Below, piece by piece: positions 1-64,000 of a stretch of 64,000 nt of DNA (position 1 is the first letter of the stretch; each line of letters begins with the position of its first letter). The translations under genes and the position numbers were made by a program. The DNA is from Methanolobus bombayensis (lineage in GTDB: Archaea > Halobacteriota > Methanosarcinia > Methanosarcinales > Methanosarcinaceae), in assembly GCF_017873415.1 (NCBI RefSeq), contig NZ_JAGGKD010000005.1, forward strand, positions 186,001-250,000, given 5' to 3'. The notes beneath the pieces are model-generated. The model was not told the DNA's origin. It ran no database searches and saw nothing but the letters and a program-made list of their open reading frames with translations.

Positions 1-352
1 GTACACCCGGAATGTCACCCTTTGCACCACCCATACGGCCACCGATTCTTTCTACTGTAACTTCGTCGTGCTCGTCAATAAAGTTGATAGCTCCGTCTCC
101 AGGGCAGAAAGCTGACACCTGACGTCCGTTCTTGATCAACTGAATTCTTACACATTTCCTGATTGCTGAGTTTGGCTGTTTAGCCTCTACACCCACTTTC
201 TCCAGTACGATACCTCTGCCCCGAGGTGCACCACCAAGAGGGTCTGCTTTTATGTCCAGACCAAGTGTGCGCCTGTTGTAGCGAGGGTCCTTCCACCTTG
301 CATCCTTGCGCATGCGCTGAAGCGTGTGAGCTGCATATTTTCCATTTGGCAT
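1..352 (-). CDS. rps12: 30S ribosomal protein S12 (uS12), 3' end cut by window
   Basis: Small-subunit ribosomal protein at the decoding centre. Reading the minus strand from ATG at 352 gives a protein beginning [11 protein letters not shown] and continuing through a basic segment into the family's hallmark KQPNSAIRK and a GxxGGxxG stretch ([12 protein letters not shown]); the frame stays open to base 1, so the C-terminus lies outside. The start follows a GGAGG-type Shine-Dalgarno (complement of tcctcc at 359-364). It is the last visible gene of the rpoH-rpoB-rpoA-rpl30e-nusA-rps12 string, the usual euryarchaeal order, where S7 and the elongation factors normally follow. Confidence 0.95.
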
Positions 353-402
353 ATTATATCCTCCAATTAATGTCTTTGATGAGTATGATATTATTCGAAC
401 TA

Positions 403-837
403 TCACTGCAGTATTACGTCATCTATGTCGTGATGTCTCTTTGCAACAAGTTTGACCTTTTCAATATTTTTTCCATTTCTTCCTATGGCAAGACCCTTGT
501 CTTTATTAGACACTTCTACATAAGCTAATCGTTTATTATTCCTGTTTGTGATGTTCACTGATTTGACAGTTACCGGACTGAATGCGTTTTTTATAAACAC
601 TTCTGGTTCGTCCGAATATTCGACAAGATCTATCTGTTTATCCACTGTTTTTTTCATACGGTTGATGTGTTCACCTTTTTTCCCGATAGCAGCACCCATG
701 TCGCCTGCCTTTATCACATATATTAACCTGCCGTCCTCGATTATACAATCTCTGACTGCTGCTCCGGTCAATTTTTCAAATAATGCAATGTATCGGATAC
801 CTTCAGTGGATAATTTGATCTCGCCCAAATATCGCAA
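403..837 (-). CDS. nusA: NusA-like KH-domain transcription factor
   Basis: 144-residue archaeal NusA homologue: two KH RNA-binding domains without the S1 and N-terminal polymerase-binding domains of bacterial NusA. The two KH loops are visible as GAAIGKKG (about residues 48-55) and GLAIGRNG (about 116-123). It lies 5 bases after rpl30e and 50 before rps12, so it is clearly co-transcribed with polymerase genes. In archaea it is inferred, not proven, to act in elongation or termination. Length and position are both standard for the family. Confidence 0.92.
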
Positions 838-842
838 CTCCT

Positions 843-1130
843 TTAAGCGGCAGCCAGAATATCAGATTCCCCGCTGTCAATGATGGCCATTGCAGCAATG
901 ATGAATGGCTTTCCGCATGCAGGACCAAGTTCTGTTCCTGTTCCTGGGTAGTTGAGTATCGGTACGTTTGTGCTTTCGATCTTGGCTCTGACATCTGCAG
1001 GACAGTTTGAAGCAAGTACTACCATTTTAGCGTCTTCGCTTGTAGCAGCATCAATGGTCCTGTTAGATCCAATGATCACCTTTCCGGTTCTGATCACTTT
1101 GATAAGTGCTTTGTCAATGTTAATATCCAT
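843..1130 (-). CDS. rpl30e: Ribosomal protein L30e (eL30-like)
   Basis: 95-residue protein of the L7Ae/L30e/S12e/Gadd45 RNA-binding fold. The N-terminal half ([20 protein letters not shown]) and the following [14 protein letters not shown] segment match the L30e pattern of a kink-turn binding protein. The gene sits between rpoA'' and nusA as in most Euryarchaeota. A 103-base gap separates it from rpoA'' and holds a TATA-like box, so it may be transcribed both by read-through and from its own start. Confidence 0.9.
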
Positions 1131-1206
1131 TTATATCAACTCATTTATAACGTCATTTTGAGATTTGTATTAATAAGTGATTCCGTATATTTACTTTCTG
1201 GTTGTT

Positions 1207-1218
1207 CTTTATATACTT
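1207..1218 (-). promoter_or_regulatory. Internal TATA box in front of rpl30e
   Basis: Read on the minus strand this is AGTATATAAAGA, a good archaeal TATA element, about 80 bases upstream of the rpl30e start in an otherwise AT-rich 103-base spacer. It would let rpl30e-nusA-rps12 be transcribed apart from the large polymerase genes. Inferred from sequence only. Confidence 0.5.
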
Positions 1219-1233
1219 CTATATAACGAACTA

Positions 1234-2376
1234 TTATTTTGTTATTAGATGGACGTCTCCTGTTCCAAGCTTGATGGGCTGCCCGACAATAATGTTCTCT
1301 GTGACACCATTAAGTTGGTCACGGTCTCCACGCATTCCGGCATCAAGCAGGTGATTGACAGTCACTTCGAATGCTGCACGTGCGAACACACTTGCTTTCT
1401 CTCCGGAGATACCATGTCTACCAATCTGTTTTACTTCACCATCACAGCACATTATATCAGATACCAGCATGATGTGCCTTATATCAACAGTAAGACCCTG
1501 CTCTGAAAGTGTATTGGTAGCTTCTGTGATTATAGCGTTCCTTGCAGCCTCTATACCAAATACATCGTATATCTCACCGATGTTGTTGGTTGTTGTTCTT
1601 GTAACATCCACACCTTCTATCTGGAGTACATCTTTAAGCTGTGACCCTTCGGTATAGAGTGTATATTCGTCACCATCTTTTCTGATAACAACCCTCTTGA
1701 TACCTTCGATACCTTTCAGGGTAATTGAGTGAATGTTCTTTGCAAGCTGAAGAAGTTCACGGTATGATGGAGAATTTGGTGTAACAATTATCTGGTTTGC
1801 AACACTGTCAGATACATTAACCATAACATCAAGTTCATCCCGGAGCCTGTCTGCGATCTCATCGGGGCTAAGTGCCCTGTGCATCAAAGTCTTCTCGTGA
1901 AGATCAATTATAAGATGCATGTTTGCCAGGTCGGTAGTAATGTCTGCAAGATGTTCGATATGAGTTGCCTCTATCTCCCACGCAAGATGACGTGCCTTGT
2001 CCCTGTCATTTGCATATTCTTCTTCCAGTGCTATTGTCATCATTGGCGTACTCGGCTGCTTTCTTGCATCCACGATCTCAATGAGACGTGGGAGACCAAG
2101 TGTTACGTTGATCTCAGCGACACCAGCATAGTGGAAAGTACGCATGGTCATCTGTGTACCCGGTTCACCAATAGATTGTGCTGAAACGACACCAACTGCT
2201 TCACACGGTTCAACGCATGCGTATTCGTAGCTTTTCTTAACCTGTTCGATAATCTCTTCAAGCTCTTTCTTTGAAACACCTACCTTCATCACGTCATCTT
2301 TCAAAGTCTTCATGATGTTCTTAGGCAGGTCAAGTCCGGAGATCATTGCATCAATAGTAGCTTCACTGATCGTCAT
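1234..2376 (-). CDS. rpoA2: DNA-directed RNA polymerase subunit A''
   Basis: 380 residues; the C-terminal third of the eukaryotic Rpb1/bacterial beta' chain, encoded separately in archaea. The segment [21 protein letters not shown] and the following [20 protein letters not shown] belong to the conserved trigger-loop/bridge region, and the C-terminus carries [18 protein letters not shown]. The start is one base beyond the rpoA' stop, with the Shine-Dalgarno inside the end of rpoA' (the strand reads AAAGGAGGTG just before), implying translational coupling. No intein. Confidence 0.97.
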
Positions 2377-2377
2377 T

Positions 2378-5023
2378 TTAGTTCACCTCCTTTCCGGTGA
2401 CTCTCCTGACGACACGGTGAATCGCTTCAGGCTTACTATAGTCACTCTTTGTGGAGTCAATACCATCTTCTCCATACTTGAACTGGACAATAACTCCACG
2501 TGTTTCACGTACTGAACCATCGTACTGTACCTCAAGATCCTGCAATGCGTTAACAAGTCTCCTCTGCAGGTAACCTGACTGGGATGTACGGACTGCAGTA
2601 TCTACAAGACCTTCACGACCACCAATTGCGTGGAAGAAGTATTCTGTTGGGTTAAGTCCGCTCTTGTAACTTGCTTTTACGAAACCGTGGGCATCTGCAC
2701 CAAGGTCACCCTTGTCAAAGTGTGGGAGTGTCCTTCCTGCATAACCTCTTCTTATCCTTTCACCACGAACCGCCTGTTGTCCTACACAGGCTGCCATCTG
2801 GGTAAGGTTAAGCATTGAACCTCTTGCTCCAGACTTTGCCATGAGCACCGCAGAGTTCTCAAGACCGAGCTGCTGACCTGCAATGTTACCTGTCTGGTCC
2901 CTGGCTCTACCGAGTTCCTGCATGATCTTCATCTCAATCGTTTCCTCTAGGGTACGTCCTGGCAATGGTTCAAGTTCCTTTGCCTCATAAGCATCAATGA
3001 GTTTCTTTACAGAATCTTCAGCTTTACCCAGTAGATTGCCGATCTGGATCTTTGCTGTCTTTGGAATATCTTCATCACTGATGCCGAAACTAAGGCCCGT
3101 CTTCATCACACCTCTGATCGCAAGTCTGGTAAAGTCATCTACGAACTTGGCACCAGCTTCGGATCCGTATTCTTTCATAACCTTATCGAGAACCTTGCCC
3201 TTGAAAGCACCAATGGCCTGTTCATCAATGGTTCCCTGGAGCATTTCTCCGTCTTCAATGACTACGTAGGCGTCATATTCACAGTCCTTTTTCTTACAGG
3301 TCTCACACTTGAAACATGCCTGTGCCGGAAATTCCAGATAGAGCCCCTTTGGAAGGATCTGACTGAAGATCTGCTTTCCGTTCCAGAGCGGATCTCCTTC
3401 TTCAGAGTAACTTGCAGGTTCAGGCAGGTCTCTTATGTCGGATTTCCTGAGAAGTTCAAGAGCTGCATTCTTTGTGATCTTGTTCTCGTTCCTTGTAAGG
3501 AGGAAAAGACCTGAAATGTGGTCGTGAATACCACCGATGATCGGTCCTCCGAAACGTGGGGAAAGGATGTTTTCCTGTACCTGCATTAGGATGCTGGCTT
3601 CTGCTCTTGACTCTTCGGTCTGGAGAACGTGCATGTTCATTTCGTCACCGTCAAAGTCAGCATTGTATGGTGGACATACTGCCGGATTAAGTCTGAATGT
3701 CTTGTATGGGAGTACCTTGACCCTGTGAGCCATGATACTCATCTTATGAAGTGAAGGCTGTCTGTTAAAAAGAACAATGTCTCCATCCATGAGCTGTCTT
3801 TCAACAGTCCATCCGACCTCTATCTTCTCTGCAAGTTCATCCTTATTGATTTCTGAAACCCTGATACGTCTTCCATCATCACGAATTGCGTAATTTGCAC
3901 CGGGATGCACTCCGTTCCCGCGCTGTACGTACATGCGGAGTAGTTCAAGATTCCTTGGTGTCACCTTTTCGGGAATTGTCATCTGCATGGCAATTGCAAA
4001 AGGCACACCAACCTCATTGATACTGAGATTCGGATCAGGTGATACAACGGTACGCGCCGAGAAATTGACACGTTTACCTGAAAGACTTCCTCTGAAACGT
4101 CCTTCCTTACCCTTAAGACGCTGTGTGAGGGTCTTAAGAGGTCTTCCTGATCTGTGTCTTGCAGGAGGCACACCTGATACTTCATTGTCGAAGAATGTTG
4201 TAACGTGGTACTGGAGTAGTTCCCACAGGTCCTCAATAATAAGTTGTGGTGCACCAGCGTCCCTGTTCTCCTGGAATCTCTGATTTATTCTGATAATATC
4301 TACAAGTTTGTGGGTCAGGTCATCTTCACTGCGCTGACCGGATTCAAGTGTAATTGAAGGTCTGACAGTTACCGGTGGTACCGGAAGAACTGTGAGGACC
4401 ATCCATTCAGGCCTTGCACTTGAAGGATCCATGCCAAGAACTTTTACATCCTCATCCGGGATGTTCTCGAAACGGTCACGGATCTCGGTTGGTGTAAGCT
4501 TGTGGCCGTCTTCAATATAGTCGCTTGGTTTCTCGAACTTGATCTCAAGTTGTTCGGTTGAGCAGTATGGGCATGTCTTTGACTTACGTGCCTCCTTGAA
4601 TACCTCATTGATGATGTTGTCAGGGAGGTGCCCCATTTCCCTGCATGTTTCAAGCTGTTCAAGGAAATCTCTCTTCTTTTCAGGTTCAAGAAGAAGCCTG
4701 CTGCAGTTGCGACACACTGAACGCAGTGTTTTGCGTATTGTCTTGTTAAAACCAACGTGAATAACCGGAGCTACAAGATCAATGTGTCCGAAGTGTCCCG
4801 GACATTCTCCTGCACGGCTGCCACATGTCTTACATTTAAGACCCGGGTCGATAACTCCGAGGCGAAGGTCCATAAGACCCATGTCAATAGGATAACCGTC
4901 GTCGTCATAGGTGTCAGCAGTAATTATTGCTGTTACGCTCATCTTCCTGACCTCTCTTGGTGAGATCAGGCCGAATTTTATTGCGCCTACTCTTTTTGGA
5001 ATTGATGGAATATCATTATTCAT
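2378..5023 (-). CDS. rpoA1: DNA-directed RNA polymerase subunit A'
   Basis: 881-residue catalytic subunit. Seen in order: N-terminal zinc site ([17 protein letters not shown], about residues 60-76), a second zinc cluster (CRNCSRLL ... CPYCS, about 105-155), and the absolutely conserved [12 protein letters not shown] catalytic loop (three Asp that bind Mg2+), followed by [14 protein letters not shown] in the bridge-helix region. Length is normal for archaeal A'. It is followed immediately by rpoA'' and preceded 13 bases away by rpoB'. No intein in the catalytic loop, a common insertion site. Confidence 0.98.
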
Positions 5024-5036
5024 TTAGAATCACCCC

Positions 5037-6851
5037 TCACACCGCATCCTCTAGTTGCAGTCTTGGAGCTACACCAAGGGATTTGATTTCGTCAAGCAGC
5101 AGTTTGAATGCATAACTCATCTCTACAGGGTGGATGTCAGTCTCAGCACCACAGTTGGCGCAGTATCTTATGTTTCTCTTCCTGTCAAATGTTGCTATCA
5201 TTCCGCAGTGTCCGCAGACAAGTTCTACTACCTTGTCAGATTCATCAAGCAGTCTTTCCTTCAGTGTCATTGCAGCACCGTGGCCAATAAGCACATCACG
5301 CTCCATTTCACCGAAACGCAGACCTCCTTCACGGGCACGACCTTCGGTTGGTTGTCTTGTAAGCACCTGTACTGGTCCACGGGATCTTGCGTGCATCTTT
5401 GATGCTACCATATGGTGCAGTTTCTGGTAAAGGATAACTCCTACAAACACATCTGCCTGTATCTTCTTTCCTGTTACACCATCAAAGAAGACTTCCTTTC
5501 CTGTATGTGCAAATCCGTGTGTTTTGAGAGCTGCACGAAGATCGTCTTCATTTTCCCCGGAGAATGCAGTTGCATTAACTCTCCTTCCTTCCATTGACCC
5601 AACCTTTCCACCGATCATCTCAAGCACGTGACCTACAGTCATACGTGAAGGAATTGCGTGTGGATTGATTACAAGGTCAGGAACCATTCCTTTTTCTGTA
5701 AATGGCATGTCAGCAAAAGGCACTATAAGTCCGATAACTCCTTTCTGACCGTGTCTTGATGCGAACTTGTCGCCGATCTCAGGGATTCTCTGGTCTCTTA
5801 TCTTTACTTTTGCAAGGCGTGTACCGTTAATTGATTCTGTAAGAATTACTGTGTCAACGACTCCTTTCTCGTTGGAACGCATTGTGATAGCACTTTCTCT
5901 GCGCTGCTCAACGGTAATTCCGAAATCGGACTGTTCTTCAAGGAAACGTGGCGGACTTGTCTTTCCGATAAGTACGTCATTTGGACCTACCCTTGTTTCA
6001 GGGTTCACAAGACCGTCTACATCAAGATTTGCGTATGCTTCAGGGCTACGCGCACCTCTGAACTCGGAGTCAGGAATCTCGAATTTATCTTCCTGTCCGC
6101 CAGGATAACGTCTTTCCTCACCCTCGAATGTCCTGAGGAAATGACTTCTTCCAAGCCCTCTCTCAATTGAACCTTTATTGAAAACCAGTGCATCTTCAAT
6201 ATTGTGACCTTCGTAGGACATAACAGCTACAACGAAGTTCTGTCCGGCCGGCCTGTCATCGAAATGAATTGCTTCACAGGTCTGTGTTCTGACCATTGCC
6301 CTCTGCGGGTAGTGAAGTATGTGTGCACGTGTGTCCGGTCTTAGCTTGGTATTGGATGTTGAAACACCGATACACTGCTTGACCATGGCTGCACCCATTG
6401 TGTTACGTGGGGATGCATTGTGTTCCGGATATGGTACCATTCCTGTACATATTCCCAGCATAAGTCCCGGGTTGATTTCCAGATGGGTGTGTTTCTCTGT
6501 AATATCGTCTTTGTAAAGGGCAATGAATGCATTCTCTTCTTCTTCTGAGTCAAGGTATTCTATTTTTCCTGCTTTTGTCATTTCAGAATAGGGAATTTTG
6601 CCTTCTGCAAGAAGCTCTATCTCTTCTTCTGATATCAGGGCTTCTCCATTCTTTACAATTATCAGCGGCCTTCTAGCACGACCCATGTCAGTATTGATCA
6701 GCACTTCATGTATGTCTTCATAAAATGTTACATTGATCTGGTCAGAGATCATTCCTGATCTGCGTTGCTCTCTCAGGTCCTCTACCAGCTCTGCAGGGTC
6801 TGTGTGTGTTCCCACTAATTCTCCATTAAGGAAAACTTTAGCTTCATTCAT
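5037..6851 (-). CDS. rpoB1: DNA-directed RNA polymerase subunit B'
   Basis: About 604 residues; C-terminal half of the second largest subunit, split as in methanogens. It contains [10 protein letters not shown], the [21 protein letters not shown] segment, [13 protein letters not shown] and a C-terminal zinc ribbon ([23 protein letters not shown]). The reading frame opens at 6872, but the ATG at 6851 ([12 protein letters not shown]) is preferred because a GGGAGG Shine-Dalgarno sits 9 bases before it; this start overlaps the end of rpoB'' by 8 bases, which suggests translational coupling. Confidence 0.96.
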
Positions 6852-8502
6852 CGAGAAGGCCTCCCATATCATCTAATGATTCAGAATAATTCGTATACCC
6901 GATAGGTTCTGATTTTTTCTCTTGATCTTCTTCTACTGTTGTTATATTTTTCACTTCTATCTCTTCCAGATAGTCATCCAGTTCTTCGTCATATTCAGGA
7001 AGCGCTTTCAGTGAAGAGTTAAGGACAGCCTTTACTACACCAAGGTCGTAGAGTACGTTCTTTATCATCTTCTCATCGTCTGTTCCTGTTGAAAGCTCTA
7101 CCATTTGTGCAAAGTTTTTCACAAGACCACAGTTAGGACCTTCAGGAGTTTCTGACGGACAAAGCCTTCCCCATTGTGTGGGGTGCAGGTCACGGGCTTC
7201 GAAGTGTGGCTGTGCTCTTGAAAGTGGGGAAATTACACGACGCAGGTGTGAAAGTGTGGATATGTAATCTGTCCTGTCAAGCAACTGTGAAACACCGGTT
7301 CTGCCGCCTACCCAGTTACCTGTTGCAAGTGGGTGCTGAAGCCTGTCTGTGAGTACATCTGCTCTGACAAGCGTGATAACATTGAGCTCACGGTTCCTCA
7401 TGTTTGCTCTTTCAAGCTGGTATTTGATATCTCTTGAGAGCCTGTTAAAAGCTACCCTGAAGAGATCTTCCATAAGGTCCCCGGTAAGTTTGAGTCTCTT
7501 GTTTGAGTAATGGTCCTTATCATCAGGAGTACGCCTTCCAAGTGCCAGTTCGAAACATGATTCGGCCATTCTTCCAAGGAAATTGGCCTTTGCGGCCCTG
7601 TCATGAGGTTCATTCCCAAGGTGCGGTAAAAGATATCTGTCAATTACATAGTTCGCACGTTTGATCTGGTAGTCCCTCGCCTGTCCGGAAGCGACCCTTG
7701 AACCGATCTTCTCCATCGCATCTTCGATGTTGTCGACCTCTGCTTCCTCAAGATTCTCGAACATGAACTTCATAATCTCCGGATCAGTGGATACAGCTTT
7801 TACAAGCTCTTCGTCAGTCTCCACACCCAGCGCCCTCATGAGTGTGATAAAGTTGAGACGTCCGGAAATGGATGGGAATGAAACTTCCAGAAGTGATTTT
7901 CTACCTCTTTCTACAACCACTAATGCCCTGTATCCTCTTCTCTGAGAGAATACTTTTGAAACCTCTATGGTGTCTCCGTATCTCTCTCCGAATTCTGTGA
8001 GGATCTTGTTTGGAGCAAGGTCTTCCAGAGTCATGACCACACGCTCTGTTCCGTTGATTATGAAATATCCTCCCGGATCAAGCGGGTCTTCTCCGAATTT
8101 GACCATCTCTTCCTCCTGGATCTCGGTGAGGTTACATATGTCTGATTTGATCATGACCGGAAGCTGACCTATTTTTGCTTCCTGTGGCTCTTTTTCTTCA
8201 TCATTCTCGACAACACTCATCTGCAGGTAGAGTGGTGCGGAATAAGAAAGGTTCCTGAGCCTTGCTTCATTAGGATATAGATTTTCTATAGCTCCGTCCG
8301 CTTCCTTGACAACGGGATTTTCAACACGGATATTGCCCAGTTTGATATATGTGTCTTCAAGATCTGTCTCGATGATCTTCTGTTCATCGATTATCTTTTG
8401 AAGACCTGTCTCCAGAAACTTGTTATAGGAATCTATGTGATGCTGTACGATCTTGTCTTTCGTGAAAAACGAACGTGGGATCTGTCCTTTGGTTAACGCT
8501 AT
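6844..8502 (-). CDS. rpoB2: DNA-directed RNA polymerase subunit B'' (non-canonical start)
   Basis: N-terminal half of the second largest polymerase subunit, about 552 residues. The body contains [13 protein letters not shown], the fork region [18 protein letters not shown] and [21 protein letters not shown]. The first in-frame ATG is at 8220, but the open frame extends upstream through clearly conserved residues ([20 protein letters not shown] ..., then [13 protein letters not shown]), so that ATG is internal. The frame is closed by TAA at about 8535-8537 and has no ATG, GTG or TTG before 8220. The best start is AUA at 8502-8500, five bases after an AGGTG Shine-Dalgarno; AUC at 8505-8503 is the alternative. 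The product is certain, the initiation codon is inference. Confidence 0.93.
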
Positions 8503-8514
8503 GATAGCACCTTC
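8500..8514 (-). promoter_or_regulatory. Shine-Dalgarno and putative AUA start of rpoB''
   Basis: On the minus strand the bases read GAAGGTG, a five-base spacer, then ATA GCG TTA. AGGTG pairs with the CACCU of the archaeal 16S 3' end, and the spacing matches that of mcrA (GGTG plus six bases). No canonical start exists in this frame, and in the other two frames the nearby GTG and TTG run into stops within a few codons. This site decides the start of rpoB''. Confidence 0.6.
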
Positions 8515-8573
8515 TTTATATGGTTTGTATTATTGCAAAAAAGCCCTTGTATGATTAATGTGAAGATCGCGTT

Positions 8574-8810
8574 TTAAGCGATCACAAGTCGATAGTAAAA
8601 TGCTTCGCCGGCGGTCTGGCTGTTACGGGTTATCTTAACGACATCTCCAACCTGTGCCCCAATTTCCTGAATAACGGGATCAACAACCTTTATCTTAGGT
8701 AGTTGTTCCTTTTCTATGGCAAATTGCTTTAAAACAGATTTAAGTTCATCTTCCAACATTATCTCATGTTTAGGGATCAACTGGTGGTCGAGCAGGCTAA
8801 ATTTTCTCAA
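8574..8810 (-). CDS. rpoH: DNA-directed RNA polymerase subunit H (Rpb5-like)
   Basis: 78-residue archaeal RpoH, equal to the C-terminal assembly domain of eukaryotic Rpb5, which sits in the polymerase jaw. Recognised by DHQLIPKHEI near the N-terminus, the LPKI...DPVIQEIGAQVGDVVKI core and the FYYRLV ending. It begins with TTG at 8810, about nine bases after a strong GGGAGGAG Shine-Dalgarno. First protein gene of the polymerase operon; a 71-base spacer separates it from rpoB''. Confidence 0.95.
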   Translation of the reverse strand: MRKFSLLDHQLIPKHEIMLEDELKSVLKQFAIEKEQLPKIKVVDPVIQEIGAQVGDVVKITRNSQTAGEAFYYRLVIA

Positions 8811-8863
8811 TATATTACTCCTCCCTCAAAAATGTGAACGTGAACACTCCTGTGCAAAAGTGA

Positions 8864-8940
8864 TGGCGGGCTCGTAGGGATTTGAACCCTAGGCCGTCTG
8901 GTTAAAAGCCAGACGCTCTGCCTGACTGAGCTACGAGCCC
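8864..8940 (-). tRNA. tRNA-Lys (anticodon UUU)
   Basis: The minus strand folds into a full cloverleaf. The seven-base acceptor stem GGGCTCG (8940-8934) pairs with CGAGCCC (8874-8868), followed by discriminator G and an encoded CCA (8866-8864). The anticodon stem GTCTGG/CCAGAC closes a CTTTTAA loop with anticodon TTT, and the T arm carries GGTTCAAATCC. It lies about 55 bases upstream of rpoH on the same strand and could be cut from the same primary transcript. Confidence 0.97.
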
Positions 8941-9010
8941 AATTTGGTGGGTGGATTTGCTGAGGCTGCTTCACATTCATCGACTTCGGTGTAGCGGGTG
9001 ATAAAAGCAC

Positions 9011-9028
9011 TTTTAGTATATATACTTA
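9011..9028 (-). promoter_or_regulatory. Candidate promoter (TATA box) for tRNA-Lys and the rpo operon
   Basis: The minus strand reads AAGTATATATACTAAAAG, a strong and nearly symmetrical TATA element. A start about 25 bases further on would fall near 8990, giving a leader of about 50 bases before the tRNA. The box being palindromic, plus-strand transcription cannot be excluded, but no plus-strand gene follows. Confidence 0.55.
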
Positions 9029-9296
9029 TCGTATGCCCGCAGTATGTTCGAACTTCTATTAGTTCCAATGGTCTACTATTACTTATATCTTATTTATTCA
9101 AGTATCTTTAATTTAATCAAAAGCAGAATGTTTATATCTTATTATTAGTCCACTTTACAAAGTAGCTCCCCGGTATTGTTTAATTGATCTCTTTCTAAGG
9201 ATGCATCTGTTATACTGGTGCTTAATAATATTTTATGTAACAACAGAATCTCGAAAACTTCGATTAAGTCATGTTGTGGCGTTTCCGTTATTCTTA
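9029..9296. other. Intergenic region between ahcY and tRNA-Lys, no gene seen
   Basis: AT-rich spacer of about 270 bases. No open frame with a plausible start and Shine-Dalgarno was found on either strand. A plus-strand TATA-like run (gtttatatctta, near 9130) and a small inverted repeat (TCGAA aac TTCGA near 9252-9264) are present but do not add up to a recognisable RNA gene. Confidence 0.4.
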
Positions 9297-9309
9297 AAAG
9301 AAAAAAGGT
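9297..9309 (-). terminator. Oligo-T terminator after ahcY
   Basis: Eleven to 24 bases after the ahcY stop the minus strand reads CCTTTTTTCTTTT. Archaeal polymerases stop at such T runs without needing a hairpin. Confidence 0.5.
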
Positions 9310-9320
9310 AAATGACAGGT

Positions 9321-10556
9321 TTATGTTCCGGTTTCCCAGCCTGCCATATATGCTTCCTGTTCATCGGAAAGCTTGTCAATGCTAATGCCCATTGACATGA
9401 GTTTCATTTCAGCAACGCCAACATCAAGTTCATGTGGCACAGCGTGTACTCCATCAGATAGTTTGTTCTCTGCAATATATCTGACACAGAGTGCCTGGTT
9501 TGCAAAACTCATATCCATAACTTCTGCAGGGTGGCCATCACCTGCTGCAAGGTTTACAAGTCTTCCGTCAGCAAGCACATAAACACGTTTCTCACCGATC
9601 TTGTATTCCTTAATGTTATTTCTCACAGTTCTGACAGAATCTGCCATTGCCTTGAGGTCTTCCAGGTTGATCTCAACATTGAAGTGACCTGCATTTGCAA
9701 GGATTGCACCATCGTTTATGACCTCAAAGTCTTCTTTCTTCAGGATGTCTCTGTTACCTGTGGTTGTAAGGAATATATCACCGATCTTTGCAGCCTCTTT
9801 CATAGGCATGACACTGTTACCGTCCATGCGTGCTTCCAGTGCTCTTATCGGGTCTATCTCGGTTACAATTACGTTTGCTCCAAGCCCCTTTGCACGCATT
9901 GCAGCACCTTTTCCACACCAGCCGTATCCGCCGATAACAACATTCTTACCAGCTACCAGAAGGTTTGTCGTTCTCATGATACCGTCCCATGAGGACTGTC
10001 CGGTTCCATAGCGATTATCGAAAAGGAACTTTGTCATTGCATCATTTACTGCAATTACCGGCATCTTAAGAGCACCGTCCCGTTCCATTGCCTTGAGTCT
10101 GTGGATACCTGTTGTAGTTTCTTCACAGCCACCAAGGATCTCTGGAAGAAGGTCTGTGCGTTCTGTGTGAAGCTTGAAAATAAGGTCTGCTCCATCATCG
10201 ATTGTGATGTCAGGCTTAAAGTCAAGTACCTTGTCAATAGCTTCATAGTATTCCTCATTGCAGCAGTCATATTTTGCAAAACACTGGATGCTGTTCTTGT
10301 TATGCAAAGCCATTGAAACGTCATCCTGTGTACTAAGAGGATTACATCCTGTAATTGCTACTTCGGCCCCTCCTATTGCAAGTGTTTCAACAAGTGCTGC
10401 TGTCTTTGCTTCAACATGAAGTGCCATTGCAACTTTGTGACCTGCAAGAGGTTTTTCCTTTGCAAACTGTTCCCTGATGATATTGAGAACAGGCATGTGA
10501 TTAAGAACCCAGTCGATCTTCATATTTCCGGATTCTAACATTTCAGTATCAGTCAT
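9321..10556 (-). CDS. ahcY: S-adenosylhomocysteine (or S-inosylhomocysteine) hydrolase
   Basis: 411-residue NAD-dependent hydrolase that removes the inhibitory product of methyltransferases and returns homocysteine. Visible: substrate domain motifs CNPLSTQDDV and DDGADL, the Rossmann loop VIGGYGWCGKGAAMRAKGLG (about residues 213-232), TGNRDI and ANAGHFNVE. It starts at ATG 10556 after a GGAGAT Shine-Dalgarno, 68 bases downstream of dadD. In Methanocaldococcus the homologue is reported to act on S-inosylhomocysteine made by DadD; the gene order here fits that route, but the substrate cannot be read from sequence. Confidence 0.95.
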   Translation of the reverse strand: MTDTEMLESGNMKIDWVLNHMPVLNIIREQFAKEKPLAGHKVAMALHVEAKTAALVETLAIGGAEVAITGCNPLSTQDDVSMALHNKNSIQCFAKYDCCNEEYYEAIDKVLDFKPDITIDDGADLIFKLHTERTDLLPEILGGCEETTTGIHRLKAMERDGALKMPVIAVNDAMTKFLFDNRYGTGQSSWDGIMRTTNLLVAGKNVVIGGYGWCGKGAAMRAKGLGANVIVTEIDPIRALEARMDGNSVMPMKEAAKIGDIFLTTTGNRDILKKEDFEVINDGAILANAGHFNVEINLEDLKAMADSVRTVRNNIKEYKIGEKRVYVLADGRLVNLAAGDGHPAEVMDMSFANQALCVRYIAENKLSDGVHAVPHELDVGVAEMKLMSMGISIDKLSDEQEAYMAGWETGT

Positions 10557-10624
10557 CTTTAATCTCCAAATTCAAAATTACATTTGATAATAACGTATCT
10601 AATATAAGTATAAGCCTTGGTTTC

Positions 10625-11923
10625 TTAGTTTCCAATTCTTCCAAGAAGGTCTTTTGACTTTTCAATTGCAGTATCTATTACTTCCTGCTCATCCATGGAA
10701 AGTACCTTTCCATCTTCCATGAGCACTTTTCCATCAACAATTGTAGCCTTAACATCCTTACCACTTGCAGCATAGACCAGATGTGACGGAACATCATAGA
10801 CCGGTGTAAGATGAGCTTTGTTCATATCAACAATTATCATGTCAGCATTATAATCTTCCTTCAGCATTCCACTGTTAATCCCAAGTGCCTTTGCACCGTT
10901 TACAGTTGCCATCTCAAGTACCTTGCGTGCTGGAAGCACAGTAGGATTCATGGTGCTTACCTTCTGCAAAAGAGCAGCAGACCTCATTTCCTCGAACATA
11001 TCAAGGTTGTTGTTAGAAGCACAGCCATCAGTTCCAAGACATACATTTGCTCCTGCATCAATAAGTTTTGCAACAGGACAGATTCCGGATGCAAGCTTCA
11101 TATTACTGTTAGGATTATGGGAAATATTGACACCGTATTCAGCCAGTATTTTGATGTCTCCGTCAGAAAGCCAGACACAGTGTGCAGCAAGAACATCAGT
11201 TCCCCAGAAGTCTATTCCCTTCAGGAAGTGTATGGAACACATGCCGAAGTTCTCTTTCATATAGTTGAGTTCAGCCTCAGTCTCAAGTACATGGATATGC
11301 TGTTTAACATTATCCTTTACAGCCTGCTCTTTAACTCTGATAAGAAACTCTTTTGAACAGGTGTTTGGTGCATGAGGTCCGTACATGGTGCTTATCCTGC
11401 CACCGGCTTTCCCATTCCACTCTTTAACAAAAGCACTGCCAACTTCAAGCTCTTTGTCAGCTTTTTCCTTATCTCCAAAATCGATCATTCCGTAGGAAAG
11501 GGCAGCACGGAGTCCGGCTTCACTTACTGCCTGAGCTACCTTGTTCTCATGGATATACATATCTGCAAAAGCAATGGTTCCGGAGCGTATCATTTCAAGA
11601 CATGCCAGTTTAGTGCCTGCATATATATCATCATCAGTAAGTTTAGCTTCAGCAGGCCATATGTGATTCTCAAGCCAGTCCTGCAGGTGCATGTCATCAG
11701 CATAGCCTCTGAAGATTGTCATTCCTGCATGACAATGAGTGTTAACAAGTCCGGGCATAAGGACTGAGCCCTTAGCATCGATGATCTTCTCAGCAGTGCA
11801 TTCTGTGGAAGTTCCGACTTCCTTTATTTTTCCGTCCTCTACAACAACGACTCCGTTCTCAATGTCTCCTGCTTCCGGGTCCATTGTGAGGATATAAGCA
11901 TTCTTTATGATAATATCTGCCAT
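10625..11923 (-). CDS. dadD: 5'-deoxyadenosine / S-adenosylhomocysteine deaminase (amidohydrolase)
   Basis: 432-residue metal-dependent deaminase of the MtaD/DadD group. The HxH metal site is HCH at residues 63-65 in GLVNTHCHAGM; later metal and catalytic motifs are HIHVLETEAE, LAAHCVWL and LGTDGCASNNN. Family members convert 5'-deoxyadenosine, methylthioadenosine and S-adenosylhomocysteine to the inosine derivatives; the first is a by-product of radical SAM enzymes, which methanogens use heavily. The start ATG overlaps the stop of the HD gene (TAATG) and ahcY follows, so deamination and hydrolysis are encoded together. Confidence 0.88.
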   Translation of the reverse strand: MADIIIKNAYILTMDPEAGDIENGVVVVEDGKIKEVGTSTECTAEKIIDAKGSVLMPGLVNTHCHAGMTIFRGYADDMHLQDWLENHIWPAEAKLTDDDIYAGTKLACLEMIRSGTIAFADMYIHENKVAQAVSEAGLRAALSYGMIDFGDKEKADKELEVGSAFVKEWNGKAGGRISTMYGPHAPNTCSKEFLIRVKEQAVKDNVKQHIHVLETEAELNYMKENFGMCSIHFLKGIDFWGTDVLAAHCVWLSDGDIKILAEYGVNISHNPNSNMKLASGICPVAKLIDAGANVCLGTDGCASNNNLDMFEEMRSAALLQKVSTMNPTVLPARKVLEMATVNGAKALGINSGMLKEDYNADMIIVDMNKAHLTPVYDVPSHLVYAASGKDVKATIVDGKVLMEDGKVLSMDEQEVIDTAIEKSKDLLGRIGN

Positions 11924-12564
11924 TATCTCTCTCCTGATGTCTCTTCTTTTAGCTCTTCCAGATATTTGCGCATAATTGCCAGTCTCTGTTCTGCAATATC
12001 TTTAGCTGTTTGTGTATTAAGTCTTTCAGGTATTTTAAAAGGTTTTCTTTCCATGTAATCATAGAAACCATCGAATGGATCTTCCGTATAAGCATTCATG
12101 GAAGTTTCCTTTACAGTTCCGATTGTCTCTTTCAAAGCCCTTAACGCTCCCATTGAGACCAATGATCTGAAAATGCCAACAGCACCAAGCGCATCTATCC
12201 TGTCAGCATCCTGCAGGATCTGTGCTTCGATAGTTTCTGCCTTCATTCCACGGCTGAAACGATGGGTAAGGATACATGATGTAACATGTTTTATGAGTTC
12301 AGCTTCAGCACCATTTTCTGAAAGGAAATCCCTGGCGATCTCTGCACTGTATTCTGCATGATTGCCACCTTCCTTGTGTTCCCTTACAATCCCCACATCG
12401 TGAAGAAGCGCTGAAAGGCGAATGACCTGTAAGTCTCCACCTTCTTTTTGCTGAATTCTCATGCAGGTATTTTCAACCCTTTCTATATGTGACATATCAT
12501 GGGTGCTGGGCTCATTTTCCAGCACCTGTGAGACGAAATCTCTTGTGGTTTCGATCAGACACAT
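11923..12564 (-). CDS. HD-domain hydrolase of unknown substrate
   Basis: 213 residues with the HD metal-phosphohydrolase signature in order: DMSHIERV (His about 26), LSALLHDVGI (HD about 53-54), HAEYSAEIA, ILTHRF and LQDADRIDALGAVGI. The set of H...HD...H...D residues is complete, so it should be an active metal hydrolase. The family includes YedJ-like proteins with no settled substrate. It overlaps the phosphopantothenate synthetase gene by 10 bases and dadD by one, so all three are translated from one message. A nucleotide side product of the CoA or SAM pathways is a reasonable guess, no more. Confidence 0.8.
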   Translation of the reverse strand: MCLIETTRDFVSQVLENEPSTHDMSHIERVENTCMRIQQKEGGDLQVIRLSALLHDVGIVREHKEGGNHAEYSAEIARDFLSENGAEAELIKHVTSCILTHRFSRGMKAETIEAQILQDADRIDALGAVGIFRSLVSMGALRALKETIGTVKETSMNAYTEDPFDGFYDYMERKPFKIPERLNTQTAKDIAEQRLAIMRKYLEELKEETSGER

Positions 12565-13325
12565 GTAAGACCTTTCTCCTCTGCTTTGTTCTTCAGATTT
12601 TCCTGCATTGTATAAAGGGCATCAGAAATTGTTACATCATTGTTGAATGAATCCGCAACTTCCTGAAGTTCATCCCTGCTGTGAGTTTTCATATCCTTTG
12701 TGAACTGGATCATGTTCCTGAGAGCTCTGGTAACATTGTCCACTATGGTGATGTTAGCTGTCAGCGCTGTTCTGGAAAGAGGGTTCAGGTCAATGGTAAT
12801 GACAGTTTTTCCCATTTCCACAAGTTTCTGGCACCTGTCACCATCTTCAAGAGGAACCAGCACAACATCCGCACTGAATATACCTTCCTCATCAACGATA
12901 GCCCTGTCATGGGAAAGGTCAAGTCGTTTGTCTCCCTTTCCACCAAGGACCACACCAGCACCATGAGCTTTCAGGTGGTCTATAATCTTGTGAACCCTGG
13001 CATCACTTCTATGGAACAGGTTCACTTCCAGTCTTGCTCCGGTAACATCTGCAAGAGCCACCATCAGATCAGGCACAAGTGCAGCAGTGTTGCCGTTCAC
13101 CGATATTATGGCATTGTCTGCGAGAAGGATGTTAGCAACTGCTGCCCTCTCGGCAATGGCTGCTGACTTTGTCGTCTTTTCCCCTATCATGTAATCGAAG
13201 GCTTCACCGCGTCCCTGCGCCACAAGTCCCTGCTTGCTGGTGATGCCGATGTTTACGCCTTCAACTATTCTTTCCCTGGTGATGAGAGATTCATACCTGG
13301 GATGATCTTTAGGGATGTCTGTCAT
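12555..13325 (-). CDS. 4-phosphopantoate--beta-alanine ligase (phosphopantothenate synthetase)
   Basis: 256-residue archaeal enzyme (COG1701/DUF137) joining 4-phosphopantoate with beta-alanine using ATP, the archaeal replacement for pantothenate synthetase plus kinase order. Recognised by the N-terminal HPRYESLITRERIVEG, the SVNGNTAALVPD loop and the ITIDLNPLSRTA segment. Its partner, pantoate kinase, is two genes upstream, and coaBC, which acts next on the product, is upstream of that. Start ATG at 13325 is 31 bases after the prohibitin-like gene. Confidence 0.9.
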   Translation of the reverse strand: MTDIPKDHPRYESLITRERIVEGVNIGITSKQGLVAQGRGEAFDYMIGEKTTKSAAIAERAAVANILLADNAIISVNGNTAALVPDLMVALADVTGARLEVNLFHRSDARVHKIIDHLKAHGAGVVLGGKGDKRLDLSHDRAIVDEEGIFSADVVLVPLEDGDRCQKLVEMGKTVITIDLNPLSRTALTANITIVDNVTRALRNMIQFTKDMKTHSRDELQEVADSFNNDVTISDALYTMQENLKNKAEEKGLTCV

Positions 13326-13356
13326 TCAGTCCGTTTTCTCCTGTCATTCAATTATT

Positions 13357-14301
13357 TTAGTTGCTTGCATCCAGTATTATTCCCTGGTCAGTTGGTACAA
13401 GCATTGTCTGTATTTCCTGTCCCTGCAACATCTGTATGTACTTATAGTTGATGAGATCAGGGTTCTTTGCAAGTTGCTCATTGATGATTCTGAGCGCTTC
13501 GGCTTCACCGTATGCTTCTGCAATGGTCGCGTTTGCAACACCATTTGCTTCAATTATCTTCCTTTCAGCTTCAAGCTGTTCTTTCTGCTTTACAAAGATC
13601 ATTCTCTGGGCATCCTGATCTGCCTGAAGTTTTGCTTCAATAGCCTCGGCAACTCTTGTAGGGAGCACTACGTTTCTGACAAGCACTTCTTCTACAACTA
13701 TGCCGTCGGTTTCAAGGGAGTTAGCGATATTTGTGAGCATCTCACCCGCAACTACTTCTCTCTCCTCACCATATACCTGCAGTGCTGTCTTTGTGGAAAC
13801 AACTTCCCTGATGGATGATCTTATTGTAGGGCGTATAATCTTCTCAGCATAATTCGTACCAAGATTCTGGTGAACTTCACTTACTTCATCTGAAAGAAGT
13901 CTGTACCTGACTGTAATATCAAGTCCCACAGTAAGACCCTCGACAGTAAGGGCTTTGATCTGGTCATCACCTTCTATCTGTCCCTCGCCTACAACTCCGC
14001 TCATTGTGTATGTTTCACTCCTGACAGAGTACTTTGTAACACTCACCCATGGAGGAACAATGTGTAAACCTTCACCGAGTTCATCGTTTTCCACACCGCC
14101 GAACTGGTTGAATTTAACGCCAACTTCTCCGGCTCCGACTGATACGAATATCGAGCCAAACATTAATGAGAATATTATCAATATAACAAATATAACTACT
14201 ATTCCGCGTCCTACCTTGCCAATAATAGGAGCTATTTCATTTATTGGGAATTCCGGTGCCTTTTTAGGAGGTTCGGGTTCCCATTCATCTTCAATAACCA
14301 T
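13357..14301 (-). CDS. SPFH/prohibitin-family membrane protein
   Basis: About 314 residues. A proline-rich cytoplasmic head (EPEPPKKAPEFP) is followed by one membrane span (about residues 33-55, IVVIFVILIIFSLMFG) and an SPFH/band-7 domain with long charged helices rich in EAKLQADQDAQR and EAEALRI, as in prohibitins that form membrane rings or scaffolds. The frame opens at 14346, but ATG 14301 is preferred because GGAGAG lies six bases upstream. It is inserted between two CoA-synthesis genes on the same strand; no known tie to that pathway. Confidence 0.88.
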   Translation of the reverse strand: MVIEDEWEPEPPKKAPEFPINEIAPIIGKVGRGIVVIFVILIIFSLMFGSIFVSVGAGEVGVKFNQFGGVENDELGEGLHIVPPWVSVTKYSVRSETYTMSGVVGEGQIEGDDQIKALTVEGLTVGLDITVRYRLLSDEVSEVHQNLGTNYAEKIIRPTIRSSIREVVSTKTALQVYGEEREVVAGEMLTNIANSLETDGIVVEEVLVRNVVLPTRVAEAIEAKLQADQDAQRMIFVKQKEQLEAERKIIEANGVANATIAEAYGEAEALRIINEQLAKNPDLINYKYIQMLQGQEIQTMLVPTDQGIILDASN

Positions 14302-14366
14302 AAAAATCTCTCCAGTAAATAATTCTGAGCGTATAATATCAGGCATAATTGATAATATGCTTTCGC

Positions 14367-15269
14367 TCAGACGATCCTGATGCTTCCGGTCCGTATCCTG
14401 AATCGGTGCACTTCGCCGAATTCTGAAAATACATCTACCAGTTCTGATGCACTGGTCACTGAAGTTATCGAAGGTATTGAGAATACTGCATTGCCAAGCA
14501 TTGCCTGTGAAGCTATAAATCCTATCTCATCTGCAGCTTCGATTACGTCTCTGACCTTTCCGGTCGCAAGCTCACTATCGATGGCAAAATCTCTTGAGCA
14601 GTTCATGAAATTTTTAATAGTAGGCTTTTCAGTGAGCTTTTTCATAGCTTCTTCGCCTGAGATATTGATATTCTCTACCATTTCTGGATTTGAAAGCACA
14701 GAGCTGGTGGGCAGTTCTCCAAGAACTACACAACATACCTCTTTCTCTCTTGTGGGTATCTGATCTGTTTCTGCTAGTGAAGGTGCACCAGGTGTTTTTC
14801 TGATAGGGATTCCACCATGTGCCTGTCCTGTGACATCCCCGAGTCCACTTCCGTTCTTCACTTCAGCAACATGTGCAATGTCGTTGAGCCGGACTGATGT
14901 ATATTCAAGTGACAGAGCGTGGTTCAGTGCATATGCAGTTCCAAGTGCTCCTGCTCCCGATGCTCCGAAACCGCATCCTACTGGTATATCTGAAATACTT
15001 TCCACTTTTACCGGGAGCTCTGTAATGGATTCAACAACTGTCCTGCTGGTCTCTCCTGATACAATTTCAGCATTGAGGTATATCTCTGTCCTGTCAATGT
15101 CTTTTCCTGCCTTTACAGTGGTATAGACTCCTCCATCAAGTACAACACCACAACCAGTTGATCCTTTTTTCATAGGGTCTTCATGGTCATGTATTTGAAA
15201 AAAACCTGTAATATGTGCCGGGGCAAAAACCCTGGCCGTTCGAATATCGGTGAACGATTCAAATTGCAT
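14367..15269 (-). CDS. Pantoate kinase (GHMP family)
   Basis: 300-residue GHMP-type kinase that phosphorylates pantoate in archaeal CoA synthesis. Seen: ARVFAPAHITGFF at the N-terminus, the glycine-rich ATP loop DIPVGCGFGASGAGALGTA (about residues 96-114, PxGxGxGxS-like), and GSGLGDVTGQAHGG, typical of archaeal PoK. The gene begins directly after the coaBC stop (no gap) and is followed by the prohibitin-like gene and phosphopantothenate synthetase. Presence of this pair shows the archaeal, not bacterial, route from pantoate to phosphopantothenate. Confidence 0.9.
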   Translation of the reverse strand: MQFESFTDIRTARVFAPAHITGFFQIHDHEDPMKKGSTGCGVVLDGGVYTTVKAGKDIDRTEIYLNAEIVSGETSRTVVESITELPVKVESISDIPVGCGFGASGAGALGTAYALNHALSLEYTSVRLNDIAHVAEVKNGSGLGDVTGQAHGGIPIRKTPGAPSLAETDQIPTREKEVCCVVLGELPTSSVLSNPEMVENINISGEEAMKKLTEKPTIKNFMNCSRDFAIDSELATGKVRDVIEAADEIGFIASQAMLGNAVFSIPSITSVTSASELVDVFSEFGEVHRFRIRTGSIRIV

Positions 15270-16517
15270 TTATATTTCGCCTTTTGATGTCAGAAGTCCC
15301 GTGATCTCATCCATAAGGAAATTTGCAATAAGAGTTTTGGACCCTTCTATACTAATATTATCTCTGTCATTGGAGTATAATATAGTAATGCTATTGTTGA
15401 CAGTTCCCATACCCTCTTTGCTGACTTCATTGGCAACTATCATATCAAGCCCGGAACTTTCAAGTGTCTGCTTTGCTCTTTTGACCAGCTCCTCTTTATC
15501 CACGCCAGCCTCAGCCTTGAACCCGACTATTTTCACTTGTGGATATGCCTGCCTTGCTTCTTTTATTAGTTTGCGTGTGTTCCTGAAAGAAAGTTCAAGC
15601 CCGCTATCTCCTGATTTGATCTTCTGCTTGCTTGCATCCAGAGTATAATCTGCAATTGCAGCAGAACTTATCAACACATCATAACCCTTTGCAAGTTCGC
15701 CAAGCACTGCATCGGTCATCTGGTCAGCAGTTTCAACATGTATCTCATTGATGCCAGTTACTCCAAGCTTGTTCCTATGGACTATGGTTACTTCAGCACC
15801 CCTGCGATAAGCTTCAAGTGCAAGTTCGTTCCCGGTCTTTCCAGAAGCCCTGTTAGTGAGAATTCTTATCGGATCGATAGGTTCAGCCGTGGAACCGCTT
15901 GTAATGAGTATTTTTTTTCCGCAGAGTGTCTTTTTCCCAATCTCTCTTTCAACCTCAAGCACAATTTCATCATTTCCGGCTATCTTTGCAATTCCTTCCT
16001 CGATCCTCGGTCCGATGAAACTGATTCCCCAGCTTTTCATCTTCTCAATGTTCTCCATTACAGCCGGATGGTTGTACATATCTTCATGCATTGCAGGTAC
16101 TATCATTACAGGTTTACCTGCACCGATGGCTGTGGTTGCAAAGGTTGTTACAGGTGTATCATCTATCCCTGCTGCGATTTTTCCAAGTGTATTGGCTGTT
16201 GCCGGAGCGATTAGTAAAAGGTCTGCTCTGCCAAGATTTCCAAAGAACTCTACATGTTCTACCTTTCCGGTAATCTCAGTGATAACTTCATTCCCGGTTG
16301 CATAATGCAGGGCCATTGGGTTGATTATCCAACCTGCAGCTTCACTCATAACTGCATAGACTTCTGCTCCCCTGCGGATGAATTCACGTGCAAGTTCCAC
16401 TGTTCTTACAGCAGCAATGCTGCCTGTGACTGCAAGTACTATTGTCTTGCCTTTAAGAGATTCTGATTTTGTGGATTTAATCCAGAGTGTCGGGTGTTCA
16501 TTTTGAATCTGAGGCAT
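15270..16517 (-). CDS. coaBC: Phosphopantothenoylcysteine decarboxylase / phosphopantothenate--cysteine ligase
   Basis: 415-residue fusion. The N-terminal flavin-binding decarboxylase domain (about residues 20-190) has VTGSIAAVRTVELARE, APATANTLGKIAAGI and the PAMHEDMYNHPA active-site segment; the C-terminal ligase domain (about 195-415) has ITSGSTAEPIDPIRILTNRASGKTG and AIADYTL. Together they turn phosphopantothenate and cysteine into phosphopantetheine. First gene of the CoA-synthesis group. Domain order and length are normal. Confidence 0.95.
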   Translation of the reverse strand: MPQIQNEHPTLWIKSTKSESLKGKTIVLAVTGSIAAVRTVELAREFIRRGAEVYAVMSEAAGWIINPMALHYATGNEVITEITGKVEHVEFFGNLGRADLLLIAPATANTLGKIAAGIDDTPVTTFATTAIGAGKPVMIVPAMHEDMYNHPAVMENIEKMKSWGISFIGPRIEEGIAKIAGNDEIVLEVEREIGKKTLCGKKILITSGSTAEPIDPIRILTNRASGKTGNELALEAYRRGAEVTIVHRNKLGVTGINEIHVETADQMTDAVLGELAKGYDVLISSAAIADYTLDASKQKIKSGDSGLELSFRNTRKLIKEARQAYPQVKIVGFKAEAGVDKEELVKRAKQTLESSGLDMIVANEVSKEGMGTVNNSITILYSNDRDNISIEGSKTLIANFLMDEITGLLTSKGEI

Positions 16518-16623
16518 ATTCTGTCCTTATTTGATGAATAAGTGGATTTTAGTATTTAAGTTGGGGAGTTTCAGAGAATTAGTTTGCAAGTATTGTCTAT
16601 TATGTAACTGAGATCAGTAAGAA

Positions 16624-16980
16624 TCATCCTTCACAATAGATTCTCATGACTTCATCTCTCAACATGGGTGAAATATATGGACTTAATGACCTTTCAGTAA
16701 CCATATCTACTTTTTTCCCAAGCAGATCTTCAAAATAATTTTCTATTTTTATGTGATATATAAGGCTTTTACTTTTAGAAAGCGTCACCAGAAAATCAAT
16801 ATCACTACTCTCTACCTGTTCTCTTCTTGAGAATGAACCAAAAAGCTCCAGAGAAGCGATATCATTCTGCCTGCAAAGCTCCACCAGGTCTTTTCCAATC
16901 TTTCTATCAAGACCCAGGGATTCTGCAAGGTCAAAGGCATTGTTGATCTCAATACTGTTCTTCTTTAATAGCATATTCAT
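16624..16980 (-). CDS. MNT-type minimal nucleotidyltransferase
   Basis: 118 residues. The polymerase-beta-like signature is GSFSRRE...SSDIDFLV (about residues 47-67), with the GS and DxD metal-binding residues present. Proteins of this size are usually the MntA half of HEPN-MNT toxin-antitoxin pairs, in which the transferase AMPylates the HEPN toxin. No HEPN-like frame lies on either side (coaBC downstream at 16517, GH114 gene divergent), so it is either an orphan or acts on an unlinked partner. An N-terminal helical region of about 35 residues precedes the fold. Confidence 0.8.
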   Translation of the reverse strand: MNMLLKKNSIEINNAFDLAESLGLDRKIGKDLVELCRQNDIASLELFGSFSRREQVESSDIDFLVTLSKSKSLIYHIKIENYFEDLLGKKVDMVTERSLSPYISPMLRDEVMRIYCEG

Positions 16981-17137
16981 CTCTGTATTATCTTTATTTT
17001 CTCTTGTTTTAGAGAGGTAGTCATCTTTAGTATCATAATATGTAATTGGTTATCATTCTATTAAATTTTACAGGAATCTATTCTGTATATTGACAAAAGG
17101 AGTATCATCTCGCCGAAGGCAGCACGTTCCTACAAGT

Positions 17138-17146
17138 CTATATAAT
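17138..17146 (+). promoter_or_regulatory. TATA box of the GH114-like lipoprotein gene
   Basis: CTATATAAT centred about 28 bases before the ATG at 17170. At the usual archaeal spacing transcription would begin at or next to the A of ATG, so the message is probably leaderless; no Shine-Dalgarno is visible. Confidence 0.55.
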
Positions 17147-17169
17147 AGTGTAAAACAAATCCTTTCCAT

Positions 17170-18228
17170 ATGAAGATAAATTCATTGTCGATAATTTTCC
17201 TAATCACACTCATCCTCCTGACATCCGGCTGTTTAGACAACAGCTCAGATACTCCCGATACAATCGAAAACCCAGATATATCCGAAGTCACAAACACAAA
17301 TTCTCCAAACACCGCTGACGAACCCACTTCAGAAATGGACTACCGCCAGCAAATGCGTGATTTTGTAATCGGTATCAGCACTTACTCAAAACAGAATAAT
17401 CCAGATTTCATAATCATCCCACAGAACGGTCAGGAACTTCTGACATCCGGTGGAGAGCCTGATGATCCGTTTGCACAGGATTATATTTCAGCCATTGACG
17501 GCGTTGGAAGGGAAGATCTCTTCTTCGGTTATGATGATGAAAACGTAGCAACCGATGAAGAAGATACAGAATATATGGCATCGTTACTGGATATTGCCAG
17601 GGACAACGGTGTAGTTGTACTTGTAACCGATTACTGCTGGACTAAATCTTATGTCGATGCTTCATATCGTGAAAATGCAGATAGGGGTTACATCTCATTT
17701 GCTGCTGACAGCAGGGACCTTGATACTATCCCTGACTATCCGGCAGAGCCGTACAATGTCAACAGCAATGATATTCGATCTCTTGGTGATGCTGAGAATT
17801 TCCTGTATCTCATCAATCCTGAGGAATTTGGCAGCAAGGAAGATTTTCTGGAAAGCTTGTGGGAAACTGACTATGATGTGATTCTTATCGATCTGTTCTT
17901 TTATGACCTGCCTCTTACATCTGATGACATAGCTTCCCTGAAAACCAAATCAAATGATGGCTCACGGCTGGTAATCGCATACATGAGTATTGGTGAAACT
18001 GAGGACTACCGGTACTACTGGGATGAATCATGGACTGCAGGCTCTCCTGAATGGGTTGAAAATGAGAATCCCGATTGGGAAGGCAACTACAAGGTACGCT
18101 ACTGGGACGAGGAGTGGCAAGCTGTCATCTATGGAAATGATGATGCGTACCTGGATATGATACTTGATGCGGGATTTGATGGTGTTTATCTTGACATAAT
18201 CGATGCTTTCGAGTATTTTGAAGATTGA
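17170..18228 (+). CDS. Secreted lipoprotein, GH114/TM1410-type glycosidase-like
   Basis: 352 residues. A lipoprotein signal peptide ends in LLTSGC (Cys about 21), then an acidic, Asn/Pro/Thr-rich linker (about 22-60) and a TIM-barrel-like domain with YRQQMRDFVIGIS, DYCWTKSYVDASY, LVIAYMSIGETEDYRYYW and GFDGVYLDIIDAFEYFE. These match the TM1410/GH114 group (endo-alpha-1,4-polygalactosaminidase relatives), where the Asp of YLDIID is a likely catalytic residue. A surface polysaccharide would be the natural substrate, but this is inferred. The next gene is another lipoprotein on the same strand. Confidence 0.8.
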   Translation: MKINSLSIIFLITLILLTSGCLDNSSDTPDTIENPDISEVTNTNSPNTADEPTSEMDYRQQMRDFVIGISTYSKQNNPDFIIIPQNGQELLTSGGEPDDPFAQDYISAIDGVGREDLFFGYDDENVATDEEDTEYMASLLDIARDNGVVVLVTDYCWTKSYVDASYRENADRGYISFAADSRDLDTIPDYPAEPYNVNSNDIRSLGDAENFLYLINPEEFGSKEDFLESLWETDYDVILIDLFFYDLPLTSDDIASLKTKSNDGSRLVIAYMSIGETEDYRYYWDESWTAGSPEWVENENPDWEGNYKVRYWDEEWQAVIYGNDDAYLDMILDAGFDGVYLDIIDAFEYFED

Positions 18229-18296
18229 ATTCAACAGCCAAAAATAGATATGTATTAATAACATATCCTCAAAAAGACTCACAGCGAGGTCTTTTT

Positions 18297-19103
18297 ATGC
18301 GGATAGGTATTAAAAAAATAATAACGATTCTGGCAGTACTCCTGCTGGCAATCTCAGTAACAGGATGCACAGATGATAATGGTAATGACGGTGGGGAAAG
18401 TAGCTCATCATCTTCAACAAGTTCTTTAGATATGGATTTCGTGCTTATTGAAGCCGGAAGCTTTGATATGGGCACATCAAAGTATGCTTATTCCCAACCA
18501 GTGCACGAAGTGAGACTTGAAAATGATTATTACATTGGCAAGTATGAGGTCACACAGGCACAGTGGGAAGCGGTAATGGGAAGTAACCCGTCAGCAAACC
18601 AGGGTGACGATCTCCCGGTAGAAAGCGTATCATGGGAAGAGGTCCAGGAATTCATTGATAAGCTCAATGAGATGGAAGGAACCACAAAATACAGACTTCC
18701 AACCGAAGCAGAATGGGAATATGCTGCAGCAGCCGGAACAACAACTCTCTATTCATTTGGTGAAATAGATGAGGACGAAGGTCCATTCCTAAAGGATTAT
18801 GCATGGTATCAGGAAAACTCATACGAGAATACCCACGAAGTAGGTCAGAAACTTCCAAACCCATGGGGACTTTATGATGTTCACGGTAATGTATGGGAAC
18901 TGGTGCAGGATAGTTGGGTGGACAATTACGGCAGTGCAAGTGAGGATGGCAGTGCAGTAGATAATGGTGAAGGTTCACTGAGAGTTGCCAGAGGTGGCAG
19001 TTACTCAAGCAAGGAAAACGCACTATACACAGCATACAGAAAGAAGCAGGACCCACGTGATGGAGATTCTGCAATAGGTTTCCGTCTTGTGATGGATGCC
19101 TGA
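18297..19103 (+). CDS. FGE/sulfatase-modifying-factor-like lipoprotein without catalytic cysteines
   Basis: About 268 residues. ATG 18297 is preferred over the frame opening at 18225 because GAGG lies just upstream and it starts a lipoprotein signal (MRIGIKKI...ISVTGC). A Ser-rich linker leads to an FGE-sulfatase fold: FVLIEAGSFDMG, YIGKYEVTQAQWEAVMG, YRLPTEAEWEYAAAAG, GLYDVHGNVWELV, RVARGGSY and IGFRLV. After the lipobox there is no cysteine at all, so the two copper-binding Cys of formylglycine-generating enzyme are missing and oxidase activity is unlikely. A binding or structural role outside the cell is more probable. The domain itself is complete. Confidence 0.85.
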   Translation: MRIGIKKIITILAVLLLAISVTGCTDDNGNDGGESSSSSSTSSLDMDFVLIEAGSFDMGTSKYAYSQPVHEVRLENDYYIGKYEVTQAQWEAVMGSNPSANQGDDLPVESVSWEEVQEFIDKLNEMEGTTKYRLPTEAEWEYAAAAGTTTLYSFGEIDEDEGPFLKDYAWYQENSYENTHEVGQKLPNPWGLYDVHGNVWELVQDSWVDNYGSASEDGSAVDNGEGSLRVARGGSYSSKENALYTAYRKKQDPRDGDSAIGFRLVMDA

Positions 19104-19156
19104 ATCTGAGTTGAATAAATAAATAAATGCTAAACTAACAAATAAACTAAAAATGG

Positions 19157-19179
19157 ACTAAAGCCACTTTGGCTTTAGT
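19157..19179. terminator. Bidirectional hairpin terminator
   Basis: Perfect 10-base arms ACTAAAGCCA and TGGCTTTAGT around a three-base loop, followed on the plus strand by a T-rich stretch and preceded by an A-rich one. It lies between the convergent FGE-like gene and livF and can serve both. Confidence 0.7.
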
Positions 19180-19225
19180 TTTGTCTATTTTTATTCAAGC
19201 TAAAATTAATCCAAAAATAAAGTGG

Positions 19226-19933
19226 TTAGTATCTTCCACCAAGATACACATTCCTGATCGCTTCATTTTCAAGGATCTCTTTTCCACCTTCAAGAACAAC
19301 ATTCCCGTCTTCCAGCAGGTATGTCCTGTCTGCAAGTTCGATTGCCTTCTTTGCATTCTGCTCAACTATCAGCATGGAAATACCCTCATCCCTGAGGCTT
19401 GCTATTGTTGCAAACAATTCCTGCTGCAATTTAGGACTAAGTCCGAGGGAAGGTTCATCCATAAGCAGAAGCGAAGGTCGTTGCATAAGACTTCTTCCAA
19501 GAGCAAGCATCTGCTGCTGTCCGCCGCTTAAAGTATAAGCCAGCTCATTCTCCTTTGTTTTAAGATCAGGGAATTTTGTATATACTTTTTCCAGTCCATC
19601 CTGCACGGTGCCAGGGTCAAATATCTGGTCAGCACCAATGGTCAGGTTCTCTCTCACAGTCAGGTTGGTGAAATTGATCTTACCCTGATTCAGGTAACTG
19701 ATTCCCAGTTTAATTATCTCATGGGTTTTAAGGGATGTAATATCCTGTCCTTTGAAAGTAATATTTCCTGAAGTTACATCTGAAATATTGAACACGGATT
19801 TAATCACAGTACTTTTTCCGGCACCGTTTGGTCCGATGAGTGCAACAATCTCATTCTCACCGACTTCAATGTCTATACCTTTCAGTACCCTGAGTTCACC
19901 GTATCCTGAATGGAGGTCTTTTATGTCCAGCAT
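19226..19933 (-). CDS. livF: Branched-chain amino acid ABC transporter ATPase
   Basis: 235-residue ATPase. Walker A GPNGAGKST (about residues 34-42), signature LSGGQQQ, Walker B LLLMDEPSLGLSP and the switch His region SMLIVEQNA are all intact. The short, C-terminal-extension-free form marks it as LivF rather than LivG. Last gene of the livKHMGF operon; its start overlaps livG by 13 bases. Substrate is inferred from family: Leu/Ile/Val, possibly other amides or small solutes. Confidence 0.92.
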   Translation of the reverse strand: MLDIKDLHSGYGELRVLKGIDIEVGENEIVALIGPNGAGKSTVIKSVFNISDVTSGNITFKGQDITSLKTHEIIKLGISYLNQGKINFTNLTVRENLTIGADQIFDPGTVQDGLEKVYTKFPDLKTKENELAYTLSGGQQQMLALGRSLMQRPSLLLMDEPSLGLSPKLQQELFATIASLRDEGISMLIVEQNAKKAIELADRTYLLEDGNVVLEGGKEILENEAIRNVYLGGRY

Positions 19934-20685
19934 TCTATCTCCTCCTCATCTCCGCAGTTCCCAAGATACGCAGCCAGCACATAAGGGTCATTCTGTATCT
20001 CTTCAGGACTTCCTTCTGCAATTACTTTACCTGCATCCATAACAAAAATATGGTCCACAAGGTCCATGACAAAGTTCATATCATGCTCTATCAGCAATAT
20101 GCTCTCTCCACGATTGTTCAGTTCCCGGAGGATATTCTTTATGGAATCTCTGAGTCGGGGGTTAACACCAGCCACAGGTTCATCAAGCATCAGAAGAGAA
20201 TGCGGTTTTGCAATTCCGATGGCAAGATCCAGAAGTTTTCGCTGTCCGTAACTAAGGTCAGTTGCATAGGTTTCCAGCGGCTTGTCAAGCCCTACTATTT
20301 CCATAACCTCCTGTATCTTCTCAGATTCTACATCCTTTGTTCTGAAGAGATTTGACAGCAACCTCTCATCGGAGTCTGACAAAGCTATCTGGAGATGTTC
20401 CCTGATGGTCAGGTTCTGGAACAGTTTCACATCCTGAAACGTCCTTGAGATTCCAAGCTTTGAAAGTTCATAGTCTTTCAGAGAAGTAACATCCTGTCCA
20501 TCAAATTCAATTGTACCACTATCGGGGTCTATAAGCTTGGAAATAACATTGAACATTGTGGTCTTACCGGAACCGTTCGGTCCGATTATGGCGGTTATTT
20601 TGTTCTTCTTAACAGTAAAACTGCATCCTTGAATCGCTTTAATCCCGCCAAAGCTTTTGTGGATGTCCTTGCATGAGAGAATCAT
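19921..20685 (-). CDS. livG: Branched-chain amino acid ABC transporter ATPase
   Basis: 254-residue second ATPase of the transporter. Walker A GPNGSGKTT, Q-loop ISRTFQDVKLFQNLTIREHL, signature LSYGQRK, Walker B LMLDEPVAGVNP and the C-terminal segment VIAEGSPEEIQNDPYVLAAYLG typical of LivG. It overlaps livM by four bases and livF by 13, so the five genes are translationally coupled. Confidence 0.92.
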   Translation of the reverse strand: MILSCKDIHKSFGGIKAIQGCSFTVKKNKITAIIGPNGSGKTTMFNVISKLIDPDSGTIEFDGQDVTSLKDYELSKLGISRTFQDVKLFQNLTIREHLQIALSDSDERLLSNLFRTKDVESEKIQEVMEIVGLDKPLETYATDLSYGQRKLLDLAIGIAKPHSLLMLDEPVAGVNPRLRDSIKNILRELNNRGESILLIEHDMNFVMDLVDHIFVMDAGKVIAEGSPEEIQNDPYVLAAYLGNCGDEEEIECWT

Positions 20686-21557
20686 TCCAGATCCACCTTC
20701 CCGAATATTCCTCTTGGTCTTATCATAAGTATGGCTATCAATATCATTGCGTAAAGGGCCTGCCTAACAGGTCCGAGCACAGAGGCCGGAAGTTCCAGCA
20801 TTTTCAGCATCTCCGGCACATAGATTATAACAATTGTAGCCACAATGCTGCCCTTTATGGATGCAAGCCCACCAACTATCACTATTGTAAGAATGAGGAT
20901 AAGCTCAGCGATGTAGAATGACGTCGGGTCGATAAAAGTAATGTAGTGTGCATACAGGCTTCCTGAAACACCTGCAAAGAATGCTGATGTCATCATTGCC
21001 TTGTATTTCAGGGCAAATGTATTCTTTCCCAGTACCCTGAGATTGACCGCATTATCCCTGTTCGCTTCAAGTAATTTTCCAAATGGTGAATTGACCATTC
21101 TGTACATTATGAATACTGAAATTGCACAGACTGCCATCACGAATATGAGATACTGGTCATTTGTCCTGATGGTAAGTCCGAGTATGGATGGTTTTGGTAT
21201 TCCCGGAATTCCCATGGCACCTCGTGTTATATCTCTAAGGTTGAGCAACAGTGAATAGACTACGAAACTGAAACCCAGGGTCGCCATTGCCATGTAATCT
21301 CCTTTCAGTTTGTCCGTTGCTTTTACGAGCAGATATCCGAAAACAGATGCAAATAAACCTGCAATGATCACAGCTGCAATATATGGCAGTCCTTCAATTG
21401 CCAGAAGTGCGGATGTGTATGCGCCTATTCCGAAAAAGGCTACATGTCCGAGGTTCAGTAGTCCGGTGTAACCAAGTGCCAGATTCAGGCTTACTGCCAG
21501 TATAATATAGATGAAAATAAGGATGAATATGTGGGTCTGGTATGCGGAGATTATCAT
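20682..21557 (-). CDS. livM: Branched-chain amino acid ABC transporter permease
   Basis: 291-residue membrane protein with about eight hydrophobic segments. The family marker NLALGYTGLLNLGHVAFFGIGAY is near the N-terminus and GGLASIKGSIV near the C-terminal end. Overlaps livH and livG by four bases each. Confidence 0.92.
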   Translation of the reverse strand: MIISAYQTHIFILIFIYIILAVSLNLALGYTGLLNLGHVAFFGIGAYTSALLAIEGLPYIAAVIIAGLFASVFGYLLVKATDKLKGDYMAMATLGFSFVVYSLLLNLRDITRGAMGIPGIPKPSILGLTIRTNDQYLIFVMAVCAISVFIMYRMVNSPFGKLLEANRDNAVNLRVLGKNTFALKYKAMMTSAFFAGVSGSLYAHYITFIDPTSFYIAELILILTIVIVGGLASIKGSIVATIVIIYVPEMLKMLELPASVLGPVRQALYAMILIAILMIRPRGIFGKVDLE

Positions 21558-22477
21558 TTGTCAAACCTCCCTTCCTTCTTACCCAGAATTCCATTGGGTT
21601 TGAACAGCAGGAACAGGAACAACATGGAAAATGCGATTGCATCTTTGTACCCTGATGGTAGTACAAGTATGCCCAGATTCTCCGCCATCCCTAGCAGGAA
21701 TGAGCCTACAATTGATCCCGGTACGTAGTTTATTCCACCGATCACAGCTCCGGTGAAACCCTTGATCATGAGATTCGTTCCCATGAAAGGTGAAAGGTTC
21801 TGTTCAAGTGCCACAAGTATACCAGCAACTCCGGCAAGTGCGGAGCCTATGAGAAAAGAAATGTCTGATATTCTTATGTGGTTTATTCCCACAATGCTTG
21901 CAAGTTCACTATTATTTGAGACTGCACGCATATTCCTTCCTGTTTTTGTTTTCTGCATGAACTGGTAAAGAAGTATGAAAATGATCAAAGAAATGATAAG
22001 TATAACAATCTGGAGCAGGGTCATTGTTACTCCTGCAAAGGTGATTCCTTTTGAGACTTCAATGTACCCGACAAGTTTTACTCCTGAGCCAAATGCTATC
22101 TGGATCACGTTCTGGAAAAATGTGAGTATGCCAATGCTGGCTATAAGAAGAATTACGTTAGAAGCTCCTTTTTTTTGCAACGGAAGGTAGATGAGTCGAT
22201 ACATTGCGAGTCCAAAAATAGCTGAAAGAATGACAGTTATTATGCAGGTGACGTAAAATGGAATTCCTACAAGGCTGAAAAGCCAGTAGACCATATAACC
22301 CGCAGCAACCACACTGATGCCGTGGGCAAAATGCATGAAATTATTTGTAGAATAGATCAGAGAGTATCCTGATGCCACAAGTGCGTATATTGAACCTGTG
22401 ATAAGCCCGTTGATTATGGATTGTGCCAGTAGTGCTATTGTTTTACCCCCTAAGGATGTTTTTATTTCGTTTTTCAA
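21554..22477 (-). CDS. livH: Branched-chain amino acid ABC transporter permease
   Basis: 307-residue permease. The N-terminus reads INGLITGSIYALVASGYSLIYST, the LivH hallmark, and FTGAVIGGINYVPGSIVGSFLLG near the end is the matching C-terminal motif. A 20-base gap separates it from livK. A Lys-rich N-terminal tail of about 12 residues precedes the first span. Confidence 0.92.
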   Translation of the reverse strand: MKNEIKTSLGGKTIALLAQSIINGLITGSIYALVASGYSLIYSTNNFMHFAHGISVVAAGYMVYWLFSLVGIPFYVTCIITVILSAIFGLAMYRLIYLPLQKKGASNVILLIASIGILTFFQNVIQIAFGSGVKLVGYIEVSKGITFAGVTMTLLQIVILIISLIIFILLYQFMQKTKTGRNMRAVSNNSELASIVGINHIRISDISFLIGSALAGVAGILVALEQNLSPFMGTNLMIKGFTGAVIGGINYVPGSIVGSFLLGMAENLGILVLPSGYKDAIAFSMLFLFLLFKPNGILGKKEGRFDK

Positions 22478-22496
22478 TAAAAGGTGGTAGAGGATT

Positions 22497-23597
22497 TTAC
22501 TCCTCTAGCGTAACAAAAGCTCCATCCTGGACTTCTACCAGTACATATCCTCCTGCAACGTCTCCATTCTCATCGAATTTGATGTGGCCTGAAGCACCAT
22601 CGAATTCCATCTCATAGAGTGCGTCCTTTATTTCTTCACCTGTGGTTGCACCGCCTTCGATTGCCATTATTATTGCAGTTGCTCCGTCATATGCCTGAGC
22701 CGCAAAGGCTGGTGGTTCAACACCATATTCTTCCATGTATTTCTGCTTGAATTCCTCGGATTCAGGGCTTACGGATGTAATTGTAACTCCTTCAACAGAG
22801 TCTCCAAGTTCAAGTATTGATGCAACCTTAAGGCCTTCAGAACCATAAACATCTGCATCAATTCCTATTTCGGTAACCTGACGCAGCAGTGCCACACTTG
22901 AGTCTGGTGTGTTACTTACAATGAATAATGCTTCAGGTTCAGCATCCTTGATCTTTGTAAGCTGGGTTCTCATATCTGATGAACCGGCTTCGTAGGTTTC
23001 GTCTGCAACGATCTCTCCACCAAGTTCTGTGAACTCATCTGTGATAATGGTTGCAAGACCGTTTCCGTACTGGTCGTTGGTGTAAAGCAGTGCAAGCTTT
23101 GTGTAACCTGCGTCGCTCAGTGTTTGTGCTGCAAAGATCCCCTGTCCGTCATCTCCCGGGATTGTCCTGAAAATATAATCTCCCGCAGTTGATACGTCTG
23201 TGCTGGTTGATGCAGGTGAGATAAGTACAACTTGGTTCTGCTCTGCAATTGGTGCAGCAGCAAGGGTAGCTGCGGAAATAAGATCACCGACTACTGCCTG
23301 AACGTTGTCAACACTCACCATTTTGTTCATAGCTGTTGCAGCTTCCTTTGTTTCGGATTTAGTATCCTCGGTCACAACCTCCACATTTGAAAGGTTTGCC
23401 TCGTTAAATGCAAGCATGGCCCCATCCTTTGCAGCATTGCCGTATTCGGCTGCACCACCTGTGTATGGTCCCATGATTCCAACAACTATCATGTCGCTTT
23501 CTGTGTCTTCTGTTGTTTCTTCGGTATCTGCACAACCTGCCGTCAGCAGAAGTCCCATAATAACTAACATTACAATAACTACTTTGAATGTTCTCAT
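22497..23597 (-). CDS. livK: Branched-chain amino acid ABC transporter substrate-binding lipoprotein
   Basis: 366 residues. Lipoprotein signal ending LLTAGC (Cys 22), an acidic Thr/Glu linker, then a periplasmic-binding-protein type 1 fold: VGIMGPYTGGAAEYGNAAKDGA, VGDLISAATLAAAPIAEQ, LISPASTSTDVS, FRTIPGDDGQG and LALLYTNDQYGNG. The binding of a specific amino acid cannot be read from this. ATG 23597 follows AGAGGAGCG six bases upstream. First gene of the operon. Confidence 0.93.
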   Translation of the reverse strand: MRTFKVVIVMLVIMGLLLTAGCADTEETTEDTESDMIVVGIMGPYTGGAAEYGNAAKDGAMLAFNEANLSNVEVVTEDTKSETKEAATAMNKMVSVDNVQAVVGDLISAATLAAAPIAEQNQVVLISPASTSTDVSTAGDYIFRTIPGDDGQGIFAAQTLSDAGYTKLALLYTNDQYGNGLATIITDEFTELGGEIVADETYEAGSSDMRTQLTKIKDAEPEALFIVSNTPDSSVALLRQVTEIGIDADVYGSEGLKVASILELGDSVEGVTITSVSPESEEFKQKYMEEYGVEPPAFAAQAYDGATAIIMAIEGGATTGEEIKDALYEMEFDGASGHIKFDENGDVAGGYVLVEVQDGAFVTLEE

Positions 23598-23663
23598 GAT
23601 TTCGCTCCTCTTTTTGTAATAAAATGCAATAAAACGTTTTTTGTAGCTCTATATATCTCTTTT

Positions 23664-23676
23664 GCATTTATATAGA
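23664..23676 (-). promoter_or_regulatory. TATA box of the liv operon
   Basis: Minus strand reads TCTATATAAATGC; transcription would start about 25 bases on, leaving a leader of some 40 bases with the GGAGG site. A second TATA-like run (AGATATATAGAG, about 23648-23659) lies closer and could be used instead. Confidence 0.5.
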
Positions 23677-23786
23677 TGAAAATTTCCACACTGTACTCAT
23701 ATATTTTTCAAATGTAACTTTAGATTTATTTGTTTTCAGAACAAATCGACAGATTATTTATCATGTAAGTTTCTATTTCAGTTGAA

Positions 23787-24812
23787 ATGATAGAAAAGGA
23801 AAAAGTTGTTGGCAATATCAGCTCCCTTTTCAATAAATATTCCGGAAAAGAGGAGCTTGAGACTGAAATAAACCGCTTGCAATCACACATCGTTGAGCTT
23901 GAGCTGGATGTGAGGACGGCCAATATAAGATATGGGAAAAGTGCCGAGTCTGAAAAAAAGGCAATTGCAGCAAAACAGGAGGCAGAAGAAAAACTGAATT
24001 CTCTGGAAATAAGGCTCAAAACCCTTGAGCATGAGGTAGAAAAAGAACGTAATGATGCCCCTGCATCTATCTCATTCACCTTCAATGATGAATTTAGTAA
24101 ACAACAAACAGCAAATTTCCTGAATTCCCTGTCAACGATCAGATACAATGATCCGGTGCTTATTACAATGTATATTGCTGCAAACGAAAGTCCTGCCGGC
24201 ATAAAAGAATATGGAATTCTTTCAGACAACGTGGATAGCGAAACCCTGGCTCTCGCAGAAAAACTGGATTCAAACACGGGTTTGGTGTTATTCCATTCTC
24301 CAAATCACATGATAAATGAGATTCTTGTGCCACCATTACCACTGGAAAAATCATCATGGGGTGCAGATAATAAGTTTGATATTTCAGTAATTTCGGAGTT
24401 ACTAAATAAGGATGCAGGTATTTGCGTGCTTGTAGCTCATGCAGGTGAATCATTCACAGGATTTTCCTTTGATTCTCAGGATTTTGATTCCTTCCAGATG
24501 ATAAAGACAAGTGTCAAGGCTAAACATTCCAAAGGCGGTTTCAGTCAGAGACGCTTTGAAAGGTTGCGGGATGAGGATATCGCACACCATATCGATAAAG
24601 TAAGACTTGCCCTAAAAGATCTTCTTGATGAATTCAGAGACAGCATTGACTATCTGATTCTTGCAGGTGATCTTCCTCTTGCAAAAGAAATTGCTTCGGA
24701 TTTTCCTTTTGATATTCCTCAGGTCCACTCTCCATCAGATGTTCGTATCGAAAAACATAATATCTCCGGCATAATGAAACAGTTAATGACCTGTCGCAGA
24801 TACAGACTATGA
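23787..24812 (+). CDS. VLRF1/Vms1-type putative peptidyl-tRNA hydrolase
   Basis: 341 residues. An N-terminal coiled coil (about 20-90) is followed by an eRF1-like domain. The diagnostic stretch is KAKHSKGGFSQRRFERLRDE (about 250-269): in the VLRF1 (Vms1-like release factor 1) family the Gln of this GG-x-x-Q loop does the work of the eRF1 GGQ Gln, cutting the nascent chain from tRNA on stalled large subunits. Seen directly: coiled coil, loop and an ILAGDLPLAKEI C-terminal fold element. Inferred: a ribosome rescue or quality-control role. A TATA-like ATTATTTATC about 29 bases before the ATG and no Shine-Dalgarno suggest a leaderless message. Two genes on, in the same direction, is rlmE. Confidence 0.72.
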   Translation: MIEKEKVVGNISSLFNKYSGKEELETEINRLQSHIVELELDVRTANIRYGKSAESEKKAIAAKQEAEEKLNSLEIRLKTLEHEVEKERNDAPASISFTFNDEFSKQQTANFLNSLSTIRYNDPVLITMYIAANESPAGIKEYGILSDNVDSETLALAEKLDSNTGLVLFHSPNHMINEILVPPLPLEKSSWGADNKFDISVISELLNKDAGICVLVAHAGESFTGFSFDSQDFDSFQMIKTSVKAKHSKGGFSQRRFERLRDEDIAHHIDKVRLALKDLLDEFRDSIDYLILAGDLPLAKEIASDFPFDIPQVHSPSDVRIEKHNISGIMKQLMTCRRYRL

Positions 24813-24828
24813 TCATGAGGTTGCTTTA

Positions 24829-25437
24829 ATGCTAAGTAAAGAGGAACTTTGCGGAATAATCGATGCTTTAGGTGCCCTGACACTTGATGAGATATACCAT
24901 GTAACAAAAGAACTTTCTCTGCTGAAAGGAGGAATTCCTCCTTCAATGCTTTCTATTAAGGATATATGTTCAGAATCTGAAAAGGAACATCTTATTGTAG
25001 CTGTCTCCCGGGAAGAGGTCACAGGACCGTCATGTGAAGGTGCCAGTACTGTTTCACAGAATTCGGATGAAGAAAATAGTACTTTAATGTATTATATCTC
25101 AGGCCCGAATGCATTTCCTGAAGTTCCTTTCGAACTCAGCGAAGTTATCGACATTCTCGAATTGAAAAAACGGGAAGTGGATCTCAGCAGCGTGGCTTCC
25201 AGACTGAACAGAAATCTTCATCGCAGGATAAAGAATCTTGAAAACAAGATAAGTTCTGTCAGCTCTGCAAAGTTACATGAAAAAGATCTTGAAAATCTGG
25301 AGTACCGGTATAGCGATATACTGAACCAGTATTATGATTACACTTTCTGGTTGCCTGATGATATGTCTGATCTGGAAGACGAGATACAGGAACTAAGTTC
25401 CAGGATAGAATCCCTGAAGGCGGCACAAGGTATTTGA
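24829..25437 (+). CDS. Unknown protein with helical C-terminal half
   Basis: 202 residues, family not recognised. The N-terminal part (1-50, KEELCGIIDALGALTLDEIYHVTKEL) looks like a small helical domain; a low-complexity Ser/Glu section follows (about 60-85); the C-terminal 100 residues (ELKKREVDLSSVASRLNRNL, then RIKNLENKISSV, ending DLEDEIQELSSRIESLKAA) are strongly helical and probably coiled. No membrane span, signal peptide or cysteine zinc cluster. It starts 17 bases after the VLRF1 gene with a GAGGT site and ends 25 bases before rlmE, so it probably works with one or both. Confidence 0.7.
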   Translation: MLSKEELCGIIDALGALTLDEIYHVTKELSLLKGGIPPSMLSIKDICSESEKEHLIVAVSREEVTGPSCEGASTVSQNSDEENSTLMYYISGPNAFPEVPFELSEVIDILELKKREVDLSSVASRLNRNLHRRIKNLENKISSVSSAKLHEKDLENLEYRYSDILNQYYDYTFWLPDDMSDLEDEIQELSSRIESLKAAQGI

Positions 25438-25462
25438 CTTTTAGGTATTATCTGGTACATAT

Positions 25463-26227
25463 ATGGCAAGAGACAGGCGTGACAAATATTACTGGAAAGC
25501 CAAAGATGAAGGTTTTCGCTCCAGAGCAGCCTATAAGCTTTTTCAGATAAATGATAAACATCATGTTATTAATGAAGATGACACCGTGGTAGACCTGGGA
25601 GCAGCTCCCGGTGGATGGTGTGAAGTTGCAAAGCAGTTGTCAGGTGGGCGAGTTGTAGGAGTCGATCTCAGGAGAATATCGCCAATTGAAGGTGTAGAGA
25701 CCATAGTTGGGGATATCACTTCCGACAGGACAATTGCGAAAATACTTGATATGGTTGGTCATGAAGGAGCAGATGCGGTAATCTGTGATGCAGCACCAAA
25801 CTTAAGCGGTAACTGGAGTTATGATCATGCACGTTCTATTGACCTGACAAGGTCAGCTCTTGGATGTGCAAAAAAGATTCTGAAGCCAGGTGGACATTTT
25901 GTAGTAAAGGTGTTCCAGGGTGATATGTTCAAAGAGTTTCTGGATGAGGTAAAAGATAATTTCACTTACACACGTTCTTATTCTCCCAAAGCTTCAAGGT
26001 CTCAGAGTGCTGAAATATATGTTGTCGGTAAGAAATTCCTTACAGCTCCTGTAAGACGCGGAGATGAATTTGAAGTTGATATAACAGAGCTTGGTTCCAG
26101 TGGTGATGGTGCAGTTCTGATAGATAACTTTGTTGTTTTTGTAAAAGGTGTGCAGATTGGTGATCATGTCAGAATCAAGATAAATGATGTGAAACCAAAC
26201 TTTGCATTTGCGGAAGTTATAGAGTAA
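25463..26227 (+). CDS. rlmE: 23S rRNA 2'-O-ribose uridine methyltransferase (FtsJ/RrmJ) with TRAM domain
   Basis: 254 residues. The SAM-binding loop is DLGAAPGGW (about residues 45-53), the DAAPN motif and the KVFQGD segment complete the K-D-K-E catalytic set of RrmJ, and YSPKASRSQSAEIYVV is the usual C-terminal catalytic strand. A TRAM RNA-binding domain (about 195-254) is appended, as in many Euryarchaeota. It methylates the A-loop uridine of 23S rRNA in bacteria. Third gene of a plus-strand group with the VLRF1-like protein. Confidence 0.93.
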   Translation: MARDRRDKYYWKAKDEGFRSRAAYKLFQINDKHHVINEDDTVVDLGAAPGGWCEVAKQLSGGRVVGVDLRRISPIEGVETIVGDITSDRTIAKILDMVGHEGADAVICDAAPNLSGNWSYDHARSIDLTRSALGCAKKILKPGGHFVVKVFQGDMFKEFLDEVKDNFTYTRSYSPKASRSQSAEIYVVGKKFLTAPVRRGDEFEVDITELGSSGDGAVLIDNFVVFVKGVQIGDHVRIKINDVKPNFAFAEVIE

Positions 26228-26404
26228 ATTACTGATTGTTTGGCTTAATTATGTAAATTCATGATGCAGCCATCATCAATTATATATTTATGCCATTAAG
26301 TAATGTATTTTTTATAGTGCGTGTGCAATTATACTAGTATTACTTGCAGTATTTTCTTAAACATAAAACTTGCATGGGCATTTTGAGTAAGCATCTGGAA
26401 ATTT

Positions 26405-27427
26405 ATGTCTATGAACTGTGAAGCCCCAGAACCGGAATCTTCCCCAAAGAAAAAACCACTTGTATATGCTGGTGTTGGCATTCTTATTGTGCTTATTGCA
26501 GGATATATTTTTTTTGGAGATTATATTCAGGAGCAGAGGACACTTAATGCTATCGATTCTCTATGGGAGCAGGCATCACAGTTACGTGATGAAGGAGATT
26601 ATGATTCTGCACTTGAAGTCTACAATTCTGTTTTTAACCTGATATCTTCAAGAGATTTCCCATTGGAGTATGGGATGAATCATTACTACAGAGGAGGTAC
26701 TTACGAAGATATGGCATCTTATGATCCGGAAAATGCTTCAAGCCACTTGCAGAATAGTATCTATGCCTATGATTATTCCCTGAAGTTCATAACGGAGGAA
26801 GAGTACCCTGCCGAATATTTCAGGGTACAATACAGTCTTGGTGATGCTTACCTCAAATTATACGCTTCCAGGAAAGATGTAAATGATCTGAACACTGCAA
26901 TTAACTACTATAATAATGCACTGAGCTATTATTCCATAGCATTGGACCCTATTTACTTTGCTTCTATTAACAATAAGCTTGGCAATGCTTGGCGTAAGAA
27001 AGGTAATATTGAAAACAATTCGGATTACCTTCAGAAATCACTATCATCTTATGAAGAATCACTCAGGGTATTCAGGGAAGAGGTATATTCTCTGGAGTAT
27101 GCAGGTGTTCAGAACAATCTTGGAAATCTCTACCTTGAACTGTCCTCTTACGGAAATGAAAAAACAAACATAGAGAATGCTATTACTTCTTTTAATAATG
27201 CTCTCAAAGTGTATACAATAGAAACCCGTCCGATAGAATATGCTACAGTTCAGAACAATCTTGGAAATGCATGGTTTGAACTGTCAGAACTGGAAAATAA
27301 GGAAAATAATGTGGAAAAGGCAGTTAAGGCTTACAACGAGGCTTTAAAGGTGTTTACCATTAGTCTCTTCCCTGTTGAGCACGATGGTGTTATTCACAAC
27401 ATCGCACGGGCCTACAAGAGCCTCTGA
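26405..27427 (+). CDS. Membrane-anchored TPR protein
   Basis: 340 residues. A short polar, Pro/Lys-rich head, one membrane span (about 19-39, LVYAGVGILIVLIAGYIFF), then about six or seven tetratricopeptide-like repeats to the end. Repeats share ...YAGVQNNLGNLYLELS... and ...YATVQNNLGNAWFELS..., with spacing near 45-50 residues, longer than the standard 34. Probably an adaptor facing one side of the membrane; partner unknown. It stands alone, with a 177-base AT-rich spacer upstream. Confidence 0.8.
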   Translation: MSMNCEAPEPESSPKKKPLVYAGVGILIVLIAGYIFFGDYIQEQRTLNAIDSLWEQASQLRDEGDYDSALEVYNSVFNLISSRDFPLEYGMNHYYRGGTYEDMASYDPENASSHLQNSIYAYDYSLKFITEEEYPAEYFRVQYSLGDAYLKLYASRKDVNDLNTAINYYNNALSYYSIALDPIYFASINNKLGNAWRKKGNIENNSDYLQKSLSSYEESLRVFREEVYSLEYAGVQNNLGNLYLELSSYGNEKTNIENAITSFNNALKVYTIETRPIEYATVQNNLGNAWFELSELENKENNVEKAVKAYNEALKVFTISLFPVEHDGVIHNIARAYKSL

Positions 27428-27478
27428 TTCCTACTGGACTATGAAAAACGCAGAAAATGATTTTGCCATATAATGACT

Positions 27479-27769
27479 CTATCTTTCCTGTAAGGTCTCT
27501 ACTTCCTCAACAAGACGTTTTCCTGCAGCTATCTCGTCAATACTATGGACAACTGCACCCAGATTTTCAATGGTCTGTTTAATCTCATCATAATCCAGGT
27601 TCTCTCCTTCTACCGTGATCTTTATTGTTTCCGTCTGCTGGTCCACTTCAGAAAGACTTAAATTCACTCCGTGTACGCCCGGAAGCACGCTAAGCGTCTT
27701 GGACACCTCTACAATTGATGGATGGTGAGGTTTTAGCACATCCAGAACCAATCTTCTAATTCCTGTCAA
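27479..27769 (-). CDS. DUF211 family protein
   Basis: 96 residues matching the archaeal DUF211 pattern: [20 protein letters not shown] at the start, [17 protein letters not shown] and [23 protein letters not shown]. The fold is ferredoxin-like, and related proteins occur as small oligomers; no biochemical role is established. It is convergent with the TPR gene (51 bases apart) and divergent from the PHP gene. Confidence 0.85.
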
Positions 27770-27924
27770 TTTATATCCTTCCTTATTAGAAAGTCATAAT
27801 CATGTAGTTATCAAACTAGCAGCATTGCCTATTAACCTTTATAGTATTTTTGTTTTCCTATGAATGCATTTATCTAATTTCAGAACATAATACCATTCAT
27901 TCTCAGTACCAATGAGGTATTTTT

Positions 27925-28560
27925 ATGATTGATATGCATACTCATTCTATTTTCAGTGATGGTGAACTGATTCCAAGTGAACTCGTACGAAGGGCAGTTG
28001 TTCATGGTTATAGGGCAATAGGTATCACTGACCATGCGGATTTTACAAACGTTGAACATATTATTAAGAACGTAAGTAAGGCAAAGTACCTTGAAGATGA
28101 GCTTGATATCCAGGTAAAGGTAGGTGTGGAAATTACTCATGTACCACCACGTAAGATCGCTCCTCTTGCAAGGATGGCTAAGGATCTTGGTGCAGAGATC
28201 ATAGTTGTTCATGGCGAGACCATAAATGAACCTGTAATTCCCGGAACAAATGCTGCATCTGTGGAACTTGCAGATGTGGATATACTCGCACATCCGGGTT
28301 TTATTACAGTAGAAGAAGCAGAAACTGCCCGGGAGAATGATGTTTGCCTTGAGATCACTGCAAGGAACGGTCACAACAGGACAAATGGTCATGTAGCAAG
28401 GGTTGGAATGGAAGCAGGCGCAACTCTTGTGGTTGACACGGATGCTCACAGCCCGGGTAATCTGATCACTAAGGAGTTTGCTTTGAAAGTTGCCATGGGT
28501 GCAGGACTTTCAGAGAACCAGGCAAAGGAAGTACTAAATAATTCCATGCGCTTCCTTTGA
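27925..28560 (+). CDS. PHP-domain metal-dependent phosphoesterase
   Basis: 211 residues. All four PHP metal-binding motifs are visible: MIDMHTHSIFSDG (HxH), ITDHADF, VGVEITH and DILAHPGFI, plus DTDAHSP near the end. Relatives include histidinol-phosphate phosphatases and DNA polymerase X/PolIII PHP domains; the stand-alone archaeal form has no fixed substrate. GAGGT precedes the ATG. The next gene starts about 20 bases on and may share the message. Confidence 0.85.
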   Translation: MIDMHTHSIFSDGELIPSELVRRAVVHGYRAIGITDHADFTNVEHIIKNVSKAKYLEDELDIQVKVGVEITHVPPRKIAPLARMAKDLGAEIIVVHGETINEPVIPGTNAASVELADVDILAHPGFITVEEAETARENDVCLEITARNGHNRTNGHVARVGMEAGATLVVDTDAHSPGNLITKEFALKVAMGAGLSENQAKEVLNNSMRFL

Positions 28561-28580
28561 TCATTTTCCATTTTTTTTCA

Positions 28581-29249
28581 ATGGCAGTCAGGATTATAGA
28601 TATTACCACCGGTATATCTGAAAATACGCCGGTTTATGAAGGAGACCCATTACCTGTATTTGAAAAAGTATCTTCAGTTGAGAACGATGGTTTTATGGTT
28701 TCCAGGGTTAGTATAGGAACTCACACAGGTACTCATGTGGATGCTCCTTTACATTTGTATGGAAATGGCAAAGCAGTTTCAGAAATAGATCCTGCTTCAT
28801 TAATGGGTAGAGCTATTCTGATTGATCTTTCATCAGGTGAAGGCCCGATTACTGACAAAGAACTTGAAAATGTCAACAAATCATATTCAGGGAAAACTGT
28901 AGATGTCATTCTCATAAAAACAAGGGACTATTCTAAATATCAGGGTCAAAGCCCGCATTCAGGCAGAATGCTTGCGGCAACTGCAGGAGAATGGATATTC
29001 AATAATGGTTTTAGATTAGTAGGAGTTGACACTCTTTCAGTTGATAATGATGTTTCCCTGCCTAATCATCACCTTTTTTTGAATAATGGTGTCAACATTG
29101 TGGAATATTTGAACTTTAAGGATGCTCAACCGGGTGTTTACTTATTTATTTGTCTTCCTTTGAAACTGGAAGGTTGTGATGGTGCTCCTTCACGTGCAAT
29201 TTTGATAGATTTAAATTCTCCTGATGATTTTCTCAATATAATAATGTAG
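28581..29249 (+). CDS. Cyclase-family metal hydrolase (kynurenine formamidase-like)
   Basis: About 222 residues of the cyclase/arylformamidase family: RIIDITTGISENTPVYEGDP at the start and the metal-binding signature HTGTHVDAPLHLYGNGK (about residues 45-61), with SVDNDVSLPNHHLFL and an EYLNFKD segment later. Substrates in the family range from N-formylkynurenine to isatin; none can be assigned here. The frame also opens with TTG at 28557 overlapping the PHP stop, but ATG 28581 matches the family N-terminus better; neither has a clear Shine-Dalgarno. Confidence 0.82.
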   Translation: MAVRIIDITTGISENTPVYEGDPLPVFEKVSSVENDGFMVSRVSIGTHTGTHVDAPLHLYGNGKAVSEIDPASLMGRAILIDLSSGEGPITDKELENVNKSYSGKTVDVILIKTRDYSKYQGQSPHSGRMLAATAGEWIFNNGFRLVGVDTLSVDNDVSLPNHHLFLNNGVNIVEYLNFKDAQPGVYLFICLPLKLEGCDGAPSRAILIDLNSPDDFLNIIM

Positions 29250-29454
29250 TTTTTACAGGATAATTTAAATATAAGTATTATTATATTTGATTATGCAATT
29301 ATGTCACTAGATGTTATCAGCATGATATCTATATTAACTCGCGAAAAATATTAAATAACAGAATTAATATAGTATAACTCGCAATATAATCCTGTAACAC
29401 GATTGCTAAAACGTTTCATGAGGGAATCGCACGAAAGCAAATCAGAGACATTCA

Positions 29455-30333
29455 ATGCACAGGGATGACCGTGCACAGGTAGGTATAGGTACCCTTATCA
29501 TCTTCATCTCCATGGTACTTGTGGCAGCCGTAGCATCTGCCCTTTTGATCAAGACCTCAGGAGTGCTTCAGCAGAAAGCATCTCAAACCGGCCAGGAAAC
29601 AACACGTGAGGTTGCTTCCAATATGCGTATTGACCGTGTGGAAGGAGCACGTGCTACTTATACTACGGTTACTGTTACAGACGGCACACCTTCATCTACT
29701 GCTTTAAACTGTTCTGAAGGTGGAATGATTGAGTGGATTTCTTCTTCGGGTGCTTTTAACATTTCAGTTGATGGTGGTGATGAAACCTCTGTTGAAGATG
29801 GTTCTTATTATGAATATCGTTTTTCACGTTCAGGTTCACACAATTTTTCCATAACCGGTACTGCCGGGACAACAACTGGAACTGTAACGGTTAGTGATAC
29901 AGTAGATTATGGTGAGATTACAAAGCTGCACATATCCGTATCACTTGGACCGGGTAGTGAGGATGTTGATCTGTCACAGCTTATCATTTACCTTTCAGAC
30001 GGAAGTCACGTAGCCAATGTTAGGTATGATACCAGCGATGAGGATGATGAAATCCATCTTCCTACAGAAGAGTATTTCACGGTAAGCCCTATTCGTACCC
30101 GAGACCAGACTGTGTTCAAGGCCACACAACCTGTATTGAGAACAGGTGATATTATGGAAGTGGTAGTTGATATCAGAAGGGTTTTCCAGGCAGATGATGT
30201 GGAGTATGAAGGTCTTGAACCAAGGACTGAGGTTTCATTCCAGGTAAGGCCGGAAGCTGGTGCACTTGTAGTTTTCGACTTCACAACACCGGGAGCATAC
30301 TTTGATGAAAAGTATATCCTGTTGAGATATTAA
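29455..30333 (+). CDS. Archaellin (archaeal flagellin) with enlarged outer domain
   Basis: 292 residues. The class III signal peptide [23 protein letters not shown] (cleavage expected after Ala 7) and following hydrophobic helix are textbook archaellin, as is the C-terminal [17 protein letters not shown]. Residues about 85-150 ([20 protein letters not shown] ... VTVSDTV) read like an additional beta-sandwich with three N-glycosylation sequons (NCS, NIS, NFS) and a Thr/Gly-rich stretch. It stands alone: no arl motor genes lie nearby. It may be a filament subunit encoded away from its operon or a minor archaellin. Confidence 0.88.
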
Positions 30334-30443
30334 AACTCAAAAGTTCAAAATTAAATAAGAAATTTTCAGGAAAAAACAACGTAACTTTACAAAATTAAGT
30401 TATGACGTCCTTCCTGATGTCTATTTATTTCTAAGAATGTTTT

Positions 30444-32492
30444 TTACTTTCCTGAATATGAATCTTCAGCAGAGCGGAAACTGACAGCTTTTTTGCGCAT
30501 GTACTCCGGGATAACATCCTTTTCTACAACAAGCTTGGATGTACCGATACCCACTACAATTACTTTTGTCTCAACAGGCTCTTCTCCTTCTCTGACCATG
30601 AGTTCCTTCTTTGTAACCTCTATCTCGACCTCATCTTTGCTATAACCGGCAGCTTTCATATAATCCATTATCATGTCCTTACCTGTGTTTCGGGCAAAGT
30701 CAAAAGCCTGTGCATAGTCAGGGAATATTTCTCTTCCTTCAGGTGTGAATACAAAATAACTGATAACTTCTTTTGCATTCTTTAGTTCCTCGTCAGAAAC
30801 ATTTTCACCTGTGATCGGAGCAAAGTCTTTTTTAATAAGGATTTCAACACGTTTAATACCTTTGCCAACAAGGGCACCGACAGCATTTCCCACACTGGCA
30901 TGCTCGGGAACAACTATGTTTGCATCGATGAGCTTCTCCATCTCTTCCTTGTATGCAACAACCGGACCGCCAAGAAGTACCACCGGAGTTTCCACCTTAA
31001 AACGTGTGTAGTTGTTACCTGTCAGCATCTGGTCAATAACTGATTGTGGAATTTCGTCGACCAGATATGATACAAGGTCGGATGCCATGTTCTTTGCAAC
31101 TCTTTTCTTTACCATGGTGGCAACTTCTTCTTTGCTGACACGCAATTGTTTTGCCAGTCTTTCAGCACCCAGAATGGAAGCTTCTGTTTCCCATTTCTGA
31201 AAATCTCCAAGAACATGTAAGGCATCTGTTGGGGTAAAACCGATAGATTGTACAAGGCGTTTTTGGATAAGACCATCAAGTGCACGCACACTTGGCTGTT
31301 TCTTAAGGCGCTGGAATATATCCACATATGAAACAGGTGTTCCCTGTATTACATCGTAAATCTCTTCTTCCATCCTGCTTAGCTCAAAAGGACTGAGTCC
31401 TGTGCGAACAAAGAACTTTGTAGGCTGCACATTCTCACACAGAAGTTTTCTTGATGGGGATTTTGACTCTCTGAACCTTTCAAGGAAACCTGTATACTCT
31501 GAAGCAGCACGGCAGAGAGGAATTACTCTTCTAGGACCAACATAGAATTTCTGATCTTTTACCCATACATGGCTGTCTCCACCGGTCGCAGATGTTTCCA
31601 TCCTGATAGCTTTAACCATGGTCTTCCACCCCCCAACAATTGCACCCTGATCACTGAGTTCAGGAACACCATTTCTGATAAGGGCAACATCAGTACTGGT
31701 ACCTCCAACATCAACCATTGCACATGTATCATACTTTGTAAGGAAGGAAGCACCTACAAGACTTGCAGCAGGTCCTGAGAAAATAGATTCGATTGGGCGC
31801 TCCAGGGCCTCATCCATTCCAACAACAGATCCATCACATTTGAGCATGAGCAGGTTTGCGTCCATGCCTCTTGATTTTATGTCCTGCATTATTGACTGGA
31901 TGAACTTGTGGGTAATAGGCAGAAGCTGGGCATTAAGATATGCAGTTATGGCCCTGTCATATGCACCTACTTCCTGTGAAAGTTCGTGTCCGCAAACAAC
32001 AGGAAGTCCGGTAAGCTCCCGGATAATTTCCTTTACACGAAGTTCATGTTCTGAATTACGGTTACTGAAGAATGATGATACAGAGAAGGCAGCAACATGT
32101 TTTTTTACTTCCATGGCAAAGAGCTTGACACCATCCTCGTCAAGTGGCATGGCTTCTTCTCCATTACTATTATGTCCTCCACTCAACTGTACATAGTACT
32201 TTGCCGGAAATCCTTCCTTTGGAATTACGTAATCACCAACAAGAATAACACCTACAGGAAAACCTGTGTCTTCAAGTATTGTATTTGTGGATAAAGTGGT
32301 TGAGACTGAAACCAGCTTTACGTCTTGCGCATATTCGGGGTTCAGCGAATCTATCACTTTTTTAATTCCGCCAATAGGGTCTGGATAAGTGGTAAGCACT
32401 TTTGTGGCATCCATTATCACACCATCCGAATCGCGGATTATTACACCGTCTGTAAATGTTCCTCCGGCATCAATGCCCAGACTGTATTGCAT
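30444..32492 (-). CDS. Hydantoinase/oxoprolinase (HyuA) family ATPase next to mcr
   Basis: 682 residues of the HyuA/OplA/acetone-carboxylase-beta group, an ASKHA-fold ATPase. Phosphate loops: YSLGIDAGGTFTDGVI (residues 3-18), SVSTTLSTNTILED, FSGPAASLVG and MVDVGGTSTDVALI, then VVLLGGPVVAYKEEM. The usual partner HyuB is absent. It lies 184 bases downstream of mcrA with its own TATA box and an AAGGAGTG Shine-Dalgarno, so it is linked to mcr in position but can be expressed alone. Known HyuA enzymes use ATP to activate cyclic amides or ketones; the substrate here is unknown, and a role around coenzyme or McrA maturation is only a hypothesis. Confidence 0.82.
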   Translation of the reverse strand: MQYSLGIDAGGTFTDGVIIRDSDGVIMDATKVLTTYPDPIGGIKKVIDSLNPEYAQDVKLVSVSTTLSTNTILEDTGFPVGVILVGDYVIPKEGFPAKYYVQLSGGHNSNGEEAMPLDEDGVKLFAMEVKKHVAAFSVSSFFSNRNSEHELRVKEIIRELTGLPVVCGHELSQEVGAYDRAITAYLNAQLLPITHKFIQSIMQDIKSRGMDANLLMLKCDGSVVGMDEALERPIESIFSGPAASLVGASFLTKYDTCAMVDVGGTSTDVALIRNGVPELSDQGAIVGGWKTMVKAIRMETSATGGDSHVWVKDQKFYVGPRRVIPLCRAASEYTGFLERFRESKSPSRKLLCENVQPTKFFVRTGLSPFELSRMEEEIYDVIQGTPVSYVDIFQRLKKQPSVRALDGLIQKRLVQSIGFTPTDALHVLGDFQKWETEASILGAERLAKQLRVSKEEVATMVKKRVAKNMASDLVSYLVDEIPQSVIDQMLTGNNYTRFKVETPVVLLGGPVVAYKEEMEKLIDANIVVPEHASVGNAVGALVGKGIKRVEILIKKDFAPITGENVSDEELKNAKEVISYFVFTPEGREIFPDYAQAFDFARNTGKDMIMDYMKAAGYSKDEVEIEVTKKELMVREGEEPVETKVIVVGIGTSKLVVEKDVIPEYMRKKAVSFRSAEDSYSGK

Positions 32493-32554
32493 TTTAGTTC
32501 ACTCCTTAAAACAAAATCAAAGTAATAATTAATAGTGTAAAAAACAATGGTTTT

Positions 32555-32567
32555 GCAATATTTAAGC
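32555..32567 (-). promoter_or_regulatory. TATA box of the HyuA-like gene
   Basis: Minus strand reads GCTTAAATATTGC about 65 bases before the ATG, placing transcription start near 32535 and leaving a 40-base leader with the Shine-Dalgarno. It follows the mcrA terminator, which supports separate transcription. Confidence 0.5.
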
Positions 32568-32627
32568 ATTACCACGCAAAGAAGAACACAAGATGGGAAT
32601 AGTAATTGATAAATCAGAATTAAAGAA

Positions 32628-32663
32628 TTTCAAAAAAGAGTAAGTAGTAGGCATAAAGCCTAC
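32628..32663 (-). terminator. Terminator of the mcr operon
   Basis: Thirteen bases after the mcrA stop the minus strand has a six-base stem GTAGGC/GCCTAC around a TTTAT loop, followed by ACTCTTTTTTG. Confidence 0.6.
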
Positions 32664-32676
32664 ACTTGTTTTAAAT

Positions 32677-34395
32677 TTATTTTGCTGGAATGATGAGTGA
32701 TCTCTCACCAGCAGGCTCGAACTCTCTGAGTGCACCCTTTGCGAACTCCTTCCTTGGCTTTGTGAAGTCAAATGGCAGGAGCTTGTCTGCGAATGCTACC
32801 TTGACGAGTGGGTTGACTGCGAATGCGTCTCCACGACCGGCGTGTGCACCGGAGGTGATTGCTGCATATCCACCCTGGTGACCTACGTTCATTGCGTAGT
32901 TCGGATAGTTTGGTCCACGGAGTTCAAGAGCAAGACCTTCGTCGGACTGGTATGAGAGTACGTTTGTAGCACCACACTGGTCCTGCAGGTCGTATCCGAA
33001 GAAACCGAGTCTTCCGAGTGCTTCCTTGTGGAGGTACATACAGAGGTACCATCCGGAAAGACCAGCATTTCCGTTTCCTGTTGCGATTGAAACAGCGGAA
33101 CCAGCTGCTGCGGAAAGACTTGTTGCTCTCTGTGATCCACCGAAGTGGTCTTCGAGGGTTGTTGGGTATTTCTCGTAGTTCTCAAGACCGTAGATTGTGG
33201 ACTCTGTTGCGATGTCCTTTACTACGTCGAGGTTTGCAGCTACCTTGTTGTCTGTACCCTTGTTTGCTGCACCGTCGTACTTGTCGTTGATATAGTCAAC
33301 GTTGTAGTAGAGGTTGTCATCAAGGATGTTGTTACAGTATGCTGCTGTTGCGTACTGGGTGAAACCTACACCACCGGACATGTATGAACCGAGCCAGATC
33401 TGGTCGTAAAGCATACATCCTGCACCGACTACTTCAAGAGCTACGTGTGCTGGGTCTTCTGCGTCTACACGGCTTGTCTGTACGATATCTGCCATGTGAC
33501 CGAATGGGATTCCTCCAGGCTCGTTTGGTGCACGTGCACGTCTTGCTGGGAGCATGTCACCCATCTGGATAACACCAGCGTGCTTTGCTGCGTATGAAAG
33601 GTCAGCTACTGCTGCTTCACCAGCACACATGCTGTATGCTGAAATGAATGACATACCGACCTGCATAGCCATCCATCTGCTTGTCTGACCACCGTCTGTG
33701 GTTCTGCTGACAATTGTTGGGATGTGTGCTGCCTGCCATGATGTCTTTCCGATTGATGCCTTGATCTGCTCTGCCTGTTCTTCTGGGAATTCCTTGTTGA
33801 TGTCAATAAGGAACTGGCTGTCGATCTCGTCTGCGAGTTCATCGTCACCGGTGAAGATCTTGACGTAACAGTCATCTACAAGAGCTGGGTGTGTTTCGAC
33901 CATGTGTTCCTGGACAACTGCTCCACCAGGAAGTGCGTGGTTGAGTGTCTCAAGGTAGTGGTTGATTGTTTCTGGTGTGACTTCGATACCGAGCCTCTTC
34001 TCGAGTGTCTCGTGTGCGAGGTCCATACCGACAACTACTGTCCTTCTGATGTCGTCCCACATCTGCTGCATTGCTGCGTTGTTGACGTAGTGAAGGTCGT
34101 CGATCTCGACCATGTCATCTGTTCCTGAAAGGAAAGATGGTGTGAGTGCTCTCTGACCGAGTGGGATACCACCACAGTGCATCATTGGGTTGTAACCGAC
34201 AAGTCCTCTCTTTGCTGCGAGTTCCTGACCTGCCTTTTTCATCTCTAATTTACGTGGGTTCTGATCAACACCAAGTCTGTAGTACTCTACAGTCTTGTCG
34301 GTGATCTCTCCACCGCTCATCTTGTTAGTACCATGCTCTTCTGTGTACTTTTTCTGCATGTGTTTTGCAAACATTCTCTTTCTATCGTCTGCCAT
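32677..34395 (-). CDS. mcrA: Methyl-coenzyme M reductase alpha subunit
   Basis: 572 residues; with McrB and McrG forms the (alpha-beta-gamma)2 nickel-F430 enzyme that releases methane from methyl-coenzyme M and coenzyme B. Start ATG 34395 ([11 protein letters not shown]) follows GAGGTGAT; the frame opening further upstream at 34482 is ignored. Conserved features: [12 protein letters not shown] (site of the N-methylated His), [15 protein letters not shown] (site of the methylated Arg made by Mmp10), [15 protein letters not shown] (thioglycine region, about residues 460-475), and [17 protein letters not shown]. Sequence is of the methanogenic, not the alkane-oxidising, type as far as motifs show. 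Confidence 0.98.
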
Positions 34396-34405
34396 TATAA
34401 TCACC

Positions 34406-35155
34406 TCAGTTCTCCGGCTTGAAGCCGTATGTGGTTCTCTGGTCGAATACTCTGTGTACCCATTCAATGACCTCTGCGTCATCTCTGAATGCTACATTGT
34501 CGACACGGTAGATTGTTGTTCTCTTTGCTGCTTCTTCTGCAGACATTGGCTTTCCGAGGTCTACCTTCTTGTCGATTGGTCTTCCTACCTGGTCCTTGTG
34601 CATGATGATTACATCGCCTTCTTTTCTGCACCTGTCGAGCATGTCGAACATTACACCGTCTTCAGGAAGTCTGAGTGAGTGACCGTGTACAGTTGCACCC
34701 CTAAGACTTGCGAGTGCTGGGCAGGTCATTTCAGTTTCCATCTGGAACTTTGCGATCTCTTCCATGTCTCTTTCACGAGCTTCAACTACCTGACGGCCGG
34801 AAAGTGTACCTGGGTCGACACCTCTGAAGTTGATTGCTGCGTTGTATGATCTGAAGTATGGTACTGATGGACCGTTGTACATTGAGTCAACGAACTGTAC
34901 GTACCTTACCCTGTCACCAGCTTTTGCACCTGGTGTTGGTTCTACGAGTTCTCTGACTGAACACTCTGGCTCGCCCATTTCTGCGAGTGGTGGGTGGGTG
35001 CTTGGGTAGTCGCTACCTGGTGCACGGTGTCCGAGAACAAGTGTCAGGTCATCATCGGAAACTTCTCTGAGTTTCTCGACTTTACCAGACATGTGTTTTC
35101 TTCTGTTTTCAGCAACGGATGTTGCTCCTGGATAATATTGTGGTTCATATGCCAT
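34406..35155 (-). CDS. mcrG: Methyl-coenzyme M reductase gamma subunit
   Basis: 249 residues. Recognised by [20 protein letters not shown] at the N-terminus, [18 protein letters not shown], and [22 protein letters not shown] in the middle. Ten bases separate it from mcrA and 12 from mcrC. Start ATG at 35155. Confidence 0.98.
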
Positions 35156-35167
35156 AATTATTCACTC

Positions 35168-35770
35168 CTAATTCTCTAATGATCTCATTGTGGTTTTCAC
35201 GGCTTTCACGAGTTCGTTCAGTTTTTCCCTCGAACATGATTCTCCTCGTGTAACTCCTGTCACAATTTCCATAACCCTTCCTTTTGCTAAAATATCACTA
35301 TCCTTAGGTTTAACAAGCCTTGTCTTTATCCCTGCCATTGCAAAATCCTCGAAATCAACAAGGGTCTGGCAAACAATTACTGCAGGAACATCGGCCTGTT
35401 CAAGAATTGCCTTTACTTTTCTTACCACATGGTCCCTGATATTTCCTGTATGGATCACAGCAACCTTGTGCCTGTTTATCTGTGCTATCTCCTCGGGACT
35501 TATTCCAAAGGAGCCGGAACCCATATTTGTGTCCGGAACACCGGAACCGGTATTAAGCACAAGCACACTTACCTGAATTTCCTCACGGCGCATGCCATAT
35601 GTGAGTTCACAGACAGGTTTTGTGATATGTCTTCTTCCCGGGCTCATTGCAACTGCGATGACATCAGGCCTTCCGGTTTCAGAAAGGGTACCGCGTTGTG
35701 CAAGTCCTCCCCCTCTTCCAAGGCCCATTCCGTGTCTGCAATCTACAACCTGTGTTTCCCGGTCAAACAT
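35168..35770 (-). CDS. mcrC: McrC, methyl-coenzyme M reductase activation component
   Basis: 200-residue non-subunit protein of the operon. McrC is known as a member of the ATP-dependent complex that reductively activates F430. Seen: DCRHGMGLGRGGGLAQRGT near the N-terminus and VAMSPGRRHITKPVCELTYG. It starts five bases after mcrD ends. Length is standard. Confidence 0.94.
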   Translation of the reverse strand: MFDRETQVVDCRHGMGLGRGGGLAQRGTLSETGRPDVIAVAMSPGRRHITKPVCELTYGMRREEIQVSVLVLNTGSGVPDTNMGSGSFGISPEEIAQINRHKVAVIHTGNIRDHVVRKVKAILEQADVPAVIVCQTLVDFEDFAMAGIKTRLVKPKDSDILAKGRVMEIVTGVTRGESCSREKLNELVKAVKTTMRSLEN

Positions 35771-35774
35771 AATA

Positions 35775-36272
35775 TCACTCGTCCTTATCTTCGGGTTTAA
35801 GGATGCATACAGGTTGATCTTTCAATTTTCCTTTCGGGTCTGTCATTCCTATCATCATAGGGTCAGCCCCCGGTCCACGCTTTGCATAGTCGGTGACTGT
35901 CTGTTTTGTCGGGATGAAATTACCTTCCCTGAACTCGAAGGGTATTGAAAGAACATCTTCGCAAACTTCCCTTACCTGCTCTTTTGTATCTACATCAACA
36001 ACTTCCATACGGATACTGCCAACATACACTGCAAGTTCTATTGCCTGGCCTGCAACCTCGATCACAGCATTCCCCGGATGATTCACAGGTAATCCTGATG
36101 CAGGTCCGTAAGGAACGGTCTGGGGAAGTCTGGGGCCATGGACAAACAGCCTGACAATTCCATCGATTTCAGCGATGGAGGTGAGCAAGTTCTGTGCTGT
36201 TTCGGGTTTAAGCAGCCTGGAAGGGAATATTTCAAGCTGCACAAAGTTTGTCTCTGAAAGAGTATCGGACAT
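35775..36272 (-). CDS. mcrD: McrD, methyl-coenzyme M reductase accessory protein
   Basis: 165-residue operon protein not present in the mature enzyme, thought to assist assembly or F430 insertion into apo-reductase. It shows the family pattern EIFPSRLLKPETAQNLLTSI, VHGPRLPQTVPYGPASGLPV and GADPMMIGMTDPKG. It begins 47 bases after mcrB. Confidence 0.93.
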   Translation of the reverse strand: MSDTLSETNFVQLEIFPSRLLKPETAQNLLTSIAEIDGIVRLFVHGPRLPQTVPYGPASGLPVNHPGNAVIEVAGQAIELAVYVGSIRMEVVDVDTKEQVREVCEDVLSIPFEFREGNFIPTKQTVTDYAKRGPGADPMMIGMTDPKGKLKDQPVCILKPEDKDE

Positions 36273-36319
36273 TTTTGTTACCTTTATTATATGTGATATT
36301 TAAGGAGGGATTTTGTGTC

Positions 36320-37624
36320 TTAGAGCGCACCTGCCACTGCCTTGATTGGCTCCTTGAATTCTGGAATTGATCCGAATACAGTACCGACAAGTCCTGATGT
36401 CTTCTCGATGGAGAACATCTGTGTACCTGCGTCAAGTGAGACTGCTGCACATACACAAGGAATTGCGAAACCTCTGGAGTGCCTGGTTACAACGTGGTTA
36501 CCGTTGAAGATACCTGGTCCGCCACCACCATAGATGGAGTGACTGAAGAATGAGAATCCTACTGCAGTACCCTGTGCTCTACCCATGTCACAGCCTGGAA
36601 GACCTGTTTCCTTCTCAAGCATGTCATTGAAGTAGAGGATAGTTGATGATACATTCTGAGCTGCTCTGCCTGCACCACAGTTTACCATGGTTGCTGCGAG
36701 CTGACCGACTGCTGCACATGCATTCCACATGGATACGTCGTTTGCCTTGTAGAAGTTGTAGCCGGATGGTGCTGTCTTGTCAACGGAGATGATACCTGCT
36801 TCAAGAGCTCTGTCTACTGTTGACTGGATCACAGTACCGATTGTACCGTCCTTTCCGTTCTCTTTTACGATGTCGTAAACGAAGTTGTTTGCGTTAAGAC
36901 CCTGATATGCAAGACCGAGTAACTGGTGTCTCTCGAATGGTCCTACAGCGTTACCCATCTCGTACATACCTACCTGCTCGAAGATGGATGAGAGTGCTGC
37001 TGCATTCATTGCCTTCTTACCGGTAATTGCTGCAACGTGGTTTGTTGTGATGTTCCTCAGGGAGTAACCGAGACCTTCGTTCTTCTGTGGGATACTGAGG
37101 ATGGATGCAATGTTACCACCGGACATGTCCATTGTCTGTGGGTAGCTTCCCCATACAGCGGACTTTACGATTGGTGCATCGAACATGTCAGTGTTGAACA
37201 TGTCAATGATTGTCTGGACGACTGCTGCACCTGTTACGGTACTTGCAGATACGAAGTCAGCACCGACCTGTGACCTTACGCTTGGTACCTGTACAAGAAG
37301 CTGCTTTCCGCCACCAAGTTCCTGTACGTTGGTGTCGTCGCCATCGTTTACGCTAACGAGTTTTGCTACAGCATCCTGGATTGCACCGGAGTTGCCAACA
37401 ATATCGTAATCGAGTTCTCTTCCGAGGATCTTTTTCTTTGCTCCGCCCATTGCACCTGTTTTAAGTGCTTTCTCGATACCTGCGAGATTCACAGCAACGG
37501 TTCTCTTTGTATCTTTGATGATATTTTGAATCGCTGCGTTTCTTGTTGGCGCAATATCCATAAGATCAACGCCGCTTTCCAACAGTTTTCCTCTGTCGTC
37601 GTAAATGTCTATTTTATCAGACAC
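36320..37624 (-). CDS. mcrB: Methyl-coenzyme M reductase beta subunit
   Basis: 434 residues, first gene of the operon. Contains [18 protein letters not shown] at the start, [19 protein letters not shown], and [34 protein letters not shown] (the SIYGGGGPG stretch contributes to the active site). It begins with GTG at 37624, nine bases after a full AGGAGG Shine-Dalgarno. A long leader of probably 200-300 bases precedes it. Confidence 0.97.
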
Positions 37625-37696
37625 GTATATTTTCCTCCTATGTTTCTATTCAGAAATCGCCCATTCTGGAAATGTACAGGTGAACGAATGAATGCT

Positions 37697-37721
37697 AATT
37701 ACTTTGTACCACATAGTAATT
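37697..37721 (-). promoter_or_regulatory. Hairpin in the mcr leader
   Basis: Seven-base perfect arms AATTACT/AGTAATT around an 11-base loop, 73-97 bases before the mcrB start and inside the expected untranslated leader. It is AT-rich and modest in strength; a role in mRNA stability or translation is possible but not shown. Confidence 0.35.
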
Positions 37722-37887
37722 TCCTGTACGAATTTTTTCCACTGGGAATTCTCGGAATAATTAAGCAACGATGACGTTTAAACCTTTTGCATCGATTCCT
37801 GACAATTTCGCAATCATCAACCGCAAGCAAAATTTCCATGCAAAAATTATTCATCATGTCATCCATTGACATTTGCGTGGAGAAGAC

Positions 37888-37944
37888 TTAAATAAAAGAA
37901 TGCAGGCCAAAGAAATATCTTATTTTTTCCTTTATAAATATAAT
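37888..37944 (-). promoter_or_regulatory. Candidate mcr promoter region (two TATA-like boxes)
   Basis: Minus strand carries ATTATATTTATAAA (37944-37931) and CTTTTATTTAAGTC (37899-37888). They predict starts near 37910 or 37862 and leaders of roughly 285 or 240 bases. The stretch also lies between the divergent mcr and mmp10 transcripts, so their promoters are close. Which box is used cannot be decided from sequence. Confidence 0.4.
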
Positions 37945-37999
37945 GTCTTTTCATCGCGTATATGATGAATTATTACTATTTGATCATGCGAACCACAAA

Positions 38000-38019
38000 C
38001 CTTTAAGTACCTATATATT
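38000..38019 (+). promoter_or_regulatory. Promoter of mmp10, probably leaderless
   Basis: CTTTAAGTACCTATATATTA covers two overlapping TATA-like elements 15-34 bases before the ATG at 38034. No Shine-Dalgarno precedes the ATG, so the transcript most likely begins at or within a few bases of it. Confidence 0.5.
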
Positions 38020-38033
38020 ATCTAACTCGTCCT

Positions 38034-39269
38034 ATGGAGATCACTGCTGACGTAGGAGGCAATCCGGGAATAGATTGCAAAGGCTTCTGTACATATTGTT
38101 ATTTCAAGAAAGTAAAAGAAAATCCTCCATTTGGATGTAAGTACTGTTTACCTTTCAAAAAAGGATGCGACTACTGCACAAGAGGTGTCAGGGAATCCTA
38201 TTCCGGTTTTAAGCCAGGTCAGTATGTGTTCCAGGAACTCTACCAGCGTTTAATGATGACAGCTAATAAAATCGATAAGATCACCATAAGTGGCGGGGGG
38301 GACGTAAGCTGTTATCCTGATCTGATGGAACTGGTGGCTAACATTGCCCAGTTCGGACTGCCTATACATCTTGGTTACACCAGCGGAAAAGGTTTCATTA
38401 AAGGTGATGAGGCAGAGTTCTTCATAGAATATGGTGTTAATGAGGTATCATTCACAGTATTTGCAACCGATCCGCATCTCAGGAAAGAATACATGCGCGA
38501 CCCGGAACCTGAAGCTGCACTGGAAGTTTTGCGTCAGTTCTGTCAGCATTGTGACGTTTACGCAGCAATAGTTCTCATTCCCGGGGTAAATGATGGTGAT
38601 GTTCTTGACAAAACCCTTGCAGACCTTGAAGAGATGGGAGCTAAAGGTGCAATACTTATGCGCTTTGCCAATAATACAGAAGAAGGTCTCATACTGAATA
38701 ACTCTCCGATAATGGAAGGGATCGAAACGCACAGCATTGAAGAATTTGTAAATATAGTAAAGGATGCAGATGCAAAGTACAATCTCCGCATAACAGGAAC
38801 ACCACTTGAAGACCCGTTGATAGGATGTCCTTATGCAATCAGAAATGAACCGGATGAACTGGAAAAACTTCCTGAGGTCAGAAAAGATGCAACAATTCTT
38901 ACAAGCAGAGCCTCAAAAGACAGACTTCAGGAGATATTCACAAAAATTGGAAGTGCTGTTAATGTTGTTGCCGTGGACAAGGATATCGGTTGCCTCATTA
39001 CAATAGATGATCTGAAAAAACTGGACCTGTCAGAAGTAAAGGAAACTGTTGTAATTCCGGGAAGAGCATTCGTACATGATCCAGAGGTTACAACTGTACT
39101 CTCAGAAGACGGTGTCTCGCGCTTTGTCCGCCGTGGACCTGATATGCTTACCTACGATGGTGAGATGTCAATAGGTCTTTCAAAAGAAGAAGTTCTTGAA
39201 TTTGAGGTGGAGCAGTTCACAGAACTCATTCATGAAATAAATGCAATAGGTCTGCCTGTTAATGAATAA
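38034..39269 (+). CDS. mmp10: Methanogenesis marker 10, McrA arginine C-methyltransferase (radical SAM)
   Basis: 411 residues. A B12-dependent radical SAM enzyme known in Methanosarcina to methylate a conserved Arg of McrA. The N-terminus is cysteine-dense: [15 protein letters not shown] then [14 protein letters not shown] (about residues 13-44), holding the radical SAM CxxxCxxC cluster and further metal ligands. [10 protein letters not shown] is the GGE-like SAM motif, and [10 protein letters not shown] follows. Divergent from mcrB by about 410 bases, so enzyme and its modifying protein can be controlled from one intergenic region. Confidence 0.93.
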
Positions 39270-39297
39270 AGTACCCCTGTTTTTATAAGAGGACTTA

Positions 39298-42200
39298 TCA
39301 CATAAACTCCAGAAGACCGGTCTGCTTGGACCTGTCATTCTCAAAGAGTGATTGCATATCCAGGCCCAGCAGTTCTATCCTCTGCTTGGTATAACTTGAA
39401 ACATTATACTCGTAGGCAACTTTCTTTGAGACCTCCAGATACTTTTTCACCGCACCTTCATGCACAGTCAGTATGACCCTGCCCCCGCATTTAGGACAAA
39501 CCCCGGTAAGTGGAGGTCTGCGGTACTTAGCAGCACATTTCAGGCATCTGGTTCCCTGCCTTGAAAATGCCCTGAGATTACCGAACATATCCGGCAGGAA
39601 ATGAGATATAAGCACTCTTTCAGCCACATTGGAAGCATCAACAGCCCGTATCTTGTCTGCAAGTGCAAGCTGTGCATCCATTTTCTCAACCATGCTTCCA
39701 AGTGTCTTGTAAGCACTTTTCAGGGGACCTGCTGCAATGTCGCTGGTGTCATGTGTGTACATGAAATGCTCATACTGGTCCGGTGTTCCAAGTCTGGAAC
39801 TTATAAGATCAAAAGTAGATTCCAGGTCCTTTGGGTTAGTATAATTGAGGGTTGCTTCATAGAACTCAAGTGGATAATGGTCACACACATCTATATTATG
39901 CGCCTCTTTGTCAACCTCACTCGGGTCAAGACGTGTGGTAAGTACAAGAGGTGCATCCATTTTTCCACCCCTTTTCTCAGGCAGATAGTCCCTTGAGAAA
40001 TTAATAAGACCATCCATTAGCAACATCACACAGTCCTCATCCCCGTCACAATTCCTTCTTTTAGCTGCATGAAAGAAAGGATGTGCATAACCGACCGATG
40101 CCTTGGTAAAACCTACAAGTCTTCCAAGCACACCTGCGGATGTGTGCGGAGCCAGGCCCATGAGCATAACACCCACAAGATCCTCCAGTTTCTCCGCATT
40201 ATAGTATGGTTCCTCACCGTAATATTTCTCAAGAAGATTGTCTATGTACTTTGTGGTCCTGAGAAGATACTCGCCACAATCATACGAGACAACAAGGTCC
40301 TGCACTTTGAGGCAGACTACCTGGTTATCCCTTTCAAGAGGGTTTCCGTATATATCTTCCGTATATCCTATTTCCAGAAGTTTTTCCACTCTGATCCCGA
40401 GTTCATCGGAACGGATATGGGTAAGGGGAATGTCGGACATATCATACCTGACTGTTCCGTCTTTGAAAGTATAAAGGTCATATTTTGCTCGGAGAATCCC
40501 TTTTTCAAGAGGTTCCGGGGTCATTGTCCCGGACATCATTCTCTTCACGCCCTTGAATTCAATGTTTTCCCGTTCACCAAGCTTTGCAAAAGCAGCCTGA
40601 TATATCTGTTTGAAATTTATATTCTGCATTTTCACACATGTGGTCTTGGAACCACATTTCGGGCATTCTTCTTTCTGTGATGATATTCCGCACCTGGGGC
40701 AGAAGAGTTTTGGAATTGTGAATTCGCCGCAATCACAACGATAACGGAATGTGTCCATCCCGCAGGCAGGACATATTCTATTGCCGATTTCAACCCTTAT
40801 CTGCCCAACCTTGCTGTTCATTGAAGATATATAACTTGCAGCAGCTTCCATCTTTCTTGTATTGCCTGCAGAATCTCCTATCGGGAATAAAACATGAGGT
40901 GCAGGGGACATTTTTCTCTTGTTTGATTTCTCAGGACGTCCCATTCTGGCACCTATCCTGATCGGTGCACGCTCTCTTACAAAAAGTCCGCTGAGTTCAT
41001 TTATAAGTGGCACAGTTTCAGTTACTTCTTCCGGCAAAGAAGTCCATTTTTTCTTTAGCCCTGCATCCAGTCCCAGGCACCTGATGAAAGGTAATGGATT
41101 TTCGATAACTATTTTTCCGTCACTTAATCTGTGAAGGACAAGTAGATGCTCAAGTATTGTTTTTATGCCGGAATCATTTGCAGTATCCAATGGTAATTCA
41201 AGGATTTTTGAATCATCAGAAAGGGTTCCGTTCTCTGATATAAAAGATGCAAGCGTGGCATAATCTGTTACGGAAATATCGTGCCAGAGGTGCGTATATT
41301 CAGGATGCAGAGATACTTTATACTTATCACATAGCTCCAGTGCAAGTTCCTGTGAAGGTTCTTTAAGTTCATCTCTGGAATAAGGCGAGTTATCAACTTC
41401 TTTTTCAAACTCCTGAATCCACCATTCAAAGCAATAAGAAGCCGGTACAAGAGGATGGTTATTCTCAAGGAAGTCCCCGTAATTGATTAGGATCTCGCCT
41501 ATATCAATGATATGTTCAACTTCAGGGTGTATATCGATGGCCATCTGTTCATCGTCGATCCTGACAACATCACCCGACTTCAGTCTTACAGTAGGTCCTT
41601 CCAGACTGTCCACAGGTGCCATTCCGGCAGCTTTTCCGGGTCTTTCCACCTTAAGTTGTGTGCCTGCAACGATAAAACTGTCCATTATATACATACTTGC
41701 AGGACTTATTCCTGAAGCGGCGAAGGATGTATTTCTTGACCTGCCATACCTGAGCCTGAATCCTCCGGGGCGCATGGGGTGGGAGAATACCGGACGTCCG
41801 GCTATCAGGTCACGCAGATATTTGTCCTTTGGTTTAACACCTATAAAACTGCTGTCTTCATCGTCTGAACTTTTGGTTCCGGCTATGAGCTGGTCAAGCC
41901 ACTCCCATCCGTCCATGCCCAGTTTATTTACGTGCTTCTGGACCTTTGGAGCTTTTAGTGCCAGACCTTCAGCAAGTACAAGACACATGCCTCCTCTAAC
42001 TCTGTTTGTCTCTATCCTGTCAAGGTTCCTGTAACCTTCAACTTCTTCGGCTTCAGTGGGTTCTCCGTCTATGCATATGGGGCAATTCTCAACGATAAGT
42101 CTGATCTCATCCTCGGAAGGTGTGTATTGCAGGGTTGCCACCCGCCTGTAAAGCAGGATTTCTTCTACATATCTTTCAACTTCTTCCTTGCGTGGTTTGT

Positions 42201-42723
42201 ACCTTTCAATTCCCACTGCGCGGCGAACATAATCTCCCACAAGTACTGAGAGTGCCTGGGCCGTACCTCCGGCACTGCGTATAGGTCCTGAATAATAGAT
42301 TCTTATGTATTCGCTTCCATCATCGTTCTTACCAAGAGTGACCTTGTCAATTCCTTCAATAGGAGCGGCTACAACACCTTCAGTAAGCATTGCAACGGAT
42401 ACGCGGATAGCAGCTTCAATGGCTTCTTCCTTTGACTCGAATTCTCCTACTACTCCTTCAGCTACTGCCTTTCCTATTGCAAGAGCACCTTCCTCACGGG
42501 ACATGGTCTCATCGAATATGCGTATCTGTTCTGCGACTCCTTTTACGCCAATGAGGTTTTCCACTCTGTCGGCAAGGTCTTTTGCAAGCGGTATTTCGAT
42601 ATGTGGTTTTGGATCTCCACCTTTTGAACGTGCACTGTTTGCGATTTCTATCTCTTTATGGAGCTTTGCTTCAAGTCCTTCGAAATACTCCTTCATGGTG
42701 TCGCTTACTACTATTTCACCCAT
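39298..42723 (-). CDS. polC: DNA polymerase D large (catalytic) subunit DP2
   Basis: 1141 residues, the normal length for an intein-free DP2. Seen in order: [38 protein letters not shown], a multi-zinc region ([29 protein letters not shown], about 670-700), and the catalytic [23 protein letters not shown] with its paired Asp residues; a C-terminal zinc ribbon ([22 protein letters not shown]) follows. It pairs with DP1, not in this window. It ends 28 bases from the convergent mmp10. Confidence 0.97.
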
Positions 42724-42974
42724 TAGAAATCGCCCTCTGTGAAGATGCCATTATGCTTTTGTTATTAAAATTGTTTTCCTGTATTTTTCAGTATTGCAGG
42801 TTAGTACACGGACAACTATAACTATAATTGTATTCAATATATATTTGGTACGATGTATGGGTGATTATGTGGCTGGAAACAAGAAATCATTTTAAAATAA
42901 TGCACTCATTCGGCTTTTCTATTCATCCATGACTGTTAATATTACGGATTATAATCAAATATTCATATAAACTC

Positions 42975-42998
42975 ATTATCTATCAATAAATAGATAAT
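42975..42998 (+). promoter_or_regulatory. Palindrome at the expected start of transcription of the small secreted protein
   Basis: ATTATCTAT caataa ATAGATAAT: perfect nine-base arms with a six-base spacer. It lies between a TATA-like CATATAA (42965-42971) and the GGAGG site (43006-43010), where a repressor would block polymerase; it could instead form an mRNA 5' hairpin. Confidence 0.45.
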
Positions 42999-43016
42999 CA
43001 TACATGGAGGAAGCGG

Positions 43017-43475
43017 ATGAAAAAAATATTAATTCTATTGATGCTGCTGACCCTGATGGTGCCAGTAGCAAGTGCCGATATAGTCAGTGACCTCGAGATC
43101 AAGGTAAATGAGTACAATGAAAATTCAGAATATCTACCTTCATATCTTAAGAGCCTGCTTGGAGATGAAGTGATCAAACTTGTTATCGTAACTGATGCAG
43201 GTGATGAGGTTTACGTCAAAGCAGTTACAGAAAATGCGTATGTAACAACATTTGAGGAAGTAACAGAAGATACTGAATTTGATGCTACTATGATAATAGG
43301 GACCAGCGAATCAACTGTTAGAAACGTGATTAACTCTGAAACCCCACTGGAAACTTTTATCGAGGCAAAAGACAATGGTGACATTGTCATCGAGCCTGTG
43401 GGTATTATGAACAATGTCACTTACACTGTAGCAAATGTCGTTCTCAAAATATCTCAGCTACTTGGTTTTATTTGA
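43017..43475 (+). CDS. Small secreted protein of unknown function
   Basis: 152 residues. Clear signal peptide (MKKILILLMLLTLMVPVASA, cleavage after about residue 20), then a soluble alpha/beta domain: GDEVIKLVIVTDAGDEVYVKAV, EDTEFDATMIIGTSESTVRNVI, and a hydrophobic C-terminal helix (VVLKISQLLGFI). The SxxTxxNVI...TPLETFIEAKDNGDIVIE arrangement recalls SCP2-like lipid-binding domains, but that is a weak resemblance. The start has a GGAGG seven bases upstream and the promoter carries a palindrome. Confidence 0.75.
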   Translation: MKKILILLMLLTLMVPVASADIVSDLEIKVNEYNENSEYLPSYLKSLLGDEVIKLVIVTDAGDEVYVKAVTENAYVTTFEEVTEDTEFDATMIIGTSESTVRNVINSETPLETFIEAKDNGDIVIEPVGIMNNVTYTVANVVLKISQLLGFI

Positions 43476-43549
43476 GCCAGGTTTTAAATTGAAGCTAAAT
43501 TACAAAGAAAATTAGCAGTTTTACTAGCAAACAACACTTTATTGTATGT

Positions 43550-43813
43550 TCAGCGAATATCCAGCTCGCTGGCCATATCTTTATAGACTCTGCCTTTATC
43601 TGTTGTGACAAAGAGGTTACCTTTCTGCTCAATTAGCTGTTTTTCTTCTAACGTAGAAAGATACTTATTTGCAATTGTTGAGTTAAGATTTGCTCCGTAA
43701 ACGATCTGTGTTTTTTTTGCGCCATCCATTGCAATTTTTAAAATAGCAATTGTAATATCCAACCTACTCCGTCTTCTAATAGTATGCCCCCTGCATTCTA
43801 TGTTCAGTACCAC
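43550..43813 (-). CDS. Winged-helix regulator, ArnR1-like
   Basis: 87 residues matching the small archaeal winged-helix group (HTH_45/ArnR1-like): RSRLDITIAILKIAMDGAKKTQIVYGANLNSTIANKYLSTLEEKQLIEQKGNLF is helix-turn-helix plus wing. Translation would begin at GTG 43813; there is no ATG until residue about 29. Upstream, the palindrome TGGTATACCA (43843-43852) may be its own operator. Target genes unknown; the palindrome-bearing secreted-protein gene is the nearest neighbour. Confidence 0.8.
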   Translation of the reverse strand: MVLNIECRGHTIRRRSRLDITIAILKIAMDGAKKTQIVYGANLNSTIANKYLSTLEEKQLIEQKGNLFVTTDKGRVYKDMASELDIR

Positions 43814-43988
43814 TTTTAACCACTAATATAATTATGTATTAATGGTATACCACTATATTCCAAATATCAAATATCCTCTATTTAATACCATCGATTTGTA
43901 ATTATACTAAGTAAATATGTTACTGAATTGATACAACTGTTACGTCTTTGAATGCCCTGACTATGAATTGCATTTTGGAACAACAGTT

Positions 43989-44001
43989 AAATTTATAATA
44001 A
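43989..44001 (+). promoter_or_regulatory. TATA box for tRNA-Leu (and perhaps fumarase)
   Basis: AATTTATAATAAA, about 35-45 bases before the mature tRNA 5' end; the start would fall near 44020. No other promoter-like element fits in the 17 bases between tRNA and fumarase. Confidence 0.5.
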
Positions 44002-44034
44002 ATACAGCAGTAGAGATATCGTAAAATCTCAAAT

Positions 44035-44120
44035 GCGGGAGTAACCAAGCGGCCAACGGTGGCAGACTCAAGATCTGCTCGCGCAGGCGTTCGGGGGTTC
44101 GAATCCCTTCTCCCGCACCA
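44035..44120 (+). tRNA. tRNA-Leu (anticodon CAA)
   Basis: 86-base class II tRNA with long variable arm. Acceptor GCGGGAG (44035-44041) pairs with CTCCCGC (44110-44116), discriminator A and encoded CCA to 44120. The anticodon stem GCAGA/TCTGC closes CTCAAGA, anticodon CAA, reading UUG. T arm GGGTTCGAATCCC is normal. Confidence 0.96.
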
Positions 44121-44137
44121 CATCAAGGTGATCTTTT

Positions 44138-44977
44138 TTGTCAAATCCAATTGATCATGATACTGTTGTATCAGCAATTATTGATATTTTAGAAGAGGCT
44201 GAGACTGTACTGCCACAGGATGTTGTTGATGCGTTAAAAAAAGCCACATCTGAAGAAAGATCCTCTGTTGCAAAAGAGCAACTTGAAGCAATTCTGAAAA
44301 ATATAGATATTGCAGCCAGGAAAAAAGTGCCAATGTGTCAGGATACCGGTATTTTGATTTTCTTTGTAGAGATCGGTCGTGATGCAAAAATGGATTTCAG
44401 ACTTGAGGATGCCATTCTTGAAGGTGTTAGAAAAGCAACCGAATCAATACCACTACGTCCTAACGCAGTTGATCCGATAACACGCAGCAACAGTGGTAAT
44501 AATACCGGAAGCGGCATTCCTGACATAAAATACGAACTTGTGGATGGCAGCAGTATAAAGATAACGGTGGCACCTAAAGGGGCAGGTTCTGAGAACATGA
44601 GTTCTATAAAGATGCTTAATCCGACTGAAAAGGATAGTATACGCAACTTTGTGCTTGAAACCGTCCTGAATGCAGGTGGAAAACCATGTCCTCCGGTAGT
44701 TGTGGGAGTTGGTATTGGCGGTTCATTCGATAAATCTGCAAGACTTGCCAAATCTGCTCTGCTTGAAAAAGTTGATGTAATGAACGAAGAAGAAAAAGTT
44801 CTGCTTGACGACATAAATTCGCTTGGTATCGGGCCAATGGGACTTGGAGGAAAAACAACTGCTTTAGCAGTCCACATTAAAAAAGCATACTGTCATACGG
44901 CTTCTCTGCCGGTTGCGGTGAATATCCAATGCTGGGCAAACCGTCATGCTTCAGTTGTCCTTGGTGGTGATGAATAA
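44138..44977 (+). CDS. fumA: Fumarate hydratase class I, alpha subunit
   Basis: 279 residues; with the next gene forms the two-subunit iron-sulfur fumarase (fumarate to malate) of the incomplete TCA pathway in methanogens. Seen: [17 protein letters not shown] (cluster Cys), [18 protein letters not shown], and [37 protein letters not shown]. Translation starts at TTG 44138 after AAGGTGATC, itself only a few bases after the tRNA-Leu CCA. Symbol by homology to the alpha half of bacterial class I fumarase. Confidence 0.92.
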
Positions 44978-45552
44978 TGGAATACAGACTTGAAACTCCA
45001 CTGAAAAAGGAAGATATTGAGCAGCTCAAAGCAGGTGATATAGTTTATCTCACTGGAACTGTTTTTACTGCAAGGGATGAAGCCCACGCAAGAATTCTTG
45101 AGATGGCAGGGGAAAATAAAGAACTTCCATTCGATCTTGAAGGGGCAGTAATATACCATTGCGGTCCGCTCATGAAAGGAAAAGATGCTAGCTGGGAAGT
45201 TGTTGCTGCCGGACCCACCACCAGTGCGAGAATGTCAAAAATGACACCTGAACTGCTGGATGTTCATGAAGTACGTGCTTTTGTTGGAAAAGGTGGAATG
45301 GACAATGTTTCAGAATCTATGGAGGGAAAGTCTGTTTACCTTGCATTTACGGGAGGTTGTGCCGCACTTGCAGCCATGAGCATTGAAAAAGTGAGTACAG
45401 TACACTGGCTTGACCTTGGAATGCCTGAAGCTGTCTGGGAACTGAAGGTAGAGAATTTCGGACCTCTTGTAGTTGGAATTGATTCACATGGCAGTGATCT
45501 TTTCACAGATGTAAGAAAAAAATCAGTGGAAGCTTATTCTAAAATAGAATAA
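44977..45552 (+). CDS. fumB: Fumarate hydratase class I, beta subunit
   Basis: 191 residues, the C-terminal half of class I fumarase. Contains [40 protein letters not shown] and [31 protein letters not shown]. Its start overlaps the alpha subunit stop (TAATG). Short C-terminal tail ends at a T-rich stretch (about 45570-45598) that also follows the convergent pilus operon. Confidence 0.92.
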
Positions 45553-45596
45553 ACCTTCCTGTTTTAAAATCTTGACTTTTGTTTTCTTTTTTGTTT

Positions 45597-46586
45597 TTAG
45601 ATGGCGAAAGTGAATACCATCCAGGCAATCAGAGTAAGGATTATAGAGTGTTTAAGACCCTGGAACACAGAACCTTCACCCATTTGTCCTGCCACAAGTC
45701 CGCTCATAAATCCCTGAATAACTCCTGTGTGCATCATTAAACGTGTGTATTTTGCAGGATCGAACGAACCTATGAACTGGCTTCCGGCACCTGCTGCCTG
45801 TGCAGCTTTTCCAGCTTCTGCCATTGTCGGTACAAAGGTGGATGTGAGCATTCCGATGACAAAAAGGAACACAAAGAAAGACATGTAGCTGATGACTACA
45901 TAGACCATCATATTACCTCTTCTCTCACGCTCCAGCAGTTTAACCTCTCTTGCGTCACGGGCAGCAGCTTCAAGAACAGCAGCAACACGTCCTCCTGCCT
46001 TACTTGCCTGTGTGATAAGTGACACTGACCTCACAATTATCGGAGTTGAGATCCTTTTTGCAAAATTGTGCAATGCTTCTTCAAAAGAAACACCCCAGGA
46101 CATTGCCGCATCCATTGTCTGAACTTCCTTGGTCAGGGCACCGTATTCGCCTTTAGCAACAGTATTGACCGCTCTTGGGAGGGTAAGTCCTGCCCTGCTC
46201 ATTTCAGATATGTCCCTGAGGAAAGTAGGCAAATATTCTTCTATAGTGTCTGTTCTGTTGTATTTTTTATGAAATGTGAATGCAGGAGGTGTTATTGAGA
46301 TGAGCACTGAAAAGATGATGACATCATCTATTATTGGTGTTCCCCACGTAGCTATCATGCCAATTACAAAGAATACAATAGCAATGGGTATACTGATAAC
46401 GAATGTATATTCCGGATAAAGGTAAAGCGTCTTAAAAGGATCTTTAAAGAACTCTTTAATAACCACATTTTTCGTTGCTTCCTCCATTTTAGAACTTATC
46501 AGGTTGTCTTCCAGCTCCGATAATTCTTCTTCCGTAAGCATGTCCTGATCTTCTGCATTGAAATTCAAAAATTCCGGTAATTTCAT
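45597..46586 (-). CDS. Type II/IV secretion F-type membrane protein (TadC-like), second copy
   Basis: 329 residues of the T2SSF/TadC fold. A cytoplasmic head of about 70 residues is followed by two membrane spans (about 68-110), the conserved T2SSF helix bundle (FLRDISEMSRAGLTLPRAV, ARDAREVKLLERERRGNMM) and two or three further spans. This platform protein would anchor pilus assembly. It lies one base after the first TadC-like gene, so the pair probably forms a heterodimer. Confidence 0.85.
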   Translation of the reverse strand: MKLPEFLNFNAEDQDMLTEEELSELEDNLISSKMEEATKNVVIKEFFKDPFKTLYLYPEYTFVISIPIAIVFFVIGMIATWGTPIIDDVIIFSVLISITPPAFTFHKKYNRTDTIEEYLPTFLRDISEMSRAGLTLPRAVNTVAKGEYGALTKEVQTMDAAMSWGVSFEEALHNFAKRISTPIIVRSVSLITQASKAGGRVAAVLEAAARDAREVKLLERERRGNMMVYVVISYMSFFVFLFVIGMLTSTFVPTMAEAGKAAQAAGAGSQFIGSFDPAKYTRLMMHTGVIQGFMSGLVAGQMGEGSVFQGLKHSIILTLIAWMVFTFAI

Positions 46587-46587
46587 T

Positions 46588-47511
46588 TTAGGCCTCCGGA
46601 GTTAGGGTACTGATAAGAATAACGTACATGATACTGCCAATAGGTATCAGTGCGTAGATTATCACATAAAGGAATACAAGTTGTGCATTTCCCATTATCG
46701 ACATAATAGATATTACAACTACCAGGAACAAAGGACCGGCAACAAAAGCCGTTACATATGTCTCCCCCAGAAGACCAAGGGTTTCCAGGAATTCCTTCTG
46801 GTTCTGTCGGTTTTCCAGAATATATTGTTCAGTCTTTATTTCGAAATAAGGTTCAAGCTGGCCACCGGAAGTTACTACGGTGATCGCACCCTGCAGGAAA
46901 TCCTGCAATGCCGTTGATGGTGTTGTAACAGAAAGGTTCTTCATGGCGGTCACAAGATCATGACCAAGTATTTCCAGGTCACGTACCAGATACCTGCATT
47001 CTACTGACATCTCACCGTAAATGTCATTGTTTGCAAGTGATCTGAAAAGGTCTACAGGAAGAACTCCTGCACCTGACATGGCTGACATATAGTTAACAGC
47101 ATATGGAAGCATACTGTCAATTCTTCTTTTCCTGTCCCCTGCCATGATTGAAGGATAAACCAGGAATAGCTTATAAATTACCACGAAGACAAGGACTGTG
47201 AAGGCAATCCCAAAAAATATTCCAAGAACAATAGATTTGTACTGGAGATATGGTGCCATCCATCCGGGAAACATAATCCTTGTAGGACTGACCTCTGGAA
47301 CCCCAAAGACAATAAACAGGAAAGAAACACCAATCAAGGCTATAAATGCACTCAGTATAGCACTCAGGAGTGCACCGGACATGTAGACATCAAAGGCCAT
47401 GTCTACTCTGTTCTTAAGTAAACTATGACGAAGGCCGAAGAACTCAACCCTCTTTTTCTCATAGTATTTTCCAAAAAGGTTGTAAGCAAAGACAAAATAC
47501 GGATTAGCCAT
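46588..47511 (-). CDS. Type II/IV secretion F-type membrane protein (TadC-like), first copy
   Basis: 307 residues. Two N-terminal spans (about 45-115), a helical cytoplasmic core with LPYAVNYMSAMSGAGVLPVDLFRSLAN and LGHDLVTAMKNLSVTTPSTALQDFLQG, then two C-terminal spans. The T2SSF pattern is clear although it is quite different in sequence from the second copy. Start overlaps the ATPase gene by eight bases. Confidence 0.85.
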   Translation of the reverse strand: MANPYFVFAYNLFGKYYEKKRVEFFGLRHSLLKNRVDMAFDVYMSGALLSAILSAFIALIGVSFLFIVFGVPEVSPTRIMFPGWMAPYLQYKSIVLGIFFGIAFTVLVFVVIYKLFLVYPSIMAGDRKRRIDSMLPYAVNYMSAMSGAGVLPVDLFRSLANNDIYGEMSVECRYLVRDLEILGHDLVTAMKNLSVTTPSTALQDFLQGAITVVTSGGQLEPYFEIKTEQYILENRQNQKEFLETLGLLGETYVTAFVAGPLFLVVVISIMSIMGNAQLVFLYVIIYALIPIGSIMYVILISTLTPEA

Positions 47512-49651
47512 ACAATTCCTGCCTTACGAGTTTCATTATCATTTCCGGTTCACGGTTATAGCCCACAACTATCTTTGCAAAGTCTCTGAAGTGAGTGATG
47601 TTCTTGTCACGGGCCCATTCCAATATGTCCTGTCGTCGTTTGAGTTCATCACGGACTTTCTCTTCAGTCCATCCGCGGTTTTCCATAACACTTTCAATAA
47701 TGTAAGAACGTCCGGAGTACTGGAACATGTCACGGGCTGCATCCCATACGAAAACATCATTTGTAAGCAATTCACCTGTTCTCGGGTCAACACCTACTAT
47801 CTCAGTAAGACTCTTGCACCTTCTGACACGTTCTCCATCAACCTTGACCTGTACCTGGATAGCCACAAGATCGAGTGCCTGTATCATTATCCTTGGTACA
47901 TTGATTGGTGGGTTTTCCAGTCTGTGTACTACAGATTGCACTGAATCTGCGTGCATTGTTGAGAATGTTGTGTGTCCTGTGGACATTGCCTGGAACAGTA
48001 CATATGCTTCAGCTCCTCGAACCTCACCCACAAGGATATATTCGGGCCTTTGTCTCAGGGACGCCCTGAGAAGTTCATACATTTCAATGGAACCTTTGTC
48101 CTCTCCTGCAAATGCCTGTCTTGTAACGCCAGGGATCCAGTTCGGATGTGAAAGGTTCAGTTCTCTTGTATCTTCAATGGAAACGATTTTCATTTCCGGC
48201 TGGATGAAAAGTGAGACAGCATTCATGGCTGTTGTTTTACCGGATGCGGTACCTCCGGCAAAGATAAGACTTTTACTTGAATCCACAGCAAGCCACATAT
48301 AAGCCATCATGGCTGTTGAGAATGTATGGAACTCTATCAGGTTTGCGGGAGTTATCGGATTATCCTTGAATCTTCTGATAGTAAAAGTACTTCCTCTGGT
48401 TGTGATCTCACGTCCAAGGGTCATCTGGATACGTGATCCATCCGGCATTGTTGCATCCAGCAGCGGCTTTGCAATAGAGATGTGTCTTCCGCATATCTGT
48501 GCAATTCTGATAGCAAATGAATCCAGTACCTCATCAGAAGGGAATTCAATGTCACTTGGGATTGAGTTGTATTCTTTATGATAGATATATACAGGAGTGT
48601 TAGGTCCGTCACAGGAAATATCTTCAAGATACGGATCTCTCATTAACACATCGATCTCCCCGTATCCTACATAGTCACGGACGATGTGGTATAATATTCT
48701 CTCACGTTTTCTCGGGGAAATATCAATTTTGAATTCCTGCAGGTATTTGACTACATTTTCTTTCAGGTAATCCTCTGCATTCCTGCGGGATATTTCCTTA
48801 AGATTTACATCAAGTGTTTCCACAAACTTCAGTTTTATTGTATCAAGGAGTTCCTGTTCCTTTTCCGTAAGTAAGGGTTCTATTGCCTGATACTGGTACT
48901 CATGTGATTCCGGGTCGTATGCTATTCTCACATAAGCATAGAGGGGATTAACCTCATACAGTTCCACTTCTCTGAAAGGACTGTCTGCAGGCATTGTAAG
49001 GTCTACTATTGGTCCATGCTCCACAACATTATATGGTTCCATGAGGGATTTATTAGATGAGAATAACTTGCTGATACGATCAATTATCGAAGAACCTTTT
49101 TTCTCTTCTTCAAATAATTCTTCTTCAACAGCTTCTTCACTAAATATATCGGAAACAGTATCCTTCCAGAAAGAATCCTTCTCTTCCTCAATGCCATCTC
49201 TGTATGAAGGAACATAAACATCATCTATCTTGCTTTTCAGACTATCGATACTTACTGGTTCGGCATCAGGCAGTATCAGGTCCGCAAGCTCTCCGATCAC
49301 ACTGTCATCGTCAACTTCCAGAATATTGTCGGCATTTTCTTCATAATCTGTCTCATGGTCTGTGCTTATTTCCTGAATTGCTATGTCTGGAGCATCATAG
49401 ATTTCATCTCCTGATTCCCTGACAAAAGAACTCTCTCTGATTTCAGTAATTTCAGTCTCTTCGTCTGATTCTGCTAAATTGCCTTCAGTTATCAGATCCT
49501 CTGCAGGTACTTCGATGGGAGTATCATCCAGTATGATGACATTTTCCTCCGGCACAGATGAATGAATTTCATCCGCATCATCTTTTTTCTCAGTCAGATC
49601 CTCTGGATCATTATTTGTACTCAAATCACCATCCCCGGTAATCGTGGCCAT
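47504..49651 (-). CDS. Type II/IV secretion (pilus assembly) ATPase with acidic N-terminal extension
   Basis: 715 residues. The C-terminal half is a VirB11/TadA/PilB-type motor: VGYGEIDVLMRDPYLEDI, Walker A GGTASGKTT (about residue 465), Asp box SIEDTRELNL, Walker B RPEYILVGEVRGAEAY and the His box TGHTTFSTMHAD. Residues 1 to about 190 are extremely acidic and Ser/Thr/Ile-rich without obvious fold, unlike the short heads of most archaeal pilus ATPases. Precedes the two TadC-like genes and follows the MinD-like gene, all one direction. Confidence 0.92.
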   Translation of the reverse strand: MATITGDGDLSTNNDPEDLTEKKDDADEIHSSVPEENVIILDDTPIEVPAEDLITEGNLAESDEETEITEIRESSFVRESGDEIYDAPDIAIQEISTDHETDYEENADNILEVDDDSVIGELADLILPDAEPVSIDSLKSKIDDVYVPSYRDGIEEEKDSFWKDTVSDIFSEEAVEEELFEEEKKGSSIIDRISKLFSSNKSLMEPYNVVEHGPIVDLTMPADSPFREVELYEVNPLYAYVRIAYDPESHEYQYQAIEPLLTEKEQELLDTIKLKFVETLDVNLKEISRRNAEDYLKENVVKYLQEFKIDISPRKRERILYHIVRDYVGYGEIDVLMRDPYLEDISCDGPNTPVYIYHKEYNSIPSDIEFPSDEVLDSFAIRIAQICGRHISIAKPLLDATMPDGSRIQMTLGREITTRGSTFTIRRFKDNPITPANLIEFHTFSTAMMAYMWLAVDSSKSLIFAGGTASGKTTAMNAVSLFIQPEMKIVSIEDTRELNLSHPNWIPGVTRQAFAGEDKGSIEMYELLRASLRQRPEYILVGEVRGAEAYVLFQAMSTGHTTFSTMHADSVQSVVHRLENPPINVPRIMIQALDLVAIQVQVKVDGERVRRCKSLTEIVGVDPRTGELLTNDVFVWDAARDMFQYSGRSYIIESVMENRGWTEEKVRDELKRRQDILEWARDKNITHFRDFAKIVVGYNREPEMIMKLVRQELYG

Positions 49652-49707
49652 TCAGGTTATATTCCAGATATAATGTTTCAGGCATTTTTTTCATAATTAC
49701 ACCCGGA

Positions 49708-50502
49708 TCAGTTCCTGTTCTTTGCAAGGGAGAACTTTCTTGCTTTCTTTTTCTTTTCAGGTGCTTTTATGACCATTTCTTCCTCTGGTACTTTGATACC
49801 TGCGATTTCAGCTGCCAGACGGTTGAAGTTTCCAGAAACCTGTGAAGCAGGATACTTGATAACCACCGGTGCCTTGAAAGCCAGTGAATTTTTTACGTTC
49901 TTCTCTTCATTCATAGTTGCCAGTATCTTAAGCCCAAGAGTTGTTTCTACTCGCTCAGCACTAAGTTCGTTCTGGGTAACTTCGGTCCTGTTCAGCAATA
50001 CACCTCTGAACTGTTTTCCCATATTGTCGGAAACTACCTTGATCTTCATTGCACCGGCAAGTGATAGTATGTCCGGATTAACGACCTGGATTATCTCATC
50101 TGCAAGTGATATTGCTAAAAGTGAATTCTTGCTGATCCCGGTGGGGGAGTCCAGTATAATATAATCGTATTTTTCTTTGACACTCTCAAGGATATCGCCG
50201 ATAATGTCCATGTTCGCATTTACAAAACCCTGAAGTGAAATGCTTCCCGGGAGAATGTGCATGTTGTTTGGTCCGTCATAAATGGCCTCTTTAAGCTCTG
50301 CGCTGCCTGCAAGTACTTCATGAATACTTGCTTTTGAAGTTTCGAGTCCCAACATCAGCCCTATGGTGGGCATTCCTATATCAACATCGATGAGTAGAGT
50401 TTTCTTTGCAAACCCTGCCAGAGCGGCACCAAGATTTATAGCAGCCATACTGGTGCCTGCACCACCCTTCCCTGAGACGATTGTAAAAATTGTTGCTGTC
50501 AT
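49708..50502 (-). CDS. MinD/ParA-family protein of the pilus operon, degenerate P-loop
   Basis: 264 residues of the deviant Walker ATPase group: IVSGKGGAGTSMAAINLG at residues 8-25, LLIDVDIGMPTIGLMLGLE, and Walker-B-like IILDSPTGIS. The signature Lys (residue 12) is present, but the P-loop Lys expected at residue 17 (KGGxGKT) is Thr. The C-terminus is a Lys/Arg-rich tail (APEKKKKARKFSLAKNRN). In other systems MinD-like proteins place pili or flagella; loss of the P-loop Lys would be expected to weaken ATP hydrolysis. 56 bases upstream of the ATPase gene. Confidence 0.85.
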   Translation of the reverse strand: MTATIFTIVSGKGGAGTSMAAINLGAALAGFAKKTLLIDVDIGMPTIGLMLGLETSKASIHEVLAGSAELKEAIYDGPNNMHILPGSISLQGFVNANMDIIGDILESVKEKYDYIILDSPTGISKNSLLAISLADEIIQVVNPDILSLAGAMKIKVVSDNMGKQFRGVLLNRTEVTQNELSAERVETTLGLKILATMNEEKNVKNSLAFKAPVVIKYPASQVSGNFNRLAAEIAGIKVPEEEMVIKAPEKKKKARKFSLAKNRN

Positions 50503-50681
50503 AAAATGCCTCTGTTAATGATCCCAATTGATGTACCTTTCAAGTGTAGATCGGTCTGGTTAATGTAACATTATATAATCACGACTAAATACTACTTATA
50601 AATATAAATACATATCTATATTATTTGTTGTAAAATTGTTCACAGAACAATAATTTATAGAATCATGACTCATTTTCCCAT

Positions 50682-51203
50682 ATGTCCAAATCTGAAAAAA
50701 ATGACATCAGACTTTTCCTGTATCATGCAAAACAGTGTGATCCCAGGAAATGTACTGGCAAGAAAATGGCTAAATTCGGACTTGTGGATCTTTCTGAAAA
50801 AATCGGAAAAATCCCATCAGGGTCAATATTACTTGATCCTATGGCAGAAAAGGCTCTCTCACCGGAAGACAATGTTAAAAAAGGCATAACAGTACTCGAT
50901 TGTTCATGGGAGGAAGTCGAAAGAGTGTTCCCTCATCTCCTTAAAATGAGACTGCAACATCGGGCACTGCCCTATCTTGTGGCTGCAAATCCGGTTAATT
51001 TTGGAAGACCATTCAAACTGACCTCAGTGGAAGCATTTGCTGCTGCACTTTACATTCTTGGTAACAAGGAGCAGGCTGAACATATAATGTCAAAGTTCAA
51101 CTGGGGACACACGTTCCTTGAGCTCAACCATGAGCCACTTGAAGAATATTCAGGAGCAAAGGACAGTAAGGATATTTTAAGGATACAGAGCGAATATATG
51201 TAA
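50682..51203 (+). CDS. tsr3: Tsr3-type SSU rRNA aminocarboxypropyltransferase (DUF367)
   Basis: 173 residues. Transfers the 3-amino-3-carboxypropyl group of SAM to the modified pseudouridine of small-subunit rRNA helix 31 in eukaryotes and archaea. Recognised by [20 protein letters not shown], the [13 protein letters not shown] segment, [26 protein letters not shown] and [19 protein letters not shown] [18 protein letters not shown]-like elements lie in the AT-rich 179-base upstream spacer. Divergent from the pilus operon. Confidence 0.92.
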
Positions 51204-51219
51204 TACCGGATGTGATTAT

Positions 51220-51675
51220 ATGATTCAAATAGGAGTTATTGGGGCAGGTTCATGTGACGGGGCATTGAAAAAGATTGCTGAAGAAGTTGGTGCTGAAATT
51301 GCCAGAAATGGAGCAATACTTCTTTGTGGCGGACTCGGAGGAGTAATGGAGGCATCAGCAAAAGGTGCTAAAAATGAGGGAGGTACAACAGTTGGTATTC
51401 TCCCTGGTGACAGGCGCAGTGATTCAAATAATTACATGGACATTGGGATCGTAACTGAAATGGGGCATGCCCGCAATGTGATAATCGCACGTTCGTCAGA
51501 TGCGCTGATCGCTGTTGGTGGTGAATATGGTACGCTTTCAGAGATTGCTCATTCACTTAAAATGGGAAAAACAGTTGCAACTCTTAATTCTAAATGGGAG
51601 ATTGAAGGCACACTCAAAGCAAAAGATCCAAAAGATGCGGTCAGGATTGTCCTGAACGGCATCAGCAAATCATAA
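51220..51675 (+). CDS. LOG-like nucleotide-binding protein (TIGR00725 family)
   Basis: 151 residues. The Rossmann-like fold carries IGVIGAGSC, LLCGGLGGVMEASAKGAK (a GGxxGxM phosphate loop) and VGGEYGTLSEI, which corresponds to the PGGxGTxxE signature of LOG-type phosphoribohydrolases with the first Pro replaced by Val. Relatives include cytokinin riboside monophosphate hydrolases and Moco carrier proteins, so function stays open. It begins 16 bases after tsr3 on the same strand. Confidence 0.82.
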   Translation: MIQIGVIGAGSCDGALKKIAEEVGAEIARNGAILLCGGLGGVMEASAKGAKNEGGTTVGILPGDRRSDSNNYMDIGIVTEMGHARNVIIARSSDALIAVGGEYGTLSEIAHSLKMGKTVATLNSKWEIEGTLKAKDPKDAVRIVLNGISKS

Positions 51676-51711
51676 TCCTGATTATTTTTTCCTCTGATTT
51701 TGGAATTACGA

Positions 51712-52485
51712 TCAGATCTCAAGATCAATTCCTATCGGGCAATGATCAGAGCCCATTACGTCCGGAAGTATGAATGAATCTTTGACGTTGTCTTTGATAT
51801 TCTCACTAGCAAAGAAATAGTCAATTCTCCAGCCAACATTTCTTTCCCTTGCTCTTGTCCTCATACTCCACCAGGTGTAGTTCTCAGGTTCTTCATTGAA
51901 AATCCTGAAAGTGTCTACATACCCGTTGTCAAGAAGTTTGTCAATCCACGCGCGTTCCTGAGGAAGGAAACCTGATATCTTTTCATTCTCTTTTGGTCTT
52001 GCAAGGTCGATTTCCTTGTGTGCGGTATTCACGTCACCACAGACGATTATTTTCTTGCCTCTGGATTTGAGGGTGTTAGCATATTCAAGGAAAGCATCGT
52101 AGAATTCCATCTTATAGTCCAGTCTTTCAGATGATGCTTTTCCATTTGGGAAGTAAATGTTAAAGAGTACGAAATCTCCGAAGTCAGCTATTTGTGTGCG
52201 TCCTTCACTGTCAAATTTTTCTATTCCGAAACCGCACTTTATATCCTCTGGCTCTTTTTTAGTGTATAGTGCAACACCACTATATCCTTTTTTTTCAGCA
52301 GATGCAAAGTAGTTGTAATATCCGCCAGTTTCAAGAAGTCCTGCAGGAAGTTGTTCCCTGCGTGCTTTTGTTTCCTGGATGCAGAGTATGTCAGGCTTTT
52401 CTTCATTGAACCAGTCAAGAAAACCCTTTTTATGAACCGCTCGTATGCCATTTACATTCCATGAAATTATCCTGATCTTACTCAT
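51712..52485 (-). CDS. xthA: Exodeoxyribonuclease III / AP endonuclease
   Basis: 257-residue Mg2+-dependent nuclease of base excision repair. Motifs: [10 protein letters not shown] (N-terminal), [13 protein letters not shown] (Glu metal ligand), [16 protein letters not shown] (Asp/Asn), and the [13 protein letters not shown] ending (Asp-His pair). [23 protein letters not shown] is the canonical DNA-binding segment. Convergent with the LOG-like gene and divergent from the Fur-type regulator. Confidence 0.93.
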
Positions 52486-52668
52486 TTTATTTCTCCGGGA
52501 TTTTTGATATTATTTGCTAACTTATCTGTTAAGTAGCTTGCTCAAAAACATGTGTTTCTGTTTGCTGAACCGGTTTTTGTGCATTGCATATGTGTAATAT
52601 ATAGTTCTAAATAGTTCTAAATGCTAAATGAGAAAAAAGCTTAAATAATAATAATTATTATTTAGTGT

Positions 52669-52698
52669 TTGTTCTTACATTGGATATGTTAAGAACAA
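52669..52698 (+). promoter_or_regulatory. Palindromic candidate operator of the Fur-family operon
   Basis: TTGTTCTTA then 12 bases then TAAGAACAA: perfect nine-base arms, with inner ACAT/ATGT extending the symmetry apart from one extra base. A TATA-like TTAAATAATAA lies at 52641-52651, so the palindrome covers the expected transcription start. This fits autorepression by the regulator encoded directly after it. Confidence 0.55.
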
Positions 52699-52721
52699 GA
52701 AAAAGCGAAGAGTGTTCAAAC

Positions 52722-53117
52722 ATGAAAAAACCAGACATCAAATATACAAACCAGCGGATTGAGATCCTGGAATTCCTCAAGGAATTTGATGGTCATCCAA
52801 CTGTAGATGATGTCTATGAGGGAGTAAGGCAAAAACTGACCCGCATCAGCAAGGCTACGGTTTACAACAACCTGAAATTCCTTGCTGAAAAGGGATTGAT
52901 AAAGGAGGTGAATGTAAAGGGGGTTTCAAGGTTTGAATCCAATCTGATACCTCATCATCACACAATATGCCTCGAGTGTGGAGAAATAGCAGACTATGAA
53001 TCAGAAGAGCTTAGCGATTACGCTATGAAAATAGCAGAACAGATAGATGACTTCAAAATAGAATCAGCAGACACTAACTTTTACGGAATTTGTAAGAAAT
53101 GTATGGAGATGGAGTAA
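52722..53117 (+). CDS. Fur/PerR-family metal-dependent repressor
   Basis: About 131 residues. Winged helix with KYTNQRIEILEFLKEFDGHPTVDDVYEGV and ISKATVYNNLKFLAEKGLIKEV, metal/dimer part with HHHTICLECGEIADYES, and two CxxC pairs (CLEC, CKKC) forming the structural zinc site. The frame opens with GTG at 52665, but that would put the operator inside the gene; ATG 52722 (MKKPDIKYTNQR) fits the family. Peroxiredoxin and a ferritin-like protein follow, so a PerR-like peroxide or iron sensor is the likeliest role. Confidence 0.88.
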   Translation: MKKPDIKYTNQRIEILEFLKEFDGHPTVDDVYEGVRQKLTRISKATVYNNLKFLAEKGLIKEVNVKGVSRFESNLIPHHHTICLECGEIADYESEELSDYAMKIAEQIDDFKIESADTNFYGICKKCMEME

Positions 53118-53119
53118 TT

Positions 53120-53794
53120 ATGGAAGAAGAAATAGTAACAATGCCACTTATCGGAGACGCAGCACCAAGCTTTAAAGCAGTGACAACTAACGGAGAAATT
53201 AATTTCCCTAAAGATTACAAGGGCAAGTGGGTAATTTTGTTCAGTCACCCCGCAGACTTTACACCTGTATGTACAACTGAATTTATGACATTCGCAACCA
53301 TGCAGGAAGAATTCAGGGAACTGAACACAGAACTTATCGGACTGTCCATTGACAGTATCTATGCCCACATTGCATGGCTGCGCACAATCAAAGAGAAGAT
53401 CGAATACAAGGGCATGAAGGATGTCGAAGTAACATTCCCTGTTATTGAAGATCTTAAGATGGAGGTTGCAAAGAAGTTCGGAATGGTACAGCCAAATGCT
53501 TCCACAACACAGGCTGTAAGGGCAGTTTTCATCATGGATCCCAAGGCAACGGTAAGAGCAATCCTCTATTATCCACTGTCCAACGGAAGGAACATGGACG
53601 AGATCAAGAGAATTATACTTGCAATGCAGAAGTCTGATGCAGAGAACATCGCAACACCTGCAAACTGGCAGCCAGGAGATGACGTGATCATCCCACCACC
53701 AGGTTCATGCGGAACTGCAAAGGAAAGGGTCGAGACCGAAGAAGAAGGCAAGTATTGCCTTGACTGGTTCATGTGCCTGAGGAAACAGTCTTAA
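53120..53794 (+). CDS. Peroxiredoxin (AhpC/Prx6 type)
   Basis: About 224 residues. ATG 53120 follows a GGAG site and lies two bases beyond the regulator stop. The peroxidatic site is HPADFTPVCTTEF with Cys 51; RAVFIMDPKATVRAILYYPLSNGRNMDEI is the Prx6-like segment. The C-terminal arm has three more Cys (GSCG, YCLDWFMC), typical of archaeal Prx with C-terminal resolving cysteines. Reduces hydrogen peroxide and organic peroxides in the cytoplasm. Confidence 0.94.
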   Translation: MEEEIVTMPLIGDAAPSFKAVTTNGEINFPKDYKGKWVILFSHPADFTPVCTTEFMTFATMQEEFRELNTELIGLSIDSIYAHIAWLRTIKEKIEYKGMKDVEVTFPVIEDLKMEVAKKFGMVQPNASTTQAVRAVFIMDPKATVRAILYYPLSNGRNMDEIKRIILAMQKSDAENIATPANWQPGDDVIIPPPGSCGTAKERVETEEEGKYCLDWFMCLRKQS

Positions 53795-53831
53795 ATACGT
53801 ACGAAACGATATATTCCAGAGGTGACCTATC

Positions 53832-54329
53832 ATGGGAACAAAAGGTGTAGAAATTCTTGGATTAGATGTAAATGAGTTGATTGAGTTACTGAACAAGGCC
53901 CTTGCAGACGAATGGCTTGCATACTATCAGTACTGGGTCGGTGCAAAAGTAATCAAAGGTCCGATGAGAGAAGCTGCAGCAGCTGAACTCATTGAGCACG
54001 CAAACGATGAACTGCGCCATGCAGACATGGTTTCCAACAGGATCTTACAGCTTGGCGGAACACCTGTACTCTCCCCGCAGGAATGGGATAAGATAACAAA
54101 CTGTGGATATGAAGCTCCGGAGGATCCATTTGTAAAGAAGATCCTTGAGCAGAACATCAAGGGAGAACAGTGTGCTATTCAGGTTTACAGCACAATCCTT
54201 GACAAAGTAAAGGACAAGGACCCTGTGACCTACGAGATCGTGTTACAGATACTCACCGATGAGATCGAGCACGAGGACGATCTGCAGGCTGTCATGGAAG
54301 ATATCGAACTTATGCAGAGGAAAGACTAA
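53832..54329 (+). CDS. Ferritin-like di-iron protein (bacterioferritin/Dps-like)
   Basis: 165 residues, four-helix bundle with carboxylate and His ligands spaced as in ferritin-like iron stores: LNKALADEWLAYYQYWVGA, ELIEHANDELRHADM (ExxH), EQNIKGEQCAIQVY and DEIEHEDDLQAVMED (ExxH). The DPSL/bacterioferritin group is the closest fit. GAGGTG lies six bases before the start. Third gene of the regulator-peroxiredoxin-ferritin set; would take up iron and remove peroxide. Confidence 0.88.
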   Translation: MGTKGVEILGLDVNELIELLNKALADEWLAYYQYWVGAKVIKGPMREAAAAELIEHANDELRHADMVSNRILQLGGTPVLSPQEWDKITNCGYEAPEDPFVKKILEQNIKGEQCAIQVYSTILDKVKDKDPVTYEIVLQILTDEIEHEDDLQAVMEDIELMQRKD

Positions 54330-54360
54330 TCTTCATACGGATTAGAAGGATTTGGCATTT

Positions 54361-54413
54361 CCTGTTCATTTGAAATGGACGGGGAATGCATCATCTATTT
54401 TGTTTTTATTTTA
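54361..54413 (+). terminator. Hairpin and T-rich terminator after the oxidative-stress operon
   Basis: CCTGTTCATT pairs with AATGGACGGG (ten pairs, two of them G-U) around a three-base loop at 54361-54383; a T-rich tract (ATTTTGTTTTTATTTTA) follows at 54397-54413. Thirty-two bases beyond the ferritin stop. Confidence 0.6.
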
Positions 54414-54650
54414 CTGTGCGCCAGTGCGCATGGCTGTTTTCGCTTTATATTGCCACTTGATGCTGTTTTCTCAAAAATGATCTCTGTTTGATTTGTAATT
54501 CATTTGCGATAGATATATTTAGAAGAATGTTTGTTAGATTTAATCATTAAATAACACTGTAAAAATAAAGATTTTCTATCGAAAGTATCGGATCAAATGA
54601 ACATTTAATCATTTTGTTTATCACACTATTTCAAGATCTACGGAGATAAC
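54414..54650. other. Spacer before topA, no gene seen
   Basis: The rest of the 321-base gap is AT-rich. A TATA-like GATATATTTAG (about 54511-54521) and a GGAGAT Shine-Dalgarno (54642-54647) belong to topA. No open frame with a plausible start was seen on either strand. Confidence 0.4.
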
Positions 54651-56894
54651 ATGCATCTCATCATAGCAGAAAAACATATTGCAGCAAAAAGAATAGCTGC
54701 AATTCTGGCACCTAAAAAGGTAAAACAGGTTCGTGTAAGTGGTGTAGACACTTACGAATATGAATCTGAGGGGGAGAGAAAGGTATTCATAGGCCTTAGC
54801 GGGCATATTGTGAAACTGGATTTCCCTAAGGCATATAACAACTGGCAAAAGGTAGAGGCAAGTGAACTTATCGGGGCAGAAATAATCACAGCTTCAACCC
54901 AGGTAAAGATCGTATCCGCACTTAAGAAGCTGGGAAAAGAAGCTACAAAAGTCACGATTGCTACTGACTATGACAGGGAAGGAGAACTTATTGGTGTTGA
55001 GGCTCTTGACATTATCAAAGGCGTAAATGCTGATATTATATTTGAACGTGTACATTACAGTGCAATTACTCCTAAAGCCATTGATACTGCATTCTCGAAC
55101 CCGACAAATGTGGATTTCAACCTTGCAGATGCAGGACATTCCCGCCAGGTCATTGACCTTGTATGGGGTGCATCGCTCACCCGTTATATTTCACTTGCAG
55201 CCGGTCGTCTGGGAAAGATGTTCCTGTCAGTAGGTAGGGTTCAGTCGCCCACGCTTTCACTTATCGTTGAGCGCGAAAAGGAAAGAGAGGCTTTTATTCC
55301 AAAACCATATTGGGAACTCTCAGCCATGCTTAAGAGCCAAAGCGGAGAGGAGTTCAAGGTCGAACACCGCACCAAAAGGTTCTGGGATAAAGCAGAGGTT
55401 GATGCGGCAATGGAAAAGATATCCATTGGAGACGATGCTCGGGTAACAGAACTTAAAACATCTAAAAAAACAGACAAACCTCCTACTCCTTTCAATACAA
55501 CTGAATTTATCAGTGCAGCAAGTTCCATTGGCTTTACAGCAGCAAACGCAATGAGAATAGCTGAATCACTTTACACTAACGGTTTCATCTCATATCCAAG
55601 AACTGACAACACAGTCTATCCGGATACGCTTGATCTCAGGGCACAGATTGAGATTTTCAAGACCGGAGCTTTCAAACAGTATGCTCTCAAGCTGCTTGAA
55701 AAGAAAGAGCTTGTACCTACCAGGGGTAAGAAAGAAACAACTGATCACCCACCAATTTTCCCTGCATCACTTGCCAAAAAATCCGAAATGAACGAGCAGG
55801 AATGGAAACTTTATGAAATGGTTGTCAGACGTTTCTTTGCAACCTTCGCAGACCCTGCAATATGGGAGACTATCAGGTCAAAGTATGATATTGAGGCTGA
55901 GGAATTCAAAGCAAACGGTGCAAGACTTGTGGAACCTGGCTGGAGATGGTACTATCATTATAATGCACCTGAGGACAGACTGCTTCCAAAAATGGAAGAA
56001 GGGGATGTTCACTCCGTATTAAAGATTGATGTTGAGGCAAAAGAAACACAACCACCAGGAAGATACGGACAGGGAAGGCTTATCAGAATAATGGAAGAAA
56101 TGGGACTTGGAACAAAAGCTACCCGTCATGATATTATCAGTAAACTTTACTCAAGGGCTTATGTACATGGAAACCCACTGCAACCTACTAAAACTGCCGT
56201 TGCGGTTGTAGACGCACTTGAAAAGTTCGCACCTACTATTTCCAAACCGGATATGACCAGTAAACTTGAAGCTGATATGGACAGGATCGCAGAAGGTGAG
56301 ATTCCGGAAGATGAGGTTCTGAACGAATCCAGGGAAATGCTTGAAGGGGTATTTACTGATCTTGAAAAGAACAAGGATGATATCAGTGAGTCTCTGCGCG
56401 CAGGTCTGCGTGAGGACAAGATAATAGGCGAGTGTTCGGAATGTGGTTCCAATCTTATGGTAATGAGATCAAAGCGCGGTGGCCGTTTCATCGGATGCGA
56501 GGGCTATCCTGATTGTAATTTCTCCCTCCCTCTTCCAAGGTCCGGCCAGGTAATTGTAACGGATAAAATGTGCGAGGATCATGGTCTTTACCATATACGT
56601 ATTATCAATGCAGGTAAAAGACCATGGAACCTTGGATGTCCTGAGTGTAACTTCCTTGAATGGCAGAAAACACAGGAAGAAGAGAAGAAAAAACAAAAGG
56701 AAGAATCTCCTGATAAGGAAAAGCCAAAGGCACTCAAAGATATCTCGGGCATTGGTAAGGTCACCGAAGAGAAACTAGTGGATGCAGGTATTTGCAGTGT
56801 GGATGAGTTATGTGAAGCTGATGCCCTGGAACTTGCAAAAGTTACAAGTATACCTGTCAAGAAAATAAAGACGTGGCAATCTGATATTTTCTAA
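54651..56894 (+). CDS. topA: DNA topoisomerase I (type IA)
   Basis: 747 residues. Toprim domain at the N-terminus (HLIIAEKHIAAKRIA; TDYDREGELIGVE), then the catalytic region GFISYPRTDNTVYP with active Tyr near residue 314, and DAGHSRQVIDLVWGASLTRYIS. The C-terminus has a zinc ribbon (CSECGSNLMVMRSKRGGRFIGCEGYPDC), a further CPECNF motif and a helix-hairpin-helix tail (ALKDISGIGKVTEEKLVDAG). Relaxes negative supercoils. Length is normal for archaeal TopA. Confidence 0.95.
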   Translation: MHLIIAEKHIAAKRIAAILAPKKVKQVRVSGVDTYEYESEGERKVFIGLSGHIVKLDFPKAYNNWQKVEASELIGAEIITASTQVKIVSALKKLGKEATKVTIATDYDREGELIGVEALDIIKGVNADIIFERVHYSAITPKAIDTAFSNPTNVDFNLADAGHSRQVIDLVWGASLTRYISLAAGRLGKMFLSVGRVQSPTLSLIVEREKEREAFIPKPYWELSAMLKSQSGEEFKVEHRTKRFWDKAEVDAAMEKISIGDDARVTELKTSKKTDKPPTPFNTTEFISAASSIGFTAANAMRIAESLYTNGFISYPRTDNTVYPDTLDLRAQIEIFKTGAFKQYALKLLEKKELVPTRGKKETTDHPPIFPASLAKKSEMNEQEWKLYEMVVRRFFATFADPAIWETIRSKYDIEAEEFKANGARLVEPGWRWYYHYNAPEDRLLPKMEEGDVHSVLKIDVEAKETQPPGRYGQGRLIRIMEEMGLGTKATRHDIISKLYSRAYVHGNPLQPTKTAVAVVDALEKFAPTISKPDMTSKLEADMDRIAEGEIPEDEVLNESREMLEGVFTDLEKNKDDISESLRAGLREDKIIGECSECGSNLMVMRSKRGGRFIGCEGYPDCNFSLPLPRSGQVIVTDKMCEDHGLYHIRIINAGKRPWNLGCPECNFLEWQKTQEEEKKKQKEESPDKEKPKALKDISGIGKVTEEKLVDAGICSVDELCEADALELAKVTSIPVKKIKTWQSDIF

Positions 56895-56910
56895 TGGGAA
56901 CGGGTTTAAC

Positions 56911-58149
56911 ATGGAACTGGAATTTAAGGGTGCGTGCAGGGAGGTCGGAAGATCGGCCGTCCTTGTGGACGAAAAGGTCATGATGGATTACGGAGTTTCT
57001 CCGGGAGAACATATTAAGTATCCTGTGAACGGGTCCAGGCCGCAGGCAATTCTTGTTTCACACGCGCATATTGACCATTCAGGTGCTGTTCCAAATCTTA
57101 TGGACCTTGAACCCGATGTTTTCATGACTCCACCTACTTTTGATCTTTCACATATGCTTGCACAGGATACTCTCAGGATCGCTGAAAGGGAAGGCGAGAT
57201 GCCTGCATATGATTCCATTGAGCTTTCAAAGTTTGCTCATAACACTAAACAAATTGATACCGGTGTTCCATTTCATACTCATGGATATGATGTCGAATTC
57301 CTTGATGCAGGACACATACCCGGTGCTTCTTCGATACATCTGACAGACAAAGATAACAGAAGCCTGTTCTATACCGGTGACATCAATACAGCCGACACAA
57401 GACTTGTCCCGGGAGCTGTTGATTTTCCTGATTCTGACATACTTATTACTGAAAGCACATATTTCGGAGATGAACATCCGCCCCGAAAGGAAGTTGAAAA
57501 CCAGTTCATAGATTCCGTAATGGATACTCTGGATATAGGTGGAACTGTTATTGTTCCTGCATTTGCCATCGGCAGGACGCAGGAGATACTAATGCTGCTG
57601 GATGCACATGGTATCAGGGCTTACGTGGATGGGATGGGAGTCAGGGCATACAAACTGATGACAAAACATCCGGAATATATCCGAAACCCTACTCATCTTA
57701 AAAGGGCATTTGATAATTCCATTGCAGTAAAAGGAAGAAAACGTGACTCAGTACGTCTGGAATCATCTGTTATTGTTACAACGGCAGGTATGCTGAACGG
57801 TGGTCCTGTATTGTATTATATCAGCAAGAAATTCAAAGACCCGAAATCCAAGATTATACTTACAGGTTACCAGGTCGAGGGTACAAATGGCAGGATGGCT
57901 ATGGATAACGGTATAATTGAAAATGATGGGGTTATCCAGCACCTGAAACCGAAGATCGAGCAATATGATTTCTCTGCTCATTCAGGCGACAAAGAACTTA
58001 AGGAAATGGTTAAGGATTTCTGTGACAGGGGAACTGAGCATGTGTTCACAATGCATGGTGACAACTGTGAAGGATTTGCTGACTGGATCAATGAAGAGGT
58101 CGGTGTGAAAGCTTTTGCTCCTGAGATAGGAGAACGGTTTAGCGTATAA
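56911..58149 (+). CDS. Beta-CASP metallo-beta-lactamase nuclease, aCPSF2 type
   Basis: 412 residues. Metallo-beta-lactamase motifs SHAHIDHSGAVP (about residues 50-61), GHIPGASS, YTGDINTADTRL and ITESTYFGDEHPPR, then the beta-CASP region with VPAFAIGRTQE and the closing EQYDFSAHSGDKEL. There is no N-terminal KH pair, so it is the aCPSF2/RNase J-like form rather than aCPSF1. Acts in RNA processing or decay, probably as endonuclease. Starts 16 bases after topA and likely co-transcribed. Confidence 0.9.
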   Translation: MELEFKGACREVGRSAVLVDEKVMMDYGVSPGEHIKYPVNGSRPQAILVSHAHIDHSGAVPNLMDLEPDVFMTPPTFDLSHMLAQDTLRIAEREGEMPAYDSIELSKFAHNTKQIDTGVPFHTHGYDVEFLDAGHIPGASSIHLTDKDNRSLFYTGDINTADTRLVPGAVDFPDSDILITESTYFGDEHPPRKEVENQFIDSVMDTLDIGGTVIVPAFAIGRTQEILMLLDAHGIRAYVDGMGVRAYKLMTKHPEYIRNPTHLKRAFDNSIAVKGRKRDSVRLESSVIVTTAGMLNGGPVLYYISKKFKDPKSKIILTGYQVEGTNGRMAMDNGIIENDGVIQHLKPKIEQYDFSAHSGDKELKEMVKDFCDRGTEHVFTMHGDNCEGFADWINEEVGVKAFAPEIGERFSV

Positions 58150-58196
58150 GAATCAAATTTTGTATAAGTGTTGCAATTTCTGTAATCTCTTGTTTT

Positions 58197-58838
58197 TTAC
58201 AGGCATGAGGGATCTGAACAGCTAATGTCTTCATTCATCTTTTTTGCTTTTGACATTGCAGCTTTCAGGTTCTCTATTGCATCAATGTGTTCAGGGTCTA
58301 TTTTAAGTACCCTGTTGAAACACTCGACAGCATCTTCATATTTCCCAAGACCAAAATAAGCAAGACCTTTTTTATTCCACACAACGGCAAACTTGTTGTC
58401 AAGTTCGATCTCCTTGTGGACCTTACTATAACATTTAATTGCTTCATTGTGCTTACCCATTACTCCGAGAATGTCTCCTTTGTTTACCCAGGCATTCTCA
58501 TTTGATGGATCTATTTTGAGTATTCGGTTATAACATTTAATTGCAGCTTCACAGTTGCCGATTTTAAAAAGGATAGCTCCCATGTTACACCAGACATCGA
58601 CATCTTTTTTATTAAGGCGAACAGACCTTTTGAAGCATTCAAGAGCTTCGTCATCCATTCCAAGAAAAGAAAGTGCTATTCCTTTGTTATTCCAGACCAA
58701 TGCGAGTGCTTCATTACTCCATAGCTCAGGGTCCAGATCTTCATATTCAAGTATAAGTGAAAAATATTCTATTTTTTCTTCCGGATCTTCTGCTTCAAAT
58801 GCTAATTTGAACCATTCCTCCGGCGTATCAGAATCCAT
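58197..58838 (-). CDS. TPR repeat protein
   Basis: 213 residues with four to five tetratricopeptide repeats of the standard 34-residue type: NKGIALSFLGMDDEALECFKRSVRLN, NMGAILFKIGNCEAAIKCYNRILKID, NKGDILGVMGKHNEAIKCYSKV, NKKGLAYFGLGKYEDAVECFNRVLKID. No signal peptide or membrane span, so presumably a soluble adaptor. Convergent with aCPSF2; the partner is unknown. Confidence 0.85.
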   Translation of the reverse strand: MDSDTPEEWFKLAFEAEDPEEKIEYFSLILEYEDLDPELWSNEALALVWNNKGIALSFLGMDDEALECFKRSVRLNKKDVDVWCNMGAILFKIGNCEAAIKCYNRILKIDPSNENAWVNKGDILGVMGKHNEAIKCYSKVHKEIELDNKFAVVWNKKGLAYFGLGKYEDAVECFNRVLKIDPEHIDAIENLKAAMSKAKKMNEDISCSDPSCL

Positions 58839-59046
58839 TCAACCAACCAACTCCAGAATAATGTAATATCCTGAAATGATATCACATTTGCGTCAATCTA
58901 TATTCACTTTTTACTTTTCCTTAATGTACATAACATATTAATTAAGTTATCGAAATTATTCGGAATCTAGTTATGAATATATTACATAATCAATAAAAAA
59001 TATAATTTAATATGACCATAAAATACAAACTGTGATTAGTTTATTC

Positions 59047-59622
59047 CTATGTTTGGTTGACACATATATCAACTGGAGCATTGCGAATTTCATCAATATG
59101 CATCAACTTGTTCGCATCAATTCCCACAAGACACATGCCCTTTTTGTCCATTGACCATACATGAAATTTTTCTTTCACATCCTCAGGAATTTGTTCAGAT
59201 GGCAATTCCTCTGGTTTGATGCTACATTCCTGCAGACCCGGATACTCGTCAGGATTCAATTCCATGATAGCGATAACTTTTTTCAGATCTGATAATAGAA
59301 CAGTGATATCTTCATGGTCCCAATTGCGTATGCGCTCACAGATAATAGGTAGTAGTATTTTTGCAACACCTGAATTTGCAAGAATCTTGCATGACAGACA
59401 AAGAGCAGCATTGTCATACTTTACATTGTCATTCGGTCCCCTAAAGCAGAAAATTCCTTCACTGACAAGTTTTTCAAGGTCAGGTGGAACTTCAGATTTT
59501 TTGATGGCATCTTCTACTGTTCTCACATCAAAATCATATTCCTCGGCAATTTTCCAGATGGCTTTTTCGATAACGATTCCATTGTCTATCATTCTGACAC
59601 ATCCTGCCGGCATAACATGCAT
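59047..59622 (-). CDS. Unknown protein, Asp/Glu-rich
   Basis: 191 residues (181 if the Met at 59592 is used); not recognised. Sections: a helical first part (IEKAIWKIAEEYDFDVRTVEDAIKKSEVP), a middle with several Cys (FCFRGP, ALCLSCK, IICERI), and a C-terminal beta-rich part (FHVWSMDKKGMCLVGIDANKLMHIDE). No signal peptide or membrane span. It lies 28 bases after mobA and is probably the last gene of the DUF460-mobA transcript. Confidence 0.6.
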   Translation of the reverse strand: MHVMPAGCVRMIDNGIVIEKAIWKIAEEYDFDVRTVEDAIKKSEVPPDLEKLVSEGIFCFRGPNDNVKYDNAALCLSCKILANSGVAKILLPIICERIRNWDHEDITVLLSDLKKVIAIMELNPDEYPGLQECSIKPEELPSEQIPEDVKEKFHVWSMDKKGMCLVGIDANKLMHIDEIRNAPVDICVNQT

Positions 59623-59650
59623 ATTGCCACTAATTAGTTTCTTTATGGTA

Positions 59651-60253
59651 TTATTCCAGCTTCAGCATATCTGATGGTGTATTAATGTTAACAAAACTCT
59701 TAAAATCTTGGTCTATTGTCCTGATAATTTCGGATTCCAGATAGATAACATTATCCAGAAAAGATACCGGAGAAAGAATACTTCTGTTGCCCTCATTAAG
59801 AGCATTTTCTATTGCTTCAAGCATGGTGTCTCTTTTATAAACTGCATGTAACGGTTCTTTTGTACCATACTCGCTTATCGGTATCAGTGCATCATGTTCC
59901 CCGACCATGTTGAACATCATATCAATAAGCGCCCTGTTAAGATATGGCATGTCACATGCAACAGTAAAAACATATTCTCCGTAAGCTCTCTCAAAACCGG
60001 AAAGCATCCCTGCAAGAGGACCGGTATTTTTTATCCTGTCGGTTACCACTTTTCTGTTGTGAAGATAGGAAGAGAATTCATGAACCTGTTCTTCATCTCT
60101 CAGGGATATTATCACTTCATCGGAAACATCATCCAGAACAGATAATGAACGCTCCAGAAGTGTATTATTTTCAAACATCATAAGGGCTTTTTCCCTGCCA
60201 TTCATCCGGGTACCCAGTCCTCCAGCAAGCAGGAGTGATGAACGCTTTATCAT
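59651..60253 (-). CDS. mobA: MobA-like nucleotidyltransferase (molybdenum cofactor guanylyltransferase)
   Basis: 200 residues. N-terminal LLLAGGLGTRMNGREKALMMF is the nucleotide-binding signature of MobA, with TGPLAGMLSGF and VACDMPYLNRALI (Asp metal site) and KEPLHAVYKRD following. It would attach GMP to molybdopterin for formylmethanofuran or other Mo/W enzymes. Start ATG overlaps the DUF460 stop by four bases. Related CofC/glucose-1-phosphate transferases share the first motif; the DMPYL segment favours MobA. Confidence 0.87.
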   Translation of the reverse strand: MIKRSSLLLAGGLGTRMNGREKALMMFENNTLLERSLSVLDDVSDEVIISLRDEEQVHEFSSYLHNRKVVTDRIKNTGPLAGMLSGFERAYGEYVFTVACDMPYLNRALIDMMFNMVGEHDALIPISEYGTKEPLHAVYKRDTMLEAIENALNEGNRSILSPVSFLDNVIYLESEIIRTIDQDFKSFVNINTPSDMLKLE

Positions 60254-62229
60254 ACAAGTCCTCTCCTGCGCTCACTTCTGTATTCCTCAAGAATTGACTG
60301 GAACTGCTCCTGCTCTTTTTCCCGGAGACGCTCTTCAGCTTTTTCTTTCCATTTTTTGATGGATTCATCCAGCATATCAGGATCAACTGATGCCAGGTCT
60401 CCAACACGGTGAACTCTAACGTCTTTCAACACCGGGATCTCGTTATCATAAAACGCTTCCAGCGCAGCATGCGGCATATCTTCGGATATCAAAACAGCTT
60501 TAACTTTTGATTCTGACAACAGTGATGCAGTAACAGGCCCGCCTCCACTTGGATCTTTCAGGAACACCACATCATTCTCCTTGATCCCATAAAGTTCTCT
60601 TGTGTGCTGTATTGCTTCTTTTGTAAAGGCAGATATCACTTTTACAGGCATGCCTTCGCCTTTCACTTCTTTTTTGCGTATCTGTTTCAGGCGCTTGTTC
60701 TGCCTGCGCTGGTTCTTGAGATTCTTCCTGCTTTTTGCAAGTTCTTTATTCAGGCGATTTATCTCGTTATCCCTGATCTGTATCTCTCTTTCCCTTTTCA
60801 CCTGTTTGTAGATAGAATTCTTAGTTTTGTTGATACGCATCTCAAGTTTCTCTATATTTTTATCCTTCTGCCCTGCTTCATATTTCAATTCTGATACATA
60901 ATCTTTGAGCTGTTTGATCTGGGCATTCTTTTGCCGGAGTTCCTCACGTAGTTTCTTTACCAGTTCATCAGTTTCTGTAAGTTCTTCTTTGGCAGGCTCT
61001 GGTTCCGGTTTGACAAGGACCTGTATCTTTGACTCAGAAGCTACTTTCTCGATGGCTTCCTCAATGGAATCTCCATTAATTACATGGAATTTGATGCTGT
61101 CCGTATTGAGGTATTTAGGTGTTCTTTTTTCTACTCTGGAAAAGACATTCTTGTAGGATTTATATGTTGCAAGGGCTGCTGTAAGTGAATCGCGCTCATG
61201 GTCGTTGGAATAGCCGAATGTGCGTGCAAGAGCTATCTTTTCCTCTGCTCTTATCTCACCGCCGGGACTCCATATAACCGCGTTGAAACTGCGGCGTATC
61301 TTTTCTACTGCAGAAGGTGTGGGGTAAACATCTGTGGCAACAATTGCAGGTTTTCCGTATTCGGATATCATTCTGACAACTTCGTCGTGTGAAATCCCGC
61401 GAATGCTTTCCGAGAGCAGAAGTTCTCCATCAAGCGAAAGGATTGCAATTCCTACAGTTGTTCCAGGATCGATACCTACTATGGTGTATTTCCTTCCGGC
61501 TTTTTTCAGGGGCAGATATTGTATCTTGTCCCGTTCCACACTTTTAACAGTAACCTGCACATCAGCATTTGAAGACGGTTTTACAGGAACTCTGTCCCGA
61601 CGTGCTTTTACTGTGAATTCCGACCTTACGTAACCGCCGAAACCTTCGGTAATGTGCTCGGTATATCTGTATCCGGTATCTCTGGAGAATTTACGCAGGA
61701 TGCTCTCTATTTCCCTGCTTTTTTCTTTGACCGCACCGTGAACTTTCCTACGATAGCGGTTCTGGCTCCATCCGCCTCTTCCAAGGGAACGTGCACGGCT
61801 AACCTTGATGCGTGTAATATCCTCAAAAAGAGAAACTTCTTCTCCAACCCCAAGGCTTGCAAGTATGGCACAGGCCTCCGCTTCCTGGACAGGATCGAAC
61901 TGATTAATTGAAAGTCCATGTTCCTTAGCTAGTCTGAGCAGAGGTTTCTGGTGAATTCCTCCGGTAACCTGTACAAGTCTGGTGTTGTCAGGGAGCTTTT
62001 CAAGAAAACGAATAAGACCTTTTTTGTTCGGTGCAAGCTCAAAAATGTTGTCAACTGCAATGTAATCCGGCCGGTCCTTGTTCAGCATGCGCAGTATCCT
62101 GTGAAGTCTGACCATGGTGTAATGACTGATTTCTCCGTCCCTTAGCACGGCAACGGCATATCGGGGAGCTTCCTGCGCTCTGGCTGATCCCTTTGCTATG
62201 TCAATGCCGTATATAACCCCGTTTTGCAT
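60250..62229 (-). CDS. DUF460 protein, RNase H-fold with coiled coil
   Basis: 659 residues of the archaeal COG2433/DUF460 family. The N-terminal section begins VIYGIDIAKGSARAQEAPRY; an RNase H/YqgF-like part (about 245-350) has VGIDPGTTVGIAILSLDGE and later DERDSL-like NDHERDSLTAALATYKSYKN. A long coiled coil (about 425-520) follows, then a C-terminal alpha/beta domain. The acidic residues of the RNase H fold look present, so nuclease activity is possible. Conserved in archaea, function unsettled. Confidence 0.88.
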   Translation of the reverse strand: MQNGVIYGIDIAKGSARAQEAPRYAVAVLRDGEISHYTMVRLHRILRMLNKDRPDYIAVDNIFELAPNKKGLIRFLEKLPDNTRLVQVTGGIHQKPLLRLAKEHGLSINQFDPVQEAEACAILASLGVGEEVSLFEDITRIKVSRARSLGRGGWSQNRYRRKVHGAVKEKSREIESILRKFSRDTGYRYTEHITEGFGGYVRSEFTVKARRDRVPVKPSSNADVQVTVKSVERDKIQYLPLKKAGRKYTIVGIDPGTTVGIAILSLDGELLLSESIRGISHDEVVRMISEYGKPAIVATDVYPTPSAVEKIRRSFNAVIWSPGGEIRAEEKIALARTFGYSNDHERDSLTAALATYKSYKNVFSRVEKRTPKYLNTDSIKFHVINGDSIEEAIEKVASESKIQVLVKPEPEPAKEELTETDELVKKLREELRQKNAQIKQLKDYVSELKYEAGQKDKNIEKLEMRINKTKNSIYKQVKREREIQIRDNEINRLNKELAKSRKNLKNQRRQNKRLKQIRKKEVKGEGMPVKVISAFTKEAIQHTRELYGIKENDVVFLKDPSGGGPVTASLLSESKVKAVLISEDMPHAALEAFYDNEIPVLKDVRVHRVGDLASVDPDMLDESIKKWKEKAEERLREKEQEQFQSILEEYRSERRRGLV

Positions 62230-62286
62230 ACAATCTAATTTATGTTACTACTAAGATATATCAATGACCACTGACAGTTTCCAGCT

Positions 62287-63174
62287 TCAGCTCTGTATTA
62301 TCTCTGACACTATCTCCCGGGAATCTCTGTCTATCCTGTATTTTCGCTTGAAGTGTTTCAGGACATTGGATACATCTCTTTCAAGCAGTTCCTCAGCATG
62401 TGGATGACTTATCTCAACATACTGTGGCCAGTCAATGAACTGAACTCCTCTCTCGTTCACAAAGATATTGTACTCACTGAGGTCTGAATGAATGTACCCT
62501 TTTTCATAGACAAGAGCTATCTGCGTTAGAATCTCATTAAGGAACCACTCCGGGTCTTCAAGTTTTGTTTTGTAGAGGAGTGTTCCCTTTGCCACATCCA
62601 TTACAAGCGCATGACGGTTGTTGTCTATAAGTTTTGGAACGGATACTTCAGGATAGAGCTCTTTTAAAATGGCAGCCTCTCTTTTTGCAGCCAATCTTGC
62701 TGCATATATCCATGAAAAATGTTCCTTCCCTTCAAGGTGAGATCGTGTCCTTTTGACGGTCTTAAAACTGGTCCTGCCTTCCCTGTGGAACTTAAGAATG
62801 ACGCCCTGAGCTTCGCCAAATGCCAGTTCAGGTTCCTTGACAGCCTCATGAACCACAGATTCCTTTCCGACACCAATCTCATCCCCAATGGCACTGATCG
62901 TCCCTCTTTTAACCAATGTGTTAAGAGCAAGTGTATCGTAGCCGTCAAAGTATATCTGGTAACCCTCGTATGGCTGGTTGGTGCCGATTACCATGTTGTT
63001 CCTGATGAGTTTTTTAAGTTTGAACTCAAGATCTGAGTGTGAAAGGCGCGTGTATTTCATTATATCTTCAGCAGGCACCCATTCAAAGTGCTTCATGCCT
63101 ATTTCAATACCTGCAAGTATACGCAGGTCTTTACTGTCCAGTTCCCTGAATAACTTCACAACGTCGTCTATCAT
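62287..63174 (-). CDS. rio2: RIO2 family serine/threonine kinase-ATPase
   Basis: 295 residues. A winged-helix N-terminus (about 1-80) precedes the RIO kinase domain: GVGKESVVHEAV (P-loop), ILKFHREGRTSFKTVKRTR with the catalytic Lys, KEHFSWIYAARLAAKREAAIL, HSDLSEYNIFV (catalytic loop, Asp/Asn) and FIDWPQYVE (metal-binding Asp). RIO2 works in late maturation of the small ribosomal subunit. 51 bases after larC on the same strand. Confidence 0.93.
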   Translation of the reverse strand: MIDDVVKLFRELDSKDLRILAGIEIGMKHFEWVPAEDIMKYTRLSHSDLEFKLKKLIRNNMVIGTNQPYEGYQIYFDGYDTLALNTLVKRGTISAIGDEIGVGKESVVHEAVKEPELAFGEAQGVILKFHREGRTSFKTVKRTRSHLEGKEHFSWIYAARLAAKREAAILKELYPEVSVPKLIDNNRHALVMDVAKGTLLYKTKLEDPEWFLNEILTQIALVYEKGYIHSDLSEYNIFVNERGVQFIDWPQYVEISHPHAEELLERDVSNVLKHFKRKYRIDRDSREIVSEIIQS

Positions 63175-63225
63175 CTGAACTCCTAATTGCCGGGATGGTT
63201 TAGATTGTTTGTGGTTAGATTGAAT

Positions 63226-64000
63226 CTATAATCCAAACTTCCCCCAGGCCTCTTCCTCAACCCTGCGAATCACTTCTTTAAGTGGCAGTCCAACCTTATC
63301 AGCAATCTTCCTGCAGTCCTCATACTCAGCAGAAATATGAAGCACTTCGCCTGTTTTATCCTGTGCGATTTTCACGGCACTGGTAAAATTCTCACCCTTA
63401 AGATGAATGTCAACACTATCCATTCTCCTGTCAGCAACAAAGCGGTGAGCCGTAGGAATCACACGAATTCCCAGTGTGCCGGTTTCTTTCATCATCTCTC
63501 TGGCAACACGTTCGCTGTTCTGGGATTTTGTGATAACTTTGATTATATGGCCTGATCTGCCTTTCTTCATAATTGTAGGAGTTATGGCAACATCCCTTGC
63601 ACCTGCTGCGAGTAATTTATCAAACAGGTTTCCGAGAACCTCACCTGTTACATCGTCAACATTTGTTTCCAGAACTTCTATCTGGTCTTTGGTCAGGATA
63701 TCGTCCATCTCAACAAGCATGCTTCTAAGGACATTCGGGTCTTCAGTGTCAGCATCGCCTGCACCGTATCCGATAGAAAGGATTTTTCCTTTTGGCAGAT
63801 CATTAATGGGTTTTGCAAAATATGACAGCAGAGCGGCACCTGTTGGCGTGAGAAGTTCTCTCTTGCCGGAGCCATAAGATAAGAGATTTCCTGAACGCAG
63901 AATCTCCAGTGTTGCAGGTGCCGGAACAGCCATAAGCCCGTGTGCAGCCTTTACCTTTCCTCCGCCAACGTTGACAGGTGTGCAGAATATCGCTTCGGCA
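63226..64000 (-). CDS. larC: LarC, nickel pincer cofactor biosynthesis protein (DUF111), 5' end cut by window
   Basis: Frame remains open to base 64000; the visible 258 residues are the C-terminal part. The stretch just before the first Met (NVGGGKVKAAHGLMAVPAPAT) is the family's HG-x-x-x-VPAPA motif, so that Met is internal. Also seen: LLTPTGAALL, ETNVDDVTGEVLG and ATSLAP-like TPTIMKKGRSGH. In Lactiplantibacillus LarC inserts nickel into the pincer nucleotide of lactate racemase; in methanogens the role is unknown, though nickel handling is plausible. Confidence 0.88.
   Translation of the reverse strand, partial: AEAIFCTPVNVGGGKVKAAHGLMAVPAPATLEILRSGNLLSYGSGKRELLTPTGAALLSYFAKPINDLPKGKILSIGYGAGDADTEDPNVLRSMLVEMDDILTKDQIEVLETNVDDVTGEVLGNLFDKLLAAGARDVAITPTIMKKGRSGHIIKVITKSQNSERVAREMMKETGTLGIRVIPTAHRFVADRRMDSVDIHLKGENFTSAVKIAQDKTGEVLHISAEYEDCRKIADKVGLPLKEVIRRVEEEAWGKFGL

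Follow-up and report, generated by a model that had tools for sequence, protein, structure and literature searches.

Conserved start codons other than AUG, GUG and UUG are known from bacteria, where initiation factor IF3 represses non-canonical starts, autoregulates its own gene infC (ATT or ATC), and keeps the expression of sigR (GTC) low (PMC5472188). Introduction of a canonical start in place of the sigR GTC results in overproduction of SigR (PMC5472188). infC, which begins with ATT in E. coli and with ATC in Streptomyces, is like rpoB'' of the Methanosarcinaceae an essential gene whose near-cognate AUH start is conserved. Nevertheless, infC encodes the fidelity factor, which controls its own synthesis, whereas the product of rpoB'' is a core subunit of the archaeal RNA polymerase. 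sigR of Streptomyces resembles rpoB'' in being a gene of the transcription machinery with a conserved non-canonical start, and a low expression level has been shown for it (PMC5472188). In contrast to rpoB'', sigR encodes a stress sigma factor of one bacterial genus, uses GUC, and is under a control established by experiment, while the control of rpoB'' is one that we infer from sequence.

Non-AUG starts of chloroplasts are evolutionarily conserved and have been proposed to constitute a layer of translational control (PMC9845219); unlike rpoB'', they are organellar. Canonical starts in archaea are described, in the available part of a review, as being selected by Shine-Dalgarno (SD)-led initiation, as is the case here, with aIF1, aIF1A and aIF2, and AUG, GUG and UUG are listed (PMC7531240); no mention of AUH or CUG starts was found in that part. 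aIF1 of archaea destabilises initiation complexes on non-AUG mRNA (PMC6237735). No report of archaeal AUA, AUU, CUG or ATC starts was found in the open-licence literature, and such a report may exist in a subscription journal. The available part of a Ribo-seq study of M. mazei places rpoB/A among the genes with lowered ribosome signal under nitrogen limitation, and no discussion of the rpoB'' start was found in it (PMC11456600).

Reading frame and start region of rpoB''

The window analysed here is a stretch of 64,000 nucleotides from Methanolobus bombayensis, in which rpoB'' and its neighbours are arranged on the minus strand as follows.

5037..6872, minus strand: rpoB', with an ATG start, overlapping the end of rpoB''
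6844..8502, minus strand: rpoB'' (RNA polymerase subunit B''), 552 codons counted from ATA
8500..8502, minus strand: probable initiator codon ATA of rpoB'', aligned with ATA, ATC or ATT in 100 of 107 Methanosarcinaceae species, at a gap of five bases from GGTG
8508..8512, minus strand: Shine-Dalgarno sequence AGGTG of rpoB'', in a block nearly invariant in 26 Methanolobus species
8530..8532, minus strand: in-frame TAA closing the rpoB'' frame upstream
8574..8810, minus strand: rpoH, with a TTG start, directly upstream of rpoB''
8864..8940, minus strand: tRNA-Lys(UUU), upstream of rpoH (contig C5, 194864-194940)

We also note that the tRNA-Lys(UUU) gene lies directly upstream of rpoH-rpoB'', and that its processing might determine where the operon transcript begins.

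Codon-by-codon reading of the rpoB'' frame from the TAA at 8532-8530 to the ATG at 8220, which is the earliest ATG in frame and lies 94 codons past ATA, reveals no ATG, GTG or TTG. The first-pass annotation had described rpoB'' as lacking these starts, and the reading bears this out; the upstream stop, which it had placed at 8535-8537, required correction, as 8535-8533 is CAA in frame, and the conclusion is unaffected. The AGGTG at 8512-8508 is separated by five bases (CTATC) from the ATA at 8502-8500, and rpoH begins with TTG at 8810, both as annotated. Translation from 8499 matches the Pfam families RNA_pol_Rpb2_1, RNA_pol_Rpb2_2 and RNA_pol_Rpb2_3, and from residue 6-9 on the protein can be aligned with the N-terminal regions of archaeal Rpo2/RpoB and eukaryotic RPB2 chains of known structure. 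Frame reading, Pfam and structure alignment thus agree with the annotation that the conserved N-terminus extends about 94 codons upstream of Met 8220. Since these residues match polymerase structures, a start at 8220 would remove part of the polymerase. The expected N-terminal peptide of RpoB'', after removal of Met before Ala, is ALETSILSQAYFTR, as read in loci of the G101/G103 type, and it is strain-dependent.

A gene finder confined to ATG, GTG and TTG would pick 8220, and any annotation restricted to these codons must truncate rpoB''. Initiation further downstream, at the CTG at 8415 or the ATG at 8220, or a sequence error that conceals the true start, is nevertheless scarcely credible: the protein would lose 94 residues from the N-terminal region of Rpb2 that are present in archaeal and eukaryotic structures, inspection by eye reveals no SD ahead of the CTG at 8415, and the start region is of the same kind in about 100 independent genomes. 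The sequencing error restoring ATG or GTG, which had been named as a possible refutation, is thereby excluded. The sequence GTG CTA TCA TAG at 8510-8499 further offers a GTG inside the SD itself, from which ribosomes could either reach the rpoB'' frame by a -1 shift or read a minigene of three codons. This is highly improbable, as the GTG has neither an SD of its own at the normal distance nor a slippery sequence, is replaced by GGG in two genomes (G035 and G069), and is followed immediately by TAA in several genomes of genus g25, its codons not being conserved. Frameshift, minigene, downstream CTG or ATG, and sequencing error were all rejected on family comparison and structure alignment.

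Start codon in the Methanosarcinaceae and outgroups

The start could be read in 107 Methanosarcinaceae species. In 100 of them ATH is the sole candidate codon or the first one (56 ATC, 33 ATA and 11 ATT), and ATG occurs at this position in none of the 107. The 100 ATH species are the 107 less six genomes of genus g25 and G130, the region being unreadable in G123; two of the 100, both of genus g5, have GTG directly after ATA. ATA is invariant in all 26 Methanolobus species, namely the genome of the window (G000) and 25 others, where the start block reads AAAGARGGTGCTATC-ATA-GC(G/T) and is nearly invariant; proteins of the window are up to 97% identical to those of genomes of the same genus (the named relatives being L032, L033 and L036). 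Methanosarcina, Methanococcoides and Methanohalophilus are examples of genera with ATC, and other genera have ATT or ATA. In the genera other than Methanolobus the ATH lies 11 codons before a conserved (Y/F)F(T/K), and a GGTG-like SD precedes it with similar spacing.

In 1.25 Mb of the M. bombayensis genome, a gap of five is the clear mode for GGTG before predicted canonical starts (51 of 132 GGTG sites), and the modal distance from GAGG to the start is seven bases. The occurrence of ATH at one place in 100 of 107 species, together with the modal GGTG gap, indicates that the ATA of rpoB'' did not arise by chance. The comparison shows a start of the AUH type that is conserved through the family and, as judged from the aligned genomes, is neither an error nor peculiar to this genome. 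The alignment of start codons across the family that had been suggested earlier therefore strongly supports the annotated AUA as the likely initiator. rpoB'' has no canonical start upstream of its conserved protein sequence, and its near-cognate codon stands at proper SD spacing and is kept across species, both of which are marks of a gene with a near-cognate start.

Departures from ATH are few. Genus g25 has a GTG about eight codons downstream with its own GAGG, and in two of its species (loci L143 and L149, genomes G093 and G091) a TAA interrupts the old ATC block; in G130 the ATH is lost and an in-frame GTG is present. As aligned here, the departures from AUH within the family offer GUG or have moved to it, not to AUG. 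None of the 107 species has ATG, yet g25 and two other departures do have GTG, which bears on the tolerance of rpoB'' for canonical starts in a comparison with sigR.

Outside the family, most outgroups in the order (L049-L060, L214-L221) have GTG, ATG or TTG one codon downstream of the ATH position; in outgroups including ANME-2, Methanoperedens and Methanothrix these starts stand where the family has its Ala codon. This is what would be expected if an ancestral GTG one codon downstream had been lost and AUH had taken over as a frozen accident under no present selection, and the ATA-GTG found side by side in genus g5 also suits such a transition. Such an accident is rather unlikely to be the explanation, given the behaviour of the third base of the start codon. 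A single substitution would give ATG in each of the 100 ATH species, and ATG is never seen, despite repeated changes of the third base: a quick tree gives about seven changes among A, C and T and none to G, the count being soft because the tree rests on a short alignment of 270 downstream bases. None of the ten internal ATN codons within the first 80 codons of Methanolobus rpoB'' is invariant, whereas the start ATA is; at 16 of the 19 silent A-ending sites one or more species have G, which the start ATA never has. The start codon of rpoB'' is thus apparently kept non-AUG by selection.

Probable initiation at AUA and proposed control of B'' synthesis

AUA appears to serve as an initiator elsewhere in Methanolobus. 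In leaders of the M. bombayensis genome that are in frame and without a canonical start, ATA is the sole codon clearly enriched at the SD-modal spacing, with 5 of 35 against a background of 4% (P 0.012); its enrichment at shifted spacings in these leaders is not significant. Two further genes, one encoding a PHP-domain protein (contig C5:131045, minus strand) and the other a corrinoid protein (C5:174595, plus strand), have an ATA start at a GGTG gap of five (loci L469-L500). In the PHP-domain gene (L469-L486), L477 has ATG at the SD-spaced position where others have ATA, and in the corrinoid-protein gene (L487-L500), the leader of which is otherwise poorly conserved, L491 likewise has ATG at the SD-spaced ATA position. 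Because ATA and ATG alternate at one SD-spaced position in two genes, AUA appears to be a functional initiator in Methanolobus. The two genes also suggest that the switch from ATA to ATG is reachable where it is tolerated, and the ATG seen in a relative of each stands against a frozen accident in rpoB''.

Conservation of the start block could alternatively reflect a control site in the RNA, bound by a protein or a small RNA, in which case the site, and not the weakness of the start, would hold the codon. From AAAGARGGTG to codon 3 almost all bases are invariant in the 26 Methanolobus species, silent positions included, and the genome contains the 11-mer GGTGCTATCAT at just two places, the second being a chance site on contig C19. 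Since conservation extends over the entire stretch between the SD and codon 3, a constraint on RNA sequence is inseparable here from one on start strength. Across genera, however, the spacer differs (CTATC, CTAGC, CTACC, CTAAC, TAATT), as does the third base of the codon, while the SD spacing and ATH stay; the fold of the leader RNA is moreover not unusual (z -0.75). An RNA site as the cause is accordingly improbable.

Our preferred reading is that translation of rpoB'' probably starts at AUA and that selection holds this start weak, with a limit on B'' synthesis as its presumed function. The AGGTG would set the AUA at 8502-8500 in the P site, where the ordinary initiator Met-tRNA most likely reads AUA, and AUC or AUU in sister genera, through a third-base mismatch. 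The weak start would be the selected property, keeping B'' production low and limiting, and how much B'' is made would depend on the stringency of aIF1 and aIF1A against near-cognate codons. Synthesis of RNA polymerase may thereby be tied to the state of the translation machinery, as IF3 does with infC and sigR. To our knowledge, archaea lack IF3. A dedicated AUA-reading initiator tRNA was also considered; a scan of 1.65 Mb, roughly half the genome, showed none, and such a tRNA would leave AUC and AUU in the sister genera unexplained.

The first-pass annotation had compared a role in limiting synthesis with infC. The apparent selection against AUG, the departures to GTG and the sigR precedent strengthen the limiting role, which stays conjectural. 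Strict autoregulation of the infC type is inapplicable because RpoB'' is not an initiation factor: its Pfam matches identify it as RNA polymerase subunit B'' and not as an initiation fidelity factor. rpoB'' would therefore behave like sigR and not like infC. The apparent retention of a non-AUG start on a core polymerase subunit throughout an archaeal family suggests that polymerase dosage is controlled at initiation, and Methanosarcina genetics would permit a test of weak-start control in rpoB'' and aIF1A.

Other candidate non-canonical starts

About 1,460 predicted genes, from about half of the genome, were scanned for coding frames without a canonical start; the scan, blind to short start-less leaders, yielded a handful. 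The gene for aIF1A (G000 contig C2:157140, plus strand) has a CTG start seven bases after GAGG (loci L335-L364, L380-L384, L410-L438), and its earliest canonical codon in the window's genome falls within the conserved protein core. The CTG is kept in nearly all Methanosarcinaceae copies read and also occurs in other families, both outgroups within the order and several more distant ones in the phylum; it is replaced by TTG in family f17 and in one paralogue (L365), and by ATG in L369. radB (contig C1:263980, minus strand) has ATA in 24 of 24 Methanolobus species (loci L305-L328, L385-L409) and, among the loci listed with a start region, in 22 of 22 from Methanosarcina, where the GGTG gap is longer. 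The gene for a Csl4-like exosome subunit (contig C1:194727, plus strand; loci L439-L468) has ATT seven bases after GAGG in 27 of 27 loci among those listed with a start region, and it appears to start at a conserved AUU.

aIF1A with its CUG start is a possible archaeal counterpart of infC, which would provide archaea with a counterpart of the IF3/infC feedback. Tentatively, and with more doubt than confidence, these genes may form a weak-start regulon of the Methanosarcinales under the archaeal initiation factors, in which aIF1A (CUG, with infC-like feedback), rpoB'' (AUH), radB (AUA) and the Csl4-like exosome gene (AUU) would respond to one shared stringency. If this is true, one translational signal would set the capacity for transcription, RNA decay and DNA repair.

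Two further frames of the same genome were noted. A gene for an FAD-dependent oxidoreductase (contig C1:10900, plus strand) has no canonical start for more than 30 codons and has a candidate ATT after GGAGTGATACT. A gene that we take to resemble CbiG (contig C1:151736, plus strand) has a candidate ATA start after GGGAGGTCTTACTT.
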